From NCBI RefSeq assembly GCF_900101785.1, contig NZ_LT629688.1, positions 3,286,001 to 3,350,000 on the forward strand: DNA of 64,000 nt, given 5' to 3'. This document shows, piece by piece, positions 1-64,000 of the stretch. The translations under genes were made by a program, and so were the position numbers. The first letter of the stretch is position 1, and every line of letters starts with the position of its first letter. This DNA comes from Auraticoccus monumenti. GTDB taxonomy: Bacteria > Actinomycetota > Actinomycetes > Propionibacteriales > Propionibacteriaceae. The notes under the pieces were generated by a model that worked only from the letters and a program-made list of their open reading frames with translations, made no database searches and was not told the DNA's origin.

Positions 1-957
1 CCCGCCGACCTCCTCGGGCAGCTCGGGGACGACCACGAGGACGAGGTCCTGCAGCCGCCAGTCCAGGTCGACGCAGCGCTGCTGGGCCCGCTCGAGCTGG
101 CGGGTGGTGACCCGGTCGCCGGTGGGGACGACGAAGGCCTCCACGTGGGTGACGTGACCCATGTCGCGGACCCGGGTGCCGGCGTGCTCGACCCAGTCCA
201 GCCCGTCGAGGTATCGCTCGACGGCCTCGCCGAGCGGGTCGGGCTCCTCGTCGTCGAAGGTCGTGGCCCGGGCGTCCATCAGGTCGCTGACGGCGCCCCG
301 GACGTTGCGGTAGCCGTCGTGGAGGATGCTGACGGAGATGAACAGCGCGGCCACCGCGTCGGCCCACCACAGCCCCGCCCCGATCCCGGCCACGCCGAGG
401 ATCGTGCCCAGCCCGGTCATCCAGTCCGCCTTGTTCATGTCGGCGTCGGCGTAGAGGACCTTGGAGTGCAGCTGGCGTCCCAGTGCCAGCTTCGCCCGGC
501 CCAGGAACACCATGGGGACCGACGTCACCACCATCGTGGCGATCATCAGCCAGCCGAGCCACACCTGCTGGCCCAGCACCACCACGGTGCCGATCGGTGG
601 GTGCTCACCAGCCAGCAGACCGCTACCGGAGTCCACCACCAGGAACGCCCCCACCCCCAGCAGCGCCACCCCCGCCACCAGGTGGGCCACCGCGGAGGCC
701 CGGTGGAAGCCGTAGGGGAAGGCCCGGTCCGGCGTCCGGTTGACCAGCCGGACCGCGACCAGGAAGGCGATCGGGGGGGCCAGGGACAGCACGTCCTCGG
801 CCCAGGCGGCCTTCATGGCCTGCGAGTTCCCCAGCACGGCCAGGACCAGGCTCGCCGTCACCACCAGGACCCCCAGCGTCAGCCGCTCCAGGCGCTTGGC
901 CCGGCGCAGGAGCGGCTCGTGGTCCTCGGGGAGCTCGGTGCGGCCGAAGCGGGTCAC
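1..957 (-). CDS. CDF-family cation transporter, partial (3' end outside window)
   Basis: This is the N-terminal 319 codons of a cation diffusion facilitator-like membrane protein; no stop is reached before the window edge. Several hydrophobic segments fill the first ~210 residues, followed by a soluble domain resembling the CDF C-terminal regulatory domain. The family signature PDRAFPYGFHRA after TM2 is visible. The TM2 metal motif, normally HxxxD, aligns as LxxxP in AEDVLSLAP, and the TM5 HxxxD aligns as MxxxD in ADADMNKAD, so the canonical transport site looks lost. The GTG start overlaps the stop of the upstream lipoprotein gene (GTGA), which indicates translational coupling. The substrate is unknown; a non-transporting or altered-specificity CDF paralogue is the inference. 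Confidence 0.8.
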   Translation of the reverse strand, partial: MTRFGRTELPEDHEPLLRRAKRLERLTLGVLVVTASLVLAVLGNSQAMKAAWAEDVLSLAPPIAFLVAVRLVNRTPDRAFPYGFHRASAVAHLVAGVALLGVGAFLVVDSGSGLLAGEHPPIGTVVVLGQQVWLGWLMIATMVVTSVPMVFLGRAKLALGRQLHSKVLYADADMNKADWMTGLGTILGVAGIGAGLWWADAVAALFISVSILHDGYRNVRGAVSDLMDARATTFDDEEPDPLGEAVERYLDGLDWVEHAGTRVRDMGHVTHVEAFVVPTGDRVTTRQLERAQQRCVDLDWRLQDLVLVVVPELPEEVGG

Positions 958-1424
958 CGTCCCGTCTCCTGGTGCAGGAACGTCTCCAGCTCGACCAGGA
1001 ACGCGTTCTCCCCCAGCCGGGTGAGCAGCACCAGCTCGTGCTCCTCCCCGGCCTCCTCGAAGGTGCCGTAGGGCCGGGTGGTCGCCGCCTCCTCGGTCCA
1101 CGGCGTCGTCGACGTCAGGCCGCCGACCACCACGTCGAGCTCGCCGCGCTCCAGCTGGCGCACCAGCGTGCTCTCACCACCGACCTCCCACACCACCCGG
1201 GCCCCCTGGGCGTCGGCGAAGCCACGGACCAGATCGGCCTCGCTGCCGGTGGGTTCGGCCGGGTCCTCGGCCACCACGAACGGCGGGTTGACCACCGCGC
1301 CCACCCGCAGCTCACCGCCCTGGACCCGCTCGAGGGTGTCCTCGGGGTCGGCGGGGAACCGGGCGCCGCACCCGGTGAGCACCAGGACGGCCAGGACGGC
1401 CAGCATCCGCGTCACCTTGGTCAT
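954..1424 (-). CDS. Short solute-binding (SBP family 3-like) lipoprotein
   Basis: A 156-residue lipoprotein. The signal peptide ends in lipobox VLTGC (Cys about residue 19). The mature part starts like an amino-acid-type binding protein (GGELRVGAVVNPPFVV, then GSEADLVRGFA and LERGELDVVVGGLT). After the ATTRPY segment it jumps straight to what resembles the last strand and helix of lobe I. The second lobe, about 90 residues in full-length relatives of about 250, is absent. I chose the ATG directly before the signal peptide. It precedes and overlaps the CDF gene by GTGA. It may be a sensor or scavenger subunit for that transporter, but the ligand cannot be told. Confidence 0.75.
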   Translation of the reverse strand: MTKVTRMLAVLAVLVLTGCGARFPADPEDTLERVQGGELRVGAVVNPPFVVAEDPAEPTGSEADLVRGFADAQGARVVWEVGGESTLVRQLERGELDVVVGGLTSTTPWTEEAATTRPYGTFEEAGEEHELVLLTRLGENAFLVELETFLHQETGR

Positions 1425-1839
1425 ACCCTCGGTCCTCCCAGATCCCGCACCGGTAGTCAAGACGGCTCGGCGAGCAGCGCGGTGGGCCACCACTCGTCGG
1501 TGTGAGGATCGGCTGTCGCGCCGGTGGGGCGGTGGGCGCCCTCCGCGGACGCGGTCGGCAGCATCCTCCTCGGCGACGACGCCGACCGCGGCCAGGTGCT
1601 GGCGACCCGTCGTGGGCCGCGGCCGAGCTGCATCGACGTCTCCGCGGGGATGGTCACGGTGCAGCTCGGACCCGGCACCGTCGAGGACGCCTGCGGCCGG
1701 CTCCGAACCCTGCTCCGCGGTACCCAGTGGGCAGATCCAGCGGGTCCCCCGCCCAGGCCCACGACCCTGTGTGTGGGGCGGTACGCCGCGACGGGGACCG
1801 TCCCTGGGCGGGCGAGACGGCCTCCGCCTCCGCCGGCGG
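1425..1839. other. Intergenic stretch without a recognised gene
   Basis: These 415 bases separate two minus-strand genes. The only coding-like signal is on the plus strand, where a GTG at 1524 opens a frame with strongly G/C third positions to about 1730. That frame then runs on without coding character into the antisense of the ANTAR gene. No family was recognised and no good ribosome-binding site precedes the GTG. It could be a gene remnant. Confidence 0.4.
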
Positions 1840-2529
1840 CTACTGGGACGCCGGTCTACCTGCCTGCTCGACGAGCTCCGCGGCCACAGCCACGAGCTTG
1901 ATGTTGCCCTGCTGGGAGACGCGCGCCAGGAACTCGAAGGCCCTCTCGGCACTGAGCTGGTAGCGCTCCATCACGATCCCGGTGGCCTGGCCGATCAGCT
2001 GGCGGGTCTGCACCGCCTCGGTCAGCTGGCTCTCCCGCATCCGACGACCCAGCAGCTGACTCGCCTGAGCGCCGAAGAGCACCGCCACCTGCACCGAGGC
2101 GTCGGTGAAGGCACCAGCCTCCTCGCCGTACAGGTTGAGGCCCCCGATGCTGTCGTCCTCGTCGAAGAGGTCCAGACCCATCTGGGATCGGACGCCGAGC
2201 TGGACCGCCCGAGGGCCGAAAGCCGGCCACCGGTCGTCATGGCCCAGGTCGTTGGCGATCCGGCGCTCACGGCCCCTGATCGAGTCCACGCACGGGCCCT
2301 CCATCAGCTCGTACTGGACGGCGTCCAGCTGCCGCACCAGGTCACCAGAGGCCGCCACGGTCTCGATCCGTCCGCCTCGACGGGTGACGGAGACGCTGAC
2401 GTGGTCAGCACCCGGGATCGTCTCCTGGGCCGTCTGGGCCAGCAGCCCGAGCGCTTCCTCCATCGAGGTCCGGGCACTGGTGCGCCGAGCCACCGACTCC
2501 AACACCTCAGCCAGCTCCTGTACCTGCAT
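1840..2529 (-). CDS. GAF-ANTAR regulator
   Basis: A 229-residue cytoplasmic regulator. An N-terminal GAF-like domain spans about residues 20-155 (PGADHVSVSVTRR, EGPCVD, LNLYGEE). A C-terminal ANTAR domain follows at about 165-222 (TRQLIGQATGIVMERYQL...AFEFLARVSQQGN). ANTAR proteins bind paired-hexaloop RNA and prevent transcription termination; GAF domains usually sense a small ligand or redox state. The ATG is preceded by GGAGG with good spacing. It is about two-thirds identical by eye to the protein at 19263-20003, including the same ANTAR core, so the two are close paralogues. It lies alone here, away from the main ANTAR cluster. Confidence 0.9.
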   Translation of the reverse strand: MQVQELAEVLESVARRTSARTSMEEALGLLAQTAQETIPGADHVSVSVTRRGGRIETVAASGDLVRQLDAVQYELMEGPCVDSIRGRERRIANDLGHDDRWPAFGPRAVQLGVRSQMGLDLFDEDDSIGGLNLYGEEAGAFTDASVQVAVLFGAQASQLLGRRMRESQLTEAVQTRQLIGQATGIVMERYQLSAERAFEFLARVSQQGNIKLVAVAAELVEQAGRPASQ

Positions 2530-2715
2530 CGTGACCTCCGGTCCGGTCCGCGCGACCGACGTGGTCACCGCACCCGTTGACGATATCTGTGGTGGGTCCG
2601 CACCGAGGAGGAGGGCCCGCCGTGCTCGAGACCCTGCAGCCGCACGTCCCACCGAGGAGTGCCGGCACCGCCAGACCGGTGACGTCCGGGACCGACCGTC
2701 CCGTGCAGGAGGGCC

Positions 2716-3957
2716 TCACCGGGCCCGGGTCGGATGGTGGGCGGCCTGGCGGCGCTGCAGCCACGCACTGGCCGGGGCCGTGGAGACGCCGTGCACCAGC
2801 ACGGACAGCGTGACCGCGAGCGTGGTCCAGGCGAAGATCTCGCCGTGGCCGGTGAGTCGCTCGGCCAGCGTCGCGTAGAACAGCGCCGAGACCCCGACGG
2901 GTCCGAACCAGCTGAGGAAGGCGGTCTCGGAGCGGTCGTGCACCGGACGCAGCAGCGGACGCAGCAGCCAGAGCGTGACCAGGCGCCGCAGCAGCACCGC
3001 CGCCAGCAGCGCCGGCGGCATCACCCAGCCCAGCTCGAGCCAGCGACCGACCGGCAGCGCGAGGCCGAGCAGCACGAAGACCGGCAGCAGGAAGAACCGG
3101 TTCACCGCGTCCTCGACCTTGTCCTCCTGCGCCTCGTCGCGTTGCGGGATCACCTGGCCGAACACCGCCGCCGCGACGAACACCGCCAGCACCGCGTCGG
3201 TGCCCGCGAGCTTGGCGGCGCCCAGCACGAACAGCGCCAGCGGCAGCAGGAAGCCCAGGTAGGAGCTCTCCTCCATCAGCCCCTTGTGCTCCGCCAGCGC
3301 GAACAGCCGCCCCAGCAGGTAGCCGGCCACCGCCCCCAGCAGAGCCGCCCCCAGCACCTCGCGCAGCAGCACGGTGGTCACCAGGTCGTGCCAGGCGGTG
3401 TCGGGGCGGGTGAGCAGCAGCACCGGGAGCAGCACGAACAGGTAGCCCAGACCGTCGTTGATGCCGCTCTCGGCCGACAGGTCGTGACGGACGCGCTCGG
3501 GGACCCGCTCCTCGGCCAGGGACCCCGTCACGACAGGCGTCGTCACCACCGGGTCGGTCGGGGTGATGATGGCTCCCAGCAGCAGCGCCACCAGGAACGG
3601 CACACCGAGCAGGGCCCACAGCACACCGGTGGCCACGGCCAGCATGGTCACCATGCCCACGCCGATGATCAGGCCCAGCCAACGGGTGCTGGAGCGCCAG
3701 TACCCGTGCGGCAGCCGCATCGCCACCCCTGCCAGCCCGACCGCCAGGGTCACCCTGCTGGCCTGCTCGAGCAGGGTGCCGGCGGGCACACCGAGGTCCT
3801 CGACGCGGATCAGGTCCAGCGCGTACGGGCCGATCAGCGCACCTGCGGCCAGCGCCAGCAGTGGTCCGGGGAGGCTGACCCGTTGCAGCAGCCGTGAGAA
3901 GAGCGAGAGGACGAGCGTCGTCCCGGCGAAGAGGGTGAGCACCAGGTTGATGGTCAA
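2716..3957 (-). CDS. Na+/H+ antiporter, CPA1/NhaP type
   Basis: About 413 residues with roughly 12 hydrophobic segments, matching the length of cation:proton antiporters. Diagnostic stretches are the TM5-6 region ITPTDPVVTTPVV and SAESGINDGLGY, which carries the acidic residues conserved in NhaP-type exchangers. It should exchange cytoplasmic Na+ (or K+) for H+ at the membrane. I chose the TTG at 3957 because it follows GGGAGG at suitable spacing and directly precedes the first membrane helix (INLVLTLFAG). Longer upstream extensions look non-coding and would run into the divergent gene. It is divergent from a K+-channel-like gene, which suggests joint cation homeostasis. Confidence 0.88.
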   Translation of the reverse strand: MTINLVLTLFAGTTLVLSLFSRLLQRVSLPGPLLALAAGALIGPYALDLIRVEDLGVPAGTLLEQASRVTLAVGLAGVAMRLPHGYWRSSTRWLGLIIGVGMVTMLAVATGVLWALLGVPFLVALLLGAIITPTDPVVTTPVVTGSLAEERVPERVRHDLSAESGINDGLGYLFVLLPVLLLTRPDTAWHDLVTTVLLREVLGAALLGAVAGYLLGRLFALAEHKGLMEESSYLGFLLPLALFVLGAAKLAGTDAVLAVFVAAAVFGQVIPQRDEAQEDKVEDAVNRFFLLPVFVLLGLALPVGRWLELGWVMPPALLAAVLLRRLVTLWLLRPLLRPVHDRSETAFLSWFGPVGVSALFYATLAERLTGHGEIFAWTTLAVTLSVLVHGVSTAPASAWLQRRQAAHHPTRAR

Positions 3958-4081
3958 GGTCGTCGCCTCCCGGGGTCCGTGCGGCAGCCGTCGAGGTGCT
4001 GTACCCACCCGGGCGCCGCCCTCCCCCGGGTCCGTGGTGCGGGTGGGGTTGGATCGAGGACGACCGACGAAGGAGGGTGCT

Positions 4082-4963
4082 GTGGACGTGCTGCTGACCG
4101 TGCTGGGCCTGCTGGTGGTGCTGGTGGGCCTCCGTGACATCTACCACGGCCTGCTGCACCCGAGCGGCAAGGGGGCGTTGGCCCGCGGCCTGATCTCAGG
4201 GGTGTGGTGGGTCTCCAAGCGCCTGGGGCACCGGCTCGGCTCCGCCGTCGGACCCGCCGCGATGGTCGCCGTCGTGGTGCTCTGGATCGCCCTGCAGGCC
4301 CTGGGGTGGGCGCTGGTCTACCTCCCGCACGTCCCGGAGGGCTTCGTCTACTCCACCGGCTTCGACCCGGCTCGCCAGCCCGCGTTCTTCGACGCCGTCT
4401 ACGTGTCGCTGGTCGCCCTGGCCACCCTCGGCTTCGGTGACGTCGTGGCGACCGCGCCGTGGCCCAGGATGGCCGCGCCGCTGCAGGCGCTGACGGGTTT
4501 CGCGCTCCTGACCGCGGCCCTGACGTGGTTCACCCAGGTGTACCCGCCGCTGGCCCGCCGGCGTGCCCTGGCGCTGCGGCTCAAGGGGCTGGCCGACACC
4601 GGCTACGTCGCGGGGCTGGGTGCCTACGAACCCGCCCTCGTCGGCCAGCTGGTGGACTCGCTGACCGACGAGGTGCTCAGGGCACGGGTCGACCTCACCC
4701 AGCACAGCGAGAGCTACTACTTCCAGGAGCAGGACCCCGATCTGTCGCTGGCCTCCCAGCTGCCCGAGGCGGTGGCGCTGCAGGAGGTCGCCGCGACGTC
4801 GCCCTCGCCGGCGCTACGAGCCGGCGCGGCGCGGCTGGGAGCGGCGCTGGAGCAGCTGGCGGGCACGCTGCGCGCGGACTTCGTGCGCGCCCCCGAAGGG
4901 GTCGAGGCCACCTTCGCCGCCTACGCGAGCGACCACGCGCGGGATCCCCGTCGGGTGCGGTGA
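4082..4963 (+). CDS. Two-TM potassium-channel-like protein
   Basis: 293 residues: an N-terminal hydrophobic helix, a second membrane helix near residues 60-80, a pore loop and a further helix. The selectivity-filter-like motif TLGFGD is at residues 115-120, followed by the inner helix LTGFALLTAALTWFTQV. The C-terminal ~150 residues are soluble and helical, with no RCK/TrkA_N nucleotide-binding motif that I can see. The GTG start has an AAGGAGG site about 5 nt upstream. It is divergent from the antiporter at 2716-3957 with about 124 bp between start codons. The family is Ion_trans_2-like; the ion is inferred from the filter only. Confidence 0.82.
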   Translation: MDVLLTVLGLLVVLVGLRDIYHGLLHPSGKGALARGLISGVWWVSKRLGHRLGSAVGPAAMVAVVVLWIALQALGWALVYLPHVPEGFVYSTGFDPARQPAFFDAVYVSLVALATLGFGDVVATAPWPRMAAPLQALTGFALLTAALTWFTQVYPPLARRRALALRLKGLADTGYVAGLGAYEPALVGQLVDSLTDEVLRARVDLTQHSESYYFQEQDPDLSLASQLPEAVALQEVAATSPSPALRAGAARLGAALEQLAGTLRADFVRAPEGVEATFAAYASDHARDPRRVR

Positions 4964-5023
4964 CGCGCCGCCCGCCCGCACCAGGTCCGGTCCTCCACCG
5001 GCACCTCGCGGGTGTGTCCAGGA

Positions 5024-5737
5024 TCAGCCGGACTCCCCCGCCGCCGGGCGCGCCTGCTGCACCTCGTCGAAGTGGCGCCGCAGCCACTCCTCGGTCTGGG
5101 CCACGTGGTCCGAGGCCGCGACCGTCGCCGCCGCCGGGTCGCGCCGCGCCACGGCCCGGGCGATGGCCCGGTGCCCGGCGTCGCTGACCCGCTTGACGTC
5201 CGGGCCGACCGGCAGGTTGAAGAGCTGGTAGCTGCGCGAGCGGGAGCGGAGCACCCGCAGGAACTCCTCCAGCGCCGGGTTGCCGCAGCAGGCGGCGATC
5301 GCGCTGTGGAACTCGTGGTCCAGGCGGCTGATCTCGCCGGGTTCGTCGGTGGCCTCCATCGCCACCAGCAGCTCCTCCATCACCTCGACCAGGCCCTCGG
5401 GGTGGCGGGCGGCGGCCTGCCCGGCGGCGTGACCCTCCATCAGCCGGCGCAGCTCGTACAGCCCCAGCAGGCTGCTCAGCGGGAGCAGCTCCACGGTCAG
5501 GGAGAGGCTGGACATGATGTCCTCGGCCCGGAGCTGGGACACGATGGCGCCCGACCCGGGACGGTTCTCCAGCACGCCGAGGGCGACCAGCATGCGGATG
5601 GCTTCACGCAGCGAGCCGCGCGACACCCCCAGCTCGGCACTGAGCTCGGCCTCGGTGGGCAGCCGCTGCCCCGGCTGGAGCCGACCGGCGGCGATCTCGG
5701 CGCGGATGCGGTGGAACGTGGCGTCGACGGCGGACAC
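5024..5737 (-). CDS. FadR-type GntR transcriptional regulator
   Basis: 237 residues. The N-terminal winged helix-turn-helix (about 5-70) carries the GntR hallmark LPTEAELSAELGVSRGSLREA. The C-terminal FCD-type ligand domain (about 85-215) has D/H residues in LDHEFHSAIA and DAGHRAIARAV that usually coordinate a metal in this family. A GTG two codons further upstream overlaps its own AGGAGG; the GTG at 5737 sits 5 nt after it and is preferred. The gene is divergent from the aminotransferase/ABC operon. Two TTGTCSRACAA palindromes between them are the expected operator type. It is probably a repressor released by a pathway metabolite. Confidence 0.9.
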   Translation of the reverse strand: MSAVDATFHRIRAEIAAGRLQPGQRLPTEAELSAELGVSRGSLREAIRMLVALGVLENRPGSGAIVSQLRAEDIMSSLSLTVELLPLSSLLGLYELRRLMEGHAAGQAAARHPEGLVEVMEELLVAMEATDEPGEISRLDHEFHSAIAACCGNPALEEFLRVLRSRSRSYQLFNLPVGPDVKRVSDAGHRAIARAVARRDPAAATVAASDHVAQTEEWLRRHFDEVQQARPAAGESG

Positions 5738-5806
5738 GGCCACCTCCTCTCGGTCCCATCATCCCAGCCCGGGGTCCACCGGCGTCCAGACCGCTCCCCG
5801 CGATGA

Positions 5807-5817
5807 TTGTCCGACAA
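5807..5817. promoter_or_regulatory. Putative GntR/FadR operator 1
   Basis: A perfect inverted repeat TTGTC-C-GACAA in the divergent intergenic region. It has the form of FadR-subfamily half-sites and recurs almost identically 62 bp downstream. The spacing is about six helical turns, so dimers at the two sites could lie on the same DNA face. Confidence 0.5.
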
Positions 5818-5867
5818 GACGTCACGATCGTGTGACGAAACGGCTCTGCAGGCTTTACTTCGACGGG

Positions 5868-5880
5868 ATTGTCGAACAAT
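5868..5880. promoter_or_regulatory. Putative GntR/FadR operator 2, next to the aminotransferase start
   Basis: ATTGT-CGA-ACAAT, the second copy of the TTGTCSRACAA motif. It ends 9 nt before the GTG at 5889. A weak -35 TTTACT (5854-5859) and -10-like CAATCT (5877-5882) would overlap the operator. That would place transcription start at about the GTG itself, implying a leaderless mRNA, and there is indeed no ribosome-binding site before that GTG. Confidence 0.45.
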
Positions 5881-5888
5881 CTGTCGGC

Positions 5889-7088
5889 GTGACCTTGGGT
5901 ACCACCTCACCTCCCGCCCCGCTCTCGCCCGGCGGCGACGCCGCGGCGCTGTTCGCGCTCGACCCCGACGTGCTGCACCTCAACCACGGCTCCTTCGGCG
6001 CGGTCCCCCGCGCGGCACTGGCCGAGCAGGCCCGGCTCAAGGACCTGATGGAGGCCTCGCCGGTGCTGTGGTTCGGCGAGCTGCCCGAACGCCTGCTGCT
6101 GGCCCGGACCGCCGTCGCCGACTTCCTCGGGGTGCCCGCCTCCCGCACCGCCCTGGTGCCGAACGCCAGCGCCGGGATCACCGTGGTGCTCAACTCCCTG
6201 GTGCTGCCCGACGGCGCCGAGGTCGTCCTCACCGATCACGGCTACGGAGCGGTCACCATGGCCGTCGAGCGGGCGGTGGCCCGGGTCGGCGGCCGGGTGG
6301 TCCGGGTGGCCGTCCCCCTCACGGCGGACGCCGAGGAGACCACCGCCCTGGTGCTGGCGGCCTTCACCGAGCGGACGGCGGTCGTCGTGCTGGACGCGAT
6401 CACCTCCCCCACCGCCCGCCGGATGCCGGTCGAGGCGCTCAGCGCCGCCGCGGCCGAGCGCGGTGTGGTCAGCGTGGTGGACGCCGCCCACGCCCCCGGG
6501 GCGCTGGCCTCGCCCGTGGAGGCCTGCGACTACTGGGTCGGCAACCTGCACAAGTACGCCTGCGGCCCACGGGGTACCGCCGCCCTGGTCGTGCGCGAGG
6601 GCCTGGGCGAGGAGCTGTTCCCGCTGATCGACTCCTGGGGTGCGCGCGAGTCCTTCCCGCTGCGCTTCGACTACCAGGGCACCCTCGACGCCACCGCCTG
6701 GCTGGCCACCCCGGTCGCCGTCCGCACCATCGAGGAGGCCTTCGGCTGGGACGCCGTCCGTGCCTACAGCGCCGAGCTGCTCGACTGGGCCGGCGTCGTG
6801 GTGGCGGAGCGGGTCGCCGAGCTCAGCGGCTGGGAGCGGCGGGCCGAGGTGGGCATGGCCGTCCCCACCATGCGGCTGGTCGAGCTTCCTCCCAGCCTGA
6901 CCGTCGACCGGGAGACCTCCGACGCCCTGCGCGACGTGATGGCCCGCGAGCACCGCACCGAGCTGGCCATCACCAGCTTCGAGGGGCGCCCCTACCTGCG
7001 GCTCTCCGCCCACGCCTACACCACCCCCGAGGACGTCCTGCGGTTCGTCGACGCACCGCTGGCCGCCCTGCTGGGGACGTCGCGATGA
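5889..7088 (+). CDS. Class V PLP-dependent aminotransferase (isopenicillin N epimerase-like)
   Basis: 399 residues, PLP fold type I. The N-terminus has the family signature LHLNHGSFGAVP (about 29-40). The internal aldimine lysine is K222 in VGNLHKYACGPRG, and the PLP-binding Asp-His is VVDAAHAPG (about 197-204). Relatives include isopenicillin N epimerase, cysteine desulfurase-like lyases and EgtE-type C-S lyases. The sequence alone does not choose among epimerase, transaminase and lyase. The GTG at 5889 is the only plausible start close to the regulatory region; it has no ribosome-binding site, so leaderless translation is possible. It heads an operon with an ABC uptake system and is divergent from a GntR regulator. 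It probably acts on the imported compound. Confidence 0.85.
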   Translation: MTLGTTSPPAPLSPGGDAAALFALDPDVLHLNHGSFGAVPRAALAEQARLKDLMEASPVLWFGELPERLLLARTAVADFLGVPASRTALVPNASAGITVVLNSLVLPDGAEVVLTDHGYGAVTMAVERAVARVGGRVVRVAVPLTADAEETTALVLAAFTERTAVVVLDAITSPTARRMPVEALSAAAAERGVVSVVDAAHAPGALASPVEACDYWVGNLHKYACGPRGTAALVVREGLGEELFPLIDSWGARESFPLRFDYQGTLDATAWLATPVAVRTIEEAFGWDAVRAYSAELLDWAGVVVAERVAELSGWERRAEVGMAVPTMRLVELPPSLTVDRETSDALRDVMAREHRTELAITSFEGRPYLRLSAHAYTTPEDVLRFVDAPLAALLGTSR

Positions 7089-7146
7089 CGTCCCCCCGTA
7101 CCACCCCGGCCGGTCCCGGCCCGGGTACCAACCTGAGGAGCACCCA

Positions 7147-8451
7147 GTGAGAAGAGCCACCAGCCTGGTCGCGGCGTTGGCCGCGGCCGCCCTGACCCTG
7201 ACCGCCTGCGGAGGTGGCGGCGGGGAGCCGGCCGCCGACGGCGAGGTCGAGCTCGAGATGGTCGAGAGCCTGACGAACCCGGCCCGCACGCAGGTGCTGC
7301 GGGGCCTGCTCGACGAGTTCGAGACCGCCAACCCGGGGGTGACGGTCAACCTCGTCTCCCCGCCCACGGAGCAGGCCGACGGCAAGATCCAGCAGATGCT
7401 CCAGTCCGGGTCGGGGGTGGACGTGCTCGAGGTGCGTGACATCACCGTCGGGCCCTTCGCCAACAACGGCTACCTCTACGACATGACCGCCGACATGGAG
7501 TCCTGGGAGGGGTGGGAGAGCCTGACCGAGAACGCCCGGCAGTACTCCCGCTCCAAGGACGGCCAGACCTGGTTCGTGCCCTACGGCTTCTACGGTCTCA
7601 GCCTCTTCTACCGCAAGGACCTCGTCGCCGAGGCGGGCTTCGACGGCCCGCCCAAGAGCTGGGACGAGCTGCTGGAGCAGGCCACGGCGATCCAGGACCC
7701 GGCGCAGAACCGCTTCGGCTACGCCTTCCGCGGCGGCACCAACGGCCAGGGCAACGTGGTGGCGGCCATCGAGGCCTACGTCGGGGACGACCTCGACGTG
7801 CAGAACGCCTTCCTGACCGAGGACGGGCGCACGATCTTCGCCACCGAGGAGGCGAAGCAGGCTGTCGCCACCTACTTCGAGCTCTTCCGCCAGGCCTCCC
7901 CGCCCTCGTCGGTGGCCTGGGGCTACCCCGAGATGGTGGAGGGCTTCAACAACGGGTCCACGGCCTTCCTGCTGCAGGACCCCGAGGTCATCGCCACCAT
8001 CTCCGAGTCCACCGCCATCACCGCCGAGCAGTGGGACACCGCCCCGCTGCTGGTGGGCCCGACCGGCAAGGCCGCCCAGCCCATCGCCACCGCCGGCTGG
8101 GGCGTCGCGGAGTCCAGCGAGCACAAGGAGGAGGCCGTGGAGCTGGTGCAGTTCCTCTCCGGTGACGCCTCCACCACCTTCGCCAAGGAGAACTCGCTGG
8201 TGCCGATCCAGGAGGCGGCCGCCGAGGACCCCTTCTACTCCACCGGCGCCTGGGCCTCCTACGTCACGATGACCGAGGACCCCGAGACCTGGCTCAACGT
8301 CACCCAGCCGCGTGACGTCGCCTGGTGGACCGAGTGGCAGCAGAAGTCCGACAACGAGGTGCAGCAGGTCCTGATCGAGCAGATGACGCCCGAGGAGATG
8401 CTGGCCAGCTGGGACGCCTACTGGACCGAGAAGCTCCAGCAGGGCGGCTGA
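7147..8451 (+). CDS. ABC transporter substrate-binding lipoprotein, carbohydrate (family 1) type
   Basis: 434 residues. Signal peptide with lipobox LTAC (Cys about 21) and a Gly-rich linker, then a two-lobe family 1 extracellular binding protein. Typical features are a helix after VNLVSPPTEQADGKIQQML and the central ENARQYSRSKDGQTWFVPYG...LFYRKDL segment. Aromatic residues rich in Trp/Tyr near the C-terminus are common in sugar pockets. GTG start with GAGGAG 7 nt upstream. It lies 58 bp after the aminotransferase and directly before two permease genes. The ligand is probably a sugar, amino sugar or polyol-like compound, but nothing in the sequence identifies it. Confidence 0.9.
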   Translation: MRRATSLVAALAAAALTLTACGGGGGEPAADGEVELEMVESLTNPARTQVLRGLLDEFETANPGVTVNLVSPPTEQADGKIQQMLQSGSGVDVLEVRDITVGPFANNGYLYDMTADMESWEGWESLTENARQYSRSKDGQTWFVPYGFYGLSLFYRKDLVAEAGFDGPPKSWDELLEQATAIQDPAQNRFGYAFRGGTNGQGNVVAAIEAYVGDDLDVQNAFLTEDGRTIFATEEAKQAVATYFELFRQASPPSSVAWGYPEMVEGFNNGSTAFLLQDPEVIATISESTAITAEQWDTAPLLVGPTGKAAQPIATAGWGVAESSEHKEEAVELVQFLSGDASTTFAKENSLVPIQEAAAEDPFYSTGAWASYVTMTEDPETWLNVTQPRDVAWWTEWQQKSDNEVQQVLIEQMTPEEMLASWDAYWTEKLQQGG

Positions 8452-8454
8452 CCG

Positions 8455-9426
8455 GTGGCCACCACGACCCCGGCCGCGGTTCGGCGGGGAGGAGCCGAAC
8501 TCCCCCCGCCGGGCGCGGCCCCCGCCCGCCCCAGCCGGCCGCGGCGGCCCGACTTCCCGGTCCGCAAGGCGCTCGGCATCGGGGCCTTCCTGCTGCCGGC
8601 GGTGCTGTTCGTCGCCCTCTTCACCTACTACCCGATGCTCGTCGGCTCGCAGATGGCGTTCCGGGAGTGGAACCTGTGGGACCTGACCGACACGCCCTTC
8701 ATCGGGCTGGACAACTTCCGCACCCTGTTCGCCGACCCGAGCTTCGCAGCCGTCTCCTGGCACACCGTGGTCTGGGTCGTGGGCTCGATCGTCCCGCAGT
8801 TCCTGATCGGGTTCGGCATCGCGCTGCTGCTGTGGCGACGCTTCCCGTTCCGGGGGCTCTACCAGGCGGTCGTCTTCTTCCCCTGGGCGGTGTCGGGGTT
8901 CCTGATCGGGATCCTCTTCCGCTGGATGTTCAACGCCGAGTTCGGGGTGGTCAACGACCTGCTGCTCAAGGCAGGGCTGATCGACTCCCCCGTGCCGTGG
9001 CTGGCCGACCCGGACCTGGCCATGGCGTCGGTGATCGTCGCCAACGTCTGGTACGGCGTCACCTTCTTCGCGATCATGATCCTGGCCGCGCTGCAGTCGG
9101 TGGACCACGAGATGATGGAGGCCGCCGCGCTCGACGGCGCCGGCCGCGTCCGCACCCTCCTCTTCATCGTGGTCCCCTCGATCAGGATCACCCTCGGTCT
9201 GACCGTGCTGCTGCGGGTCATCTGGATCTTCAACTTCCCCGACATCATCTACGGCATGACCGGCGGCGGGCCCGGGAACCAGACCCACATCATCACCACC
9301 TGGATGATCACCTTCACCCAGCAGGGCGCCTACGGCGTCGCCTCCGCGCTGGGGCTCATCACCATGGCCGTGCTCACGGTGTTCACGATCTTCTACCTGC
9401 TCGCGCTCCGGGAGAGGAACTCATGA
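8455..9426 (+). CDS. ABC sugar permease, MalF/UgpA type
   Basis: 323 residues with a Pro-rich cytoplasmic N-terminus (about 1-35) and six predicted membrane helices. The cytoplasmic EAA loop reads EAAALDGAGRVRTLLFIVVP (around residue 220-240) and contacts the ATPase. The GTG start lies 3 nt after the binding-protein stop. The 3' end overlaps the next permease by ATGA. No ATP-binding subunit is encoded in the operon, so a shared MsiK-like ATPase elsewhere in the genome is likely. Confidence 0.9.
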   Translation: MATTTPAAVRRGGAELPPPGAAPARPSRPRRPDFPVRKALGIGAFLLPAVLFVALFTYYPMLVGSQMAFREWNLWDLTDTPFIGLDNFRTLFADPSFAAVSWHTVVWVVGSIVPQFLIGFGIALLLWRRFPFRGLYQAVVFFPWAVSGFLIGILFRWMFNAEFGVVNDLLLKAGLIDSPVPWLADPDLAMASVIVANVWYGVTFFAIMILAALQSVDHEMMEAAALDGAGRVRTLLFIVVPSIRITLGLTVLLRVIWIFNFPDIIYGMTGGGPGNQTHIITTWMITFTQQGAYGVASALGLITMAVLTVFTIFYLLALRERNS

Positions 9427-10259
9427 TCGACCGCAACCCGCCGCTGATCAAGGCGGCCCGGGTGGTGCTGCTGGCGCTGTGGATGCTGATCACCCTGTTC
9501 CCGCTGTACTGGATCGTGGTCACCTCCCTGAAGGACCCCGGAGTCATCGCCCGCTTCCCGCTGCAGTACTGGCCCGAGACGGTGTCCTTCGCCAACTACG
9601 CCCGCCTGTTCGAGACGGCGAACTTCGGCCAGTACCTGCTCAACAGCCTGGTCGTGGCGGTCAGCGCCGGCGCGGTGGCCACGCTGATCTCGCTGCTGTC
9701 GGCCTACGTGCTGGCCCGCTTCCACTTCCGATCCCGGGGGGCGATCACGGTGGCCTTCCTGGTCACCCAGATGATCCCCGGGTTCATCGCGCTGGGCCCG
9801 CTCTACCAGCTGATGGTCAACCTCGACCTGGTCGACAACCGGGGCGGGCTGGCGCTGATCTACACCGCGGTCTGCATCCCCTTCTGCACGATCATGCTGC
9901 GGGGCTTCTTCGCCAACGTCCCCGACGCCCTCGAGGAGGCCGCGATGGTGGACGGCTGCTCGCGGCTGTCCGCGCTGTTCCGGGTGATCGTCCCGGTCAT
10001 GACGCCGGGGATCATGGCCGCGTTCATCTTCAACTTCGTCAACTGCTGGAACGAGCTGTTCCTCTCGGTGACGCTGCTCAACAGCACCGAGAAGCTCACC
10101 GTGCCGACCGCGCTCAACGGCTTCATCTCGAGCTTCAACATCGAGTGGGGCCCGCTCTCGGCCGCCGCGGTGCTGACCATCCTGCCGACCATGGCGATCT
10201 TCGCCCTGGCCAGCCGCTGGATCGTCCAGGGCCTGACCTCCGGAGCGGTGAAGGGCTGA
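9423..10259 (+). CDS. ABC sugar permease, MalG/UgpE type
   Basis: 278 residues, six membrane helices. The EAA loop is LEEAAMVDGCSRLSALFRVIVP near residue 180, with the usual conserved Gly. The ATG overlaps the previous stop by 4 nt and follows GGAGAGG, so it is translationally coupled to its heterodimer partner. It is the last gene of the GntR-controlled operon; a strong hairpin lies 17 nt after its stop. It forms the membrane channel with the protein at 8455-9426 for import of the ligand bound by the lipoprotein. Confidence 0.9.
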   Translation: MIDRNPPLIKAARVVLLALWMLITLFPLYWIVVTSLKDPGVIARFPLQYWPETVSFANYARLFETANFGQYLLNSLVVAVSAGAVATLISLLSAYVLARFHFRSRGAITVAFLVTQMIPGFIALGPLYQLMVNLDLVDNRGGLALIYTAVCIPFCTIMLRGFFANVPDALEEAAMVDGCSRLSALFRVIVPVMTPGIMAAFIFNFVNCWNELFLSVTLLNSTEKLTVPTALNGFISSFNIEWGPLSAAAVLTILPTMAIFALASRWIVQGLTSGAVKG

Positions 10260-10275
10260 CCCACCTCCGTCCGAC

Positions 10276-10304
10276 CGGCCCCGCGTCCACCGGACGCGGG
10301 GCCG
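10276..10304 (+). terminator. Strong hairpin terminator of the aminotransferase/ABC operon
   Basis: A perfect 13-bp stem (left arm CGGCCCCGCGTCC) with a 3-nt ACC loop, starting 17 nt after the permease stop. No U-tract follows, which is usual for actinobacterial terminators. Confidence 0.75.
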
Positions 10305-10711
10305 TGGTGACCGTCCTGTGCCGGGAGAGGGCCGCCGGCCCGGTCCTGGCCTCCGTCGCGCTGCTGGTCCGGCCGCCTGCGCCATCCCGATCACCTGGCC
10401 CGGCGTGCCGGTCTGGCTCGGCACGGCCTGCGGCGTCAGCAGCTGGGGCACCTGGCTCGTCGTGGCCCTGGACCACGCGACCCGCCGGTGGGGAGGACCG
10501 AGGGCGCCGGTGATCCGCGTCACAGCACCCATCCGAGCCGCGCGACCGTCCCGAAGTGCCTCTCGGTGCCGCGGAGCTCGCTCGCGCGCGGTCGACGACG
10601 GACTCGGGGTCGGTCGGCCACCGCTGCGTGAGGAGCTCGTCGGGCGACGCCCCGGGCACCGGTGCGCCTGGGCCCATCGGGGGATGGGCCCGGGTCCGCA
10701 CCCGCGCCCGG
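10305..10711. other. Intergenic stretch, possible decayed ANTAR remnant
   Basis: No intact gene seen. Around 10375-10450 the minus strand has patchy similarity to the DNA encoding the ANTAR core of the nearby GAF-ANTAR genes (the region reading QLIGQATGIVME there), but with indels and no maintained frame. This may be a relic or chance similarity in GC-rich DNA. Confidence 0.3.
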
Positions 10712-11089
10712 TTACGGCTCGGGCAGTCGGCGCCGGAGCAGGCAGAACTCGTTGCCCTCGGGGTCGGCCAGGACGTGCCAGGACTCCTCCCCCGTCTGCC
10801 CCACGTCCGCTGGTCGGGCCCCCAGGGCGAGCAGCCGTTCCAGCTCGGCGTCCTGGTCCCGGTCGACCGGGTTCACGTCGAGGTGCAGACGCAGCGGGGA
10901 CGTCTTCTCCTCCGCCACCAGCGCCAGCACGATGGTCGGGGCGGCTCCGCCGAACCCGGACGCGGGTCCGATCTCGATGTCGGCACCCTCGCGGCCCAGC
11001 TCGACGTAACCCAGCACCTCGCACCAGAACCGTGCCAGGGCCTCGGGGTCACGGCAGCCGAGCACCAGCTCCGTCAGTCGACAGCTCAC
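10712..11089 (-). CDS. VOC (glyoxalase/bleomycin-resistance) family protein
   Basis: 125 residues, a single two-module VOC domain. It begins TELVLGCRDPEALARFWCEVLGY, and it ends with the family C-terminal signature VLADPEGNEFCLLRR. Such proteins form dimers with paired beta-alpha-beta-beta-beta modules that bind a metal or small molecule; the substrate cannot be assigned. It resembles the VOC protein at 27639-28031 in both end motifs and the DxELERLLxLGAR segment. ATG/GTG-proximal start as listed gives the full domain with no extension. It stands alone between the ABC operon and the cell-surface protein. Confidence 0.85.
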   Translation of the reverse strand: MSCRLTELVLGCRDPEALARFWCEVLGYVELGREGADIEIGPASGFGGAAPTIVLALVAEEKTSPLRLHLDVNPVDRDQDAELERLLALGARPADVGQTGEESWHVLADPEGNEFCLLRRRLPEP

Positions 11090-11258
11090 CGGTCGAACCT
11101 AGGCGTCATCGCCTGCGGGCGCGAGGGGGAGGAGCGCGCGATGACCCCGGCCGGCTGCTCCCCCGGGCCCACACGCGGGCGTCGGGCCAGGAACGGCACG
11201 GGCGACCGGGGTGCGCTGCCGCACCCTGGTCGCCCGTACCGGGGCCGCTGCCCTGCGC

Positions 11259-12572
11259 TCAGTGCTGCGGGGTGTGGCGACGACGTCTGCCGTACCAGAC
11301 GGCACCCGCGCCGGCGGTCAGCAGGACACCTGCCGCGACGGCGACCAGTGCGGCGGAGCCGGAACCGGTGTCCGGCAGCCGGGACTCGGGCCCGCCCGGT
11401 CCGTACGGGGCCGCAGGCGTCGTCGGCGTGCCGTCCGCGTCGGAGTCCGCCTCGGCGTTCGAGTCGGAGTCCGAGCCGGAATCGGCGTCGGAGTCGGACG
11501 TCGAGCTGCGGTCCGTACCGGCGTCGGAGTCGGCGTCCGAAGCGGTGTCCGGACCCGCATCGGAGTCCGCGTCGCTCTCAGCATCGACCGAGGAGGTGGG
11601 AGGCGTCGAGGCCGTCGGGCTGTCGCTCTCGGTCGGGCTCTCGGTCGCGGTCGGGCTCACGCTCGCGGTCGGGGTGGTGCTGGGGCTCGGGCTGTCGCTC
11701 GGCGTGGCGCTGTCGCTGGGGCTCGGCGTGGCGCTGTCGCTGGGACTCGGGCTGTCGCTCGGCGTGGCGCTGTCGCTGGGGCTCGGGCTGCCGCTGGGCT
11801 CCGGGTCAGGCGACGGGGACGCCGCCACGCAGGCGCTGCTGGTGAACACGTTCGTCTGCAGGCTGACCTGGCCGGTCCGGGCCAGGACGCGCCCGTCGAC
11901 CGTGCTGCCGGTCAGCACGGACACCGACGCCAGGGCCATGACCGACCCGACGAAGGTGGTGCCGGCGTCGATGGTGGCCGAGCTCCCCACCTGCCAGAAG
12001 ACGTTGCAGGCCTGGGCGCCGCGGATCAGCTCGACGCTGGACCCGGTCCCGATCAGGAGGGCGGAGGGCACCTGGAAGATGAAGACGGCATCGGGGTCGT
12101 TCTCGCCGTCCAGGGTCAGGGCGCCGTTGAGCGCCAGTGTGGTGGAGGCGGTGTAGACGCCCCCGACGAGCGTCTCCCCGGTGAGGTCGGGGCCGACAGC
12201 GGCCGTGCTGGCCCGCCCGGCCGCGTCGTTGTAGGCGATGCGGAGGTCGGCCTGCGCCGCGGCGGCCACCTCGTCGGCGGCGTGGATGGTGCCTCGCACC
12301 TGGCCGGGCGGGAAGCCGGTGATGGCTGCCCCGGGGCTGACACCCAGGTTGTCAGACAGGATGCTGGGCCCGGTGTTGGTGACCGTCTCGGCCCCGAGGA
12401 CGGAGAAGTCCTCGGCGGTCCCGAGCAGGACGCGCGCCTCGGCGGCCTGGGCGTCGGGAACGACGGCGCCGAGCACCAACCCACCACTCAACGTGAGGGC
12501 CGCGGCTGCGGCCAGGAAGGAGATCGACCGGCGCCTGGCTCGAGGAGCGGTGTCGGGGAGAGGACGGGGCAA
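11259..12572 (-). CDS. LPXTG-anchored ice-binding-like (DUF3494) surface protein
   Basis: 437 residues. The signal peptide (about 1-43) ends at AQA. A DUF3494 ice-binding-like beta-solenoid domain covers about 45-235 (GTAEDFSVLGAETVTNTGPS, then the ALTLDGENDPDAVFIFQ and NVFWQVGSSATI motifs). A long low-complexity Ser/Pro/Asp stalk covers about 240-395: first repeats of SPSDSATPSD type, then alternating Asp/Ser. At the C-terminus, LPDTG at 398-402 is followed by a hydrophobic helix and RRRR, a sortase signal. The TTG start follows GGAGG by 5 nt. It should be covalently fixed to the cell wall with the domain held out on a stalk. Adhesin, ice-binding or another ligand role is open. Confidence 0.9.
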   Translation of the reverse strand: MPRPLPDTAPRARRRSISFLAAAAALTLSGGLVLGAVVPDAQAAEARVLLGTAEDFSVLGAETVTNTGPSILSDNLGVSPGAAITGFPPGQVRGTIHAADEVAAAAQADLRIAYNDAAGRASTAAVGPDLTGETLVGGVYTASTTLALNGALTLDGENDPDAVFIFQVPSALLIGTGSSVELIRGAQACNVFWQVGSSATIDAGTTFVGSVMALASVSVLTGSTVDGRVLARTGQVSLQTNVFTSSACVAASPSPDPEPSGSPSPSDSATPSDSPSPSDSATPSPSDSATPSDSPSPSTTPTASVSPTATESPTESDSPTASTPPTSSVDAESDADSDAGPDTASDADSDAGTDRSSTSDSDADSGSDSDSNAEADSDADGTPTTPAAPYGPGGPESRLPDTGSGSAALVAVAAGVLLTAGAGAVWYGRRRRHTPQH

Positions 12573-12643
12573 GACTGCCTCCAGCAGAGCCGACCCAGCG
12601 ACCGGTCGGCGGCTCGGGGGAACCGGACTCGATCACCGTGGGC

Positions 12644-12659
12644 GGTGGTATCGACCACC
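12644..12659. promoter_or_regulatory. Inverted repeat upstream of the surface-protein gene
   Basis: GGTGGT-atcg-ACCACC, perfect 6-bp arms, 72 nt upstream of the TTG of the ice-binding-like gene. A second one, GTGAT-cgcc-ATCAC, is at 12669-12682. They may be operator sites or a terminator for the adjacent remnant; no regulator is next to them. Confidence 0.3.
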
Positions 12660-12707
12660 ATAGGTCACGTGATCGCCATCACCTAGTACCGGCGTGTCGA
12701 CCCGTCG

Positions 12708-13103
12708 TCAGACCCGCGGCCCGGACGGGTCTGCGGCACCCTCCGTGCCACCTGAGACGGCGGCGACGACGCGGTCCACCGCCGCCTCCACCTGCCGACC
12801 GACGGCCTCCTCGTCCCCGGACTCGGAGTCGCGCACGAACGCCGTGACGCCACGGGTCAACCCGCAGTAGTCCAGGATCCCGTGCTCGACCTGGGTGCTG
12901 AACGCCTGGCCGTAGCCGTGCCGGACGAAGGAGGCCTCGGTGGTGCCGGAGACCGGGATCAGGTGCGCCGTGACCCGTTGCAGCCTCGGCACGACGCACT
13001 CCTCCGCGTCGAGGTCGAAGGGCCAGCCCGTGATGAGCACGCGGTCGACCAAGCCCTTGAGCAGCGCCGGCAGGGACCACCACCAGACCGGGAACACCAG
13101 CAC
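12708..13103 (-). pseudogene. Truncated flavodoxin-fold NAD(P)H dehydrogenase (quinone) remnant
   Basis: 131 residues matching only the C-terminal two-thirds of a Flavodoxin_2/NQO-type oxidoreductase: LVFPVWWWSLPALLKGLVDRVL is the diagnostic stretch, followed by the GTTEASFVRHGYG region. The FMN-binding N-terminal strand and loop (about 60 residues) is missing. Upstream in frame there is open sequence without similarity (including repeated Arg), not a domain start. It is therefore probably a 5'-truncated pseudogene, though an internal GTG/ATG could still give a short product. Confidence 0.6.
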
Positions 13104-13532
13104 CAGGTCTGCAGGCGTGGTACCCGGAGATCGTCCGGTCAGGCGCCGGCGACACGCCTGAGCCTTCCTACCGGCTACCAGGTGCTCGCCGGGACCGACC
13201 GCGTCATCACGCAGGCGAGTGCGCGGGCGTCACCAGCAGCGGCTGTGCCCCTGGATCACCGCGCGGGCGTCGGCTCCGGCACCACTGCCGGCAGCGTCGC
13301 GTCCCCGGGGACGCCGTCGTCGTCTCCTCCGCCGGCACCCGGCCGGGCAGCGGCCTCGACGCCGAGTCCGGGCACGCGCTGGAGGCGCGGAGCGACCCCG
13401 GGGCCACCGCCGGTCGTGCGCAGAACCGGGCGCTCAGCGGACGGCTCGACGAGAGTGCAGAGACGTCCGCTGAGCGACCGGTTCTGCACGCCGGGCGGCG
13501 CGGGCCCGGCGCCGGGGCGGGAGGCACGCTGC
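13104..13532. other. Intergenic stretch with a large stem-loop
   Basis: No gene seen. The main structure is the inverted repeat at 13420-13487. The rest is GC-rich sequence without maintained coding frames. Confidence 0.5.
13420..13487. repeat. 24-bp inverted repeat (long stem-loop)
   Basis: The arms 13420-13443 and 13464-13487 pair at 23 of 24 positions around a 20-nt loop; allowing a 2-nt bulge extends the stem outward by about four pairs. It is far longer than the terminators nearby. It lies just upstream of a ribosome-binding site (about 13519) for the small gene at 13533. Confidence 0.75.
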
Positions 13533-13859
13533 GTGGTCACCCACCGAGGCCCGCCTCGACGACCCCACGGCACCCCGGTGGAGGTGTGGCGGACCGACCA
13601 GCCCTCCACCGGCGGCACCACCGGTCCCGAGTGGACGCGGCTGGTCCGCGACGACATCGCCGAGCTGCACGCCCGGCTGACCGACTCCCCGCGGCGGGGG
13701 CGACGGCGTCCGGGTACCCCGAGCCCTCTCGAGGTCCCCGCGACCGCGCCGGCGGCGGAGGGCGGTGGCGACGCTGGTCCTGGGTACCCCAGGGGCATGA
13801 ACCGCGCCAGCCGAGCACCCGCCGACGCCCCCACGGACCAGCCCTCCGCGCACCGGTGA
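13533..13859 (+). CDS. Small hypothetical protein
   Basis: About 108 residues, no family recognised. Support: strongly G/C third positions through VEVWRTDQPSTGG and LVRDDIAELHARLTDS, a GGGAGG 8 nt before the GTG at 13533, and a GTGA overlap with the next gene. The sequence is hydrophilic with an Arg-rich middle and a Pro/Ala-rich end, and contains no cysteine pairs or membrane segment. An alternative start is GTG 13578. It could be a remnant retained as a translational leader. Confidence 0.4.
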   Translation: MVTHRGPPRRPHGTPVEVWRTDQPSTGGTTGPEWTRLVRDDIAELHARLTDSPRRGRRRPGTPSPLEVPATAPAAEGGGDAGPGYPRGMNRASRAPADAPTDQPSAHR

Positions 13860-14308
13860 GCCGGTACCGGCGCTGGGCCGTGCTCGCGGTCGGCTGGGTG
13901 GTGCTGGTCCTGGGACTGGCGGCCCTGGTGCTGCCGGGACCCGGTCTCGTCCTGGTGGCGCTGGGGCTCGCCATCCTGGGGCGTCACCTCCCCTGGGCCC
14001 AGCGGCACCTGCAACCGGTCCAGGCCCGGGCCCACGCCGGCGCGGTCGCGCTGGTGCGGTCACCCCGGCGCTTCGTGGCCCCGGCGCTGCTCTCCGCGCT
14101 CCTGGTCGGCCTGGGCGTCGTCTGGCTGGTGGGGCCGGGAGTGCCCACGTGGTGGCCGCTGCACCCGCGGTGGTGGTTGGTGGGCGGACCGGTCACCGGC
14201 ATCAGCCTGGTGGTCTCGGGCTCGGTGAGCGCGACGGTGCTGCTGCGGACGTGGTCCCGGCGGGCCGAGCTCCGGCTCGAGCACTCCCCCGTCCCCCAGC
14301 GCAGCTGA
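13856..14308 (+). CDS. Small membrane protein with PGPG motif (TIGR02611-like)
   Basis: 150 residues. Hydrophobic helices near 7-40 surround LVLPGPGLVLVALGLAILG, the motif of PGPGW-type putative transmembrane proteins. Two further helices follow (PALLSALLVGLGVVWLVGPG and a C-terminal pair). The family has no established function. The GTG start is supported only by the GTGA overlap with the previous frame; there is no separate ribosome-binding site. The charged C-terminus (RTWSRRAELRLEH) is probably cytoplasmic. Confidence 0.7.
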   Translation: MSRYRRWAVLAVGWVVLVLGLAALVLPGPGLVLVALGLAILGRHLPWAQRHLQPVQARAHAGAVALVRSPRRFVAPALLSALLVGLGVVWLVGPGVPTWWPLHPRWWLVGGPVTGISLVVSGSVSATVLLRTWSRRAELRLEHSPVPQRS

Positions 14309-14377
14309 CGTCCGGGAACGCACGCTCGACCCTGTCCCCGGGTGCGACCTGGACGGAGCCAGTTCTGAGATGCTGCG

Positions 14378-14659
14378 GTGGTGGTGGCAGACGAGGGCGC
14401 CTACGACCGGGTGGTGCCGGTCCACGACCCGGCGAACCGGTGCGTCCCCCCGCACCGAGGGCGAGGACCGCTGGGCCTGCTGCGGCTGACCGGGGTGTGC
14501 GCGGCCACGGTCGGTCTGGGCCACCAGACAGGCACCCGGCGGTGCACGTCCACCACCACCGCCCTCCCGGTCCAGCTGGACGGGGAGCCGGTCGGGCTGC
14601 TGGCCGGCGCGCAGGTCACCGTCGAGTCCGCCCACCACGCGCTGCTCACGATCGGCTGA
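14378..14659 (+). pseudogene. Small ORF ending like a diacylglycerol kinase C-terminus
   Basis: 93 codons from GTG. The last ~30 residues (TTTALPVQLDGEPVGLLAG...) match the terminal strand pair of YegS/diacylglycerol kinase-type lipid kinases, where a VDGE motif is typical. The preceding residues do not look like that family, and the catalytic domain is missing. It stops 2 nt before the next gene's GTG. It is either a degraded lipid-kinase gene or a new small protein built on its tail. Confidence 0.4.
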
Positions 14660-14661
14660 GC

Positions 14662-15141
14662 GTGCACTACGTCCTCGGCGCCCCTGGCTCCGGCAAGAGC
14701 AGCCTGGCCCCGCTGCTGCGGACGCTGCTGCCCGGACGGGTGGTGCTCGACTGGGACGCCCTGATGGAGCCGGCGGGGACGCTGGCCGGGTGGCCCGTCC
14801 GCGAGCACCCGGACACCTGGGGCCCCTACTCCGACCTGGTGCGGGCGGTCGTGGGGCAGCTGGGGTCGTCACCGGTGGTGCTCCTCACCGTCTGCACACC
14901 CGACGAGCTGCGGGGCTGGCCGCCCGGCCGCTGGCTGCTGCTGGACTGCGACGACACCACCCGACGCACCCGGCTGGCGCCCCGTGGGGACCTGGCGGAG
15001 GCGACCGGGGCCGTCGCGGACGCCGCCTCCTACCGGGCGCTCGGGCTGCCAGTGGTCGACACGACCAGCCTGCCGCTGCCGGACGCGGCCCGCCGGCTGG
15101 CCGCCGCCCTCGCCGGGTCCGACGCCCGTGGTGACGGCTGA
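14662..15141 (+). CDS. P-loop nucleotide kinase-like protein
   Basis: 159 residues. Walker A GAPGSGKSS lies at residues 6-14, DWDALMEP follows as the acidic segment, and LLLDCDDTTRRTRLAPRG provides the lid-like Arg residues. The size fits a minimal ATP-dependent kinase of the AAA_18/adenylate-kinase-like group. The GTG at 14662 is 2 nt after the preceding stop and opens directly on the beta strand leading to the P-loop, so I prefer it to longer upstream options. The substrate is unknown. Confidence 0.7.
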   Translation: MHYVLGAPGSGKSSLAPLLRTLLPGRVVLDWDALMEPAGTLAGWPVREHPDTWGPYSDLVRAVVGQLGSSPVVLLTVCTPDELRGWPPGRWLLLDCDDTTRRTRLAPRGDLAEATGAVADAASYRALGLPVVDTTSLPLPDAARRLAAALAGSDARGDG

Positions 15142-15222
15142 ACGACGGGAGTGGTGCCCGGGCGACCGGCTGGGTCCGGGCCGCGGACCCCAGCCGAGAC
15201 CCTGCGTCCCGAGCAGCGCCGG

Positions 15223-15957
15223 CTACGGCACCGGTGCCCGGTCCAGCACCAGCAGCCACGAGCGGTAGTGCTCGACCACCGAGCCGCCGAGCCCCTCCAC
15301 CGCGTGCGCGGCGGCCCCCACCTCCTGGGACGACCAGTCGCTGAAGGTGCTGAACAGCCGCCGCACCTGGTCGGTGTCCAGTCGGGTGCTCCAGGACCAG
15401 ACGCTGGTCCCCGTTACCGTGAAGTGGCCGCTGCGGGTCAGCTCCCCGGTCGTGACGACCACGTCCTCGGCGTCCGGTCCCCGGCGCGGCGGCGTCGGCC
15501 GTGCCGCGACGATCTCGGCCAGCCGGTCCCGGAACGGGGTCCGGACGTCGGGGTCGCCGAAGACGTTGCGCCACACCGCGAGCCGCCCGCCCGGCACCAG
15601 CAACCGGTGCAGTCGCGGCAGCAGCACGTCCAGCTCCATCCAGTGCACGGAGGTCGCGGCGACGGCCAGCTCGAAGGACGAGGCCGGCCGCTCGAGCTCC
15701 TCGGCCCGGCACACCACCACCTCGGCGCCGGGGCAGCGCTCACCGAGCACCGCAGCCAGCCGGGGACCGGGCTCCACGGCCGTGACGGACAGGCCGGCGG
15801 CGAGCAACCCGCGGGTGGCCTGGCCCGAGCCCGCCCCCAGGTCCAGCGCCCGGTGCCCCGGCTCCAGGAGCCCCCGATCGCGCAGCTCCCGCCACAACGC
15901 CTCCGGGTACGGCGGGCGGGCCCGGTCGTAGTCCTCGGCCCGGGCCTCGAAGTGCAT
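15223..15957 (-). CDS. Class I SAM-dependent methyltransferase
   Basis: 244 residues, Rossmann-type methyltransferase of the Methyltransf_11/UbiE-like group. It begins MHFEARAEDYDRARPPYPEAL, typical of this subfamily. SAM motif I is ALDLGAGSGQATRGL at about 37-51, the acidic end of strand 2 is VEPGP, and motif III is LHRLLVPGGRLAVW. The acceptor substrate is unknown. The ATG at 15957 fits homologues; a GTG four codons upstream (15969) is possible, and neither has a clear ribosome-binding site. It is divergent from the YCII gene, with about 160 bp between the starts. Confidence 0.85.
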   Translation of the reverse strand: MHFEARAEDYDRARPPYPEALWRELRDRGLLEPGHRALDLGAGSGQATRGLLAAGLSVTAVEPGPRLAAVLGERCPGAEVVVCRAEELERPASSFELAVAATSVHWMELDVLLPRLHRLLVPGGRLAVWRNVFGDPDVRTPFRDRLAEIVAARPTPPRRGPDAEDVVVTTGELTRSGHFTVTGTSVWSWSTRLDTDQVRRLFSTFSDWSSQEVGAAAHAVEGLGGSVVEHYRSWLLVLDRAPVP

Positions 15958-16038
15958 CGGGTCGACCACGAGCGCCAGCCTACGATCGCGAGCCGGCCGC
16001 CGGGCCCCGTCGGCGTCTACGCTCACGGACCCAGGGCA

Positions 16039-16066
16039 TGTCGAGAAGCACCGGACGGCTCCGCTC
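16039..16066 (+). promoter_or_regulatory. Putative ECF42-type promoter of the YCII/sigma operon
   Basis: TGTCGA at 16039-16044 followed after 17 nt by CGCTC at 16062-16066. As I recall, TGTCGA is the -35 element reported for ECF42 sigma factors, whose genes autoregulate. The position, about 50 nt before the downstream ATG, fits. Match by eye only. Confidence 0.4.
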
Positions 16067-16076
16067 ACCAGATGAG

Positions 16077-16097
16077 GGGCCGCGAGGAGCGCGGCCC
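16077..16097 (+). promoter_or_regulatory. 5'-UTR hairpin before the YCII gene
   Basis: GGGCCGCG-AGGAG-CGCGGCCC, a perfect 8-bp stem with an AGGAG loop, placed between the putative promoter and the true ribosome-binding site (GGGAG at about 16107). An AGG-rich loop could be a decoy ribosome-binding or translation-control element. Confidence 0.35.
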
Positions 16098-16117
16098 ACG
16101 ACACAGGGAGAACCACC

Positions 16118-16528
16118 ATGCCGAAGTACCTGCTGCTCAAGCACTACCGCGGCGGCCCGGAGCCGCACCGCAAGGTCCCCACCATGGACCAGTGGGCGCC
16201 CGAGGACGTCGAGGCCCACATGGCCTTCCTCGGCCACGTCAGCGAGCTGCTGCAGGAGCGGGGCGAGTTCGTCGACGCCCAGGCGCTCACCCCGGAGCGC
16301 ACGTTCGTCCGCTACGGCGGACCCGAGGCCGCCCCCGTCACCTCCGACGGACCGCTGCCCGAGACCAGCGACCTCGTCGCCGGCTGGTACATGATCGACG
16401 TGGAGTCCCGTGAGCGCGCGATCGAGCTCGCCGCCTACGTGTCCTCCGAGCCGGGTCCCGGCGGGGAGCCGCTGTACGAGTGGATCGACGTCCGCGAGGT
16501 CATGTCCGAGGCACCCGCCCAGGACTGA
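16118..16528 (+). CDS. YCII-related (DGPF) protein
   Basis: 136 residues, ferredoxin-like dimeric fold of the YCII/DGPF family. MPKYLLLKHYRGGP opens the domain and the family motif appears as DGPLPETSDLVAGWYMID (about 77-94). The protein's role is not established, but genes of this family sit next to ECF42 sigma factors in many genomes and are often their targets. The ATG has GGGAG upstream. The next gene starts 1 nt after its stop. Confidence 0.88.
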   Translation: MPKYLLLKHYRGGPEPHRKVPTMDQWAPEDVEAHMAFLGHVSELLQERGEFVDAQALTPERTFVRYGGPEAAPVTSDGPLPETSDLVAGWYMIDVESRERAIELAAYVSSEPGPGGEPLYEWIDVREVMSEAPAQD

Positions 16529-16529
16529 G

Positions 16530-17747
16530 GTGACCGACCAGCCGACGCCGCTGCGGGACGAGGGTGCCCTGCGCGCCCTCGTCCCGCAGGTGCTGGCCGC
16601 CATGGTGCGGCGCGGAGAGGACTTCGACGCCGCCGAGGACGCCCTGCAGGAGGCGCTGCTGGAGGCACTGCGGGTCTGGCCGGAGCACCCGCCGCAGCAC
16701 CCGCGTGCCTGGCTGACCACGGTGGCGACGCGACGTCTGGTCGACGCCCGGCGCAGCGAGGCGGCCCGCCGGCGCCGGGAGGAGAGGACCGACGCCGAAC
16801 CCGCGCCGGCCGCCACCGAGGCCGGCGACGACACCCTCTTCCTGCTGTTCTGCTGCTGCCACCCCGACCTCACCCCCGCCTCGCAGGTGGCGCTCACCCT
16901 CCGCGCGGTCGCCGGGCTCACGACCCGGGAGGTCGCCGAGGCCTGCTACGTCCCGGAGGCCACCATGGCCCAGCGCATCAGCCGGGCCAAGCGCACCCTG
17001 CGCGGACGCCGGCTCGACCAGCCGGGAGACCTCGCGGTGGTGCTGCGGGTGCTGTACCTCGTCTACACCGCGGGGCACGTGGGCCGGGTGGACCTGGCCG
17101 CCGAGGCGATCCGGCTGGCACGCCAGCTGACCCTGGCCACCGACGAGCCCGAGGCCCGGGGGCTGCTGGCCCTGATGCTGCTCAACCACGCCCGGCTCCC
17201 CGCCCGCTCCGACGCCGAGGGCCGGATCGTCACCCTCGACCGGCAGGACCGGAGCCGCTGGGACACCCGCGAGATCGCCGAGGGGGTGGCGGTGCTGCAG
17301 TCCGCGCTGGCCCTGCAGACCGACGAGCGCCCGCCCGGTCGCTACCAGGTCGAGGCCGCCATCGCCGCCCTCCACGACGACGCCGTCAGCGTGGAGGAGA
17401 CCGACTGGCCGCAGGTGCTCGCCTGGTACGACGACCTGCTGGACCTGAGTGCGGACCCGGTGCGCCAGGACCCCGCCGGCGTCCTCGGACGGGCGGTGGC
17501 GGTCGGGCACGTCCACGGCGCCGCGGCCGGTCTGCGTGAGACCGATCGGCTGGGCGACGTGATCGGGGACCGGCACCGGTGGCACGCCGCGCGCGCCCAC
17601 CTGCACGAGCTGGGGGGCGAGCTCGCCGAAGCCGCCATGGCCTACGCCGAGGCGGCCCGGCGGGCGACCCAGGTCACCGAACGGGACCACCTGGTCCGAC
17701 GCGCCGCCGAGTGCCGGCGTGCGGCCTCCGAGGCGCCGCCCGAGTGA
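16530..17747 (+). CDS. ECF42-type RNA polymerase sigma factor with C-terminal extension
   Basis: 405 residues, much longer than a basic ECF sigma (about 180). Sigma region 2 is at about 20-85 (EDALQEALLEALRVWPEHPPQHPRAWL) and region 4 at about 115-165 (VALTLRAVAGLTTREVAEACYVPEATMAQRISRAKRTL). A helical TPR/DUF6596-like extension (about 180-400) includes RGLLALMLLNHARLPAR. ECF42 members lack an anti-sigma factor, and their extension is needed for activity. It is translated immediately after the DGPF gene. GTG start set by the 1-nt spacing and N-terminal fit. Confidence 0.9.
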   Translation: MTDQPTPLRDEGALRALVPQVLAAMVRRGEDFDAAEDALQEALLEALRVWPEHPPQHPRAWLTTVATRRLVDARRSEAARRRREERTDAEPAPAATEAGDDTLFLLFCCCHPDLTPASQVALTLRAVAGLTTREVAEACYVPEATMAQRISRAKRTLRGRRLDQPGDLAVVLRVLYLVYTAGHVGRVDLAAEAIRLARQLTLATDEPEARGLLALMLLNHARLPARSDAEGRIVTLDRQDRSRWDTREIAEGVAVLQSALALQTDERPPGRYQVEAAIAALHDDAVSVEETDWPQVLAWYDDLLDLSADPVRQDPAGVLGRAVAVGHVHGAAAGLRETDRLGDVIGDRHRWHAARAHLHELGGELAEAAMAYAEAARRATQVTERDHLVRRAAECRRAASEAPPE

Positions 17748-17834
17748 CCTGAGGGGCTGGGTCCGGCCCCGGTCGTCGATCCCGTCGCCCCGCGCACGTC
17801 CCCCACGCCGGGTCAGGACGACCGGCGGACCGGC

Positions 17835-18545
17835 TCAGCCCCGGCCGCGGCGCGTGTTCCGCCGGTCCGCCGAGCGCACCACCGTCTCCGCCGTGCGGGT
17901 CAGCGTGGAGCCGGCCTCGCGGGCCCTCTGGCGCAGCACCTCGTAGGCCTCGTCCGGGTCGGTGCCCGTCTGGTGGGCCAGCACGCCCTTGGCCTGCTCC
18001 ACGACGATCCGCCCGGCCAGCGCCGTGCGCAGGCTCTCCTCCACCTCCGCCGGGCCCATCGGCACCGCCCGGGCCACCACGAGGCTGGCGATGTCGGCCA
18101 GCAGCTGGCCGGTGGCCTGGTCGGCGACCTCGGCCGTCGGGTAGAAGACGTTGAGCCCGCCCAGCACCAGGCCCTGCCAGCGCATCGGGAAGCCCTGGAC
18201 GGCGTGGTAGCCGCTCTCGACGATCGCCGGACCGATGGTCCCCCACCGGGCGGCCAGCGCCTCCTGGCCGCGCACGGTCACCGCCTCCCCCGACGCCACG
18301 GTCTCCACGCACGGGCCGTCGTCGACCTGCTGCTGGTACAGCTCCAGCTCCGCGACCCGGTGCGAGGTCGCGGCCAGCAGCTCCAGCGGTGCGCCGGGAC
18401 GGGGCTGGACCAGGATGCCGAGGGCCGCCGCGTGCACCAGCTCGGCGCAGTCGCTGAGGAGGTGGTCCAGGCTGTCGGTGACGTCACCGTGCTCGACCAT
18501 GCCGACGACGGCGGCCGCGAGCACCTCTGTGGTGGTGATGCTCAT
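17835..18545 (-). CDS. GAF-ANTAR regulator (third gene of ANTAR operon)
   Basis: 236 residues. GAF-like domain at about 20-165 (AALGILVQPRPGAPLELLAATSH, DDGPCVETVASG, GLNVFYPTAEV), then ANTAR at about 175-225 (LAGRIVVEQAKGVLAHQTGTDPDEAYEVLRQRAREAG). The ATG follows AAGGAG and overlaps the preceding gene's stop (ATGA). It should bind structured RNA in target leaders through the ANTAR three-helix bundle, gated by the GAF ligand. It is the most distal gene of the three-gene operon read from 20003 downward. Confidence 0.9.
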   Translation of the reverse strand: MSITTTEVLAAAVVGMVEHGDVTDSLDHLLSDCAELVHAAALGILVQPRPGAPLELLAATSHRVAELELYQQQVDDGPCVETVASGEAVTVRGQEALAARWGTIGPAIVESGYHAVQGFPMRWQGLVLGGLNVFYPTAEVADQATGQLLADIASLVVARAVPMGPAEVEESLRTALAGRIVVEQAKGVLAHQTGTDPDEAYEVLRQRAREAGSTLTRTAETVVRSADRRNTRRGRG

Positions 18546-19270
18546 CGTGCGTCTCCTTCCGGGTCGGGGTCGATGCGGGTGAAGTCCAGGGCGCGCTCGA
18601 GGACCTGGGTGGCGGTGTCGTCCATGGTCTGGTCGGCGGCGAAGGAGTGCGCGCGCAGCAGGGCGTAGGCGTCGTCGGCGCTGAGCCCCAGCTGGGCCAG
18701 CACCATGCCGGTGGCCTGGTGCAGACGGCTGCGCTGGGCCCAGGTGTCGCTGGCCGCGAGCGTCTGCAGGGACTCGGGGCTGACCAGCACCGCCCCGACC
18801 GCGTCGACCAGCAGCTGCAGCGACTCCGGGGCCGTCGCCGGCGCACGCGGCTCGCGCCGGTAGCAGGTGAAGGCCCCGGTCGACCGGCCGCGGGAGCGCA
18901 TCGGCACGGCGTCGATGTAGCACGGGCCCACCGTGTCGGTGATGACCGAGGCCGCCTCGGCCCACTCCGCCGGCGGATGACGGGTGCTGAGGGTCGAGCT
19001 GACCCCGGTGAGGAAGGCGCGGGGGCCAGGGCCGGCGCGCAGCACCTCCTGCAGGTCGTCCAGCCGGTCCGCGGTCTCGTCGGTGGCGCCGAGGGGGTGG
19101 TGCTCGGTGGTTCCGGTGGCCAGCGACAGAGCACCCCCGTCGGCGCCGGCCGTCACCGTGGTGAGCCGGCAGAGCCGCAGCGCCAGCGGTTCGGGACTGT
19201 CCTCGGCGACGGCGCGGGCCACCATCGCCAGCACCTGCCTCCCGGACAGCTGCAGCGGGTGCTCAGTCAT
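18542..19270 (-). CDS. GAF-ANTAR-like regulator (second gene of ANTAR operon)
   Basis: 242 residues. The N-terminal domain (about 15-165) is a diverged GAF fold (ADGGALSLATGTTEHHPLGATDE, VGPCYIDAVPMRSRGRSTGAFTCYR). The ANTAR domain at about 175-230 reads RSRLHQATGMVLAQLGLSADDAYALLRAHSFA. It lacks the EGPC motif of its neighbours, so its signal probably differs. It overlaps the upstream gene by 8 nt and the downstream gene by 4 nt, so the three are made from one message. Confidence 0.87.
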   Translation of the reverse strand: MTEHPLQLSGRQVLAMVARAVAEDSPEPLALRLCRLTTVTAGADGGALSLATGTTEHHPLGATDETADRLDDLQEVLRAGPGPRAFLTGVSSTLSTRHPPAEWAEAASVITDTVGPCYIDAVPMRSRGRSTGAFTCYRREPRAPATAPESLQLLVDAVGAVLVSPESLQTLAASDTWAQRSRLHQATGMVLAQLGLSADDAYALLRAHSFAADQTMDDTATQVLERALDFTRIDPDPEGDAR

Positions 19271-20003
19271 CCTGGTGCCGCCACCCGCCACGGCCCGTGT
19301 CGTCGTCCGGATGATCCCGCGTGCGGGCGGAGGCGGCCTGGTCGACGAGCTCGGCGGCGATCTCGACCAGCTTGCGGTTGCCCTGCTGGGAGACCCGGGC
19401 GAGGAACTCGAAGGCGCGCTCGGCACCCAGCTGGTAGCGCTCCATCACGATCCCGGTGGCCTGCCCGATCAGCTGGCGCGTCCCCAGGGCGGCGGTCAGC
19501 TGGCTCTCGCGCATCCGCCGACCCAGCAGGTGGCTGGCGTGGGAACCGAACAGGACCGCGACGTGGGTCGACGCCTCGTCGAAGGCGGACGGCTGGTCGC
19601 CGTAGAGGTTCAGGCCGCCGATGCTCTCGCCGTCGTCGTAGAGGTCCAGACCCATCTGCGAACGCACCCCGAGGTCGACGGCCCGGGGGGCGAAGCGGGG
19701 CCACCGCTCATCCGTGTGCAGGTCGTGGCTGGTCCGGCGCTGCCGCTGCCGGACCGCCTCCACGCACGGGCCCTCACCGAGCTCGTGCTGGACGGCGTCG
19801 AGGCGCCGCACCAGGTCGTCGGACGCCGCGATCGTCTCGAGGCGCCCGTTGCGACGACTGATCGAGATCGAGACGTGGTCCGCTCCGGGGACGGTCTGCT
19901 GAGCCGCTGTGACCAGGAGGTCCAGGGCCTCCTCCAGAGAGGTCTCGCCGTGGGACCGCCGGGCCACCTCCTCCAGCACGGTGGACAGCTCCGCGACGTC
20001 CAT
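19263..20003 (-). CDS. GAF-ANTAR regulator (first gene of ANTAR operon)
   Basis: 246 residues. GAF at about 20-155 (PGADHVSISISRRNGRLET, EGPCVEAVR, LNLYGD), ANTAR at about 165-222 (TRQLIGQATGIVMERYQLGAERAFEFLARVSQQGN), plus a short charged tail. ATG with GGAGG 6 nt upstream. It is a close paralogue of the protein at 1840-2529, sharing the ANTAR block almost unchanged, so the two may recognise the same RNA. It heads the ANTAR operon and is divergent from the PAS-ANTAR gene at 20197. Confidence 0.9.
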   Translation of the reverse strand: MDVAELSTVLEEVARRSHGETSLEEALDLLVTAAQQTVPGADHVSISISRRNGRLETIAASDDLVRRLDAVQHELGEGPCVEAVRQRQRRTSHDLHTDERWPRFAPRAVDLGVRSQMGLDLYDDGESIGGLNLYGDQPSAFDEASTHVAVLFGSHASHLLGRRMRESQLTAALGTRQLIGQATGIVMERYQLGAERAFEFLARVSQQGNRKLVEIAAELVDQAASARTRDHPDDDTGRGGWRHQDD

Positions 20004-20196
20004 GGTCGACCTCCGCTCCGGGCACGCGCAGCGCCCATCTCCCGACGGTATCCCACCCGGCTCGTCCTCCCGCCCCCCGCGGATCAGACCCGCAGGGAGT
20101 CCCAGGCGAACCCCCTTGTCCCGACCCGGGCGCGGGGAGACACTGAGCACGGGTCGAGAACCGGGCCGCCTCGTACCTCTCGAAGGTGTGGTCCCC

Positions 20197-20898
20197 GTGT
20201 CGGCTCCCGTCCTCCCCTCCCCCTCACCCGGTGTCCTCCCCCCGTCGGGGGCCGGACGCTTCAGCGCCCTGCTCGACGAGGACGTCTGGTCCTGGTCCGA
20301 GGAGCTGGTCAGGCTGCTCGGACACGCGGAGCAGCCGACCCTCGTCACCACCGAGCTGTTCCTGCACCACGTCCTGCCACCGGACCGGCCGGTTGCCGCG
20401 GCCCTGCTCGAGGCGGCCACCGAAGGTCCCTGCACCGTCCGGCTTCGGGCCCGGACCAGCCGGGGACGCGACCTCGTGCTGGACGTGAGCGCAGCACCAC
20501 GCCCTCGGGCTGCCGGGGCCCCGAGCTGGTTGTCCAGCGGCATCGAGGGCACCGTGGCCCCCGTCGCCGACCGGGCGCACGAGGTGGCGGGGAGTCCGTC
20601 CACCCGCCCGGTCGAGGACGCCCGTGAGCTCCTGGTGCTCGCCCTGGGTCTGGGGAGGGACGCAGCACTGGCCCTGCTCACCCACCACGCCCGGGCCCGC
20701 CGGCTGACCGTGGCGGAGCTGGCCCGTGACCTGGTGCGCGTCTGTGCGGCGGTGCCCACCTCCCAGCTGTCGCAGGCCCTGGTGGCCGCGGCGCTGTCCG
20801 GTGCGGCTGACACCCCGCACGCCGCTGCCTCCCACCCCGGCGCCGCTGATCCTGGTGGCGCGGGGTTCCCGGCCCGTGGCGCTAGTGCCATCCCCTGA
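20197..20898 (+). CDS. PAS-ANTAR regulator
   Basis: 233 residues. A PAS_3-like domain lies at about 20-95 (WSWSEELVRLLGHAEQPTLVTTELFLHHVLPPDR), followed by an ANTAR-like helical domain at about 140-190 (ARELLVLALGLGRDAALALLTHHARARRLTVAELARDL) and a low-complexity tail. PAS-ANTAR proteins sense small ligands or redox state. The GTG at 20197 has CGAAGG 10 nt upstream; a GTG three codons earlier is too close to it. It is divergent from the three-gene ANTAR operon, with a shared 193-bp control region. Confidence 0.8.
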   Translation: MSAPVLPSPSPGVLPPSGAGRFSALLDEDVWSWSEELVRLLGHAEQPTLVTTELFLHHVLPPDRPVAAALLEAATEGPCTVRLRARTSRGRDLVLDVSAAPRPRAAGAPSWLSSGIEGTVAPVADRAHEVAGSPSTRPVEDARELLVLALGLGRDAALALLTHHARARRLTVAELARDLVRVCAAVPTSQLSQALVAAALSGAADTPHAAASHPGAADPGGAGFPARGASAIP

Positions 20899-21102
20899 GG
20901 ACCGCCGCAACCCGTCCCGGACGGGCACGGTGCGTCCAGGGGCCGCGCCGGCCCGGAACCCGACCCGACCGTCGGTCTGCACCGGTGCGGTCAGGGAGGA
21001 ACACATGGGTTCGACCACGACGACCCCCCGCCGAGGACGACACCGCCCGCCGAGCACGCCGCAGAGCCCGCCGGGCCACCTGTCCGGTGCCGGGGCGTCC
21101 GC

Positions 21103-21411
21103 GTGACGGTGGGGTCGGACGAGCAGCGGGTGACCGCGCTGGTCCGGTCGCTGCACGAGCAGCCGACAGTCGACGCGCTGGCGCACCTCTACGACGTGAC
21201 CGGACCGGCGGTCTACACCTGGGCCCTGGACAAGGCGCCCCGCCCGCTGGCCGAACGCATCGTCGTCGACACCTACACCAACCTGTGGCTCAGGTCCTCC
21301 ACCTACAGCACCGGGGTCCCCGGCTGGAGCTGGGTGCGCGCCCAGGCCCTGACCGCGTTGCAGCACCACCGCGCGCCGGACCCCGGCGTCCGGCCCGACG
21401 CTCCTGCCTGA
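21103..21411 (+). CDS. Small protein resembling sigma-70 region 2 only
   Basis: 102 residues. The body ALAHLYDVTGPAVYTWALDKAPRPLAERIVVDTYTNLW followed by a Trp-rich WSWVRAQALTAL matches the helical region 2 of ECF sigma factors (core-RNAP binding and -10 recognition). There is no region 4. The frame is short, closes cleanly and shows actinobacterial codon use. It may be a truncated sigma factor or a regulatory decoy. It sits among ANTAR genes, facing the one that ends at 21426, with only 14 bp between the two stops. Confidence 0.65.
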   Translation: MTVGSDEQRVTALVRSLHEQPTVDALAHLYDVTGPAVYTWALDKAPRPLAERIVVDTYTNLWLRSSTYSTGVPGWSWVRAQALTALQHHRAPDPGVRPDAPA

Positions 21412-21425
21412 GCGGTGTGGTCCGG

Positions 21426-22157
21426 CTACACCTGGCCGGGCAGACGGCGCCGGGTGACCAGCTCGGTGGCGACCGCGTGCAGCTTGCGGTTCTCGGCCTG
21501 GCTGACCCGGGTGAGGACGCTGAAGGCCTGCGCGGCGTCGACGCCGTAGCGCTCCATCAGGATCCCCTTGGCCTGCCCGATCAGGTCGCGGCTGGCCAGC
21601 CCCTGGCTCAGCTGGTCCAGCTTCTGCGCGTCGGCGAAGGCGATCGCGGCGTGGCTGGCGAAGATCAGACCGACGTGCTCGGAGTCGTCGTCGAAGGCCC
21701 CCGGACGGCGGCCGTAGAGGTTGAGCGCCCCCAGCGTGTCCCCGACGACGTAGAGCTGGAAGGACAGCATGCTCGCCGCACCCAGCTCCGCAGCCCGGGC
21801 GGCGAACCGCGGCCACCGGGACTCGGTGCGCATGTCGGGCACCCGCACCGTCTGCTGCTCGTAGGCCGCATCCAGGCAGGGCCCTTCCCGCACCGCGGAC
21901 TGGACCTCGTCCACCCTCCGCGGCAGGTCCCCGCTCGCGCTGGAGGAGGTGATGTCCCGCCTCCCGCGCACCACGCTGATCGACCCCTCGTCCGCACCCG
22001 GGATGAGAGACACCGCGGCCACGACCAGCTCGTCCAGCATGGCACCGGTGTCGCGCTCGCCCTGGAGCTGCCGGGCCATCTCGCCGAGCTGCCGGGCGAG
22101 CAGGTCCTCACCGCCCTGGCGCCCGGACGGCTGCTGGTTGACTGGTCCCCGCGACAC
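21426..22157 (-). CDS. GAF-ANTAR regulator
   Basis: 243 residues. GAF at about 35-170 (PGADEGSISVVRGRRDITSSSASGDL, EGPCLDAAYEQQTVRVPDM, LNLYGRRPGAF), ANTAR at about 180-235 (LASRDLIGQAKGILMERYGVDAAQAFSVLTRVSQAENRKLH). GTG start with GGAGG 4 nt upstream; longer upstream frames lack coding character. The same EGPC and LNLYG motifs link it to the proteins at 1840 and 19263, but it is clearly more distant. It is convergent with the small sigma-like gene. Confidence 0.88.
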   Translation of the reverse strand: MSRGPVNQQPSGRQGGEDLLARQLGEMARQLQGERDTGAMLDELVVAAVSLIPGADEGSISVVRGRRDITSSSASGDLPRRVDEVQSAVREGPCLDAAYEQQTVRVPDMRTESRWPRFAARAAELGAASMLSFQLYVVGDTLGALNLYGRRPGAFDDDSEHVGLIFASHAAIAFADAQKLDQLSQGLASRDLIGQAKGILMERYGVDAAQAFSVLTRVSQAENRKLHAVATELVTRRRLPGQV

Positions 22158-22255
22158 GCTGCCTCCTGGTGGGTCGCCGTCCACGGCGGACGGTTCTCGC
22201 GCGGCAGCGACCCTGCAGCACCAACCTGCCACACGCCCGGCCCCGGCGACGCCAC

Positions 22256-22296
22256 GGTGGTCCCCCTCTTGTCCCCCGACCGAGGGGGAGACCACC
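22256..22296 (-). terminator. Stem-loop with long arms, possible attenuator upstream of GAF-ANTAR gene
   Basis: The arms 22256-22268 (GGTGGTCCCCCTC) and 22282-22296 pair over about 13 bp with a small bulge around a 13-nt loop. It lies about 100-140 nt upstream of the GTG at 22157, in its likely leader. Confidence 0.45.
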
Positions 22297-22335
22297 TGGC
22301 GACTCCCCGGGGGCTCAGCCCCGTGCTGCCGCCGA

Positions 22336-22357
22336 CGGACCGCCGGCGGGCGGTCCG
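22336..22357 (-). terminator. Perfect 9-bp hairpin between ANTAR genes
   Basis: CGGACCGCC-GGCG-GGCGGTCCG. It could end transcription of the minus-strand gene at 22636 or belong to the leader of the gene starting at 22157. Confidence 0.5.
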
Positions 22358-22635
22358 CCGTGACCGGGCACGGCTGTCGTGCAGCCGTCGGCGAGCACAT
22401 CGACACGTCCTGCGGTCCGGTGGGCTCGAGGCTCCCGGAGGGCTCTGCTGCTCATGGGCGGACCACCGACGTGGTGCAGGTGCCTGGACAAGATGCCACC
22501 GAGCGGAAGGCGGCCCCCGGGGCGGCACGACCGGACGCGGCACACGGCTGGTTCAGCGAGATCAGTGAACCGGCGGGTACCGACGCTGTCAAGGATCCGC
22601 GCCGGGGAGAAGTGCACCAGACGGCACACCGTCGT

Positions 22636-23187
22636 CTAACCGACGTCGGCGACGACCTGCACGGCGCGCTGGACGAGGCTGACGCCGAGCCGGCGGGCCG
22701 AGGCCTCGAGCTCGGCCCGGGCGCTGGCCACGGTGTGCCCGCGGGCCAGCAGCACGCCGATGGCCCGGTCGACCTGGGTGGCCTCGACGAGCCCCCGCAG
22801 GTCGTCGTGCTGGGAGGGAGGGGGCAGGTGCGCGTCCAGGACCACCTCCGCAGGACCGAGGTGGAGCGCGTGGCAGAGGTCCGCCGCCAGGTCCACGAAG
22901 GCGCCGGGGGTGGAGGCCCAGAAGGTGAAGGCCCCCCCGGCGCCGCCGGTCAGGGCGAGGACCGGGACGTGCAACGACGTGGTGGCCTCGCCGACCGCCG
23001 GCCACCGGGTCAACCGGACCGGCGTGGCCCCTCCGGCCAGCAGCAGCTCCAGCCCCAGGAAGGAGCGCACCGCGCCACGCAGGCTGTCCACCAGCGCGTC
23101 CAGCAGGCTCGGGAGGTGGTCGGGCGCCTGGCCGGTGGCCAGGGCGAGGTCGTGGAGGGCGGCGGTCAGTTCCGTGGTACTGCCCAC
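22636..23187 (-). CDS. ANTAR-domain regulator with diverged sensor domain
   Basis: 183 residues from the chosen GTG, which has GGAG 7 nt upstream; a GTG at 23235 would add 16 residues but has no ribosome-binding site. The N-terminal ~125 residues are a diverged GAF-like domain (LGLELLLAGGATPVRLTRWPAVGEATTSLHVPVLAL). The C-terminal ~55 are ANTAR (VEATQVDRAIGVLLARGHTVASARAELEASARRLGVSL). The sensor lacks the EGPC motif, so its signal differs from the main GAF-ANTAR set. Confidence 0.82.
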   Translation of the reverse strand: MGSTTELTAALHDLALATGQAPDHLPSLLDALVDSLRGAVRSFLGLELLLAGGATPVRLTRWPAVGEATTSLHVPVLALTGGAGGAFTFWASTPGAFVDLAADLCHALHLGPAEVVLDAHLPPPSQHDDLRGLVEATQVDRAIGVLLARGHTVASARAELEASARRLGVSLVQRAVQVVADVG

Positions 23188-23346
23188 AGAGGTGCTCCGA
23201 ACGAGCGGCCCGATCGCCGGCACTGCCTGGTTCACAGCGGCGGACCGCGCGCTGGGAGACGTCGGCGCAGGTGAGCCCCACCTCGGGCTGGGCTCGTCCG
23301 CCGACGCCGGTGAGTCTACGTCAGCCGAGGTGCCGGCGTACGTCGA

Positions 23347-24102
23347 TCACTCGTGCTCGGTGTGCCGGGCCCTCGAGCGGCGGACCGCCTCATCGACGAT
23401 GGTGCGGGCCAGGGCCGACATCTTCGTGTGCTGGTGCTGGCTCAGCGTGCGGAGCCGCTCCAGCGCCTCCGCCGGGGTGCCGCCGGAACGTGCCAGCATG
23501 ATGCCCACGGCCTGGTCGACCACGGAACGCTCCTCCAGCGAGGACCCCAGCCGCTGGGCCAGCCGCACGGCCTGGGCCAGCACGTGCGCGTTCTGGACCG
23601 CGATCGCCGCCGGGACGGCGAACACCTCCCCCAGGGAGGCCGCCCGGTCGTCGAAGACGTGCTTGTCGCGCGCGTAGACGTTCAGCGCCCCCACCACCTC
23701 AGGCCCCACCAGCAGCGGCAGCGACACCGCGCTGTGCACGCCGAGCCGGGCCACCCGGGAGCCGAACCGCACCCACCGGTGGTCACCACCCAGGGAGCCG
23801 GACACCACCGTGGTGCCGAGCGCGGCCGCGTCGATGCAGGGACCCTGCCCGAGGCCGTACTGGATGGCGTCGACCTCGGCCACGAAGTCGGAGGTGGTGA
23901 CGATGGTGTCCGGGCGGCCCGACTCGAGGAGCGTCAGCCCGGCGCCATCGGCGCCGGGGATGGCCCGCACGGCCAGCAGGGCCACCCGGGTCAGCGACTC
24001 CTCGAGCGGCTGGCCGGCCATGGAGAGCCCGGCCAGGTCCCGCAGACTGCTCTCCAGGTCCCGCTCCTGGGAAGAACGGTCACCCTCGTCGTCGTCCGGC
24101 AC
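23347..24102 (-). CDS. GAF-ANTAR regulator
   Basis: 251 residues. Acidic N-terminus, GAF at about 45-175 (PGADGAGLTLLESGRPDTIVTTSDF, QGPCIDAAALGTTVVSGS, LNVYARDKHVF), ANTAR at about 185-240 (RSVVDQAVGIMLARSGGTPAEALERLRTLSQHQHTK). The GAF domain has the QGPC variant of the cysteine motif. It is separated by about 160 bp from the ANTAR gene downstream and by about 100 bp from the flavoprotein gene on the other side, so it is probably its own unit. Confidence 0.88.
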   Translation of the reverse strand: MPDDDEGDRSSQERDLESSLRDLAGLSMAGQPLEESLTRVALLAVRAIPGADGAGLTLLESGRPDTIVTTSDFVAEVDAIQYGLGQGPCIDAAALGTTVVSGSLGGDHRWVRFGSRVARLGVHSAVSLPLLVGPEVVGALNVYARDKHVFDDRAASLGEVFAVPAAIAVQNAHVLAQAVRLAQRLGSSLEERSVVDQAVGIMLARSGGTPAEALERLRTLSQHQHTKMSALARTIVDEAVRRSRARHTEHE

Positions 24103-24201
24103 CGGCGTCCCCGTTCACGTCGTCCCTCAACGGGACCGGGACCCCGGCCTCCGACGCAGCCTGGCGCTGGCGCTGGCTCCGAGGCTTACAGCCTACGCCG
24201 A

Positions 24202-25404
24202 TCAGACCCGGCCGCGCAGGATCCTGTTCCAGTACGTCCACGGCAGCAGGTAGCGGTCGACCAGCCACCAGACCCGGCGGGAGGTGACCTGGTCCACCAG
24301 CGGGACCGAGGAGACGATCCGGTCCGCGCCGTCGTACTCACCGAAGGACAGCCGGCTCAGCGAGGTCGCGATCGGCCCGACGGTGTAGCCGTCGTAGCGG
24401 CTGAGCGGGTCCCCGCGCCGGCTCCTGCGGATGTTCTCCACCAGCACCGAGACCTGGCGGCGCAGCGCTCCACCGGTGCGCGCGGTGCCGAGGTCGGCCC
24501 CGTCCCCGATGCACCAGACGTGCTGATGACGGGGATGACGCAGCGTCTCCGGGTCCACGGCGAGGTGACCGAGGCTGCCGGGCGACTCCAGGCCCGAGGC
24601 GGCGACGAAGTCCTGCCCGACGTAGGGCGGCAGCAGGTGCAGCAGGTCGACCGGCAGCCGCTCGCGGCCCGCGGGCCCCTCCAGCACCACGACGGCGCCG
24701 TCGTCCTCGACCGCCGCCACGGCGGCCCTGCGGAGCCTCACCCCGTAGTCGTCGAGGTGGGTGCGGATCTCGCGGTCGATCCTCGGCACCGGGTGGACGT
24801 CCTCGGTGTCGCAGACCAGCAGCACCTCGATGTCGTCCAGCACGCCGGTGCGGCGCCAGTGGTCGCAGGCCATGAACAGCGGCTTGAGCGCGGTCTCGCG
24901 ACCCGAGGAGGGGTCGGCGTGGATGCTGAAGACCGCCCTCCCCGAGGTGAGTCCCCGGACGGCGTCCCAGGTGCGGGTCACCAGGTGCTCGTCGAAGGTG
25001 CTGCACAACCGGCCGGCGGCGACCGCCTCGGCCGCGCCGGGGACAGGGTCCCAGCTCACCCGGGAGCCCGGGGCGAGCACGAGGTCGCCGTACCCGAGCA
25101 CGCTCCCGTCGGCGCAGGTCACGGTGCGCTGCACCGGGTCGACCGCGACCACCATGCTGCGGTGCCAGCGCACCCCGTCGGGGACGACGTCGGCCTGGGG
25201 GCGACGGAGCTCCTCCATGGTGCACCGCCCGGCGCCGACGTAGTTCTGGAGCGGCTTGTAGGAGTGGGTCTCGGTGGCGTCGACGACGACCACGTCGGGG
25301 CAGCCCTGCCGACGGAGCAGGGCGGCGGCGGAGATGCCCCCGTTGCCCGCACCGACCACCACGACGTCGTGGGTCCGGGACTGCGGAGGCGCTGAGGTGC
25401 TCAC
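24202..25404 (-). CDS. FAD-dependent oxidoreductase, sulfide:quinone reductase-like
   Basis: 400 residues. The N-terminal dinucleotide motif is VVVVGAGNGGISAAALLRRQG (about 13-33), and the C-terminal FAD contact is VWCIGDGADLGTARTGGALR (about 305-325). The middle region with HSYKPLQNYVGAG and DLVLAPGSR resembles SQR/type II NADH dehydrogenase-like flavoproteins. The C-terminus has Trp/Tyr-rich VWWLVDRYLLPWTYWNRIL, an amphipathic membrane-contact tail as in SQR. The two redox cysteines expected for sulfide oxidation are not obvious. It overlaps the P450 gene by GTGA and probably serves it or uses the same substrate pool. Confidence 0.82.
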   Translation of the reverse strand: MSTSAPPQSRTHDVVVVGAGNGGISAAALLRRQGCPDVVVVDATETHSYKPLQNYVGAGRCTMEELRRPQADVVPDGVRWHRSMVVAVDPVQRTVTCADGSVLGYGDLVLAPGSRVSWDPVPGAAEAVAAGRLCSTFDEHLVTRTWDAVRGLTSGRAVFSIHADPSSGRETALKPLFMACDHWRRTGVLDDIEVLLVCDTEDVHPVPRIDREIRTHLDDYGVRLRRAAVAAVEDDGAVVVLEGPAGRERLPVDLLHLLPPYVGQDFVAASGLESPGSLGHLAVDPETLRHPRHQHVWCIGDGADLGTARTGGALRRQVSVLVENIRRSRRGDPLSRYDGYTVGPIATSLSRLSFGEYDGADRIVSSVPLVDQVTSRRVWWLVDRYLLPWTYWNRILRGRV

Positions 25405-26654
25405 CCGGCGAGCGTACGCGCGGGGCCCACCCGGACCAGACAGCTCGGGTCGGGCGGCATCCGGTCCAGCCGCACGGCCGTGGAGGAGCCGACCCGGACG
25501 CCGGACGCGGCCAGCGCGCGCAGCAGGGTCGCCAGCACGGACAGGGTCAGGTCCTCGCCCGGGCAGCGGTGCCCGGTGGACACCGCTCCTCCTCCCTGGG
25601 GCAGCAGGTTCCACGGCGTGACGGTCTGGGTGGCGAACCGGTCGGGGTCGAAGACGTCGGGCCGGGGCCACAGGACGGGGTCGTGGTCGGTGGCCCAGAC
25701 GTTGAGCACCAGCAGCGAGCCGGCCGGGACGTCCACCCCGCGCCACACCAGGTCCTGACCCGGGGTGGCGGCCAGGGCCGGTGCGAAGGGGTAGACCCGG
25801 CGCACCTCCTGGGCCACCCACAGCGAGGACACCTCGCCCTCGGCCAGGCGCCGCCGCAGCTCCGGGAGGTCGTCCAGCGCCCGGACCCCCGAGGACACCA
25901 GCCAGGTGACCGCCACCAGCGGCCGGAGCAGGTTGAGGGTCTCCACCGCGGCGACCCGCAGCGGCAGCAGGTCGCCGTCGAGGTCGCGGTGCCCGGCGAC
26001 GACGTCCAGGGGGTCCGCACCGCCCGGACCGGCGGTCCCGCGCTCGCGGCGCTCCCGCAGCTGCCCGGCCACCCAGAGCTCGCTCCTGGCCCGCGCCAGC
26101 CGGGCCCGGACCTGACGGGCGCCGACCGACCCGAAGCCGTCGACCATGGCCACCATGTCCGCGGCACGTCGTCGCCCGTCGGTCGGGTCCAGGGCCAGAC
26201 CCAGCCACCGGCAGCCGGCCCGGAGGATCAGCAGGCTGACCTCCTCGTGCAGGTCCACGGTGCCCTCCCACCCGTCGACGGCCCCCTCCCACCCCTGGGT
26301 CAGGTCGGCGACCACCCGGGCGCTGGCCGCCGGGGTGGCCAGGCTGGTGAAGAGCGCCTTGCGGTGGTGGTGGCCCGCGCCGTCGAGGGTGTGCACGGCG
26401 CCGTGGCCGAAGAGGGAGCCGACCACCAGCTCCGGCAGCGCCGGCGCCCGGCGCAGGCTCGGTTCGGTGTAGAAGAGGCGGGCACCCTCCTCCCCGCGCA
26501 CCACGGTCGCCCGGCGTCCCATCAGCCGCATCCGGACCACCTCGGCACCGGTGTCCCCGAGCTCGTCGAAGAAGCGGTAGCCACGTCGGAGCAGCTTCAG
26601 GGTCTGGTCACCTGGGAGGGTCAGGGCGGTCGGGACCGCAGGTGGTGCGCTCAT
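25401..26654 (-). CDS. Cytochrome P450, CYP152 (peroxygenase)-like
   Basis: 417 residues. The heme-binding stretch near the C-terminus, STGHRCPGEDLTL with Cys at about 364, has the TGHRCPGE form of CYP152 fatty-acid peroxygenases. In the I-helix the usual acid-alcohol pair is replaced by Arg-Pro (R244-P245 in LLRPLVAV), the CYP152 signature that lets the fatty-acid carboxylate act as the catalytic acid with H2O2. The first ~20 residues LTLPGDQTLKLLRRGYRFF also fit. ATG start. It is followed directly by the flavoprotein gene. Expected reaction: H2O2-driven alpha/beta hydroxylation or decarboxylation of fatty acids. Confidence 0.87.
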   Translation of the reverse strand: MSAPPAVPTALTLPGDQTLKLLRRGYRFFDELGDTGAEVVRMRLMGRRATVVRGEEGARLFYTEPSLRRAPALPELVVGSLFGHGAVHTLDGAGHHHRKALFTSLATPAASARVVADLTQGWEGAVDGWEGTVDLHEEVSLLILRAGCRWLGLALDPTDGRRRAADMVAMVDGFGSVGARQVRARLARARSELWVAGQLRERRERGTAGPGGADPLDVVAGHRDLDGDLLPLRVAAVETLNLLRPLVAVTWLVSSGVRALDDLPELRRRLAEGEVSSLWVAQEVRRVYPFAPALAATPGQDLVWRGVDVPAGSLLVLNVWATDHDPVLWPRPDVFDPDRFATQTVTPWNLLPQGGGAVSTGHRCPGEDLTLSVLATLLRALAASGVRVGSSTAVRLDRMPPDPSCLVRVGPARTLAG

Positions 26655-26786
26655 GCGCGGGGAGTACCCCGGGGAGGTCGCCTGAACCGGCTCCCCCAGG
26701 CCCTCCCGAGCTCCCACCCTGGGGCGCTCGTGGGGCCGGCGCGGACACGGTTCGCCCGGCCCGAGACGCCCCGCGGGGGTCGCCGG

Positions 26787-27065
26787 TCAGCCCCTGCCGG
26801 TGGCTCCGCGCCCGCCGGGCTCCTCGGGACCGGTGTCGGGGGTGACCGCCTCCTCGACGTCCTCGGGGCTGGCCGTGACGCCGGCGAGGGGGTCCGAGCC
26901 GCGGGTGCCGGAGGGATCGGGGTCGGCCCGCACGCCCTCGGTGCGGATGTCGCGGGGCGGTGCCCCGCCGTCGGAGGCGCGCGCCACCGACTGGGTGGTG
27001 TCGGCCGCGCCGGAGCGGGACTCGGGGTTGTTGCGGACGTCGATCTCGTGCTCGGGGTCGCTCAT
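26787..27065 (-). CDS. Small acidic hypothetical protein
   Basis: 92 residues from ATG (MSDPEHEIDVRNNPESRSG). Very hydrophilic, rich in Asp/Glu/Gly/Pro and probably disordered. It ends in Gly/Arg. No domain, cysteine or membrane segment is visible. Codon third positions are G/C-rich and the frame closes cleanly, so it is probably a real protein of a lineage-specific family. It lies between the P450 operon and a DUF1905 gene. Confidence 0.5.
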   Translation of the reverse strand: MSDPEHEIDVRNNPESRSGAADTTQSVARASDGGAPPRDIRTEGVRADPDPSGTRGSDPLAGVTASPEDVEEAVTPDTGPEEPGGRGATGRG

Positions 27066-27138
27066 GGGCCCACCCAACCACGCCCCGCCGACAGTCCGCG
27101 CCGGGGTGGCGGCCGGTCGTCCGGACCGGGCCGACGGC

Positions 27139-27426
27139 TCAGACGTCGAGGGACAGCGTCAGCGTGACCACCTCGCTGTCCGCCACCCCCTCGGCACGGC
27201 GGACGGCCAGCTTGAGCGGCACCAGGTAGCCACCGTCCCTGGGGAAGAGCGAGGTCCGCCACCGGGTGCCGCCCAGCCGGACGCCGACCGGGATGACGCC
27301 CCAGCCGTAGGTGAGCGCGCGGGCGACCGAGGCGATGGCCTCGGACTCGTCGTCGGGCACGGCCACGTAGTAGTAGGGCGAAGGACCTCGCCACTCGAAC
27401 ACCGTCCCGGAGAAGATGAGCTCCAC
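27139..27426 (-). CDS. DUF1905 domain protein
   Basis: 95 residues. The whole sequence is one DUF1905 beta-barrel-like domain: FSGTVFEWRGPSPYYYVAVPDDES, then GWGVIPVGVRLGGTRWRTSLFPRDGGYLVPLKLAVRRAEGV, ending VVTLTLSLDV. The function of this family is not established. The GTG at 27426 begins the domain directly; a GTG at 27462 would add 12 residues without similarity. Confidence 0.82.
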   Translation of the reverse strand: MELIFSGTVFEWRGPSPYYYVAVPDDESEAIASVARALTYGWGVIPVGVRLGGTRWRTSLFPRDGGYLVPLKLAVRRAEGVADSEVVTLTLSLDV

Positions 27427-27638
27427 CCGTCGGAGTCTGTCACCGGTGGGGCCACCCGTCACGGTACCGGCCTCGGCGGAGCACCCTCCGGCCGCGGCCC
27501 CGTGCGCAGCCAGGAGCAGACCGGGCCACGAGCGCTGCTCGAGGATCCCCCGCGGGCGACGGGTGGGGGCTGCGTCCTCCGCGCTACGGGCCCGTGAACC
27601 TCGTTGCCGGTGCCGCCTCCCGGAGGGACAGTGACTCC

Positions 27639-28031
27639 ATGACCTCCTACGTCTCCCACACCTCGATCGACTGCCGCGACGCCTACACCCTGTCCAGCTG
27701 GTGGGCCGGGGTCCTCGGCTACCGGGAGGACCCCGAGGACCCCAACCTGCCCGGGCACGAGGAGTGCCTGGTCGTCGACCCCGACACCGGGCACCAGCTG
27801 CTCTTCATCGAGGTGCCGGAGGAGAAGTCGGTGAAGAACCGGATCCACCTCGACCTCCGTCCCCGCACCGGCACCCGCGACGAGGAGCTGGAGCGGCTGC
27901 TCGGGCTCGGGGCCCGGGTCCTCCAGGACCACCGCGGTCTGCACGGTCCGGGTACCGGATGGGTCGTGCTGGCCGACCCGGAGGGCAACGAGTTCTGCAT
28001 CCTGCGGTCGCAGGCCGAAGGCGGCGCCTGA
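27639..28031 (+). CDS. VOC family protein
   Basis: 130 residues, single glyoxalase-like domain. SHTSIDCRDAYTLSSWWAGVLGYRED forms the first module and GWVVLADPEGNEFCILRS the end, with HQLLFIEVPEEKSVKNRIHLDL between. It resembles the protein at 10712-11089. Start ATG 27639; an in-frame upstream extension to 27594 reads as non-coding. The substrate is unknown. It is convergent with the flavoprotein disulfide reductase gene. Confidence 0.85.
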   Translation: MTSYVSHTSIDCRDAYTLSSWWAGVLGYREDPEDPNLPGHEECLVVDPDTGHQLLFIEVPEEKSVKNRIHLDLRPRTGTRDEELERLLGLGARVLQDHRGLHGPGTGWVVLADPEGNEFCILRSQAEGGA

Positions 28032-28067
28032 GGGCGGGGTCCGGCAGCACGACCTGCTGGGCTGAGG

Positions 28068-29534
28068 TCAGGGGCGGGTCCGGGCGGTGTCGCGGCCGAG
28101 GGCCTCGAGCAGCCGGAGCCAGGTCTCGCTGATGGTCGGGTAGGACGGCACGGCGTGCCAGAGCCGGCTGACCGGCACCTCCCCCACCACGGCGATGGTC
28201 GCGGCGTGCAGCAGCTCGGCTACGTCCTGACCGACGAAGGTCGCCCCGACCACGACCCCCCGGGCCTCGTCCACCAGCAGCCTCGACTGCCCGGTGTAGC
28301 CCTGGGCGTGCACGTAGGTGCCGGCCAGCGAGGCCAGGTCGTGGTCGACCACGCGGACGTCCAGCCCCGCCTCCTGCGCGGCGGCCGTGGTCAGCCCGAC
28401 GCTGGCCACCTCGGGGTCGGTGAAGACGACCTGCGGAACGGCGCGGGCGTCGGCGGTGGCGACGTGCGCGCCCCACGGTGCGTCGTCCACGGCGGCCCCG
28501 GTGGCCCGGGCGACGATGACGTCGCCGGCGGCGCGGGCCTGGTACTTGCCCTGGTGGGTCAGCATGGCGCGGTGGTTGAGGTCGCCCACGGCGTAGAGCC
28601 AGTCCACCGGCTCCCCATCACGCAGCACCCGCAGCGTGTCGTCCACGTCGAGCCAGGCGCCGTCCTCCAGCCCCACCGTGGCGAGACCGAGGTCGTCGGT
28701 GCCGGGACGCCGACCAGCCGCCACCAGCACCTCGTCGGCCTCCAGCACCGACCCGTCCGACACCTGCACCCGGACGCCGTCGGGGCCGCGGCGCACCTCG
28801 CTGGCCTGGACGCCCGTGCGGACGTCCACGCCGCGCTCGACCAGGGCCTCCCGCACCAGGCGCCCGGCGAAGTCCTCGTTGCCCGACAGCAGCTCGGAGC
28901 GGGCCAGCACGGTCACGGTGGAACGGAGGTCGCTCCAGGCGGTGGCCAGCTCGCAGGCCACCACGCCGCCGCCGACCACGACCAGCCGCCCGGGCACCTC
29001 CCCGGCCGAGGTGCCGTCGTGGCTGGTCCACGACCGGCTGTCCCGCAGCCCCGGCACGTCGGGCACGGTGGCCGAGCTGCCGGTGCACAGGGCGACGGCG
29101 TGCCGGGCCCGCAGCACCCGGGTGCTCCCGTCGGCGGCGGTGACGGTGACCTCGCGCTCGCCGGTCAGGCGGCCGTGGCCGCGGACCAGGTCGATGCCGG
29201 TCTGCTCCAGCCAGGACACCTGCGAGTCGTCGGACCAGTGCGAGGTCACCTCGTCGCGGTGGTCCAGGACGGCGCGGGCGTCGAGCCCGCCGACCTCGAC
29301 CCCGGCGGCGCGCTGGGCGGCCCGGCGCGCGGACCCGCTGCGCAGCAGCGCCTTGGAGGGCATGCAGGCCCAGTAGGAGCAGTCGCCCCCGACCAGCTCC
29401 GCCTCCACCACGACGGTGCTGAGCCCGCCGGCCACCGCCTGCCCGGCCACGTTCTCCCCGGTGGAGCCGGCGCCGACCACCACCACGTCGTACTCCTGCT
29501 GCTGTCCCGCCACGTCCGATCCCGTCTCAGTCAC
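28068..29534 (-). CDS. FAD-dependent pyridine nucleotide-disulfide oxidoreductase (MerA/LpdA-like)
   Basis: 488 residues, close to the usual size of this family. FAD motif VVVVGAGSTGENVAGQAV is at about 17-34. The redox disulfide is CSYWAC in GGDCSYWACMPSK (about 50-62). The NAD(P) motif RLVVVGGGVVACELAT is at about 180-195, then AVGDLN and the C-terminal interface domain with HAVPSYPTISETW, where His and Glu serve as acid/base. There is no N-terminal metal-binding domain and no C-terminal Cys pair, so mercuric reduction is unlikely. GTG start. It is divergent from the Asp-rich peptide/two-component operon. Confidence 0.88.
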   Translation of the reverse strand: MTETGSDVAGQQQEYDVVVVGAGSTGENVAGQAVAGGLSTVVVEAELVGGDCSYWACMPSKALLRSGSARRAAQRAAGVEVGGLDARAVLDHRDEVTSHWSDDSQVSWLEQTGIDLVRGHGRLTGEREVTVTAADGSTRVLRARHAVALCTGSSATVPDVPGLRDSRSWTSHDGTSAGEVPGRLVVVGGGVVACELATAWSDLRSTVTVLARSELLSGNEDFAGRLVREALVERGVDVRTGVQASEVRRGPDGVRVQVSDGSVLEADEVLVAAGRRPGTDDLGLATVGLEDGAWLDVDDTLRVLRDGEPVDWLYAVGDLNHRAMLTHQGKYQARAAGDVIVARATGAAVDDAPWGAHVATADARAVPQVVFTDPEVASVGLTTAAAQEAGLDVRVVDHDLASLAGTYVHAQGYTGQSRLLVDEARGVVVGATFVGQDVAELLHAATIAVVGEVPVSRLWHAVPSYPTISETWLRLLEALGRDTARTRP

Positions 29535-29590
29535 GGTCGAACGCTAACGCGTCGGGGCCGGCGGCGCTGCGGGGACCGGATGAAGGTTTC

Positions 29591-29609
29591 CTCATCGCCG
29601 GCTCATCGC
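29591..29609 (+). promoter_or_regulatory. Putative response-regulator box
   Basis: Direct repeat CTCATCGC-cgg-CTCATCGC with an 11-bp period, the geometry used by OmpR/PhoB-type dimers, centred about 40 nt before the ATG at 29641. A GATGA...TCATC inverted repeat overlaps it on the left. It may mediate autoregulation by the OmpR-type regulator at 31645. Confidence 0.45.
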
Positions 29610-29640
29610 GTGTTCACACCCGGCTGGGAGGCTTCCGCTC

Positions 29641-30117
29641 ATGCGGGTGCTGAGACTGGTCGGGATCATCCTGGGGCTGATGGCGGTGGTGGTGGCGCTG
29701 GCCGTGGCCAGCCAGTCCCTCGCCGTCAACCGTGACCCGGCGCCGGTGGACCCCGCACCGGTGACCGTCTCCCTCCGACCCACCCCGACTCCCTCGGCCC
29801 CCAGCCCGGCGCCGTCCCCGACCGGCTCCGCCCGCGCCGACGAGCCCGGCGGCACGTCCGGGCCCGGTGACGAGGCGCCCGAGGGGTCCCCGACCGGGCG
29901 CGTGCAGGACGAGGGCGACGACGACCCGGCGGCCGGCGCGGACCGCACGGCCTCGCAGGCCCCGGTGCCACGGACCACCCGGGCACCCGCCCCGCAGCCC
30001 CGGCCGGAGACGCGCACGCAGGGCGACGACGACGGGGACGACGACGACGGCGACGACTCCGGTGAGAATGGGGACGATGACGACGGGGACGACGCTGGGG
30101 AGGGTGATGACGACTGA
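29641..30117 (+). CDS. Membrane-tethered Asp-rich protein upstream of a two-component system
   Basis: 158 residues. A single N-terminal membrane helix (about 5-24) is followed by a Pro/Thr/Ser-rich stalk (about 31-110). The C-terminal ~30 residues are almost only Asp, Gly and Glu (GDDDGDDDDGDDSGENG type). With one helix and no lipobox, the acidic tail should be outside the membrane, where it could bind Ca2+ or Mg2+ weakly. The gene overlaps the sensor-kinase gene by 11 nt. An accessory role in cation or envelope-charge sensing is an inference. No known family recognised. Confidence 0.7.
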   Translation: MRVLRLVGIILGLMAVVVALAVASQSLAVNRDPAPVDPAPVTVSLRPTPTPSAPSPAPSPTGSARADEPGGTSGPGDEAPEGSPTGRVQDEGDDDPAAGADRTASQAPVPRTTRAPAPQPRPETRTQGDDDGDDDDGDDSGENGDDDDGDDAGEGDDD

Positions 30118-31648
30118 TGCGCGCCCGCCCGCCCGCACCACCGTCTCGGCCCGCCTGCGGATCGTCGGCTGGATCGTGCTCACCACCATCGTCACCCTGA
30201 TCTCGGTGCTGGTCACCGCCCGGTCGCTGCTGCTGGCCGAGGTCTACGAGCAGGCGAACGCGGGCCTGGTGCAGGAGGTCGAGGAGTTCCGTCGCTTCGC
30301 CTCCGAGGGCCGCGACCCGGAGACCAGCCAGCCCTACTCCGACGTCGCGGCGCTGATGAACCGCTACTTCGACCGCCAGGCCCTGACCGCCGACGAGGTG
30401 CTGGTCGCGGTCACCGAGCGGCAGCGCGACCGTCCGGTCTACGCCGGCAGCGACGGGGTCCTGGGGTACCGGGTCACCGAGGACGCCGACCTGCTGGACC
30501 GGGTGCTGGCCGACCCCCGCGCCAGCGGGGCCGAGACGCTGCCGAGCGGAGGTCCGCTGCAGTGGGCCAAGGTGCGGGTGCAGACCCAGGGCGACGTCGG
30601 CACCCTGGTGGTGATGCAGTTCGTCCGCGGCGCCGAGCAGCAGGTCGAGCGGACCGTGAGCATCCTGCTCTACGTGGCGATCGGCGCCGTGCTCCTCACC
30701 GCCAGCATCGCCTGGTTCGTGGCCGGGCAGATCCTGCGGCCGGTGCGCCAGGTCCGCCAGGTGGCCGCCGACATCACCGAGCACGACCTCAGCCAGCGGG
30801 TGCCGGTGACCGGCAACGACGACATCGCCGCCCTGGCCACCACCTTCAACGACATGCTGGACCGGCTGGAGTCGGCCTACGACTCCCAGCGCCGCTTCCT
30901 CGACGACGCCAGCCACGAGCTGCGCACCCCGATCACCATCATCCGCGGGCACCTGGAGCTGCTCTCCGACGACGAGCGGGAGCGGGCCGGGACGCTGCGC
31001 CTGGTCGACGACGAGCTGAGCCGGATGGGCCGCATCGTCAGCGACCTGCTCCTGCTGGCCAAGGCCGAGCAGAGCGACTTCGTCACCCCGCAGCCGACCG
31101 ACACCGCCGACCTGCTGCTCGACATCGAGGCCAAGTGCCAGACCCTGGGCGCGAGGAACTGGCAGCTGGTGCGGATCGCCGAGGGCCACGTGGCGCTGGA
31201 CCGGCAGCGGATCACCCAGGCCATGCTGCAGCTGGCCGCCAACGCGGTGCAGTACAGCCCGGAAGGTTCCCGGGTGCAGGTCGGCTCGGAGTTCGAGGGC
31301 GAGGGCCCGGACCGGCTGCTGCGGCTGTGGATCGCCGACCAGGGGCCCGGGGTGCGTCCGGAGGAGCTGACGGTCATCTTCGACCGGTTCCGGGTGGGCA
31401 GCGCCAGGCAGTCCGCCGACGTGGCCGGGCCGGTACCCCGCAGCGGTGCCGGTCTGGGCCTGAGCATCGTCCGCACCATCGCCGAGGCCCACGGGGGGAC
31501 CGCCTTCGTGCAGAGCACCCCCGGCCACGGAGCCCGCTTCGGCGTCCTGGTCCCCGCGGCCGAGCTCGTCCGCCTGCCCGGCAGCGGAGCGCCCGCGACG
31601 GCCGACCACGACCACCACGACCTGCTGCCCGGAGGGACCCCCAGATGA
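30107..31648 (+). CDS. Sensor histidine kinase
   Basis: 513 residues. TM1 about 17-38, extracytoplasmic sensor about 39-184, TM2 about 185-207, HAMP about 208-260. The dimerisation/phospho-acceptor helix has H270 in DDASHELRTPI. The ATPase domain shows the N box (QLAANAVQYSP), G1 (WIADQGPGV) and G2 (GAGLGLSIVR). The sensor region (EQANAGLVQEVEEFRRFASEGRD...) has no known domain that I recognise. ATG 30107 lies 3 nt after GGGGAGG inside the upstream gene, which indicates coupling. It should phosphorylate the regulator at 31645. Confidence 0.92.
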   Translation: MTTDARPPARTTVSARLRIVGWIVLTTIVTLISVLVTARSLLLAEVYEQANAGLVQEVEEFRRFASEGRDPETSQPYSDVAALMNRYFDRQALTADEVLVAVTERQRDRPVYAGSDGVLGYRVTEDADLLDRVLADPRASGAETLPSGGPLQWAKVRVQTQGDVGTLVVMQFVRGAEQQVERTVSILLYVAIGAVLLTASIAWFVAGQILRPVRQVRQVAADITEHDLSQRVPVTGNDDIAALATTFNDMLDRLESAYDSQRRFLDDASHELRTPITIIRGHLELLSDDERERAGTLRLVDDELSRMGRIVSDLLLLAKAEQSDFVTPQPTDTADLLLDIEAKCQTLGARNWQLVRIAEGHVALDRQRITQAMLQLAANAVQYSPEGSRVQVGSEFEGEGPDRLLRLWIADQGPGVRPEELTVIFDRFRVGSARQSADVAGPVPRSGAGLGLSIVRTIAEAHGGTAFVQSTPGHGARFGVLVPAAELVRLPGSGAPATADHDHHDLLPGGTPR

Positions 31649-32304
31649 GTCGGATCCTGCTCGCCGAGGACGACCCCCGGATCGCCTCCTTCGTGGAGAA
31701 GGGTCTGCGGGCGGCCGGCTACGCCACCATGCTGGCCATCGACGGCGACACCGCCCTGATCATGGCCCGCAGCGGCGGGTTCGACCTCCTCGTGCTCGAC
31801 CTCGGGCTCCCCCGCCGGGACGGGTTCGAGGTGCTCGCCCAGCTGCGCAGCGAGGGGGTGACCACCCCCGTGGTCGTGCTGACCGCCCGGGACTCCGTCA
31901 CCGACACCGTGAGCGCGCTGGAGGGCGGGGCCAACGACTACATGACCAAGCCGTTCCAGTTCGCCGAGCTGCTGGCCCGGATCCGGCTGCGGGTCCGTGA
32001 CGAGGGACCCACCACCCCCACCCCCCAGCTCAGCCACCGCGGGCTGGTGCTGGACCTCCACACCCGCCGGGCCCACACCGGGGCCGACGTGGTCGACCTG
32101 ACCGCGCGGGAGTTCTCGCTGCTGGAGGTGTTCCTGCGCCACCCCGGACAGGTGCTGAGCCGCGAGCAGCTGCTCGGGCACGTGTGGGGCATGGGGTTCG
32201 ACCCCGCCTCCAACGTGGTCGACGTCTACATCCGCGCGCTGCGCCGCAAGGTCGGCGGGGAGCGCATCGAGACCGTCCGCGGCGCGGGGTACCGACTGCC
32301 CTGA
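31645..32304 (+). CDS. OmpR/PhoB-family response regulator
   Basis: 219 residues. Receiver domain 1-118 with the acidic pair at 9-10 and phospho-acceptor D52 (LVLDLGLPRRDG), then the conserved Thr (LTAR) and Lys (TKPF). A winged-helix DNA-binding domain covers about 128-219, ending in the usual ASNVVDVYIRALRRKVGGERIETVRGAGYRL. ATG overlaps the kinase stop (ATGA), preceded by GGAGGG. Its likely binding site is the direct repeat in front of the operon. Confidence 0.93.
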   Translation: MSRILLAEDDPRIASFVEKGLRAAGYATMLAIDGDTALIMARSGGFDLLVLDLGLPRRDGFEVLAQLRSEGVTTPVVVLTARDSVTDTVSALEGGANDYMTKPFQFAELLARIRLRVRDEGPTTPTPQLSHRGLVLDLHTRRAHTGADVVDLTAREFSLLEVFLRHPGQVLSREQLLGHVWGMGFDPASNVVDVYIRALRRKVGGERIETVRGAGYRLP

Positions 32305-32362
32305 CCGGGACGCCGGCCGGGGCCGCAGCACACCTGCCTGCGGGATGGGCCGGCGAGGGCCG

Positions 32363-34183
32363 TCAGGGGGCGCGGGTGTCGCCGCTGGCCCAGGGGGCGC
32401 GCGGGTCCAGGCCGATCTCGACCTCCTGGCCGTCGTCGCGGACCTCGACCACCGACCCGGTGCCGAAGGGGCCGGCCCCGGAGGTGACCTCGAGACGCTG
32501 GCCGCGGGCGCGCAGGTCGTCCAGCACGTCCCCGTCCACGGACGCGTCGATGCGGACGCGGTCGGCCACCCCGTGCGGGGTGACGCTGTTCGGCTGGGAC
32601 TGCGTCACCACCCGCGGCGCGGCGACGGCCTCCTCCACGCTGAGCCCGAGCTCGGCGACGCCCAGGAAGTGCTGGGTCTGCACCTGGGCCTGGGTGTCGC
32701 CGCCGATGTTGCCGCCCAGCAGCCACAGCCCGTCGGGGGTGGTGGCCATCCAGGGGTTGCCGGTGTAGCGGACCTGGCGCCCGGCCTCGATGTAGTTCGG
32801 GCTGGACTCGTCCTCGACGGTCATGTAGCGCATCCGGTTGTTCACCATGATCCCGGTGTCGCCGGCCTGGACGAACTGGTAGCCGGTGCTGGCGGTGACG
32901 GCGGCGGCGTTGCCCGCGGAGTCCACCACCTGGAAGGTCGTGGTGTTCTCCAGGCCCGGGTCGACCGGGGCGTCCAGGGAGGCGTCGAGCTCGATCCGCT
33001 CCAGCTGGCTGGCCCCGTACGCCGGGTCGAGGAGCTCCTCCACCGGTGCGTCGACGGCCTCCGGGTCGCCGACGAGCTCCTCCCGGTCGGCCATGGCCAG
33101 CTTGAGCGCCTCGATCTGCAGGTGCAGCCGGTCGGCCTCGTCCTGCTCGGCCAGCTCGGCCCCGCGCAGGGTGTTGAGGGCCAGCAGCATGGTCATGCCC
33201 TGGCTGCTCGGGGGCACCTGGTGCACGGTGGTGTCCTCGTCCCACTCCAGGGTGATCGAGGGCTGGACCTGGGCCTCGAAGCCGGCCAGGTCGTCCTCGG
33301 TGAGCCAGCCGCCGCCGTCACGGATCTCGGCCACCAGTCGCTCGGCCAGCTCGCCGCGGTAGACCAGGTCGCGTGCCGCCTCCAGGCCGTCGGCCCGGTC
33401 CGCCCCGGACTCGTAGGCCTCGACGAGGGAGGTCAGGGTGTCGGCGAAGTCGGGCTGGCGGACGGTGTCCCCCGCGTCGACCGGGTCCCCGCCGGGGGCG
33501 TAGATCTCGCGGGCGGCGGCGTTCATACCGCCGGCGGCGAGGTAGCTGCGCACCTGCCCGGCCAGCACGTCGGAGGCGGGGAAGCCGTCCTCGGCGAGCT
33601 CGATGGCCGGGGCCAGGACCCGGTCGAGCCCCAGCTCCCCCTCCTCGGCCAGCAGGGTCACCCACAGGTCCCAGGAGCCCGGGACCAGCGCCTGGTGCAG
33701 CCCGAACGCCCCGACGCCGCGCTCGCGGTACTCCCCGCGGTCGAAGTCCTCCCCGACCCGGCCGGCCCCGAGCAGGCTGGTCACCTCACCGGTCCCGGCG
33801 TCGTACCAGAGCGCGGCGGTCTCGCCGGCGAGGAGGTTGGAGTAGTAGGGCTCCACCACGCTGAGGACCGCGGCGGTGGCCACCGCGGCGTCGGCGGCGG
33901 TGCCCCCGTCGGCCAGGACGTCCATCGCCGCCGCGGTGGCGGCCTCGTCGATGGTGGCGACGGCCTCCACGCCCGGTTCGGCGGTGGGCGTCGGGCTGGG
34001 GGTCGGCGTCGCGCTCGGCGACGCGCCGGCGAGCGGGGACGGGCTCGACGGGGCGGGGGTGCCGGTGCCCGGCACCGGTGCCGCCGGCGTCTCCCCCCTG
34101 GGGCGGACGAGCGCCGTCACGACCACCACGGCCAGCACCACCGCCACGACCGCGACGAGCACCCACATCCGGGACCGACTCAT
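32363..34183 (-). CDS. ggt: Gamma-glutamyltransferase family protein
   Basis: 606 residues with an N-terminal signal-anchor helix (about 6-27), a Pro/Ser/Thr-rich linker (about 30-65), then an Ntn-hydrolase GGT fold. The autoprocessing Thr lies in ENTTTFQVVDSAGNAAAVTAS, which also marks the small-subunit start. The oxyanion and substrate loops GGGWLTEDDLAGF and PPSSQG are visible, as is GGNIGGDTQAQVQ late in the chain. It should hydrolyse or transfer gamma-glutamyl groups, for example from glutathione or poly-gamma-glutamate, outside the cytoplasm. ATG chosen with GGAGG 9 nt upstream. It is convergent with the two-component operon. Confidence 0.88.
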   Translation of the reverse strand: MSRSRMWVLVAVVAVVLAVVVVTALVRPRGETPAAPVPGTGTPAPSSPSPLAGASPSATPTPSPTPTAEPGVEAVATIDEAATAAAMDVLADGGTAADAAVATAAVLSVVEPYYSNLLAGETAALWYDAGTGEVTSLLGAGRVGEDFDRGEYRERGVGAFGLHQALVPGSWDLWVTLLAEEGELGLDRVLAPAIELAEDGFPASDVLAGQVRSYLAAGGMNAAAREIYAPGGDPVDAGDTVRQPDFADTLTSLVEAYESGADRADGLEAARDLVYRGELAERLVAEIRDGGGWLTEDDLAGFEAQVQPSITLEWDEDTTVHQVPPSSQGMTMLLALNTLRGAELAEQDEADRLHLQIEALKLAMADREELVGDPEAVDAPVEELLDPAYGASQLERIELDASLDAPVDPGLENTTTFQVVDSAGNAAAVTASTGYQFVQAGDTGIMVNNRMRYMTVEDESSPNYIEAGRQVRYTGNPWMATTPDGLWLLGGNIGGDTQAQVQTQHFLGVAELGLSVEEAVAAPRVVTQSQPNSVTPHGVADRVRIDASVDGDVLDDLRARGQRLEVTSGAGPFGTGSVVEVRDDGQEVEIGLDPRAPWASGDTRAP

Positions 34184-34276
34184 GTTCCCCACCCTCCTGG
34201 TGACCGCTGGGGGCCGAGCCTAGGCAGGTGGGGGAAGCGGGGCCGGAATCGCGGCCCGGCGGGGTGGGCGCGCGGG

Positions 34277-34633
34277 TCAGCGACGACCGAGCTTGCGCTC
34301 CCCGTTGGCGCCGGTGGAGTAGGGCAGACCGTAGTGGGCGAAGATCTCCGGCTCCATGGCGGCCTCCAGCTGGCCGTCCTGGGGGATGGACGGAGCCTCC
34401 CTGGCCAGCTTCTTCAGCACCGTCACCTTGAGGTGGCGCGGGGAGACGCTGGCGCCGTCCAGGGGCACGAACACCAGCCGGGAGCCGCCCAGGACGCCGG
34501 TCTTGACCGCGGCGAAGGACGGCTGGTCGGTGGCGGTGTCGAAGTAGACGCTCTCCAGGGTGCCGACCTTGGACTCCGAGGCGTCGACCACCGGTAGGTC
34601 CACCCAGTCGCGGATGTCCTCGATGCTGACCAT
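34277..34633 (-). CDS. PRC-barrel domain protein
   Basis: 118 residues. The N-terminal ~75 residues form a PRC-barrel (IRDWVDLPVVDASESKVGTLESVYFDTATDQPSFAAVKTG...RLVFVPLDGASV). A C-terminal segment EAAMEPEIFAHYGLPY resembles the tail often seen in actinobacterial PRC-barrel stress proteins. It has no membrane segment. The molecular role of this group is not settled. ATG start with a purine-rich upstream. It lies between the GGT and glycerol kinase genes. Confidence 0.85.
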   Translation of the reverse strand: MVSIEDIRDWVDLPVVDASESKVGTLESVYFDTATDQPSFAAVKTGVLGGSRLVFVPLDGASVSPRHLKVTVLKKLAREAPSIPQDGQLEAAMEPEIFAHYGLPYSTGANGERKLGRR

Positions 34634-34705
34634 GTCGTGCTCCTCCTGCGTCGTCGGGCGGCGTGATCCGCCCCGGGCCGAGTATAAGGACGCGCCCGTG
34701 GCTGC

Positions 34706-36220
34706 TCAGCGGACGTCGTCGTCGACCCAGTCGAAGGTGCGGGTGACCGCCTTGCGCCACAGCCGCAGCTGGCGGTCGCGCTCGGCGGGCTCCATCGCCG
34801 GCTCCCAGCGCCGGTCCTCCCGCCACTTGTCCCGCAGCTCGTCCAACCCGTCCCAGAACCCGACGGCGAGCCCGGCGGCGTAGGCGGCGCCGAGGGCGGT
34901 GGTCTCGGTGACCACCGGTCGCACCACCGGGATGCCGAGGACGTCGGCCTGGAACTGCATCAGCGCCTCGTTGGCCACCATGCCCCCGTCGACCCGCAGC
35001 TCGGTCAGCTCGACCGGGGCGTCGGCGTCGACGGCGTCCAGCACCTCCCGGGTCTGGAAGGCGGTGGCCTCCAGCGCCGCGCGGGCCAGGTGGGCGCGGT
35101 TGGCGAAACGGGTCAGCCCGACGATGGCGCCGCGGGCGTCCCCGCGCCAGTAGGGGGCGAACAGCCCGGAGAAGGCGGGGACGAAGTAGACCCCGCCGTT
35201 GTCCTCGACCTGGGCGGCCAGCTGCTCCACCTCGGGTGCGCTGGTGATGATGCCCAGCTGGTCGCGCAGCCACTGCACCAGCGAGCCGGTCACCGCGATG
35301 GAGCCCTCCAGGGCGTACACCGGGGGCTGACCCTCCAGCTGGTAGCAGAGCGTGGTCAGCAGCCCGTGGCTGGAGCTGACGATCTCGCTGCCGGTGTTCA
35401 CCACCAGGAAGTTGCCGGTGCCGTAGGTGTTCTTGGCCGCGCCGGCCGCGAACCCGACCTGGCCGAAGGTGGCGGCGTGCTGGTCGCCGAGGATGCCCGC
35501 CACCGGGGTCTCCCGCAGCAGCTGGGAGCCGTGCACCACCCCGTAGGGCTCGCTGCTGGTGCGGATCTCGGGCAGCATCGCGGCCGGCACCCCGAAGACG
35601 TCGAGGATCTCCTCGTCCCAGCGGCAGGTGCGCAGGTCCATGAACATCGTCCGGGAGGCGTTGGTGACGTCGGTGACGTGCACCCCGCCGTCGGGGCCGC
35701 CGGTGAGGTTCCACAGCAGCCAGGTGTCGATGGTGCCGAACAGCACCTCCCCCGCCCCGGCCCGCTCCCGCAGGCCGTCGACGGTGTCCAGCAGCCACTT
35801 CAGCTTGGTGCCGGCGAAGTAGGGCGCCAGCGGCAGCCCGACGGTGTCCTTGAACCGGTCCACGCCCCCGTCGGCGGCGAGCTCGTCGCAGATGGACTGG
35901 GTGCGGGTGTCCTGCCAGACGATGGCGTTGTGCACGGGCTCGCCGGTGGCGGCGTCCCACACCACGGTGGTCTCGCGCTGGTTGGTGATGCCCACCGCGG
36001 CCACGTCGTGGCGGGTCAGGTTGGCCCGGGACAGGGCGGTGCCGATCACCTCGCGGGTGTTGCCCCAGATCTCCACCGGGTCGTGCTCGACCCAGCCGGC
36101 GCGGGGCAGGATCTGCTCGTGCTCGAGCTGGCCGCTGGAGATGATCCGGCCGTCGTGGTCCACCACCACGGCGCGGGTGCTGGTGGTCCCCTGGTCGATG
36201 GCGACGACGTGAGCGGGCAT
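34706..36220 (-). CDS. glpK: Glycerol kinase
   Basis: 504 residues, the normal length for FGGY-family glycerol kinase. The N-terminal phosphate motif [22 protein letters not shown] is intact, as are the substrate-binding [11 protein letters not shown] and [11 protein letters not shown] segments and the FGGY signature near [24 protein letters not shown]. The second nucleotide motif is [21 protein letters not shown]. It converts glycerol plus ATP to sn-glycerol 3-phosphate. The ATG follows GAGGAGGAACCG at suitable spacing. No facilitator or GlpD gene is adjacent. Confidence 0.96.
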
Positions 36221-36297
36221 CGGTTCCTCCTCGAACCTGCTGGTGCGGTCGGGTCGTCCCGCCCGGCGGGCGGGCCCGGGGCGGACGCTGGGTCGGT

Positions 36298-38418
36298 TCA
36301 GTCCGGGGCGCTGCCCGGCTCGTCGGTGGGCGTCGCAGGCAGCAGACCACGGCGGGCGAGCAGCGGCCCCTCCTCCGGGTCCCGGCCCCGGAAGGCCCGG
36401 TAGGAGCTCATCGGGTCGCGTGAGGACCCGCGGGAGAGCAGCTCGGCGCGGAAGTGGTCACCGCCGGCGCGCAGCTCCACCGGGTCGGCCCCGGGGGCGG
36501 CGCCGCCCTGCTCGGTGAACCAGGCCACCGTGTCGGCGTCCAGCACCTCCGACCACAGGTAGGAGTAGTAGCGCGCGTCGTAGCCCCCGGCGAAGGCGTG
36601 GGCGAAGTACCGGGTGGAGTAGCGGGGCGGGACGACCGGGTCGTCCAGCCCGATCCGGGCCAGCGCGGCGGCCTGGAACTCCGGCACCGACGCCACCTGC
36701 TCACCGGCGGCGAGCCCGTGCCACTCCTGGTCCAGCAGCGCGCTGGCCAGGTTCTCCGCGGTGGCGAACCCCTGGTTGAACGTCTCGGCCGCGCTCAGCC
36801 GCTCCACCACGCCGTCGGGCAGCGGCTCCCCGGTCTCGACGTGGCGGGCGTAGTGCGGCAGCACCCGCGGGTCCAGCACCCACATCTCGTTGACCTGGCT
36901 GGGGAACTCGACGAAGTCGCGCGGGACCCGGGTGCCGGAGAACCGCGGGTAGGTGACGTCGGAGAGCAGCGCGTGCAGGGCGTGGCCGAACTCGTGGAAG
37001 AGGGTGGTCACCTCGTCCAGGCTCAGCAGGGTGGGCTGGCCGGGTGCGGGAGCCACCACGTTGAGGTTGTTGGACACCACGGTGGGAGTGCCGAGCAGCC
37101 GGCTCTGCGAGACCAGCGAGTTGGCCCAGGCGCCGCCGTTCTTGGTGTCGCGGCGGTGCAGGTCGAGCAGGTACAGCCCGAGCGGGGTGCCGTCGGCGTC
37201 GCGGACCTCGAAGACCTCGACCTCCTCGCGGTGGCCGTGCAGGTCGGGACGCTCGGCGAAGGTCAGGCCGTACACCAGCTCAGCGGCCCGGAAGACGCCC
37301 TCGCGGAGCACCCGGCCCGCCTCGAACCAGGGCCGCAGCGCAGCCAGGTCCAGGTCGTAGCGCCGGCGCCGGAGCCGCTCGGTGTAGTAGGCCCAGTCCC
37401 AGGCCGCGAGCTCGAAGAGGGGCTGACCGGTCTCGGCGCAGTGCCGCTCGACCTCCTCCTGCAGGGCGGCCCGCTCCTCCCCCACCTTGCGCGCCGCCGT
37501 GGCCGCCATCGGGTCCAGCCGGGCCCGCACCGCGGCCGGGCTGCCGGCGGTGGCGACGGCCGTCACCACCGAGGCGTGGTCGGGGAAGCCCAGCAGCCGG
37601 GCCCGCTCGGCACGCAAGGCCACCAGCTCCAGCACCAGCGGAGCGGTGTCGTGCTCACCGTCGCCGCCGCGGGCGACCTGGGCGTCGAACAGCCGGCGGC
37701 GCGTCTCCCGCGGGTGCAGGCGGCCGAGGGCGGGGTGGTTGGTGAAGTTGGTGCAGGTCAGCAGCCAGCGCCCGTCCAGACCCCGGGCGGCGGCGGCCTC
37801 CGCCGCCGCGTCCACGGCGGCCGGGTCCAGGCCGTCGAGCTCGGCGACGTCCTCCACCACCACCGCACGGGCGCGGGTGTCGGCCAGCAGCTCCTTCTGG
37901 AACCGGCTGGTCAGCCGCGCCTCGGCGGCGTTGATCTCCCGCAGCCGCTGCTGGGCGGCGTCGTCCAACGCGGCGCCGGCCTGCACCATGTCGCGGTGGG
38001 TGGCCCGGACCAGCTCGGCCGTCTCCTCGTCCAGCCCCAGAGCGTCGAGCTGCTCGTGCAGGGCGTCCACCCGGGCGAACAGGCGCCGGTCGAGGGTGAT
38101 CGAGTCCTCGTGCTCGGACAGCCGCGGGGAGAGCTCCTCGGCCAGTGCGCGCAGCGCCTCGTCACCGTCGCTGCCCACCAGGTGGAAGAAGACGGCGGTG
38201 GCGCGCTGCAGCAGCTCCCCGGAGCGCTCCAGGGCCACCAGGGTGTTCTCGACCGTCGGCGGCTCTGTGCTGGCGGCGACCGCCTCCACCTCGGCGGCCT
38301 GCTCGACCATGCCCTGCTCGACGGCCTCGCGGTGGTGCTCCAGGCTCAGCCCGGCGAAGGGCGGCAGCCCGAAGGGCAGCGGGCTGGCTGCGAGCAGGGG
38401 GTTCTCGGGATCGGGCAT
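36298..38418 (-). CDS. M3 family metallopeptidase (peptidyl-dipeptidase Dcp/oligopeptidase A-like)
   Basis: 706 residues, typical for M3 enzymes. The zinc motif HEFGH occurs in [22 protein letters not shown], with the third ligand Glu in the following helix region near the [11 protein letters not shown] segment. The end of the chain [11 protein letters not shown] is characteristic of Dcp-type enzymes. The N-terminus [19 protein letters not shown] also fits. It has no signal peptide, so it is a cytoplasmic oligopeptide-degrading enzyme. ATG 38418 fits homologues; a GTG three codons upstream is an alternative. Confidence 0.93.
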
Positions 38419-38485
38419 GACGATCACCCTAGGGGAGCCCTCCGACAGACCCGTGACAGCCGGCGGACGACGCCGACGGTCGGAC

Positions 38486-39106
38486 TCACTCGAAGCGCGA
38501 CGGGTCCCCGGCCCCGTGACGGACGACCACGACCTCGTCCCCGGAGAGGTCGACCACGGTGGTCGGCTCGGTGCCGCAGTCGCCGGAGTCCAGCACCGCG
38601 TCCAGCTGCCCGCCCAGCTCGTCGGTGATCATCCAGCCCTCGGTCATCGGCTGCTCCTGGTCCGGCAGCAGCAGGGTGCTCGACATCAGCGGCTCACCGA
38701 GGGCGGACAGCAGGGCCAGGGTGGTGGTGTGAGAGGGGATCCGCACACCGACGGTCTTCTTCTTCGGGTGCAGCATCTGCTTGGGCACCTCGCGGGTGGC
38801 CGGGAGGATGAAGGTGTACTGCCCCGGGGTGGCCGCCTTGACCGCGCGGAAGACGTCGTTGTCCATCTGCACGAACTGGCCGAGCTGGGCGAACTCGGAG
38901 CAGACCAGGGTGAAGTGGTGGTCCGCGTCGAGGCGGCGGATGGCGCGGATCCGGTCCAGGCCGTCGCGGTTGCCCAGCTGGCAGCCCAGCGCGAAGCAGG
39001 AGTCGGTCGGGTAGGCCACCAAGCCACCCCGGCGGACGACGTCGACCACCTGGGCGATGGCCCGGGGTTGCGGGTTGTCCGGGTGGACGTCGAAGTAGCG
39101 CGCCAT
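38486..39106 (-). CDS. YciO/Sua5-type (threonylcarbamoyl-AMP synthase-like) protein
   Basis: 206 residues, one YrdC/YciO domain. The N-terminal RGGLVAYPTDSCFALGCQLGN, the KKKTVGVRIPSH segment and the SSTLL site are clear. The RYFDVHPDNPQPRAI start is typical of the YciO branch. TsaC/Sua5 enzymes make threonylcarbamoyl-AMP for the t6A modification of tRNA, but YciO members differ in activity, so the exact role is uncertain. It is divergent from the aminotransferase at 39193, with 86 bp between starts. Confidence 0.87.
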   Translation of the reverse strand: MARYFDVHPDNPQPRAIAQVVDVVRRGGLVAYPTDSCFALGCQLGNRDGLDRIRAIRRLDADHHFTLVCSEFAQLGQFVQMDNDVFRAVKAATPGQYTFILPATREVPKQMLHPKKKTVGVRIPSHTTTLALLSALGEPLMSSTLLLPDQEQPMTEGWMITDELGGQLDAVLDSGDCGTEPTTVVDLSGDEVVVVRHGAGDPSRFE

Positions 39107-39192
39107 GAGCGCATCCTAGGAGCACCGCGGCCCCCACGCCCAGACCCCTGGACGGCGCCGGCCCGCGGACCGCCACGCCCTACAGTCGGCGC

Positions 39193-40326
39193 GTGGAACC
39201 GATCCTCAGCCTCAGCCTGGACACCCTGCGCCGCCGCACCTCGATGAAGTGGCGCCGCCACCCCGAGGACGTGCTCCCGCTGTGGGTGGCCGAGATGGAC
39301 ACCCCGGTGTCGCCCGGCGTGCGGCGCGAGCTGGAGCGGCTGCTGGCCGACGGCGACACCGGCTACCCCGCCGGCAACGGCTACGCCGAGGCCTACGCCG
39401 ACTTCGCCGCCGAGGAGTGGGGGTGGCGTCCCGACCCCGCCACGGTGGTGCTCTCCCCCGACGTGATGCAGGGCGTGGCGATGACCATGGCCCAGGTGGT
39501 GCGCCCGGGCGACCGCGTGGTGATCAACTCCCCCGTCTACGCCCCCTTCTGGGCCACCGTGCGCAACAGTGCCGCGGAGCTGCTCGACGTCCCGCTGGGC
39601 GAGGACGGCCGCCTGGACCTGGACGCCCTCGAGCGCGCCTACGCCGAGCCGGACGTCACCGTGCACCTGATGAGCAGCCCGCACAACCCGACCGGGGTGG
39701 TGCACACCCGCGAGGAGCTGACCCGGGTGGTGGAGCTGGCCCGCGACCACGGCGTGGTGCTGCTGGTGGACGAGATCCACAGCCCGCTGGTGGGCCCGGG
39801 CACCGACTTCGTGCCGGTGCTGGACGTCCCGGGCGCCGACGACGTGGTGACCATCACCTCCGCGTCCAAGGCCTGGAACCTGGCCGGGTTCAAGGCCGCC
39901 CTGCTGGTGCCCGGGCCGGGGGCCCGGGAGCGGCTGCAGCGGCTGACCTACGAGAGCACCCGGGGTGCTGCCAGCCACGTGGCGCTGCGGGTCCACACCG
40001 CGGCGCTGACCGAGGACCGGGACTGGCTGGGACGGCTGCGTACCGAGCTTCAGGCCAACCGCGAGCTGCTGGACGTCCTGCTGGGCGAGCACCTGCCGGA
40101 GGTCGTGCACCGTCAGAGCCGGGGCACGTACCTGGCCTGGCTGGACTGCCGCGCCCTCGGTCTGAACCGGCCGGCCAGCACGTTCCTGGAGCGGGGTCGG
40201 GTGGCGCTGAACGACGGCGCGGACTTCGGACCGGCGACCGCGCAGTGGGTGCGGATCAACCTGGCCACCTCCCCGGCGATCCTGACCGAGGCCGTCGAGC
40301 GGATGGCGGCCGCGACCCGCGGCTGA
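39193..40326 (+). CDS. MalY/PatB family PLP-dependent aminotransferase (C-S lyase-like)
   Basis: 377 residues, fold type I class I/II. RRTSMKWRRHPEDVLPLWVAEMD at the N-terminus is the MalY/PatB hallmark. NPTGVVH (about 165-171) and DEIHSPLV (about 193-200) form the PLP site, and the Schiff-base lysine is K226 in SASKAWNLAGFK. Members usually cleave cystathionine or related thioethers. GTG start. It is convergent with a TadE/G-like gene; both stop codons lie in an 18-bp perfect palindrome. Confidence 0.9.
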   Translation: MEPILSLSLDTLRRRTSMKWRRHPEDVLPLWVAEMDTPVSPGVRRELERLLADGDTGYPAGNGYAEAYADFAAEEWGWRPDPATVVLSPDVMQGVAMTMAQVVRPGDRVVINSPVYAPFWATVRNSAAELLDVPLGEDGRLDLDALERAYAEPDVTVHLMSSPHNPTGVVHTREELTRVVELARDHGVVLLVDEIHSPLVGPGTDFVPVLDVPGADDVVTITSASKAWNLAGFKAALLVPGPGARERLQRLTYESTRGAASHVALRVHTAALTEDRDWLGRLRTELQANRELLDVLLGEHLPEVVHRQSRGTYLAWLDCRALGLNRPASTFLERGRVALNDGADFGPATAQWVRINLATSPAILTEAVERMAAATRG

Positions 40327-40336
40327 GCTCAGCCGC
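40319..40336. terminator. Perfect palindrome spanning two convergent stop codons
   Basis: GCGGCTGAGCTCAGCCGC reads the same on both strands and contains the TGA of the aminotransferase gene and the TCA complement of the facing gene's stop. As RNA it could fold from either side and act as a bidirectional terminator. Confidence 0.45.
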
Positions 40337-40754
40337 CCACCGCGAAGAGTTCCGCGGTGGCCGACCCCTCACCGGTGACGCTGCCGACCCCGATCAGGGA
40401 CAGGAAGACCGTCGGCTCGGTGCTGCTGGTGCGCACCCCGACGGTGCCCGCCTCGAGGGTGACCGTGCCGGTGACGTCCGGGCTCTGGGCCAGGTAGGCC
40501 CGCGCCGCGCGACCGGCGTCGGCGGCGGAGGCGCCGCGGTCGGCGGAGGCGACCAGGGCCGCCGCGCCGGCGTCCGCGCCGACCCGGGCCGCGGCCGCCG
40601 CCACCGCCTCGGCGCGGCGGGTGGCCACCACCTGCTGACCGCCGTCGATGACCAGCCCGGCCAGCAGGAACAGCGAGGACAGCACCACGAGCACCATGAT
40701 CGACAGCGACTGCCCGCGTTCGTCGGTCCGCACGGGGCCAGTCTGCCCGGCCAC
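40329..40754 (-). CDS. TadE/TadG-like pilus-assembly membrane protein
   Basis: 141 residues. The N-terminal DERGQSLSIMVLVVLSSLFLLAGLVIDGGQQVVATRRAEAVAAAAARVGA is the Tad (Flp) pilus-like pattern: a polar leader, one membrane helix, then an Ala-rich helix. The rest is a small extracytoplasmic domain. Usually such genes sit in tad clusters with TadA/B/C; none is nearby, so this is an orphan. GTG/ATG start as listed. The role is likely in a cell-surface or pseudopilus-type structure. Confidence 0.75.
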   Translation of the reverse strand: MAGQTGPVRTDERGQSLSIMVLVVLSSLFLLAGLVIDGGQQVVATRRAEAVAAAAARVGADAGAAALVASADRGASAADAGRAARAYLAQSPDVTGTVTLEAGTVGVRTSSTEPTVFLSLIGVGSVTGEGSATAELFAVGG

Positions 40755-40814
40755 GGGTCCTCGCGGGAGGTGCGCACGCGGACCTGTGGACGAGGTCTGG
40801 GTAGGTTGAGCCGC

Positions 40815-41276
40815 ATGCGCGGCACCTCCGACCTCCTCACCATCGGGGAGGTGGCGCAGCGGTCCGGTGTGGCCCCCTCGGCGCTGCGCTTCTACGAGGA
40901 GCGCGGGCTGGTCACCAGCACCCGCAACGCCGGGAACCAGCGCCGCTACGAGCGCTCCACGCTGCGCCGCCTGGCCTTCATCCGCTCCGCCCGGCGGGTC
41001 GGGCTGAGCCTGGAGGAGGTGGCCGAGGCGCTGGCCGGGCTACCCCGCTCCCGCACCCCCACCGCCGCGGACTGGGCCGCGCTGTCGGCGCGCTGGAGGT
41101 CGCGGCTGGACGAGCAGATCGAGCGGCTGGAACGCCTCCGCGACCAGCTCGACTCCTGCATCGGCTGCGGCTGCCTCAGCCTGCAGGCCTGCGCGCTGAC
41201 CAACCCCGAGGACGTGCTGGCCGCCCAGGGTCCCGGGGCGGTCGCGCTGGAGCCGCGCGGGGTCCGCCGGCGCTGA
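40815..41276 (+). CDS. soxR: Redox-sensitive MerR-type regulator SoxR
   Basis: 153 residues. MerR-type helix-turn-helix at about 7-75 (LTIGEVAQRSGVAPSALRFYEERGLV), dimerisation helix about 85-112, then the [2Fe-2S] ligand set C115, C118, C120 and C126 (CIGCGCLSLQAC), spaced as in known SoxR. Oxidation or redox-cycling compounds activate it. ATG chosen. The last 13 codons lie within a 58-bp sequence that recurs at 51201-51257, so the gene's 3' end marks one boundary of a putative insertion. Confidence 0.95.
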   Translation: MRGTSDLLTIGEVAQRSGVAPSALRFYEERGLVTSTRNAGNQRRYERSTLRRLAFIRSARRVGLSLEEVAEALAGLPRSRTPTAADWAALSARWRSRLDEQIERLERLRDQLDSCIGCGCLSLQACALTNPEDVLAAQGPGAVALEPRGVRRR

Positions 41277-41293
41277 GCGCGGTCAGCGGGGTG
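41236..41293 (+). repeat. Direct repeat, left copy (soxR 3' end)
   Basis: 58 bp covering the final codons and stop of soxR plus 17 bp downstream. It aligns to 51201-51257 with 54 of 58 positions identical and a single 1-nt gap. It is the candidate left boundary (attL-like) of the 41.3-51.2 kb accessory segment. Confidence 0.75.
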
Positions 41294-41358
41294 GTGAGTG
41301 GTCCTGAGCCCGACGGCACGGGCTCGCCAGCGACGGCGCCCGGGGTGCACCAACCCGT

Positions 41359-42221
41359 CTAGCCCGACCGGTCGGGTTGTCCCGCACCGGTGCTCGTCAC
41401 GACCCAGAAGCGGGCCCCGTCCGGGTCCGCGAGACAGGAGATCTGCTCCCCGCCGGTGGTGTAGGGCGGCACGACGACACCTCCGCCGTTGGCAGCAGCC
41501 CGCTGACCGGCCTCGTCGGCGCTCGTGACCCCGAACCACGGCGACCAGTCCTGGCTCTCCGCTCCGCCGGCCTCCGAGTTCCGGATGCCCCCAGCGGGAT
41601 GGACTCATCGGGCAGCCGGAAGGTGGTGTACCCGGCGCCGACGTCGAGCCGCCCACGAACGTCGACGAGACGACGCGGACCTGCGCCGCCCACGAACGTC
41701 GGCTCCGACGTCAGGACGTACCCGAAGAGGCCCCGCAGGAAGTGGCCGGCAGCGGCCGGGTCTGGTGATGCCAGCTCTTCGAAGCACAGACCTCCCGGCT
41801 CGTTGACCAGCTGGCAGCCGTTCAGCGCCAGACCCTGCCACAAGCCGGTCCAGCCTCCCGCGGGGTCGCTGACCACCGCCCTCCGGCCCAGCGCCCGGGT
41901 GCCGCCGTGGGCTGGGTGGTCCTCGGGAGGTACGACGACCTCAGCACCCAGCGCCACCGCGTCAGCAGTCCTGGCGTCGACGTCGTCAGCCGCGATGTAC
42001 ACCGCCCACCCGGTGCGATCACCGGCGGCAGCCCTCCTCAGACCCGCGACCGCTGCTCCGTGACGCCGGACGACCACGTGCTCGTGGCTCCGCCCGGGCA
42101 GCGGCGTCCTCGTCCAGCCGAGCACGGCGCTGTAGAACGTCAGCGCTCGATCAGGTTCCGTCGTGGTGAGCTCCACCCAGCAGGGGACGCCCTCGGGCCA
42201 TCTGGTGAATCGTGTCGTCAT
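41359..42221 (-). pseudogene. Two-domain VOC protein gene with a -1 frameshift
   Basis: The first ~215 codons encode one full VOC domain (GVPCWVELTTTEPDRALTFYSAVLGW) and the start of a second (LCFEELASPDPAAAGHFLRGLFGY). In the G5 run at 41588-41592 the frame shifts. With one extra G the frame continues as DWSPWFGVTSADEAGQRAAANGG and ends like other VOC proteins (DPDGARFWVVTS, stop at 41359). The total then becomes 287 residues. Either the gene is broken or the homopolymer was miscalled. It is the first gene inside the putative insertion. Confidence 0.75.
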
Positions 42222-42530
42222 GGTCCCCCTGGTCCGGTTCGTCCCCGGGGGTCCTCCCCCCTTGGTGGTTGGTCACCGTCGTCACCGGGCAGGCATCCCG
42301 CACGGCAGCGACGAGCGAGCTCCCCTGCTGCTCCTCGGTGATCAGCTCCGCGTCCACGCGCGGGCCGTCGTCGAGACGTTCGTCGATCCCGTGGTCGGAG
42401 TCGGTCCTCGGCTGATGGTGGCGCCGGTGACCGCGGTTCTTACCGACGCCCGGACGAGCCGTCCACGGGCGGCGACCGCGGCACCGTCTGCGTCCCGCGG
42501 ACCCCCCGGCGGCGGCTGTAGCCTGCACGG
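42222..42530. other. Divergent intergenic region, possible coding remnant
   Basis: 309 bases between the frameshifted VOC gene and a TetR gene. The minus strand shows coding-like third positions through LITEEQQGSSLVAAVRDACPVTTVTN (about 42250-42350), but no start signal or known family, and the frame runs on into the VOC gene. It may be a gene remnant. A TetR operator would be expected here, but I see no clear palindrome. Confidence 0.35.
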
Positions 42531-43178
42531 GTGACGCAGTCGAGCGGCGAGGGGCAGCGGTCGCGTGTCACGGCACGGGGCGCGGCGACCCGCGAGCGGA
42601 TCCTCGCGGCCGCTGACCAGCTGATCCTCGAGCAGGGGGTGTCGGCGACATCGCTCGCCGACATCAGGGCGGCCACGGGCACCAGCAAGTCGCAGATTTA
42701 CCAGCACTTCGCGAGCAAGGACGACCTGGTCGGCGCCGTCATCGACCGACGAGGCACCTTCGTGATGGAGGACCAGGGTCGGCGGCTCCGCAGGCTGACG
42801 TCGTTGCGGGGCCTCGACCTCTGGCGTGACGCGCTGGTCGAGCGCAACGCCGTGCGGAACGGAGCCTACGGGTGCCCCCTCGGGAGCCTGGCCAACGAGC
42901 TGGCCGACTCCGACGAGCGGGCGCGCGCAGACCTGGACGCGCTCTTCACGGCGTGGGAGGACCTGCTGGCCGAGGGGCTGCAGACACTGCGCGCGAACGG
43001 GACGCTGCGGCCTGACGCCGACGTCCGGGCCCTGGCGACCGGTCTGCTGGCCGCGTTGCAGGGCGGGTACCTGCTCGCACAGACCCGGCGCGACGTGGAG
43101 CCGATGCGCGTCGCGCTGGACCTGGCCATCGCGCAGGTACGTGCGTTCGCCGTCGCCCGGGAGCCGGGAGCGGGCTGA
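42531..43178 (+). CDS. TetR-family transcriptional regulator
   Basis: 215 residues. N-terminal helix-turn-helix at about 18-65 (TRERILAAADQLILEQGVSATSLADIRAATGTSKSQIYQHFASKDDLV). The C-terminal ligand domain has the YGCPLGSLANEL stretch seen in the YxaF/LmrA-type TetR_C group. GTG start at 42531. It is divergent from the VOC gene, its most likely target. The ligand is unknown. Confidence 0.9.
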   Translation: MTQSSGEGQRSRVTARGAATRERILAAADQLILEQGVSATSLADIRAATGTSKSQIYQHFASKDDLVGAVIDRRGTFVMEDQGRRLRRLTSLRGLDLWRDALVERNAVRNGAYGCPLGSLANELADSDERARADLDALFTAWEDLLAEGLQTLRANGTLRPDADVRALATGLLAALQGGYLLAQTRRDVEPMRVALDLAIAQVRAFAVAREPGAG

Positions 43179-43248
43179 CCGCCGGACGCCGGCCCGCGGT
43201 GATGTCGTCGTCCGACGCCCGAGAACCCGTCTGCCGGCGACGGTGCAC

Positions 43249-43968
43249 TCAGCGGACGGGTCGCCCCGCTTCCAGGAAGCCGACGGCCACCAGACCCTCG
43301 CGCAGCTTCTTGCGCGCGTCGAACATCGTCTTGTAGACGGCGTTCGGGTTGGTCCCGAGCTCACGAGCGACCTCGGCCACCGGGAGGCCGCGTACCGCGA
43401 TCGCCTCGAACGCCCGCTGCTGGCGTCCGGTGAGCCGCTCGCTGAAGACCTGCTCGAACGCGCGGAGCAGCGCCTTGGTCTCGAGGTGGTCCTGGGGGGC
43501 CTCGTACAGGTCCGTGCTGGCGAGGTCCCAGTCGTGATCATCGAGGGACACCGTCGGGCGTCGCCAGGGATGGCGGTTCATCTTCGAGGCCACGTCGAAC
43601 ACGACGAAGCGGTACGCCCAGGTGGTGAACCTGCACTCCCCGCGGAAGGTCCCGACCTTGCGGCGGACCGCCATGGTGGCGTCCGAGGCGGCCTGGTGGG
43701 CGACGTCGTCCAGCTCGGGTCCGGACAGCCGCATCCCCGACCCCCTGCGCTGCGCCTCCCGGTAGCTCATCCGCAGCAGCATCCGGTACAGCTCTGCGAC
43801 GGTCGTCTCGTGCTCGGGCGCCACTGCGTCGAGACCCTGCACCCAGCGGGCGTTCTCGGCAGCCACGTCCGGGCTGACTGCCGGCGTCGACGCTGGTGCG
43901 GGTACCGGTGGTCCACTGACGGGGTCGGGCTCGGGTGGGACCGGGGACGGCGGTAGTTCGACGAGCAT
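43249..43968 (-). CDS. ECF-type RNA polymerase sigma factor
   Basis: 239 residues. A Pro-rich N-terminal extension (about 1-35) precedes sigma region 2 (LDDVAHQAASDATMAVRRKVGTFRGECRFTTWAYRFVVFDVASKMNR, about 85-135). Region 4 is at about 175-228 (RLTGRQQRAFEAIAVRGLPVAEVARELGTNPNAVYKTMFDARKKL). No anti-sigma gene is adjacent; the AhpD-like gene upstream on the same strand may be a partner or target. ATG start. A spacer of about 250 bp upstream has lower GC and a weak promoter-like CTGTTG/TAGTGT pair around 44050-44075. Confidence 0.88.
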   Translation of the reverse strand: MLVELPPSPVPPEPDPVSGPPVPAPASTPAVSPDVAAENARWVQGLDAVAPEHETTVAELYRMLLRMSYREAQRRGSGMRLSGPELDDVAHQAASDATMAVRRKVGTFRGECRFTTWAYRFVVFDVASKMNRHPWRRPTVSLDDHDWDLASTDLYEAPQDHLETKALLRAFEQVFSERLTGRQQRAFEAIAVRGLPVAEVARELGTNPNAVYKTMFDARKKLREGLVAVGFLEAGRPVR

Positions 43969-44222
43969 GCGCTCCCACTTCCTGCCCAGGGTCTCCGACT
44001 CCCGAGGACCGCTGGGAGCGGTTCGGCATCGTCGGAAGTCACGCCTCACACTAGTGGACCGACCAGCCCAACAACAGAGCCACCTGTGGGCAGTTGGAAC
44101 CGGCTCAACGGGGACCGACGCGTGGGACGTCACTGGCCGAACGTCTCGATCGTTGGTCCGACTGGTCCAAAGTCGCCGACCGGCCGACTCCGGGTGACCG
44201 CGGGCTCGTGCTCCCCACAGCC

Positions 44223-44774
44223 TCAGGTGTCGGCTCGACCTCCCTCCGAGACCTCGGTGGGTACCCGGTCGTCCAGGGGCGGCACCGCAGGCTCCACCGC
44301 CATCGTCGGCATCGCCCCCTCCGCCAGCTTGAGCCGTGTCCAGATGTTCATGTTGATCACCACGGCCGCGATCTCCAGGACCTCCTCGGGGGCGTAGTGG
44401 GCCGCGACAGCCTCGTGCACGGCCTGGAACGGCTGCTCCGCCGTCGAGCCGTGCGACGAGGTGAGCCGTTCCGCGTAGGTCAGCGCAGCCCGTTCCGGTG
44501 CGGTGAAGAGCTCGGTCTCCCACCAGGACACGAGGCACTCGACCTTGGCGCGTGGAACCCGTGCTGCGCGTGCGGCCGCATGGTGCACCGTCAGGCAGTA
44601 CGGGCACCCGTTCAGCTGGGCCACCCGCAGCCGCAGCAGCTGCGCCAGCTCGCGCGGGATCCGTAGCCGTGCGGTGTAGCCGAACGCCTCGGCCCCGGCC
44701 CGGGCCAGCGCCGTGAGCGGGGTGTTGCGCGTGCTGTCCAGCCGGGTGCTCCGGAACTCGACCTCGTCCTCCAT
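44223..44774 (-). CDS. Carboxymuconolactone decarboxylase/AhpD-like protein
   Basis: 183 residues. The AhpD-type CxxC motif is in LNGCPYCLTVHHAAARAARV, with the downstream His giving the CxxC-x2-H pattern of peroxidase-linked members. ERAALTYAERLTSSHG and EVLEIAAVVINMNIWTRL complete the fold. It probably takes part in peroxide or alkylhydroperoxide defence as a thiol reductant. ATG preceded by GGAGGAGG. It lies upstream of and on the same strand as the ECF sigma gene, a common arrangement for oxidative-stress ECF systems. Confidence 0.9.
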   Translation of the reverse strand: MEDEVEFRSTRLDSTRNTPLTALARAGAEAFGYTARLRIPRELAQLLRLRVAQLNGCPYCLTVHHAAARAARVPRAKVECLVSWWETELFTAPERAALTYAERLTSSHGSTAEQPFQAVHEAVAAHYAPEEVLEIAAVVINMNIWTRLKLAEGAMPTMAVEPAVPPLDDRVPTEVSEGGRADT

Positions 44775-45119
44775 GGCGGTCCTCCTCCGTCGGGTCCTCG
44801 TGGGCCCAGCTGCGCCGCCGCCGCTCCACCCGACGAGACCGGCCCTGGTGTCGGCACGGCACCACGCTGGTGTCCCCCCGATGGTGTGCGACCCGGTCGG
44901 CGATCTCTCGCGCCGGAGGGCGCGCTGACGCGCACCACCCCGCGCCACCGGGCTGCGTGCCTCGTCACCGTGCCCCCGTCTAGGGGGGCCGGGTCACCCG
45001 GTGAGGGGTCGCCGGGCGCTGTGAGAACCGTGTCGAAGCGAAGTAAGGACCCGCCCTCCGGTGGCACGCACAGGAGCAGGGCCCTGTGGGCGGGGGCCAG
45101 ACCCAGGAGGAGGACGTGC
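44775..45119. other. Divergent control region without a gene
   Basis: 345 bases between the AhpD-like gene (minus) and the molybdopterin enzyme gene (plus). No maintained frame, tRNA or clear riboswitch-like structure was seen. It must hold promoters for both units. Confidence 0.5.
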
Positions 45120-45719
45120 ATGGGTGTCATCAGCAGGGGGTTCGGTGGCCGGAGCGAGGAGGACGAGCCGGGCGTTCCCCCGGGCCAGTACCTCACCGAC
45201 GACTTCCCGGTGCTGTCCGCCGGACCCACACCACGGATCGACCTGGACGACTGGCGTCTGGACATCAGCGACGTCGACGGGTCCCGATCCAGCCTGACCT
45301 GGCCCCAGCTGATGAGCCTGCCGATCGAGGACGTCGTGCAGGACATCCACTGCGTCACCCGGTGGAGCAAGCTGGGCACGCGGTGGCGCGGGGTCTCCCT
45401 CGACGACATCATCGGCCCGCTCGACTCCGAGGCCGAGTACGCCCTGGTGCGCTGCTACGGCGGCTACTCGACGAACCTGCCGCTGGAGGACCTGCTCAAC
45501 GGCAAGGCGTGGGTGGCGTTCGAGTACGAGGGGGAGGGGCTCAGGCCCGAGCACGGGGGGCCGGCCCGCCTGCTCGTCCCCCACCTGTACCTCTGGAAGT
45601 CGGCGAAGTGGATCAACGGCATCGAGCTCCGCGAGGACGACCAGCCCGGCTTCTGGGAGACCCTGGGCTACCACGACTACGGCGACCCGTGGCGCGAGCA
45701 GCGCTACGCGGGCGACTGA
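45120..45719 (+). CDS. Sulfite oxidase-like molybdopterin oxidoreductase
   Basis: 199 residues, one oxidoreductase molybdopterin-binding domain, like short YuiH-type proteins and shorter than MsrP. The Mo-ligand cysteine is C78 in DVVQDIHCVTRWSKLGTRWRGV. Other family marks are VRCYGGYSTNLPLEDLL and the end PGFWETLGYHDYGDPW. It has no Tat or Sec signal, so it is cytoplasmic. ATG with GGAGGAGG upstream. It is followed by a flavin reductase and a DUF6510 gene, which together probably form an electron chain NAD(P)H -> FAD reductase -> Mo enzyme. Confidence 0.9.
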   Translation: MGVISRGFGGRSEEDEPGVPPGQYLTDDFPVLSAGPTPRIDLDDWRLDISDVDGSRSSLTWPQLMSLPIEDVVQDIHCVTRWSKLGTRWRGVSLDDIIGPLDSEAEYALVRCYGGYSTNLPLEDLLNGKAWVAFEYEGEGLRPEHGGPARLLVPHLYLWKSAKWINGIELREDDQPGFWETLGYHDYGDPWREQRYAGD

Positions 45720-45831
45720 GCGTGCCACCCGTGCGCGGCGCCGGGCGGCACCGGGTCGCCCGCATCGCCACCGCCCGCCTCGCCACCGCCGGCCTCGGCA
45801 CCGGGCGCTCGCCCCGACGGTGGTACGGCGC

Positions 45832-46644
45832 GTGACGGGTGCTGCGTCTCCCCTGTCGGCGTCACCGGATCCCGGCTCCCGGCACCCACCCGGCTCCGAG
45901 CTGCCCCGGCTCCGTCCGATCCGGTGGCTCCGGGCCCGCCTGGTGGACAGCCGGTGGGAGACCGCGGACGCCCGGACGCTGGTGCTCGACGTCCCTGGCT
46001 GGGCGGGCCACCGGGCAGGACAGCACGTCGACACCAAGCTCACGGCCGCCAACGGGTACAGCGCCCAGCGCAGCTACTCGATCGCCTCGGTGGGCGCCCC
46101 GGACCGGCTGGAGCTCACCGTGCAGTCGGTCCCGGGCGGGGAGGTGTCGCCCTACCTCGTGCACACGCTCGCCGTCGGGGACGAGCTCGAGCTGCGCGGT
46201 CCCATCGGCGGCTGGTTCCGGTGGACCGAGGACCTCCCCGACCCCGTCCTGCTCGTCGGAGGAGGCTCCGGCGTCGTCCCGCTGATGGCGATGCTGCGCC
46301 AGCGCGTGCGCACCGGCGTCGACGTCCCCTTCCACCTCCTCTACTCCGCCCGGACCCCCGAGCACGTGTACTACGCCCGAGAGCTCGACCAGATCGAGCG
46401 GGACGTCGAAGGCGTCCGCGTGCAGCGCGTCCTCACCCGTTCCGCAGCGCCCGACGGCAGCCGGGCTCCGGGTCGGTTGCAGCACCCGGACGTCCCTGCG
46501 GTGGCGCAGTCGCCGAACCACCCCGCGCGGGTCTACGTCTGCGGTCCCAGCGCGTTCGTCGAGCACGTGACCCAGCTGCTGCTCGCCCGCGGCCACGCCG
46601 AGCACGACATCCGCACCGAACGCTTCGGCCCCACAGGAGGATGA
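45832..46644 (+). CDS. FAD/NAD(P)-binding ferredoxin reductase-like protein
   Basis: 270 residues. The FAD domain (about 35-135) has the RSYSIAS motif, and the NAD(P) domain (about 140-265) has LLVGGGSGVVPLMAMLRQR and the terminal VYVCGPSAFVEHVTQLLLARG. No 2Fe-2S domain is fused. It likely transfers electrons from NAD(P)H to the molybdopterin enzyme encoded upstream. GTG 45832 chosen; a GTG four codons earlier is equally possible. The stop at 46644 overlaps the region in which the next gene starts. Confidence 0.88.
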   Translation: MTGAASPLSASPDPGSRHPPGSELPRLRPIRWLRARLVDSRWETADARTLVLDVPGWAGHRAGQHVDTKLTAANGYSAQRSYSIASVGAPDRLELTVQSVPGGEVSPYLVHTLAVGDELELRGPIGGWFRWTEDLPDPVLLVGGGSGVVPLMAMLRQRVRTGVDVPFHLLYSARTPEHVYYARELDQIERDVEGVRVQRVLTRSAAPDGSRAPGRLQHPDVPAVAQSPNHPARVYVCGPSAFVEHVTQLLLARGHAEHDIRTERFGPTGG

Positions 46645-46646
46645 GA

Positions 46647-46928
46647 ATGCGGTACTTCGAGGACGACCAGGCACTCGACGGGAACGCCCTGGCGGGCCGG
46701 CTCGCGGAGATCTTCTCCGTCGACATGACCTCGGCGCGGGTGACCTGCAGCGGGTGCGGGACCGTCAGGCCGCTGGCCGAAGGGCGGGCCTACGTGCGCG
46801 GACCCGGCGTCACCCTGCGCTGCGCCGAGTGCCAGATGGTGCTCGGACGCATCGTGAGAGCGCGGGACTCCGTCTGGCTCGAGCTCTCCGGCGTGGCCTC
46901 GGTGCAGATCACCGGCGTTCCTTCCTGA
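46647..46928 (+). CDS. DUF6510 zinc-ribbon protein
   Basis: 93 residues. Two CxxC pairs (CSGCG and CAEC, with about 30 residues between) form a zinc ribbon; LDGNALAGRLAEIFSVDMT is the typical N-terminus. The family is recurrent next to sulfite oxidase-like and flavin reductase genes, but its task is unknown. I chose the second ATG (46647), 6 nt after GGAGG; the ATG at 46641 abuts the ribosome-binding site. Confidence 0.82.
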   Translation: MRYFEDDQALDGNALAGRLAEIFSVDMTSARVTCSGCGTVRPLAEGRAYVRGPGVTLRCAECQMVLGRIVRARDSVWLELSGVASVQITGVPS

Positions 46929-47069
46929 GCCACCTCCCGCCCCCTCCGGGGGTAAGACCACGGGGCCGCGACGTCACGAACCCGTCGACCAGTCCGTGCC
47001 CACGGACGTCGGCCCGCCCGGGCCGCAGCGCCGGTGCACCGAGGACCGACCTGAGAGGCAGGGCCCACC

Positions 47070-47510
47070 GTGCGTCCGTCAGACACCGAACCGAGTCCTG
47101 CAGCAGCGGACCTGGAAGACCAGGCTGAGCCGTCTGAGCTCAGCACCTTCGGGGACAGCGGTGGTGAGGTGCTGCCCCCGACCTCCCTGGTGAGCACAGG
47201 ATCCGCCGGGGCCGTCCGGGTGCTGCACCACGCGGCCGAGCGGTTCTACGAGCTGCTGGAGGACGGTGTGTCGGTCGGCATGCTGATCTACGAGACCAGC
47301 CCGGGACACAGCAGCATCACCCACGCCATGGTGCGTGCGGACCGCCGGGGTCGCGGTCTCGGAGCCACCCTCATCTCGACCGCCCTGGACCACCTCGCCG
47401 CGACGGGAGCACCGGTCCGGGTGCACTGCGCCACGGTGGCCGGCTTCCTCCAGCGGTTCCCGGAGTACACGGACCGCGTCCAGCCGACCGGCCACAGAGG
47501 TCCTCGGTGA
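47070..47510 (+). CDS. GNAT N-acetyltransferase (YjdJ-like)
   Basis: 146 residues. A disordered acidic N-terminus (about 1-45) is followed by a small GNAT domain: RFYELLEDGVSVGMLIYETSPGHSSITHAMVRADRRGRGLGATLIS, with the acetyl-CoA loop RRGRGLG. The short form without a large acceptor domain resembles GCN5-related YjdJ proteins. The substrate is unknown. GTG start. Intergenic gaps of about 140 and 240 bp separate it from its neighbours. Confidence 0.82.
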   Translation: MRPSDTEPSPAAADLEDQAEPSELSTFGDSGGEVLPPTSLVSTGSAGAVRVLHHAAERFYELLEDGVSVGMLIYETSPGHSSITHAMVRADRRGRGLGATLISTALDHLAATGAPVRVHCATVAGFLQRFPEYTDRVQPTGHRGPR

Positions 47511-47749
47511 CGGCACGCGGAGCCGGGTGGGTGACGACACCGGCCGACCCGGGCACTCTCGGGTGAGTACGTCGTCCCGGCGGAGTCGCACCAGCGTCCC
47601 GTCCCCGCCCACCAGACCCCCTCGGAGTCCCGTGAACCCCTCTCAGCCGCACCTGCTCCCCCACCGGCTCGACGTCGCCCTCCGGCCGGGTCCGACGGCG
47701 GAGATCCGCTCCCGGGTCTGCGTCGGGCACGTGTGCGCGGGGGTCGCCC

Positions 47750-48607
47750 GTGCCTGACGCGCACGGGCACCTCGACCCTCGGCTGGAGCAGCTGCTGCGC
47801 TCACGGGCTGAGCGGCTCTGGCGGTACGAGCCCGCTGATGACGACCCTGGTGTCGACGACCCCGCCACCGCATCGTCCCCCCGCGGCGGAGACACGTCGT
47901 CGGACCAGCTGGACGAGGGGCATGTGCCCGTCGTCCTGAGCCGGGGCGACCGCGCGGCACTCGCCTACGCCGACGCGCTCCTCGGGCTGCTCGACCACGA
48001 CGACGCCAGGTCCGCGGCCCTGCACTCGACCCGCAGCACGGCGTGGAAGCAGCTCGGCCACCAGCAGACCCGCGAGATCACCGCCCTGGTGCTCGAGCTG
48101 ACGCTGCGCGAGGAGTCGTCCTCGCGCGCCGGCCCGTCACGCGACGACCAGCCCGCCGTCTTCGGACCGCTCGGTGCCAGCCACCTGGGCTGGGGCGACG
48201 ACGGCGGTGCTGCCGTCGCCTGCCCCGAGTGCGGGCACGCCCTGAGCATGTTCATCGAGCCCGAGGAGGGCCGCGCCGACCGGCTCGCCGGACGCATCGC
48301 CGGCGGCATGGGGACGTGGTACTTCGTCCTGCTCCTGCTGATCTCCACGACGCTGTACCTGGGACTGACCTTGAGCCTGACCCGGTCGAGCACGAGCGAG
48401 ATGGTCGCCCTGAACCACTTCGGGCTGGCGCTGGCGATCCTCACCGCCGTCCAGACGCCGCTCATCCTGCTCACCCAGCGCCGTGACGCCGCCCGCGACC
48501 GCGAGCGCGACCGTGAGGCCCTGCGGATCGCTGCGAACACCGAGACCGATCTGCACGCCATCCGGGCCTCACTCACCCGGCTCGAGGACGAGCCGCGCCG
48601 ACCCTGA
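47750..48607 (+). CDS. DUF1003 membrane protein with AhpD-like N-terminal half
   Basis: 285 residues. The N-terminal half (about 60-125) reads SRGDRAALAYADALLGLLDHDDARSAAL...REITALVLELTL, resembling the latter half of AhpD/carboxymuconolactone decarboxylase domains, but without CxxC. A CPECG knuckle at about 165 is followed by a DUF1003 domain: DRLAGRIAGGMGTWYFVLLLLISTTLYLGL, a second helix LAILTAVQTPLILLTQRR and a charged coiled-coil tail (about 245-280). GTG start. The function is not known. DUF1003 proteins are integral membrane proteins with a cytoplasmic coiled coil. Confidence 0.75.
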   Translation: MPDAHGHLDPRLEQLLRSRAERLWRYEPADDDPGVDDPATASSPRGGDTSSDQLDEGHVPVVLSRGDRAALAYADALLGLLDHDDARSAALHSTRSTAWKQLGHQQTREITALVLELTLREESSSRAGPSRDDQPAVFGPLGASHLGWGDDGGAAVACPECGHALSMFIEPEEGRADRLAGRIAGGMGTWYFVLLLLISTTLYLGLTLSLTRSSTSEMVALNHFGLALAILTAVQTPLILLTQRRDAARDRERDREALRIAANTETDLHAIRASLTRLEDEPRRP

Positions 48608-48633
48608 CCAGCAGCCCCGGAGGAGAAGACCAC

Positions 48634-49236
48634 GTGCAGGACGCGACCGCGCCCGACGTCACCTCGACGAGGTCACCGCCGGGTGACGCCTCCCCCCCGA
48701 CCACCGTCGCCGACCTCCTCGACGAGGTGCCCGCCGGGTGGACCGAGGTCGAGTACGACGGTCGCCGGTACGGGCCCAGCCGCACCGACCGGGTGGGTGG
48801 CCAGGTCGTGACCCTCGCAGCCCGTGAGCTCGGCGGCCCCGACCTGATCAGCGCGAACGTGTACCGGACGAGCAGGGGCGACGAGCTGAGAGCCTGCGAG
48901 ATGCCGGACCGCACGGTGCTGGACCTCCTGGGTGGTTGGCGGCCGGTGGACCCGTCGAGGACCGGCGCTGGCACCGGGGCCGCGACCGGTGAGAGCGGCG
49001 GCCGGCAGGGAGCAGGTTCCCGTCTCCACCTGCATGACGCGCCGGTCGCCGCTGCTGGCACGGGCGGTCACGGTGGAGGCAGGGTGCCAGGGACGGGCTC
49101 GGCTGGTGACGCCGGTGAGGGGCCTCGCCACAGCGGGAGCAGCGTGCTCCGGAGCGTGTGCGCGAGCAGCTCGGGCTCGGCCACGGCCGGGAAGTGCCCG
49201 CCCACCGGGTGCTCCTGCCACGCGACGAGCCGGTAG
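48634..49236 (+). CDS. Hypothetical protein, C-terminus possibly extended by lost stop
   Basis: 200 codons. The first ~105 residues look like a real protein: TVADLLDEVPAGWTEVEYDGRRYGPSRTDRVGGQVVTLAARELGGPDLISANVYRTS...EMPDRTVLDLLGGW. The remaining ~95 residues are Gly/Ala/Ser-rich, and the last 169 bases lie antisense to the epoxide hydrolase 3' end, so the original stop was probably lost near 48960. GTG with GGAGGAG upstream. Function unknown. Confidence 0.6.
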   Translation: MQDATAPDVTSTRSPPGDASPPTTVADLLDEVPAGWTEVEYDGRRYGPSRTDRVGGQVVTLAARELGGPDLISANVYRTSRGDELRACEMPDRTVLDLLGGWRPVDPSRTGAGTGAATGESGGRQGAGSRLHLHDAPVAAAGTGGHGGGRVPGTGSAGDAGEGPRHSGSSVLRSVCASSSGSATAGKCPPTGCSCHATSR

Positions 49237-50264
49237 TAGCGTGCGGCCAGCTCCCGGGGTGGCTTCGGGAACGGCACTCGCTCGCCCCCGAAGACGCTGA
49301 CCGCCGTCGGGACGGTGGAGGGGTCGTCCACCGGCAGACGGCCGGCGGGCTGGCGCTGGGCCGCCTGGTACGGCAGGAGCGAGGTCGTCACGGTGCCGGT
49401 GACCCAGTAGAGGGTGAGCGTGGAGAGCAGCAGGTCCCGGTCGAAAGCCGGTTCGCCGTCGACGCGGACGCTGCTCCAGGACCTGACCTTCTCGCCGATC
49501 CAGGCGGCCAGACCCACGGGGCTGTCCTCCAGCGCGGCCCCGAGCGTCCTCGGCTTCGTGGCGTGCAGGTGCGCGTAGGCACCCTCCTGGACCGACCACG
49601 CCGCCGACGCCGCCGCGTAGCGCTCCTCGGCCCTGGTGCGTGGGTCGGCAGCCGCAGCGAGACCGGGGGTGGCGAGGTGGATGCCGGCCACCTGCTCGGG
49701 GTTGTCGCGGGCCAGCCACCCGGCGACACCAGCGCCGAGGTCGCTGCCGTGAGCCACGTAGCGGGGGTGACCGAGTCCCTCCACCATCAGCCGGTGGAGC
49801 AGCCCGGCGACAGCGCGTCCGGTGAGACCGTGCGGGCCGGGAGGTCCGCTGAACCCGAAACCAGGCAGGGAGGGCAGCACCGTGCTGGGGGTACCCGTGG
49901 CGGGGTCCCCGAGCAGCGGGAGGAGGGGCAGGTGCTCCAGGAACGACCCCGGCCAGCCGTGGACCGCCAGCAGCGGGACGGGATCAGGACCCTGGCCCCG
50001 GACGTGCACGGCATGGACCCGGTGCCGGCCCACCCGGGCCTGGAGATGGGTCATCGCGTCCAGGCGGTCCTGCAGGACGTCGGTGTCGAAGGCGCGCCAG
50101 TCCGCCAGCAGCTCGCCCAGCCAGGTCCGGGGCACCCCCTGGTCCTCGCCGTCGCCGAGTGCGGCGGGCAGCCTGGGGCGCGCCAGTCGCGTCCGGAGCT
50201 CACTCAGCCTCTGCCGATCCAGCAGCACACGCTGCTGCTCCACCCTCACCGGCTCGTCCTGCAC
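49068..50264 (-). CDS. Epoxide hydrolase (EHN-type alpha/beta hydrolase)
   Basis: 398 residues. An N-terminal EHN domain (RQRLSELRTRLARPRLPA...TWLGELLADWRAFD) precedes an alpha/beta-hydrolase core with HGWPGSFLEHLPLL (oxyanion loop). The nucleophile elbow is HGSDLGAG (Asp), and the C-terminal EHPVGGHFPAV carries the catalytic His. These match microsomal-type epoxide hydrolases, which open epoxides to diols. GTG start. It is the next-to-last gene of the putative insertion and is followed on the same strand upstream by MsrA. Confidence 0.88.
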   Translation of the reverse strand: MQDEPVRVEQQRVLLDRQRLSELRTRLARPRLPAALGDGEDQGVPRTWLGELLADWRAFDTDVLQDRLDAMTHLQARVGRHRVHAVHVRGQGPDPVPLLAVHGWPGSFLEHLPLLPLLGDPATGTPSTVLPSLPGFGFSGPPGPHGLTGRAVAGLLHRLMVEGLGHPRYVAHGSDLGAGVAGWLARDNPEQVAGIHLATPGLAAAADPRTRAEERYAAASAAWSVQEGAYAHLHATKPRTLGAALEDSPVGLAAWIGEKVRSWSSVRVDGEPAFDRDLLLSTLTLYWVTGTVTTSLLPYQAAQRQPAGRLPVDDPSTVPTAVSVFGGERVPFPKPPRELAARYYRLVAWQEHPVGGHFPAVAEPELLAHTLRSTLLPLWRGPSPASPAEPVPGTLPPP

Positions 50265-50423
50265 GGCACCTCCCTCGTCCTCCAGATCGCCGCCGCTGGT
50301 TCCCCTGCCGGTCCGACCGCGCCGGGCGTCACCGTCGCGCGCTGCGACGGGTGGGCTGGTCGGCGGTACCGCTCGCGATGGTCGTCGACGAGGTCGCGAG
50401 GATGTCCCTCCACCACGGGGAGG

Positions 50424-50942
50424 TCACCGGTCTGAGGGGATGGGGGCAGAGAGCCTCCAGTCAGGCCGGACGTAGTGGCAGGTGTAGCCGTACGGACGCT
50501 TGACCAGGTAGTCCTGGTGCTCCTCCTCGGCCTCCCAGAACCTGCCCGCGGCGGTCACCTCCGTGACCACCTTCCCGGGCCACCGGCGGGAGGCGTCCAC
50601 GTCCTCGATCGTCTGCTCGGCCACCCTGCGCTGCTCCTGGCTGAGGTAGAAGATCGAGGAGCGGTAGCTCCTGCCCCGGTCGTTCCCCTGACGGTTGCGC
50701 GTGGTGGGGTCGTGCAGCTGGAAGAAGAACTCCAGCAGCTGCCGGTAGGACAGCGTGCGGGGGTCGAAGACGATCTCGACCGCCTCGGCGTGGTCCCCGT
50801 GGTCGCGGTAGCTGGGGTGCGACGCGTCATCACCACCGCTGTAACCGGCCCGGCTGGAGATCACGCCCGGCACCTTCCGGAGCAGCTCCTGCACTCCCCA
50901 GAAGCACCCACCGGCCAGCACTGCCGTCTCTGTCTCCTGCAT
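50424..50942 (-). CDS. msrA: Peptide-methionine (S)-S-oxide reductase MsrA
   Basis: 172 residues. Catalytic Cys13 is in [17 protein letters not shown], followed by GYSGG and the [11 protein letters not shown] segment; [12 protein letters not shown] and HQDYL are also family marks. Only one further Cys is present (CHYV near the C-terminus), which would serve as the recycling cysteine. It repairs methionine-S-sulfoxide in proteins, consistent with other oxidative-stress genes here (AhpD-like, molybdopterin enzyme, SoxR at the boundary). The ATG at 50942 is preferred to the GTG two codons upstream. Confidence 0.93.
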
Positions 50943-51159
50943 CAGCACGATCCCCTCACACGTCGGTGGTTGCCCAGCTCCTTCGTCACGGTGGCGGTTG
51001 TCCTCTTACCTCCTCCTCCACCACGGCGATCCGCGGCCGCACCGGCACGACCCCCGCCACCGGTCGAGGTCGGGTCGCTGCTGGCGGGCAGCGGTGACCG
51101 CAGGCGGACCGGCGGAGCCTGGACAGCCGGTTCGAGTCGGCGGTGCTGCGCCGTCGCGC

Positions 51160-51240
51160 CGTGGTCGACGGTGCTCGCCGCGGGCGGTCCGCACGCGGCT
51201 GGGCGGTCGCGCTGGAGCCCCGCCGGTCCGCCGGCGCTGA
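51160..51240 (+). pseudogene. Remnant of a soxR 3' end
   Basis: Degenerate copy of the last ~25 codons of soxR. It begins around the equivalent of DVLAA and contains extra bases, then the near-identical stretch from 51201 (AVALEPR in frame, then a 1-nt deletion). No helix-turn-helix or cysteine region is present. It faces the kinase gene's 3' end, just as the intact soxR would in an uninterrupted soxR/kinase pair. Confidence 0.6.
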
Positions 51241-51257
51241 GCGTGGTCAGCGGGGTG
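51201..51257 (+). repeat. Direct repeat, right copy
   Basis: 57 bp matching 41236-41293 (three substitutions and one missing base). It contains the stop codon complement of the kinase gene at 51247-51249. Candidate right boundary (attR-like) of the accessory segment. Confidence 0.75.
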
Positions 51258-51816
51258 CGGTGAGCCCCCACTCGTCCACGACCCTCGAGGCCACCGCCTC
51301 CGGGGACAGCCGGCTGTTGTCGACCACCAGGTGGCGGCCGGTGAAGGGGAAGTCACCCTCGCTGTTGAGCCGGCGGCCGTCGAGCCGGTGCAGCAGCGCC
51401 CGGGCGGCCGCCACGTCGCGCTTGGACCGCTTCTCCGCCACCCGCAGCGGGGTCCCCTCGCGCGCCAGCCGGACATCCAGACCGGCCACCAGCTCGAGGT
51501 GGTCGACCGGGCCGCCGGCCTCGGTCACCGGGGCGATGACGTCCTCCAGGAAGGCGGCGTCGCCGGGGTCGTCGAAGTCCATCACGTAGGTGATGACCAG
51601 CCCGGGCAGGCCGCTGCCCACGGCCTCGGCCAGCACGGAGCGCCTGATCAGGCGGACCAGCCGCTGGAACGGCTCGGTGCCGAAGTCGAAGACCCCGAGC
51701 AGCGGCTCGATGGCCATGTGGTTGTGGAACAGCGGGTAGCCGGTCAGCTGCGACAGCGCGCGACCCACCGCCATCTTGCCGACGGCGGGCGGTCCGTGGA
51801 CGACGACGAGGTGCAT
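51247..51816 (-). CDS. P-loop ATPase/kinase of unknown substrate
   Basis: 189 residues. Walker A is GPPAVGKMAVG (residues 8-18), then TGYPLFHNHMAIEPLLGVFDFG, a signature of AAA_18/shikimate kinase-like proteins. VITYVMDFDDPGDAAFLEDV is an acidic strand and LHRLDGRRLNSEGDFPF the lid. It probably phosphorylates a small molecule. ATG start. Its stop lies within the direct repeat; in an ancestral arrangement it would have been convergent with soxR. Confidence 0.78.
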   Translation of the reverse strand: MHLVVVHGPPAVGKMAVGRALSQLTGYPLFHNHMAIEPLLGVFDFGTEPFQRLVRLIRRSVLAEAVGSGLPGLVITYVMDFDDPGDAAFLEDVIAPVTEAGGPVDHLELVAGLDVRLAREGTPLRVAEKRSKRDVAAARALLHRLDGRRLNSEGDFPFTGRHLVVDNSRLSPEAVASRVVDEWGLTAPR

Positions 51817-51925
51817 CCCGGGATCGTGGCACGGGGGCCCGCCGTGGGCGATCCGGTATCCGGCCCGCCCGGTGGCCTAGGGTCGGTGCTGACGCACGCA
51901 CACCACGTGGAAAGGCCCCGCACCC

Positions 51926-53152
51926 ATGGTCCAGAAGGTCGCCCTGCTCACCGCCGGTGGGTTCGCCCCCTGCCTCTCCTCCGCCGTCGGCGGGCTGATC
52001 GAGCGCTACACCGAGCTCGCCCCCGAGGTCGAGATCATCGCCTACAAGCACGGCTACCAGGGCCTGCTGGCCGGTGACTCCCTCGCCGTCACCGACACCG
52101 TCCGGGCCAACGCCGGCCTGCTGCACTCCTACGGCGGCTCCCCCATCGGCAACTCCCGGGTCAAGCTGACCAACGCCAAGGACCTGGTCCGTCGCGGTCT
52201 GGTGGCCGAGGGCGAGGACCCGCTGAAGGTGGCGGCCGAGCGCCTCACCGCAGACGGCGTCGACGTGCTGCACACCATCGGCGGCGACGACACCAACACC
52301 ACCGCGGCCGACCTCGCCGCCTACCTGGCCGAGCACGACTACGGCCTGACCGTGGTCGGGCTGCCGAAGACCATCGACAACGACGTGATCCCGATCAAGC
52401 AGTCCCTCGGCGCCTGGACGGCCGCGGAGATGGGGGCCCGCTTCGCCCAGAACATCGTCGGCGAGCACAACTCGGGTTCGCGGATGCTGATCGTGCACGA
52501 GGTGATGGGACGCAACTGCGGCTGGCTGACCGCGGCCACCGCCCGCGCCTACCGCGAGTGGCTGGACGGCCGTCAGTGGCTGCCCGAGATCGGGCTCTCC
52601 CGCGAGGCGTGGGACGTCCACGCCGTCTACGTCCCCGAGGCCGAGATCGACATCGACGCCGAGGCCGAGCGGCTGCGCTCGGTGATGGACTCGGTCGGCA
52701 ACGTGACCATCTTCCTCTCCGAGGGCGCCGGGCTGGAGTCGATCGTGGCTCAGCTGGAGTCCGCCGGTGAGGAGGTCGCGCGCGACCCGTTCGGCCACGT
52801 CAGGCTGGACAAGGTCAACCCCGGTGCCTGGTTCTCCGAGCAGTTCGCCTCCCGCCTCGGCGCGGAGAAGGTGATGGTGCAGAAGTCCGGCTACTACTCC
52901 CGCTCCGCCGCGGCCAACACCGCCGACCTGGAGCTGATCCGCTCGATGACCGACCTGGCCGTGGACTGCGCGCTGCGCGGCGAGTCGGGTGTGATCGGTC
53001 AGGACGAGGAGCAGGACGACACGCTGCGGGCCATCGAGTTCGAGCGCATCAAGGGCGGCAAGCCCTTCGACATCGGCGCGGACTGGTTCGCCCGGATGCT
53101 CGGCGAGATCGGCCAGCCCGCCCCCGTCGCCGCCCCGCCGGCCGCGCACTGA
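51926..53152 (+). CDS. pfp: Pyrophosphate-dependent 6-phosphofructokinase
   Basis: 408 residues, PFK fold. GGDDT at 119-123 (Asp in place of the Gly of ATP-PFK) marks PPi use, supported by PKTIDND at 147-153, which contains the catalytic base. MGRNCGWLTAATA and SEGAGLES form the substrate site. It converts fructose 6-phosphate and PPi reversibly to fructose 1,6-bisphosphate. The start MVQKVALLTAGGFAPCLSSAVGG is typical of the actinobacterial PPi-PFK group. GAAAGG upstream of the ATG. Confidence 0.93.
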   Translation: MVQKVALLTAGGFAPCLSSAVGGLIERYTELAPEVEIIAYKHGYQGLLAGDSLAVTDTVRANAGLLHSYGGSPIGNSRVKLTNAKDLVRRGLVAEGEDPLKVAAERLTADGVDVLHTIGGDDTNTTAADLAAYLAEHDYGLTVVGLPKTIDNDVIPIKQSLGAWTAAEMGARFAQNIVGEHNSGSRMLIVHEVMGRNCGWLTAATARAYREWLDGRQWLPEIGLSREAWDVHAVYVPEAEIDIDAEAERLRSVMDSVGNVTIFLSEGAGLESIVAQLESAGEEVARDPFGHVRLDKVNPGAWFSEQFASRLGAEKVMVQKSGYYSRSAAANTADLELIRSMTDLAVDCALRGESGVIGQDEEQDDTLRAIEFERIKGGKPFDIGADWFARMLGEIGQPAPVAAPPAAH

Positions 53153-53167
53153 GCCCGAACGGGTACC

Positions 53168-53189
53168 GGCGGGGGCTCAGGCCCCCGCC
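53168..53189. terminator. Bidirectional hairpin terminator
   Basis: GGCGGGGGC-TCAG-GCCCCCGCC, a perfect 9-bp stem located after the PFK stop and reaching over the 3' end of the facing APH gene. It can stop transcription from both sides. Confidence 0.7.
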
Positions 53190-54073
53190 AGCACCTGCTC
53201 GATCGCCCGGACGCTGCGGTCGCGGAACGCGGGGACGCTGAGGCGGTAGTAGTCGACCTCCATCGCCGCGACCGACACCGCCCACGCGCGACCGCGGCGC
53301 CAGGTGTCCTCGTCGACGTCCAGCTCCGCGCGCAGGTCGGCCCGCGGCCCCGGGCCGAAGGTGTTCCAGGCCACAGCGAGCTCGCAGGCCGGGTCCCCCA
53401 CGCCGGGGCAGCCCCAGTCCAGCACCGCGCCCAGCCGACCGTCCTCGAGCAGCACGTTGCCAGGCTGCAGGTCGCCGTGGAACCACACCCCGGGGCCGCT
53501 CCAGGGCGGCGCGTCCACCCCGTCCTGCCAGACGGCCTCGGCCGCGCCGGAGTCGACCAGGTCACCGATCCGGCTCAGCGCGGCCCGGGTCAGGCGGTCG
53601 CGGTCCTCGCCCTGCTCACCCTGCAGCGGCAGACCCCGTGACCCGGTGAGCCCCGCCCCACCCGCCGGGCAGCGCTGGAGCGCCCGGATGAACCCCGCCA
53701 GCCGCGAGGCGTGCTCGGGGGTGTCGAGCTCCTCCCGGGTCGGTGCGCGACCGGGCAACCACGGGTGCACCGACCACCGCAGCGGGTAGTCCTCGTCGGG
53801 CTCGCCGAGCAGCATCGGGACCGACAGCCGCAGCGGCAGGTCGGGCTGCAGCCGGGGCAACCACTCGGCCTCCCAGACCGCCTGGGTGCCACCGCCGGGG
53901 CGGATCGGCATCCGGGCGACCAGGTCCGCGCCGAGACGGAAGAGGGCGTGGTCGGTGCCGAAGTCGTCCACCGCGCGGACCGGGAGGTCGGCCCACCGTG
54001 GCGCCTGGGCCCGGAGCAGCCGCCGGACGTCGGCCTCACCGACCACCACCTGGTCCTCGTGCATCTGGGTCAT
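53177..54073 (-). CDS. Aminoglycoside phosphotransferase (APH)-family kinase
   Basis: 298 residues. Kinase-like fold with the APH catalytic loop WFHGDLQPGNVLLEDGRLGAVLDWG: the HGDLxPxN motif, then the metal-binding Asp in LDWG. N-terminal DHALFRLGADLVARMPIRPGGG includes the ATP-binding strands, and WSVHPWLPG the hinge. Members phosphorylate antibiotics, but most chromosomal ones act on other metabolites. ATG 54073; the ATG three codons later would also do. Upstream lies the 51-bp repeat region. Confidence 0.85.
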   Translation of the reverse strand: MTQMHEDQVVVGEADVRRLLRAQAPRWADLPVRAVDDFGTDHALFRLGADLVARMPIRPGGGTQAVWEAEWLPRLQPDLPLRLSVPMLLGEPDEDYPLRWSVHPWLPGRAPTREELDTPEHASRLAGFIRALQRCPAGGAGLTGSRGLPLQGEQGEDRDRLTRAALSRIGDLVDSGAAEAVWQDGVDAPPWSGPGVWFHGDLQPGNVLLEDGRLGAVLDWGCPGVGDPACELAVAWNTFGPGPRADLRAELDVDEDTWRRGRAWAVSVAAMEVDYYRLSVPAFRDRSVRAIEQVLAGA

Positions 54074-54620
54074 GGGGTGACTCGACCACCGATCCGGCCG
54101 ACGGTCGAGTCCTTCCCGGGGTGCCCGGGTCCGCCCGGCCCGTCCAGTGGGTCTCCCATGGGGATCTCCCCCGTCAGCACTCGACGTCCCGCCGCGATGT
54201 CGCGGCGAGACGTCGGTGGCTGACGTCCACGGGGTTCCCGCCGACGGCCTCGCGCAGCACCGCGCGTCCCGGGTCGTGGCGACTGGCCGCGATATGCCGC
54301 CACGTCCAGGAGGGTGACGGCGTGTCGTGGCGACTCGCCGCGTCGGCCCGGACGTGACGACGCGGGAGGGTGGTCAACGGCGCCAGCGGCCCACCAGGAC
54401 AGCCACGGAGGCGTCACACGCCCACGCACACCCCGCCGCCGGCCTCGCGCAGCACCGCGCGTCCCGCGATGTGGCAACTGGCCGCGATACGCCGCCACGT
54501 CCAGGAGGGTCACGGCGTGTCGTGGCGACTGGCCGCGATACGCCGCTCCGGCCAGGAGGGTCACGGCGTGTCGTGGCCAGTCGCCCCGTCAGCGGCGAAC
54601 GTGACGACGCTCCACGCAGC
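54074..54620. other. Intergenic stretch dominated by tandem repeats
   Basis: About 550 bases between the APH and YihY genes, both on the minus strand. A 164-codon minus-strand frame (54070-54564) runs through it and ends in an ATGA overlap with the APH start. Its peptide is low-complexity and repeats AYRGQSPRHAVTLLDV, so it may be a by-product of the 51-bp period. See the repeat entry. Confidence 0.5.
54246..54609. repeat. 51-bp tandem repeats within two larger direct repeats
   Basis: Copy A (54246-54362) and copy B (54441-54609) share the same order of sequence, beginning GGCCTCGCGCAGCACCGCGC and ending GTGACGACG. The inner unit starts at GGCRACT and recurs exactly every 51 bp: at 54278 and 54329 in A, and at 54473, 54524 and (diverged) 54575 in B. 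B has one unit more. Units include GGCCGCGATAYGCCG and AGGAGGGTSACGGCGTG. Confidence 0.8.
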
Positions 54621-55802
54621 TCAGCGGCGCCGGCGGCCCAGCAGGGCGGCCACGGCCGCGCCCAGGCCGACACCCGAGGCGGCACCGAAGCCCCAGCCGA
54701 CCACCGAGGCGATCCGGGTGGCGCGGGTGGCCACGGTCTGCGACACCTGCACCTTCTCGTCGGGGTACTGCACCTCCAGCACCTCCGGGCCGATCCGCAC
54801 GCCCTCGCGACGCGACCAGGCCACCTGGGCGCTGTAGGGGTTCCTGCCGCGGTCGGGCTCCGCGGGCACCGGCGTCCGTACCGGCTCCAGCTCGACGTGG
54901 GGGTCCTGCTCCAGCGGGACGTCGGCCTCGATGTGCTCCCCGGCGATGGCGCGCTGCTCGGAGGTGGCGATCCAGGCGGCGATGAACAGGATCAGGCGGG
55001 CGAACAGGTTGAAGAACAGCATCAGCACGATGACCGGTCCGAAGGCGGCCACGGCGGCGTTGCCCCCGAAGAGCCCGAAGACGGCCGAGGAGCTGTACTG
55101 CAGCACCGCCAGCCCGATCGAGCCGGCCAGCGCCCCCTTGACCACGGCCCTGGTGGCCACCTCCTCCTGGGGCAGCACCTTGAACAGGAACGTGAAGAGG
55201 AGGAAGCCGACGACCAGCGAGGCGACCACCGGGACCAGCCGCAGCAGCACACCGATGCCCGGGACGCTGGCCAGACCCAGCCAGCCGATCACGACGTCGG
55301 TCAGCGAGGTGGCCACCGAGGACAGCGCGAAGGTGACGACGATGAGCACCAGCAGCGCGACCAGCGTCAGGAGGTTGCGCAGCACCTCGACCACGATGTT
55401 GGACTTCTCCTCCGGGTCGTCCAGGCTTGGGCGCCACTGGGCGCGGACGGCGCTCTTGAGCTGGGCCATCCAGGCCGCGCCGGAGTAGGCCCCGACGAGC
55501 AGACCGACCAGGCCGGCGACACCCGCCCGGGCCCGGGCCTGGTCCAGCGCCTCCCCCACCTGGGTGCCGAGGTCCGGCCCGAGCTGGGCGACGACCACGT
55601 CCACCAGCTGCTGCACCTGGTCGTCGAAGAGAAGGCTGACCACCGAGAAGGTGACCAGCGCGATGGGCACCAGCGAGAGCACCGAGAAGTACGTGATGGC
55701 CCCGGCGAAGGCGTTGCCCAACCGGCTGGTGAACCGCACGCCGGCCCGCAGCAGGTGGGCCAGCCACGGGACGTGTTGCATCTTCTTCAGCCACTCACCC
55801 AT
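54621..55802 (-). CDS. YihY/BrkB family membrane protein
   Basis: 393 residues. About six membrane helices lie in the first 310 residues. The family features are LGNAFAGAITYFSVLSLVPIALVTF (about 29-53), AYSGAAWMAQLKSAVRAQW and FGPVIVLMLFFNLFARLILFIAAWIA. The C-terminal ~85 residues are hydrophilic. The last helix ends GFGAASGVGLGAAVAALLGRRRR. YihY/BrkB proteins are integral inner-membrane proteins of unclear function and are not proven RNase BN. ATG start. Confidence 0.88.
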   Translation of the reverse strand: MGEWLKKMQHVPWLAHLLRAGVRFTSRLGNAFAGAITYFSVLSLVPIALVTFSVVSLLFDDQVQQLVDVVVAQLGPDLGTQVGEALDQARARAGVAGLVGLLVGAYSGAAWMAQLKSAVRAQWRPSLDDPEEKSNIVVEVLRNLLTLVALLVLIVVTFALSSVATSLTDVVIGWLGLASVPGIGVLLRLVPVVASLVVGFLLFTFLFKVLPQEEVATRAVVKGALAGSIGLAVLQYSSSAVFGLFGGNAAVAAFGPVIVLMLFFNLFARLILFIAAWIATSEQRAIAGEHIEADVPLEQDPHVELEPVRTPVPAEPDRGRNPYSAQVAWSRREGVRIGPEVLEVQYPDEKVQVSQTVATRATRIASVVGWGFGAASGVGLGAAVAALLGRRRR

Positions 55803-55856
55803 GGCTGGACCCTATCGAGGTCGGGCGGTGCTCCTGCGCACGTGCCAGCGGCCGGC

Positions 55857-58802
55857 TCACTCCTCGAAGGCCTCCGGTGGCGGGCAGGAGCAGACCAGGT
55901 TCCGGTCGCCGTAGGCGCCGTCGATGCGGGCCACGGCCGGCCAGTACTTGTCCCCGCGGCCACCGGCCACCGGGCCCTGCCGGCGTCCGGCCGGGTAGCC
56001 GGCCACCGTGCGGCTGTAGGGGTGGGTCCACTCGTCGGCGGTGACGCGGGCCAGGGTGTGCGGGGCGTTGGCCAGCGGGTTGTCCTCGCCCCACTCCCCG
56101 GACTCCACCTTGGCGATCTCGGCGCGGATGCTGATCATCGCCTCGACGAAGCGGTCGATCTCGGCCAGGTCCTCGGACTCGGTCGGCTCGACCATCAGCG
56201 TCCCGGCGACCGGGAAGCTCATCGTCGGGGCGTGGAAGCCGTAGTCGACCAGCCGCTTGGCCACGTCGTCCACGCTCACCCCCGACGCCTTGGTCAGCGG
56301 GCGCAGGTCGAGGATGCACTCGTGGGCCACCAGCCCGCCCCGGCCGGCGTAGAGCACCGGGTAGTGCTCGGCCAGCCGTCGGGCGACGTAGTTGGCGCTG
56401 AGCACGGCCTGCTCGGTGGCCCGGCGCAGACCGTCGGCCCCCATCATGGCGATGTAGGCCCAGGAGATCGGCAGGATCCCGGCCGAGCCGTAGGGGGCAC
56501 CGGACACCGGGCCCACCCCGGTGGCCGGACCGGCCTCGTCCAGCATCGGGTGGTTGGGAAGGAACGGCGCGAGGTGCGCCCCGACCGCCACCGGCCCGAC
56601 GCCCGGACCGCCTCCGCCGTGGGGGATGCAGAACGTCTTGTGCAGGTTGAGGTGGCTGACGTCGGCGCCGAACTCACCGGGCTTGGCCAGCCCGAGCAGG
56701 GCGTTGAGGTTGGCCCCGTCCACGTAGACCTGCCCACCGGCCTCGTGCACCGCGGCGCACAGGTCGGTGATGGTCTCCTCGAAGACCCCGTGGGTGGAGG
56801 GGTAGGTGACCATGATCGCGGCCAGCTGGTCGCGGTGGGTCTCGATCTTGGCGTGCAGGTCGTCCATGTCGACCGCGCCGTCCTCGGTGGCCCTGACGAC
56901 CACCACCCTCATGCCGGCCATCGCCGCCGAGGCCGCGTTGGTGCCGTGCGCGGAGGAAGGGATCAGGCACACCACGCGCCCGTCGTCCCCGCGGGAGAGG
57001 TGGTAGGCCCGGATGGCCAGCAGACCGGCGAACTCGCCCTGGCTGCCGGCGTTGGGCTGGATTGAGACCCGGGCGTAGCCGGTCACCTCGGCCAGCCACT
57101 CCTCCAGCGTGGCCACCAGGTCGTGGTAGCCGCCGGCGTCCTCACGCGGGGCGAAGGGGTGAAGGTCGGCGAAACCCGGCAGCGAGACCGGCTCCATCTC
57201 GGTGGTCGCGTTGAGCTTCATGGTGCACGAGCCGAGCGGGATCATGCCGCGGTCGAGGGCGAAGTCGCGGTCGGACAGCGAGCGCAGGTAGCGCAGCATC
57301 TGGGTCTCGGAGTGGTGGGTGGTGAACACCGGGTGGGTGAGGAACTCCCGCTCCCGGACCTGACCGGCCAGGTCGCCGGTGCCGTCCGGACCGAGGGTCG
57401 CCCCGAAGGCCTCGCAGAGCGCCTGCAGGTCGTGCTCGGTGGCGTCCTCCCCGATGCTGACCCCGACGTGGTCGGCGTCGACGGGGCGGATGTGCAGCCC
57501 GGCCCGGCGGGCGGCGGCCACCACGGCCCGGCCGCGGTGCGGGACCCGGATCTCGAGGGTGTCGAAGAAGCTGGTGTGCAGCACCTCCACCCTGGCGGCC
57601 TGCAGCGCGGCGGCGACCCGGCGGGTGCTGTGGTGCAGACCGTTCGCGATCCGGCGCAGACCGTCCGGGCCGTGGTAGACCGCGTACATGGCGGCCACCA
57701 CGGCCAGCAGCACCTGGGCGGTGCAGATGTTGGAGGTGGCCTTCTCCCGGCGGATGTGCTGCTCGCGGGTCTGGAGCGCGAGCCGGTAGGCGGGGGTGCC
57801 GTCGGCGTCGACCGAGACCCCGACCAGGCGTCCGGGCAGGGAGCGCTGAAGCCCCTCGCGGACGGCCATGAAACCGGCGTGCGGGCCGCCGTAGAACAGC
57901 GGCACCCCGAGACGCTGGCTCGAGCCGACGGCGATGTCGGCGCCCCAGCCGGCCACGTCGGCGGTGATGGTCAGGGCCAGCAGGTCGCAGGCGGCGACCA
58001 CCAGGGCCCCGTTGTCGTGGGCCTTCTCCGCGATCGCGGCCAGCTCGGCCACCGGGCGGAGCGCCCCGCTGGCGCCGGGGGTCTGCACCAGCACGCCGAA
58101 GGCCTCGTGCGTCTGCAGGGCGGTCACCAGGTCGCCGTCGGCCACCACGACGTCGATCCCCAGCGCGCGGGCGCGGGTGCGGACCACCGCGACGGTCTGC
58201 GGGAGCGTGTCGGCGTCCAGCAGGAACACCGCACCCTTCTTCACCGAGCGCCGCGCCAGCGCCATCGCCTCGGCGACGGCGGTGGACTCGTCGAGCAGGC
58301 TGGCCCCGGCGATGGGGAGACCGGTGAGGTCGGAGACGACGGTCTGGAAGTTGAGCAGCGCCTCCAGCCGTCCCTGGCTGATCTCGGGCTGGTAGGGGGT
58401 GTAGGCGGTGTACCAGGAGGGGTCCTCCAGCACGTTGCGCCGGATCACCGCCGGGGTCAGGGTGCCGTGGTAGCCCAGGCCGATCATGGCCGTGCAGGGA
58501 CGGTTGCGCCCGGCCAGCTCGGCCAGCGCGGTCCTGGCCTGGTGCTCGCTCAGCGGGGCGGGCAGGGCCAGCGGCTGGGTCAGGCGGATCTGCTCGGGGA
58601 GGGTCCGGGAGAGGAGGTCCTCGATCCCGTCCAGCCCCAGCGCGGCCAGCATGGTGGTGCGGGCGTCGTCGTCGGTCCCGATGTGGCGCCGGACGAAGGG
58701 TGCGGCGGCGCCGCCGACGGAGGGTGCTGCCGCTCCGTTCGTCGTGCTGGGCCGGGACCCGTTCGTCTCGGTGCGCTCAGCGGTGGCGTGCTGGACCGAC
58801 AT
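55857..58802 (-). CDS. gcvP: Glycine dehydrogenase (decarboxylating), P-protein
   Basis: 981 residues, normal for the fused homodimeric P-protein. The N-terminal half contains [17 protein letters not shown] and LIGLGYHGT. The C-terminal half has the PLP lysine in [20 protein letters not shown], where the HKTF motif and Gly-rich loop contact PLP. It decarboxylates glycine and transfers the aminomethyl group to lipoylated GcvH (63516-63902). ATG start. It lies at the left end of the gcvH-garA-ftsR block, as in mycobacteria where the gcvB/P gene is close to garA. Confidence 0.96.
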
Positions 58803-58885
58803 CAGGCTCGACTCTCCTCGCCCGGGTCACAGGTTCCGCGGTGGTGCGGATGACGACCCCCGGTGCGGGGTCCAGCCTATGCGGC

Positions 58886-59485
58886 TCAGCCGGCGGCGCG
58901 TGCCCGCCGTCGAGCGGCCAGCTCGTCATCGGCGCTGGTGCGCGACGGGTCCTCGACCTGCTCCGAGGGGAGCTCCAGCAGGGTGCCCTCCAGCTCGCGC
59001 CAGACGCCGCCCAGGGCGATGCCGAACATGCCCTGGCCGCCGCGCAGCAGGTCGACGACCTCGTCGGCCGAGACGCACTCGTAGATGGTCGCGCCGTCGC
59101 TCATCAGCGTCACCTGGGTCAGGTCCTCGACGCCGCGGGCGCGCAGGTGGTCGATGGCCTTGCGGATCTGCTGCAGCGAGATGCCGGCGTCGATCAGGTT
59201 CTTGATGACCTTGAGGATCAGGATGTCGCGGAAGCTGTAGAGCCGCTGGCTGCCCGAGCCGGTGGCCGCGCGGACCTCGGGGGTGAGCAGACCGGTGCGG
59301 GCCCAGTAGTCCAGCTGGCGGTAGGTGATCCCGGCGGCCTTGCAGGCGGACTGGCCGCGGAAGCCCTCGTCCTCGGGCAGCGGGGAGAAGTCCCCGTCGA
59401 ACAGGTGGTCCTGGGTGCTGCGGGGCGCGGTCGAGCCCTCCGGGGCCCCACCGTGGTGGGGGCTGCGCTCGGGGGTCTTCGTCAC
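58886..59485 (-). CDS. MerR-family transcriptional regulator (Rv1830-like)
   Basis: 199 residues. MerR helix-turn-helix at about 45-115 (SACKAAGITYRQLDYWARTGLLTPEVRAATGSGSQRLYSFRDILILKVIKNLIDAGISLQQIRKAI). This is followed by an effector/coiled-coil segment (LMSDGATIYECVSADEVVDLLRGGQGMFGI), the pattern of the actinobacterial Rv1830 group. GTG chosen after GAGGCACCC. Its neighbour order (ftsR and bifunctional nuclease upstream, gcvP downstream) matches the mycobacterial locus, though two extra genes intervene here. Confidence 0.88.
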   Translation of the reverse strand: MTKTPERSPHHGGAPEGSTAPRSTQDHLFDGDFSPLPEDEGFRGQSACKAAGITYRQLDYWARTGLLTPEVRAATGSGSQRLYSFRDILILKVIKNLIDAGISLQQIRKAIDHLRARGVEDLTQVTLMSDGATIYECVSADEVVDLLRGGQGMFGIALGGVWRELEGTLLELPSEQVEDPSRTSADDELAARRRARAAG

Positions 59486-59597
59486 GGGTGCCTCGCTCTG
59501 GTGTGGGTGCTGCTCTGTGAGGATACGCGGCACGCTAGCCAGCCGCCAGGGTGCGGCCGCGGCGACACGCCCGAGCGGGCCGGCCCGGACCCAACCC

Positions 59598-60482
59598 TCA
59601 GGGACGGGTCGAGGTCCCGGCGACCGCCGTTCCTGGGTCGTCAGGAGCCCTCCCGGCCCCACCTCCGCACCCCGGCAGCCGGCCGCCGGAACGGGCCAGC
59701 GCCACCGCCTCGACCCGACTCCGGGCACCGAGCTTGGCGTGCACGTGCTCGAGGTGCTTGTCCACGGTGCGGGGGGACAGCTGCAGGCGCCGGGCGACCT
59801 CGCGCCCGGACAGCCCGGCCGCGACCAGGGCGAGGACCTCCGCCTCACGGGAGGTGAGCAGCGGCCGTCCCGGTCCGGCCAGGGCGGGTCCGGTGCGGCT
59901 GGTCCACCGGGGTACCGGCACCGTCTCCGCCACCCGGTAGGGCGTGGGGTCGTCCAGGCACCGGAGCACGGCCGCCCGCAGGTGCGGGACGAGCAGGGCG
60001 GCCAGCTGGTGCTCCCGCGCGCTGAAGGCGCCGGTGGATCGGCTCAGCGTGATGGCGTGGGCCCCCGACCCCTGGACGTCGAGCACCACGGCCAGCTGGT
60101 CCTCCACGCCGAGCGCACGGTGGGACTCCCGGTAGACCGGGTTGGCCCGCCACTGCCGCGCGGACACCAGCTCCCCGATGCTGCTGACGCCGACGCCGGG
60201 CGAGGCGGTGAAGCGCTGGATCAGGGGCGAGTGGGCGGCCACCGAGGGGTAGGACGCCAAGGTCGTCACCACCGACTCCTCGTCGGGCCAGACCACCCCG
60301 AACTCCTGGAAGACGGGGCCGAAGGAGATCTGGTGGTAGATGGCCAGGTGGGCACCGAGGACCCGGCAGAGCTCGGGGAGCAGCTCGCGCCGCAGCGCGG
60401 CGACCGTCCGGCACCCGGCGGCCGTGGCGGCCAGGTCGAGGGCCAGCACGGCCGGATGGGCGGGTGGCGGCAGCAGCGGCAT
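59598..60482 (-). CDS. LuxR-type transcriptional regulator
   Basis: 294 residues. The C-terminal LuxR helix-turn-helix (about 205-265) reads PLLTSREAEVLALVAAGLSGREVARRLQLSPRTVDKHLEHVHAKLG. The N-terminal ~195 residues are a sensor-like domain without a receiver phospho-site; the middle stretch SSIGELVSARQWRANPVYRE recalls GAF-like LuxR regulators. ATG start. It is divergent from a lipoprotein gene, and a TACGC-N6-GCGTA palindrome lies in the shared region. It interrupts the conserved gcv/garA gene order. Confidence 0.87.
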   Translation of the reverse strand: MPLLPPPAHPAVLALDLAATAAGCRTVAALRRELLPELCRVLGAHLAIYHQISFGPVFQEFGVVWPDEESVVTTLASYPSVAAHSPLIQRFTASPGVGVSSIGELVSARQWRANPVYRESHRALGVEDQLAVVLDVQGSGAHAITLSRSTGAFSAREHQLAALLVPHLRAAVLRCLDDPTPYRVAETVPVPRWTSRTGPALAGPGRPLLTSREAEVLALVAAGLSGREVARRLQLSPRTVDKHLEHVHAKLGARSRVEAVALARSGGRLPGCGGGAGRAPDDPGTAVAGTSTRP

Positions 60483-60542
60483 CGGGGGACTCCGTTCTCC
60501 TCCCATGGACGCACGCGGCCCCGCCGACGTCAATGCCCGGTC

Positions 60543-60558
60543 TACGCACAACCGCGTA
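60543..60558. promoter_or_regulatory. Palindrome between the LuxR and lipoprotein genes
   Basis: TACGC-ACAACC-GCGTA, a perfect 5-bp-arm inverted repeat in the divergent control region. The shape fits LuxR/NarL-type helix-turn-helix dimers, so it may be the operator of the adjacent regulator. Confidence 0.4.
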
Positions 60559-60630
60559 TGGCGGGCGGCTCCCGAGGGGCCGCAGGATCGAGGAACCGGC
60601 TCCCTGCGCGCCGGTTCGAGGAGGTGCACC

Positions 60631-61404
60631 GTGCCCGACCACTCCCTGCCGACCGCGGCGTCGGCCCTGGCGGCGCTGGCGCTGGCGGCTGCGCTGACCT
60701 CGTGCCTGCCCGTGCCGCCACCACCTCCCCCGCCGCCGCCGTCGGTGTCACCGGCGCCCCTGCCCTCGCCGTCGGACCCGCCGGCGCCCCTGCCTTCGCC
60801 GTCGGACTCACCGGCACCCCTGCCCTCGCCCACGCCGGTGCCCCCGCCGGTGCCCGACCCGCCCGCGCCCGAGCCGACGCCGGCGCCGGACGGGGTCGTG
60901 CTGACCCCGCGGAGCCTCGGCCACCTGACCCTGGACGGCCCGGAGACGTTGGCGGTCTGGGACGTCGAGGAGGCCTTCGACGCCTCCGGGGAGTTCCTGT
61001 ACGCCGGCCAGACCGACGAGTGCGGCCTCGGCACCCACGAGGGCTACCGGGTCGCGGTCGTCATGGACTCCATCCAGGCCGTGCAGGCGTTCGTCGTGGA
61101 GAACGCGGAGGTGGTGACGCAGGAGGGGGTGGCCCTGGGCAGCAGCACCGAGGACGTGGTGGCGGCCTACGGCCTGGAGAACGTGTACACCGCACCCGTG
61201 GACTCACGGGCCGGCGGCCCGCTCCTGGTGGTGGGCGACGGCTCGGGCCCACCGACGGAGGGCCAGCTGTCCTACGCCTTCGACACCGACGCCGCCGGCG
61301 AGGTCACGGGGCTGCGGGCCGGCGCCTGGCCGTGGATCGGCTACCGCGACTACTGCTCGGACTCCGCCGGGCGACCTGAGGGCACCGGCTGGCCGCTGGG
61401 CTGA
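60631..61404 (+). CDS. Proline-rich lipoprotein of unknown function
   Basis: 257 residues. Lipobox LTSC with Cys at about 25, then a Pro/Ser-rich stalk of about 60 residues (LPSPSDPPAPLPSPSDSPAP type), then a compact domain (about 95-257) with TPRSLGHLTLDGPETLAVWD and a Trp-rich WPWIGYRDYCSDSAG end. The domain contains an ECGLG and a YCSD cysteine, which could form a disulfide. Family not identified. GTG start with GAGGAGG upstream. It is divergent from the LuxR gene, its probable regulator. Confidence 0.75.
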   Translation: MPDHSLPTAASALAALALAAALTSCLPVPPPPPPPPPSVSPAPLPSPSDPPAPLPSPSDSPAPLPSPTPVPPPVPDPPAPEPTPAPDGVVLTPRSLGHLTLDGPETLAVWDVEEAFDASGEFLYAGQTDECGLGTHEGYRVAVVMDSIQAVQAFVVENAEVVTQEGVALGSSTEDVVAAYGLENVYTAPVDSRAGGPLLVVGDGSGPPTEGQLSYAFDTDAAGEVTGLRAGAWPWIGYRDYCSDSAGRPEGTGWPLG

Positions 61405-61452
61405 GTCACCGCCCGGCTCTGCTCGGGTGGCGGGCGGCGCGGGCACCGGAGA

Positions 61453-61595
61453 CCGCTCGGGATCGAGCGGCTGAGGACCGGACGGCTGGGGAGGGGTCCA
61501 GGACCGAGCGGTCCTGGGAACGGAGGGCCCGGAGACCAAGCGGTCCCGACGACCGAACGGTGCGGGGAGCGGGAGGCCTGGGAGCCGAGCGGCTC
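61453..61595. repeat. Array of short GC-rich palindromes
   Basis: Five inverted repeats lie between two convergent genes: CCGCTCG-GGAT-CGAGCGG (61453-61470), CCAGGACCG-AG-CGGTCCTGG (61498-61517), GACC-AAGC-GGTC (61534-61545), ACCG-AA-CGGT (61552-61561) and GAGCCG-AG-CGGCTC (61582-61595). All share a CCG-(A/AG)-CGG-like core; centres are 46, 32, 17 and 32 bp apart. They may act as terminators or as a binding array. Confidence 0.65.
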
Positions 61596-61652
61596 GGGGT
61601 CGAGGGACGGCTCCCCCGCCGGCCTCGTGCACCCGACGGTGCCGGCAGACGC

Positions 61653-62156
61653 TCAGCCGGCCCGGCCGGGGCCCGGCTCCTCGGGACCGCCCTCGGCGGT
61701 GAAGTCGTCGGGGGTGACCTGGTCGAGGAACTCGCGGAACTTCTCGACCTCGTCGTCCTCCTCCTCCGGGACCTCGATGCCGGCCTCGTCGAGGACCTCC
61801 TCGGCGCAGTGGATCTCCGCACCGGTGCGGAGGGCCAGCGCGATGGCGTCCGACGGCCGGGCGCTCACCTCGGTGCCGCCCTCGAACCGGAGCACGGCGT
61901 AGAAGGTGCCGGCGGTCAGCTCGGTGATGTGCACCTCGCCCAGCCGGTGGCCCAGGGCGCTGAGCAGGTCGGCCATCAGGTCGTGGGTCAGCGGACGCGG
62001 CGGGACGACGCCCTCCTGGGCGTTGGCGATCGCCGAGGCCTCCCCGGCACCGATCCAGATCGGGAGGTAGCGGTGGCCGCCGACCTCCCGCAGCAGCACC
62101 ATCGGGATGTTCTGGGGCATCTCCACCCGCACTCCCACGACGTCGAGCTCACGCAT
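61653..62156 (-). CDS. Bifunctional nuclease domain (DUF151) protein
   Basis: 167 residues, one bifunctional-nuclease domain. MRELDVVGVRVEMPQNIPMVLLREVGGHRYLPIWIGAGEASAIANAQEGV and the later RPSDAIALALRTGAEIHCAEEVL are family signatures. An acidic C-terminal tail follows. Homologues in plants have DNase/RNase activity; the actinobacterial role is not settled. ATG start at 62156. It is encoded right after ftsR in the same orientation, as Rv1829 follows Rv1828 in mycobacteria. Confidence 0.92.
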   Translation of the reverse strand: MRELDVVGVRVEMPQNIPMVLLREVGGHRYLPIWIGAGEASAIANAQEGVVPPRPLTHDLMADLLSALGHRLGEVHITELTAGTFYAVLRFEGGTEVSARPSDAIALALRTGAEIHCAEEVLDEAGIEVPEEEDDEVEKFREFLDQVTPDDFTAEGGPEEPGPGRAG

Positions 62157-62200
62157 GCCGCAACCCTACGCCGCCACCGGAGGACGTCGCGCCCCGGTGC

Positions 62201-62929
62201 TCAGCGGTCCATCGCGGTGCGCAGCAGCGCGGAGTGGGCGATGCCGACGAGCTTCACGACGTCGGCGGAGACGGTCCGCCCCGAGCTGCCGCGGCGCTGG
62301 AACGGGGCGATGGCCTGCTCGATCAGCCCCGCCTCGCGGTCCGCGGCCATCTTGAAGGCGCGCATGTGGCGGGCGTCCATGCCGAAGTCGGCCAGCCGGC
62401 GGGCCACCATGGCGATGGTCAGCGCGTCGCGGTCGTAGAAGCCGGTGCCCCGGCGGGGCACCACGATCATCTGCCGCTCCAGCTCCACCAGGGCCGCCTC
62501 GCTCAGCCCGCTGCTGCGCAGCAGCTCCACCCGGGAGAGACGCAGCGGCGGCTGGGGGCGCTGCGGGCCGGGCTCCGCGGCGGCGGGGACGGAGGCCGAG
62601 GCGGCGCTGACCGGTGCCTGGTCCGGCTCGGGCCCGGGCGCGGCGGGCACCGGGTGCGGGGTCTCCAGCGGCGGGGGCTGCATGCCGCGGTCCATCATGT
62701 CCAGGTGCTCGCGGATCACCCGGAGCGGCAGGTAGTGGTCCTTCTGGACGCGCAGGATGTAGCGCAGCCGCTCGACGTCGCCCTCGGAGTACTTGCGGTA
62801 GCCCGAGGGTGCGCGCTCCGGGCTGACCAGGCCCTCGGACTCCAGGAACCTGATCTTGGAGATGGAGACGTCGGGGAACTGGCTCTTGAGCACGGAGAGC
62901 ACCTGCCCGATGCTGCGCTGGCCGGCCAT
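62201..62929 (-). CDS. ftsR: MerR-family regulator FtsR-like (Rv1828 type)
   Basis: 242 residues. The N-terminal MerR helix-turn-helix (MAGQRSIGQVLSVLKSQFPDVSISKIRFLESEGLVSPERAPSGYRKYSEGDVERLRYIL) is characteristic of the Rv1828/Cg1631 group; in Corynebacterium the orthologue activates ftsZ. A Pro/Ala linker at about 90-140 separates a second, C-terminal domain (VELLRSSGLSEAALVELERQMIVVPRRGTGFYDRDAL...). ATG start. It lies between the FHA gene and the nuclease gene in the conserved order. Confidence 0.88.
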   Translation of the reverse strand: MAGQRSIGQVLSVLKSQFPDVSISKIRFLESEGLVSPERAPSGYRKYSEGDVERLRYILRVQKDHYLPLRVIREHLDMMDRGMQPPPLETPHPVPAAPGPEPDQAPVSAASASVPAAAEPGPQRPQPPLRLSRVELLRSSGLSEAALVELERQMIVVPRRGTGFYDRDALTIAMVARRLADFGMDARHMRAFKMAADREAGLIEQAIAPFQRRGSSGRTVSADVVKLVGIAHSALLRTAMDR

Positions 62930-62969
62930 CAGCGGTGCACCCGTCGCACGCCGACGTCGTGCGTGTCGG

Positions 62970-63515
62970 TCAGGACAACCCCCGCGGGCTCGGGTGGTAG
63001 ACCATCCGGAACTTGCCGATCTGCAGCACGTCGCCGGCGTGCAGCTCCACCGGGCCCTCGATCAGGCGGCGGTTGACGTAGGTGCCGTTGAGGCTGCCCG
63101 GGTCGGTCACCACGACGGTGCCCTCGGCGCGGGCCAGGGTGACGTGGTGGCGGGAGACGGTGATGTCGTCGAGGAAGATGTCCGAGCCCGGGTGGCGCCC
63201 GACGGTCAGCCGGTCAGAGTCGATCAGGTAGCGCGAGCCGCTGCCCGGCCCCCACTGCACGATCAGCAGCGCGGAGCCGGCGGGCAGGGCCGCCACCGCG
63301 GCACGCTCGTCGTCGTCGAGCTCGGGGCCGTCGAGGTCGTCGTTCACCACGGCGATGGTCGTGGTGGTGTCGCCGCTGCTCGAGCCGCGGGGCTCGCCCG
63401 CGGGCTGCTGGCCCTCGTCGGCGGGGGCGTCGAGGCGGGTCAGCTTCTCCCCGCAGCGGGCGCAGAAGTTCGCGCCCTCGGGGTTGGCGTGACCGCACTG
63501 GTGGCAGTAGACCAT
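62970..63515 (-). CDS. garA: GarA-like FHA protein with zinc ribbon
   Basis: 181 residues. An N-terminal zinc ribbon (YCHQCG...FCARCG, residues 3-22) is joined by a linker carrying the phospho-acceptor-like TTTT run (DTTTTIAVV, about 50). The FHA domain (about 95-170) has GRHPGSDIFLDD, SRHH and NGTYVN. GarA is a Ser/Thr-kinase switch that binds and regulates 2-oxoglutarate-metabolising enzymes. ATG start directly after the gcvH stop, so the two are co-transcribed. Confidence 0.88.
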   Translation of the reverse strand: MVYCHQCGHANPEGANFCARCGEKLTRLDAPADEGQQPAGEPRGSSSGDTTTTIAVVNDDLDGPELDDDERAAVAALPAGSALLIVQWGPGSGSRYLIDSDRLTVGRHPGSDIFLDDITVSRHHVTLARAEGTVVVTDPGSLNGTYVNRRLIEGPVELHAGDVLQIGKFRMVYHPSPRGLS

Positions 63516-63902
63516 TCAGGCACCGATCTCGGAGGTGTAGGCGTCGGCGTCGAGCAGGTCGTCCACGTCGGCGTCACCGGTCAGCTCGAGCTCGAAGAGC
63601 CAGCCGTCGCCGTAGGGGTCCGAGCCCACCGTCTCCGGTGCCGCGTCCAGCTGGTCGTTGACCGCGGAGACCACACCGGGCAGCGGGGCGAAGACGTCGG
63701 AGACGCTCTTGGTGGACTCGAGCTCACCGCAGGCGTCGCCGGCCTCGACCGACTCCCCCACCGTGGGCAGCGAGACGAACACGATGTCCCCGAGCTGCTC
63801 CGCGGCGTACTCGGTGATCCCCACCCGCACCACGTTGGCGTTGCCCGCACGCACCCACTCGTGGTCGGCGGTGTACTTCAGCTCTTCGGGGAAGCCAGCC
63901 AT
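63516..63902 (-). CDS. gcvH: Glycine cleavage system H protein
   Basis: 128 residues, the usual size. FPEELKYTADHEWV begins the domain and the lipoyl lysine is K65 in GELESTKSVSDVFAPLPG. It shuttles the aminomethyl group from P- to T-protein. I chose the ATG at 63902, after AAGGAGCACCG, rather than the longer GTG-initiated frame to 63992. It is the first gene of the gcvH-garA-ftsR-nuclease run. The 98 bp upstream to the window edge hold its promoter. Confidence 0.95.
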   Translation of the reverse strand: MAGFPEELKYTADHEWVRAGNANVVRVGITEYAAEQLGDIVFVSLPTVGESVEAGDACGELESTKSVSDVFAPLPGVVSAVNDQLDAAPETVGSDPYGDGWLFELELTGDADVDDLLDADAYTSEIGA

Positions 63903-64000
63903 CGGTGCTCCTTGGTCGCGGCGCGGGGCCATCTCGACACGGACGTCCTGCTCGTCAGCGCGGTCTGCGGCCGTGGTGCCCGGCGTGGGCACGGGCTCAG

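Follow-up and report, generated by a model that had tools for sequence, protein, structure and literature searches.

What brings seven genes of one protein family together within 6.3 kb of a bacterial chromosome, and do their products work jointly or apart? We addressed this question in a window of 64,000 nucleotides of Auraticoccus monumenti (bases 3286001-3350000 of a single-contig genome of 4.46 Mb with 74% GC); positions below are those of the window unless a genome or locus is named. The most informative feature of the locus, which is absent from the original prediction, is that it holds two gene pairs conserved elsewhere, namely gene B followed by gene A and gene F followed by gene E. 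Our reading, to which we assign a probability of roughly 0.45, is that the locus brings together one-component ANTAR regulators around these two pairs and is not a row of tandem copies, with the products of A and B forming a hetero-oligomer.

Gene content of the cluster

The original prediction had placed seven ANTAR-type genes within 17835-24102, and this number was borne out, with five genes clear from Pfam alone, one (P) borderline, and one (E) recognizable through its homologs. On the minus strand, the order of transcription is F, E, D, C, B, and A, while P, located between C and D, is encoded on the plus strand. Three of the genes encode canonical GAF-ANTAR proteins, namely F (23347..24102; ANTAR 51.3 bits, GAF_2 50.9 bits), D (21426..22157; ANTAR 70.8 bits, GAF_2 61.2 bits), and C (19263..20003; ANTAR 67.5 bits, GAF_2 60.7 bits). 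Gene E (22636..23235), the second member of the F-E pair, combines a degenerate GAF-like region with an ANTAR domain. Downstream of C, gene B (18542..19270) encodes a GAF domain and a variant ANTAR domain (35.6 bits), the match to which covers profile positions 8-54 only, and gene A (17835..18545) encodes a GAF-ANTAR protein of a clade of its own (57 bits). These last three genes overlap, as had been claimed: B and C share 8 nt, and the ATG that starts A at 18545 lies in a 4-nt overlap with the stop codon of B (ATGA, 18542..18545, minus strand, read from the sequence). Because the B and A genes overlap, they are probably translationally coupled.

The seventh gene, P (20197..20898, plus strand, 233 aa), had been described as a PAS-ANTAR gene, a description that held only in part. 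Its divergent ANTAR domain is borderline (25.1 bits for the whole ORF, 28.3 bits in the genome search), its resemblance to PAS is weak (PAS_3, 16 bits, below the cut-off), and it lies on the strand opposite to the rest. No LOV domain was found in P, for which Pfam returned just the weak PAS_3 and ANTAR matches. At the Pfam ANTAR (PF03861) cut-off of 27.3 bits, A, B, C, D, F, and a further gene outside the cluster (X) pass, P is borderline, and E alone falls below (15.8 bits). In the set of E homologs, ANTAR was matched in eight of nine members (best E-value 8.6e-8), and E is therefore a true member of the ANTAR family that is recognized via its homologs. The AlphaFold2 model of E, of moderate confidence (pLDDT 70.6), has a C-terminal three-helix ANTAR domain (helices 146-164, 169-183, and 187-198), and that of B (pLDDT 89.1) has a GAF domain and a three-helix ANTAR domain (helices 177-194, 198-211, and 216-224).

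Gene X (1840..2568, minus strand; ANTAR 66.2 bits) is a GAF-ANTAR gene and confirms the eighth ANTAR gene proposed at 1840. A ninth GAF-ANTAR gene (G000:C1:3285205-3285897, or L025:5206-5898; ANTAR match at G000:C1:3285709-3285870) lies about 100 nt to the left of the window edge and less than 3 kb from X.

The sensor regions do diverge among the proteins, in agreement with the original prediction, but the EGPC motif (as in D) and the QGPC motif (as in F) that had been taken for different sensor types do not mark separate types; both are forms of one GAF motif, GPC, that varies within clades. A histidine kinase partner is indeed missing from the locus, although this is no anomaly. Pfam found no receiver domain in any cluster protein, and since none of the seven has one, they are one-component regulators, for which a missing kinase is expected and uninformative.

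Density and origin of the cluster

The whole genome holds 17-18 ANTAR matches, 17 of them over the cut-off, and six matches over the cut-off fall within this 6.3 kb, which is far beyond chance for a genome of 4.46 Mb. The unusual density noted at the outset was thus upheld, also in comparison with relatives: of the 59 same-family genomes compared, the majority carry 1-2 ANTAR genes, and only a few are rich in them (18 matches in A. monumenti itself, 19 in G017, 14 in G052, 11 in the sister species, 8 in G014, and 6 in G043). The cluster is likewise rare in the family. G052 has a cluster of six ANTAR genes in 7.5 kb, with three D-like genes among its ANTAR set, and G017 has a triple of overlapping genes of types B, A, and C in that order, while in the sister species the cluster is absent. 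Another family carries its own clusters of three to four ANTAR genes (G091, G104, G115, and G144), and the cluster studied here, though unusual for the family it belongs to, is therefore not the only one of its kind. In four loci of one family (L167, L168, L169, and L172) we also observed a different conserved cluster, made up of two GAF-ANTAR genes plus a divergent GAF-ANTAR gene; three of these loci have a B-type gene on its own as well.

In a tree of 65 proteins, the cluster members A, B, D, F, and P and the C/X group each fall into an old clade of their own that also has members from other genera, although long branches make the positions of E and P uncertain. A groups with one G017 gene (L020:7072-7788, support 100/99) and B with another (L020:6323-7075, support 99/97); the relatives of D are found in the sister species, G052, and G014, P is related to a G014 gene (L055), and F has 65% identity to one G052 gene. 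C and X, with 70-72% identity and a joint clade (support 100/99), are the sole recent paralogs among the cluster genes and X. Tandem duplication as the origin of the cluster is ruled out by these separate clades, with the exception of C/X. The B and A proteins of G052 have 61-68% identity to their mycobacterial counterparts, which suggests transfer.

A conserved pair of B and A

An alignment of B-type proteins was scanned against 84,980 genomes, and this gave 80 named loci that had been retrieved with B alone. In 68 of the 80, the gene next after B on the same strand belongs to the A clade, and these pairs span 34 of 39 genus labels, with hosts that include Kribbella, Nocardioides, Pseudonocardia, Amycolatopsis, Actinoplanes, Frankia, Mycobacterium, Streptomyces, and MAGs of the Acidimicrobiales. 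The commonest spacing among the 68 loci is the same -4 (ATGA) as in the window, and gaps of up to about 60 nt also occur. Independent A and B profiles, run on 98 genomes drawn from the class, gave a similar picture: 30 of 36 strong A matches and 30 of 37 strong B matches are paired, in 26 genomes, leaving an unpaired minority of 6/36 and 7/37, respectively. Distances among A proteins and among B proteins are strongly correlated (r = 0.81, against a permutation maximum of 0.15), as expected for a jointly inherited unit, although species phylogeny accounts for part of this congruence.

Clustering of the gene neighbors of B-A loci found no other conserved neighbor, the next-best family being present in 7 genus labels, where its position is scattered. 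The pair is thus kept together across actinobacteria with nothing else around it conserved. The same clustering left no conserved neighboring gene as a candidate target. A third ANTAR gene lies within 3.5 kb in 20 of 66 B-A loci, and two kinds of company recur: six mycobacterial loci have F near B-A, and five loci have C-type genes there. Loci of Mycobacterium and Mycolicibacterium (L110, L116, L117, L120, L132, and L136) share one layout, in which B and A are followed by a convergent F-type GAF-ANTAR gene at a distance of about 260-300 bases from ANTAR to ANTAR. In two other loci (L094 and L124, of Actinomycetospora and Lentzea), two B-A pairs face each other within about 4 kb.

The F-E pair is a second, rarer conserved pair. 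We found E-like genes in 8 of 247 genomes, A. monumenti included, and E directly follows an F-type gene in all six of the other genomes in which the upstream side is on the contig.

One altered partner in each pair

We mapped the RNA-contact residues of EutV, which are R168, M172, N173, R175, and R177 (PMC8934654), onto the cluster proteins through a PDB alignment. Window A has R at the positions of both R168 and M172, together with G and T at those of R175 and R177, and these last two residues make its RNA binding uncertain. Across the A clade, R168 is kept in 56/68 proteins and R stands at 172 in 55/68, while position 175 is mostly N or G and position 177 mostly R, K, or H. Window B has F, D, and T at the equivalents of the EutV contacts; in its clade R168 is nearly invariant (67/69), Y or F occupies 172 (68/69), position 175 is mostly G or D, and 177 is mainly P, S, or T. 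In E, residue 175 is G and residue 177 is S, so that A, B, and E of the window are all without basic residues at the positions of EutV R175 and R177. In the canonical proteins of the C/D type, residue 172 is Q, residue 175 is N, and residue 177 is K; X likewise has N and K at the latter two, as does the PAS-ANTAR-LOV protein PAL. Proven RNA binders also vary at the EutV contact positions.

A clearer division between partners lies in the coiled-coil signature L..AL..R that precedes the ANTAR helix. In the A clade it is highly conserved (L-5 in 51/68, A-2 in 63/68, L-1 in 67/68, and R in 68/68), and it is largely present in the canonical C/D-type proteins; in the B clade it is gone, with no conservation at positions -5 to -1, and by inspection the coiled-coil part of E and P has no match either. 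The B clade has a conserved pattern of its own instead (QATGMV..QL and LRAHAY/F), and this, together with the predicted intact GAF and three-helix ANTAR domains, indicates that B is specialized and not decayed. The partners also differ in their sensors, as the Cys of the GAF GPC motif is present in 63/68 A-clade but 32/69 B-clade proteins. In both pairs, one member keeps the coiled-coil signature and a normal ANTAR domain, while the ANTAR domain of its partner is altered but conserved.

Possible modes of action

On these grounds the B-A unit may be a two-part RNA regulator. In the mechanism we propose, A and B would be produced at the same level and assemble into a hetero-oligomer, the GAF domain of each subunit sensing a small ligand or redox state of its own. 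The dimer helix would come from A, as would most of the RNA-binding surface, and B, which has neither the coiled-coil nor basic residues at 175/177, would be a co-translated modulating subunit and second sensor. The unit could then bind hairpin RNA of target mRNAs in trans and alter termination or translation. Such a division of labor is made plausible by the EutV dimer, both ANTAR domains of which touch one hexaloop asymmetrically (PMC8934654); in EutV, the adjoining helix has also been reported to raise RNA affinity strongly (PMC7496416). C, D, and F probably work in the ordinary way, as GAF-ANTAR homodimers whose RNA-binding face is PAL-like or canonical. A more far-reaching version, which we hold only tentatively and consider somewhat improbable, is that B-A and F-E both encode ANTAR regulators that function only as heteromers. 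They would represent a two-gene module, present throughout the phylum, for two-input control of one RNA-binding event, in which the subunit that has lost the coiled-coil and some of its RNA-contact surface is a dedicated second sensor or modulator.

Co-translation of A and B suits two proteins with a common regulon equally well, and it is possible, though we think a little less likely again, that all the proteins are independent one-component regulators, each homodimeric and responding to a different ligand, with overlapping RNA targets and with co-transcription serving balanced dosage. The presence of ANTAR in all seven, their differing sensors, and the third ANTAR gene near nearly a third of B-A loci (the 20/66 above) would all fit this, as would the suggestion that several ANTAR proteins may share a single RNA (PMC8164766), but it leaves unexplained why B specifically is kept before A and why one partner consistently loses the coiled-coil signature. 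That same loss, along with that of part of the RNA-contact residues, could instead mean that B and E are decaying or anti-regulatory paralogs that no longer bind RNA and that sequester or titrate A and F, as dominant-negative proteins or anti-antiterminators, or some other ligand. We regard this as unlikely; the strong conservation of the B-specific ANTAR pattern across about 35 genera rules out decay, though for B only, and it leaves inhibition untouched. Finally, the locus could be a hot spot at which ANTAR genes have accreted by chance through duplication and transfer without joint function. The composition of the cluster does vary by genome, as seen in the three D-like genes of G052 and the B-A-C order of G017, and the sister species is without it, yet the conservation of B-A across the class and the recurrence of F and C-type genes near it, in six mycobacterial loci and in five loci, respectively, make chance accretion very improbable.

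RNA targets and relation to known ANTAR systems

The original prediction also held that several signals feed one RNA-antitermination output, and this was not supported: the ANTAR domains are not equivalent, and a low-power test showed no enrichment of dual hexaloops. For that test we used a strict descriptor (two stems, hexaloops with A1/G4, and a linker of 2-25) with dinucleotide shuffles as the control. Matches in the window were not above those in the shuffles, and at the same low power there were none in 59 upstream regions of B-A operons or in seven upstream regions of the cluster; an Rfam search of the window gave no match. Chance matches arise at about 4 per 64 kb on both strands, and they swamp genome-wide use of the descriptor in DNA of 74% GC. 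The result argues against simple autoregulation in cis via the classic motif but, given how divergent the ANTAR RNAs of actinobacteria are, reveals little about targets at other sites, and models from outside the actinobacteria have been reported to fail within them (PMC8164766).

Several known systems resemble the cluster in part. NasR (NIT-ANTAR) and AmiR, which are one-component or ligand-controlled antiterminators, likewise join a sensor to a C-terminal three-helix ANTAR domain without a histidine kinase, but they are homodimers encoded by single genes with a known leader RNA, whereas here several genes are grouped in pairs, and the descriptor and Rfam searches above gave no target RNA. 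The closest solved ANTAR domain to D by sequence (E-value 7e-5) is that of PAL (PAS-ANTAR-LOV) from Nakamurella multipartita (PDB 6HMJ). Its NRK residues are common to C and D and missing from A, B, E, and P, and P, although PAS-ANTAR-like, differs from PAL in having no LOV domain. With EutV and PdtaR (Rv1626), which are receiver-ANTAR response regulators, the profile search found the ANTAR output domain in common; unlike them, the cluster proteins have no receiver domain or kinase. The genome does have a receiver-ANTAR-like gene of its own elsewhere (L001). The survey of actinobacterial ANTAR proteins by Mehta and Ramesh in 2021 (PMC8164766) covers the same phylum and protein family and describes multiple ANTAR proteins per genome, and a term search of its main text returned no tandem, adjacent, or GAF-ANTAR arrangement. 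In the open-access literature searched, we found neither a description of paired GAF-ANTAR genes nor any GAF-ANTAR protein for which an RNA target has been defined. Proteins of this type are abundant in actinobacteria, and a two-gene unit that is conserved and in which one partner is altered offers a defined, testable handle on them. If ANTAR heteromers exist, target searches based on single proteins or on the classic dual hairpin may have missed their targets.

Two further features of the locus deserve mention. Between P and D, on the plus strand, a 102-aa ORF of coding-like composition (21103-21411) resembles by eye region 2 of a sigma-70 factor without the DNA-binding region; it gave no significant match in Pfam or NCBIfam, the latter of which returned no informative names, and it has no relative in the fetched loci. 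Adjoining the cluster, at 16118-17747 on the plus strand, a gene for a YCII-domain protein is directly followed by one for a DUF6596 ECF-type sigma factor, which is a common gene combination.
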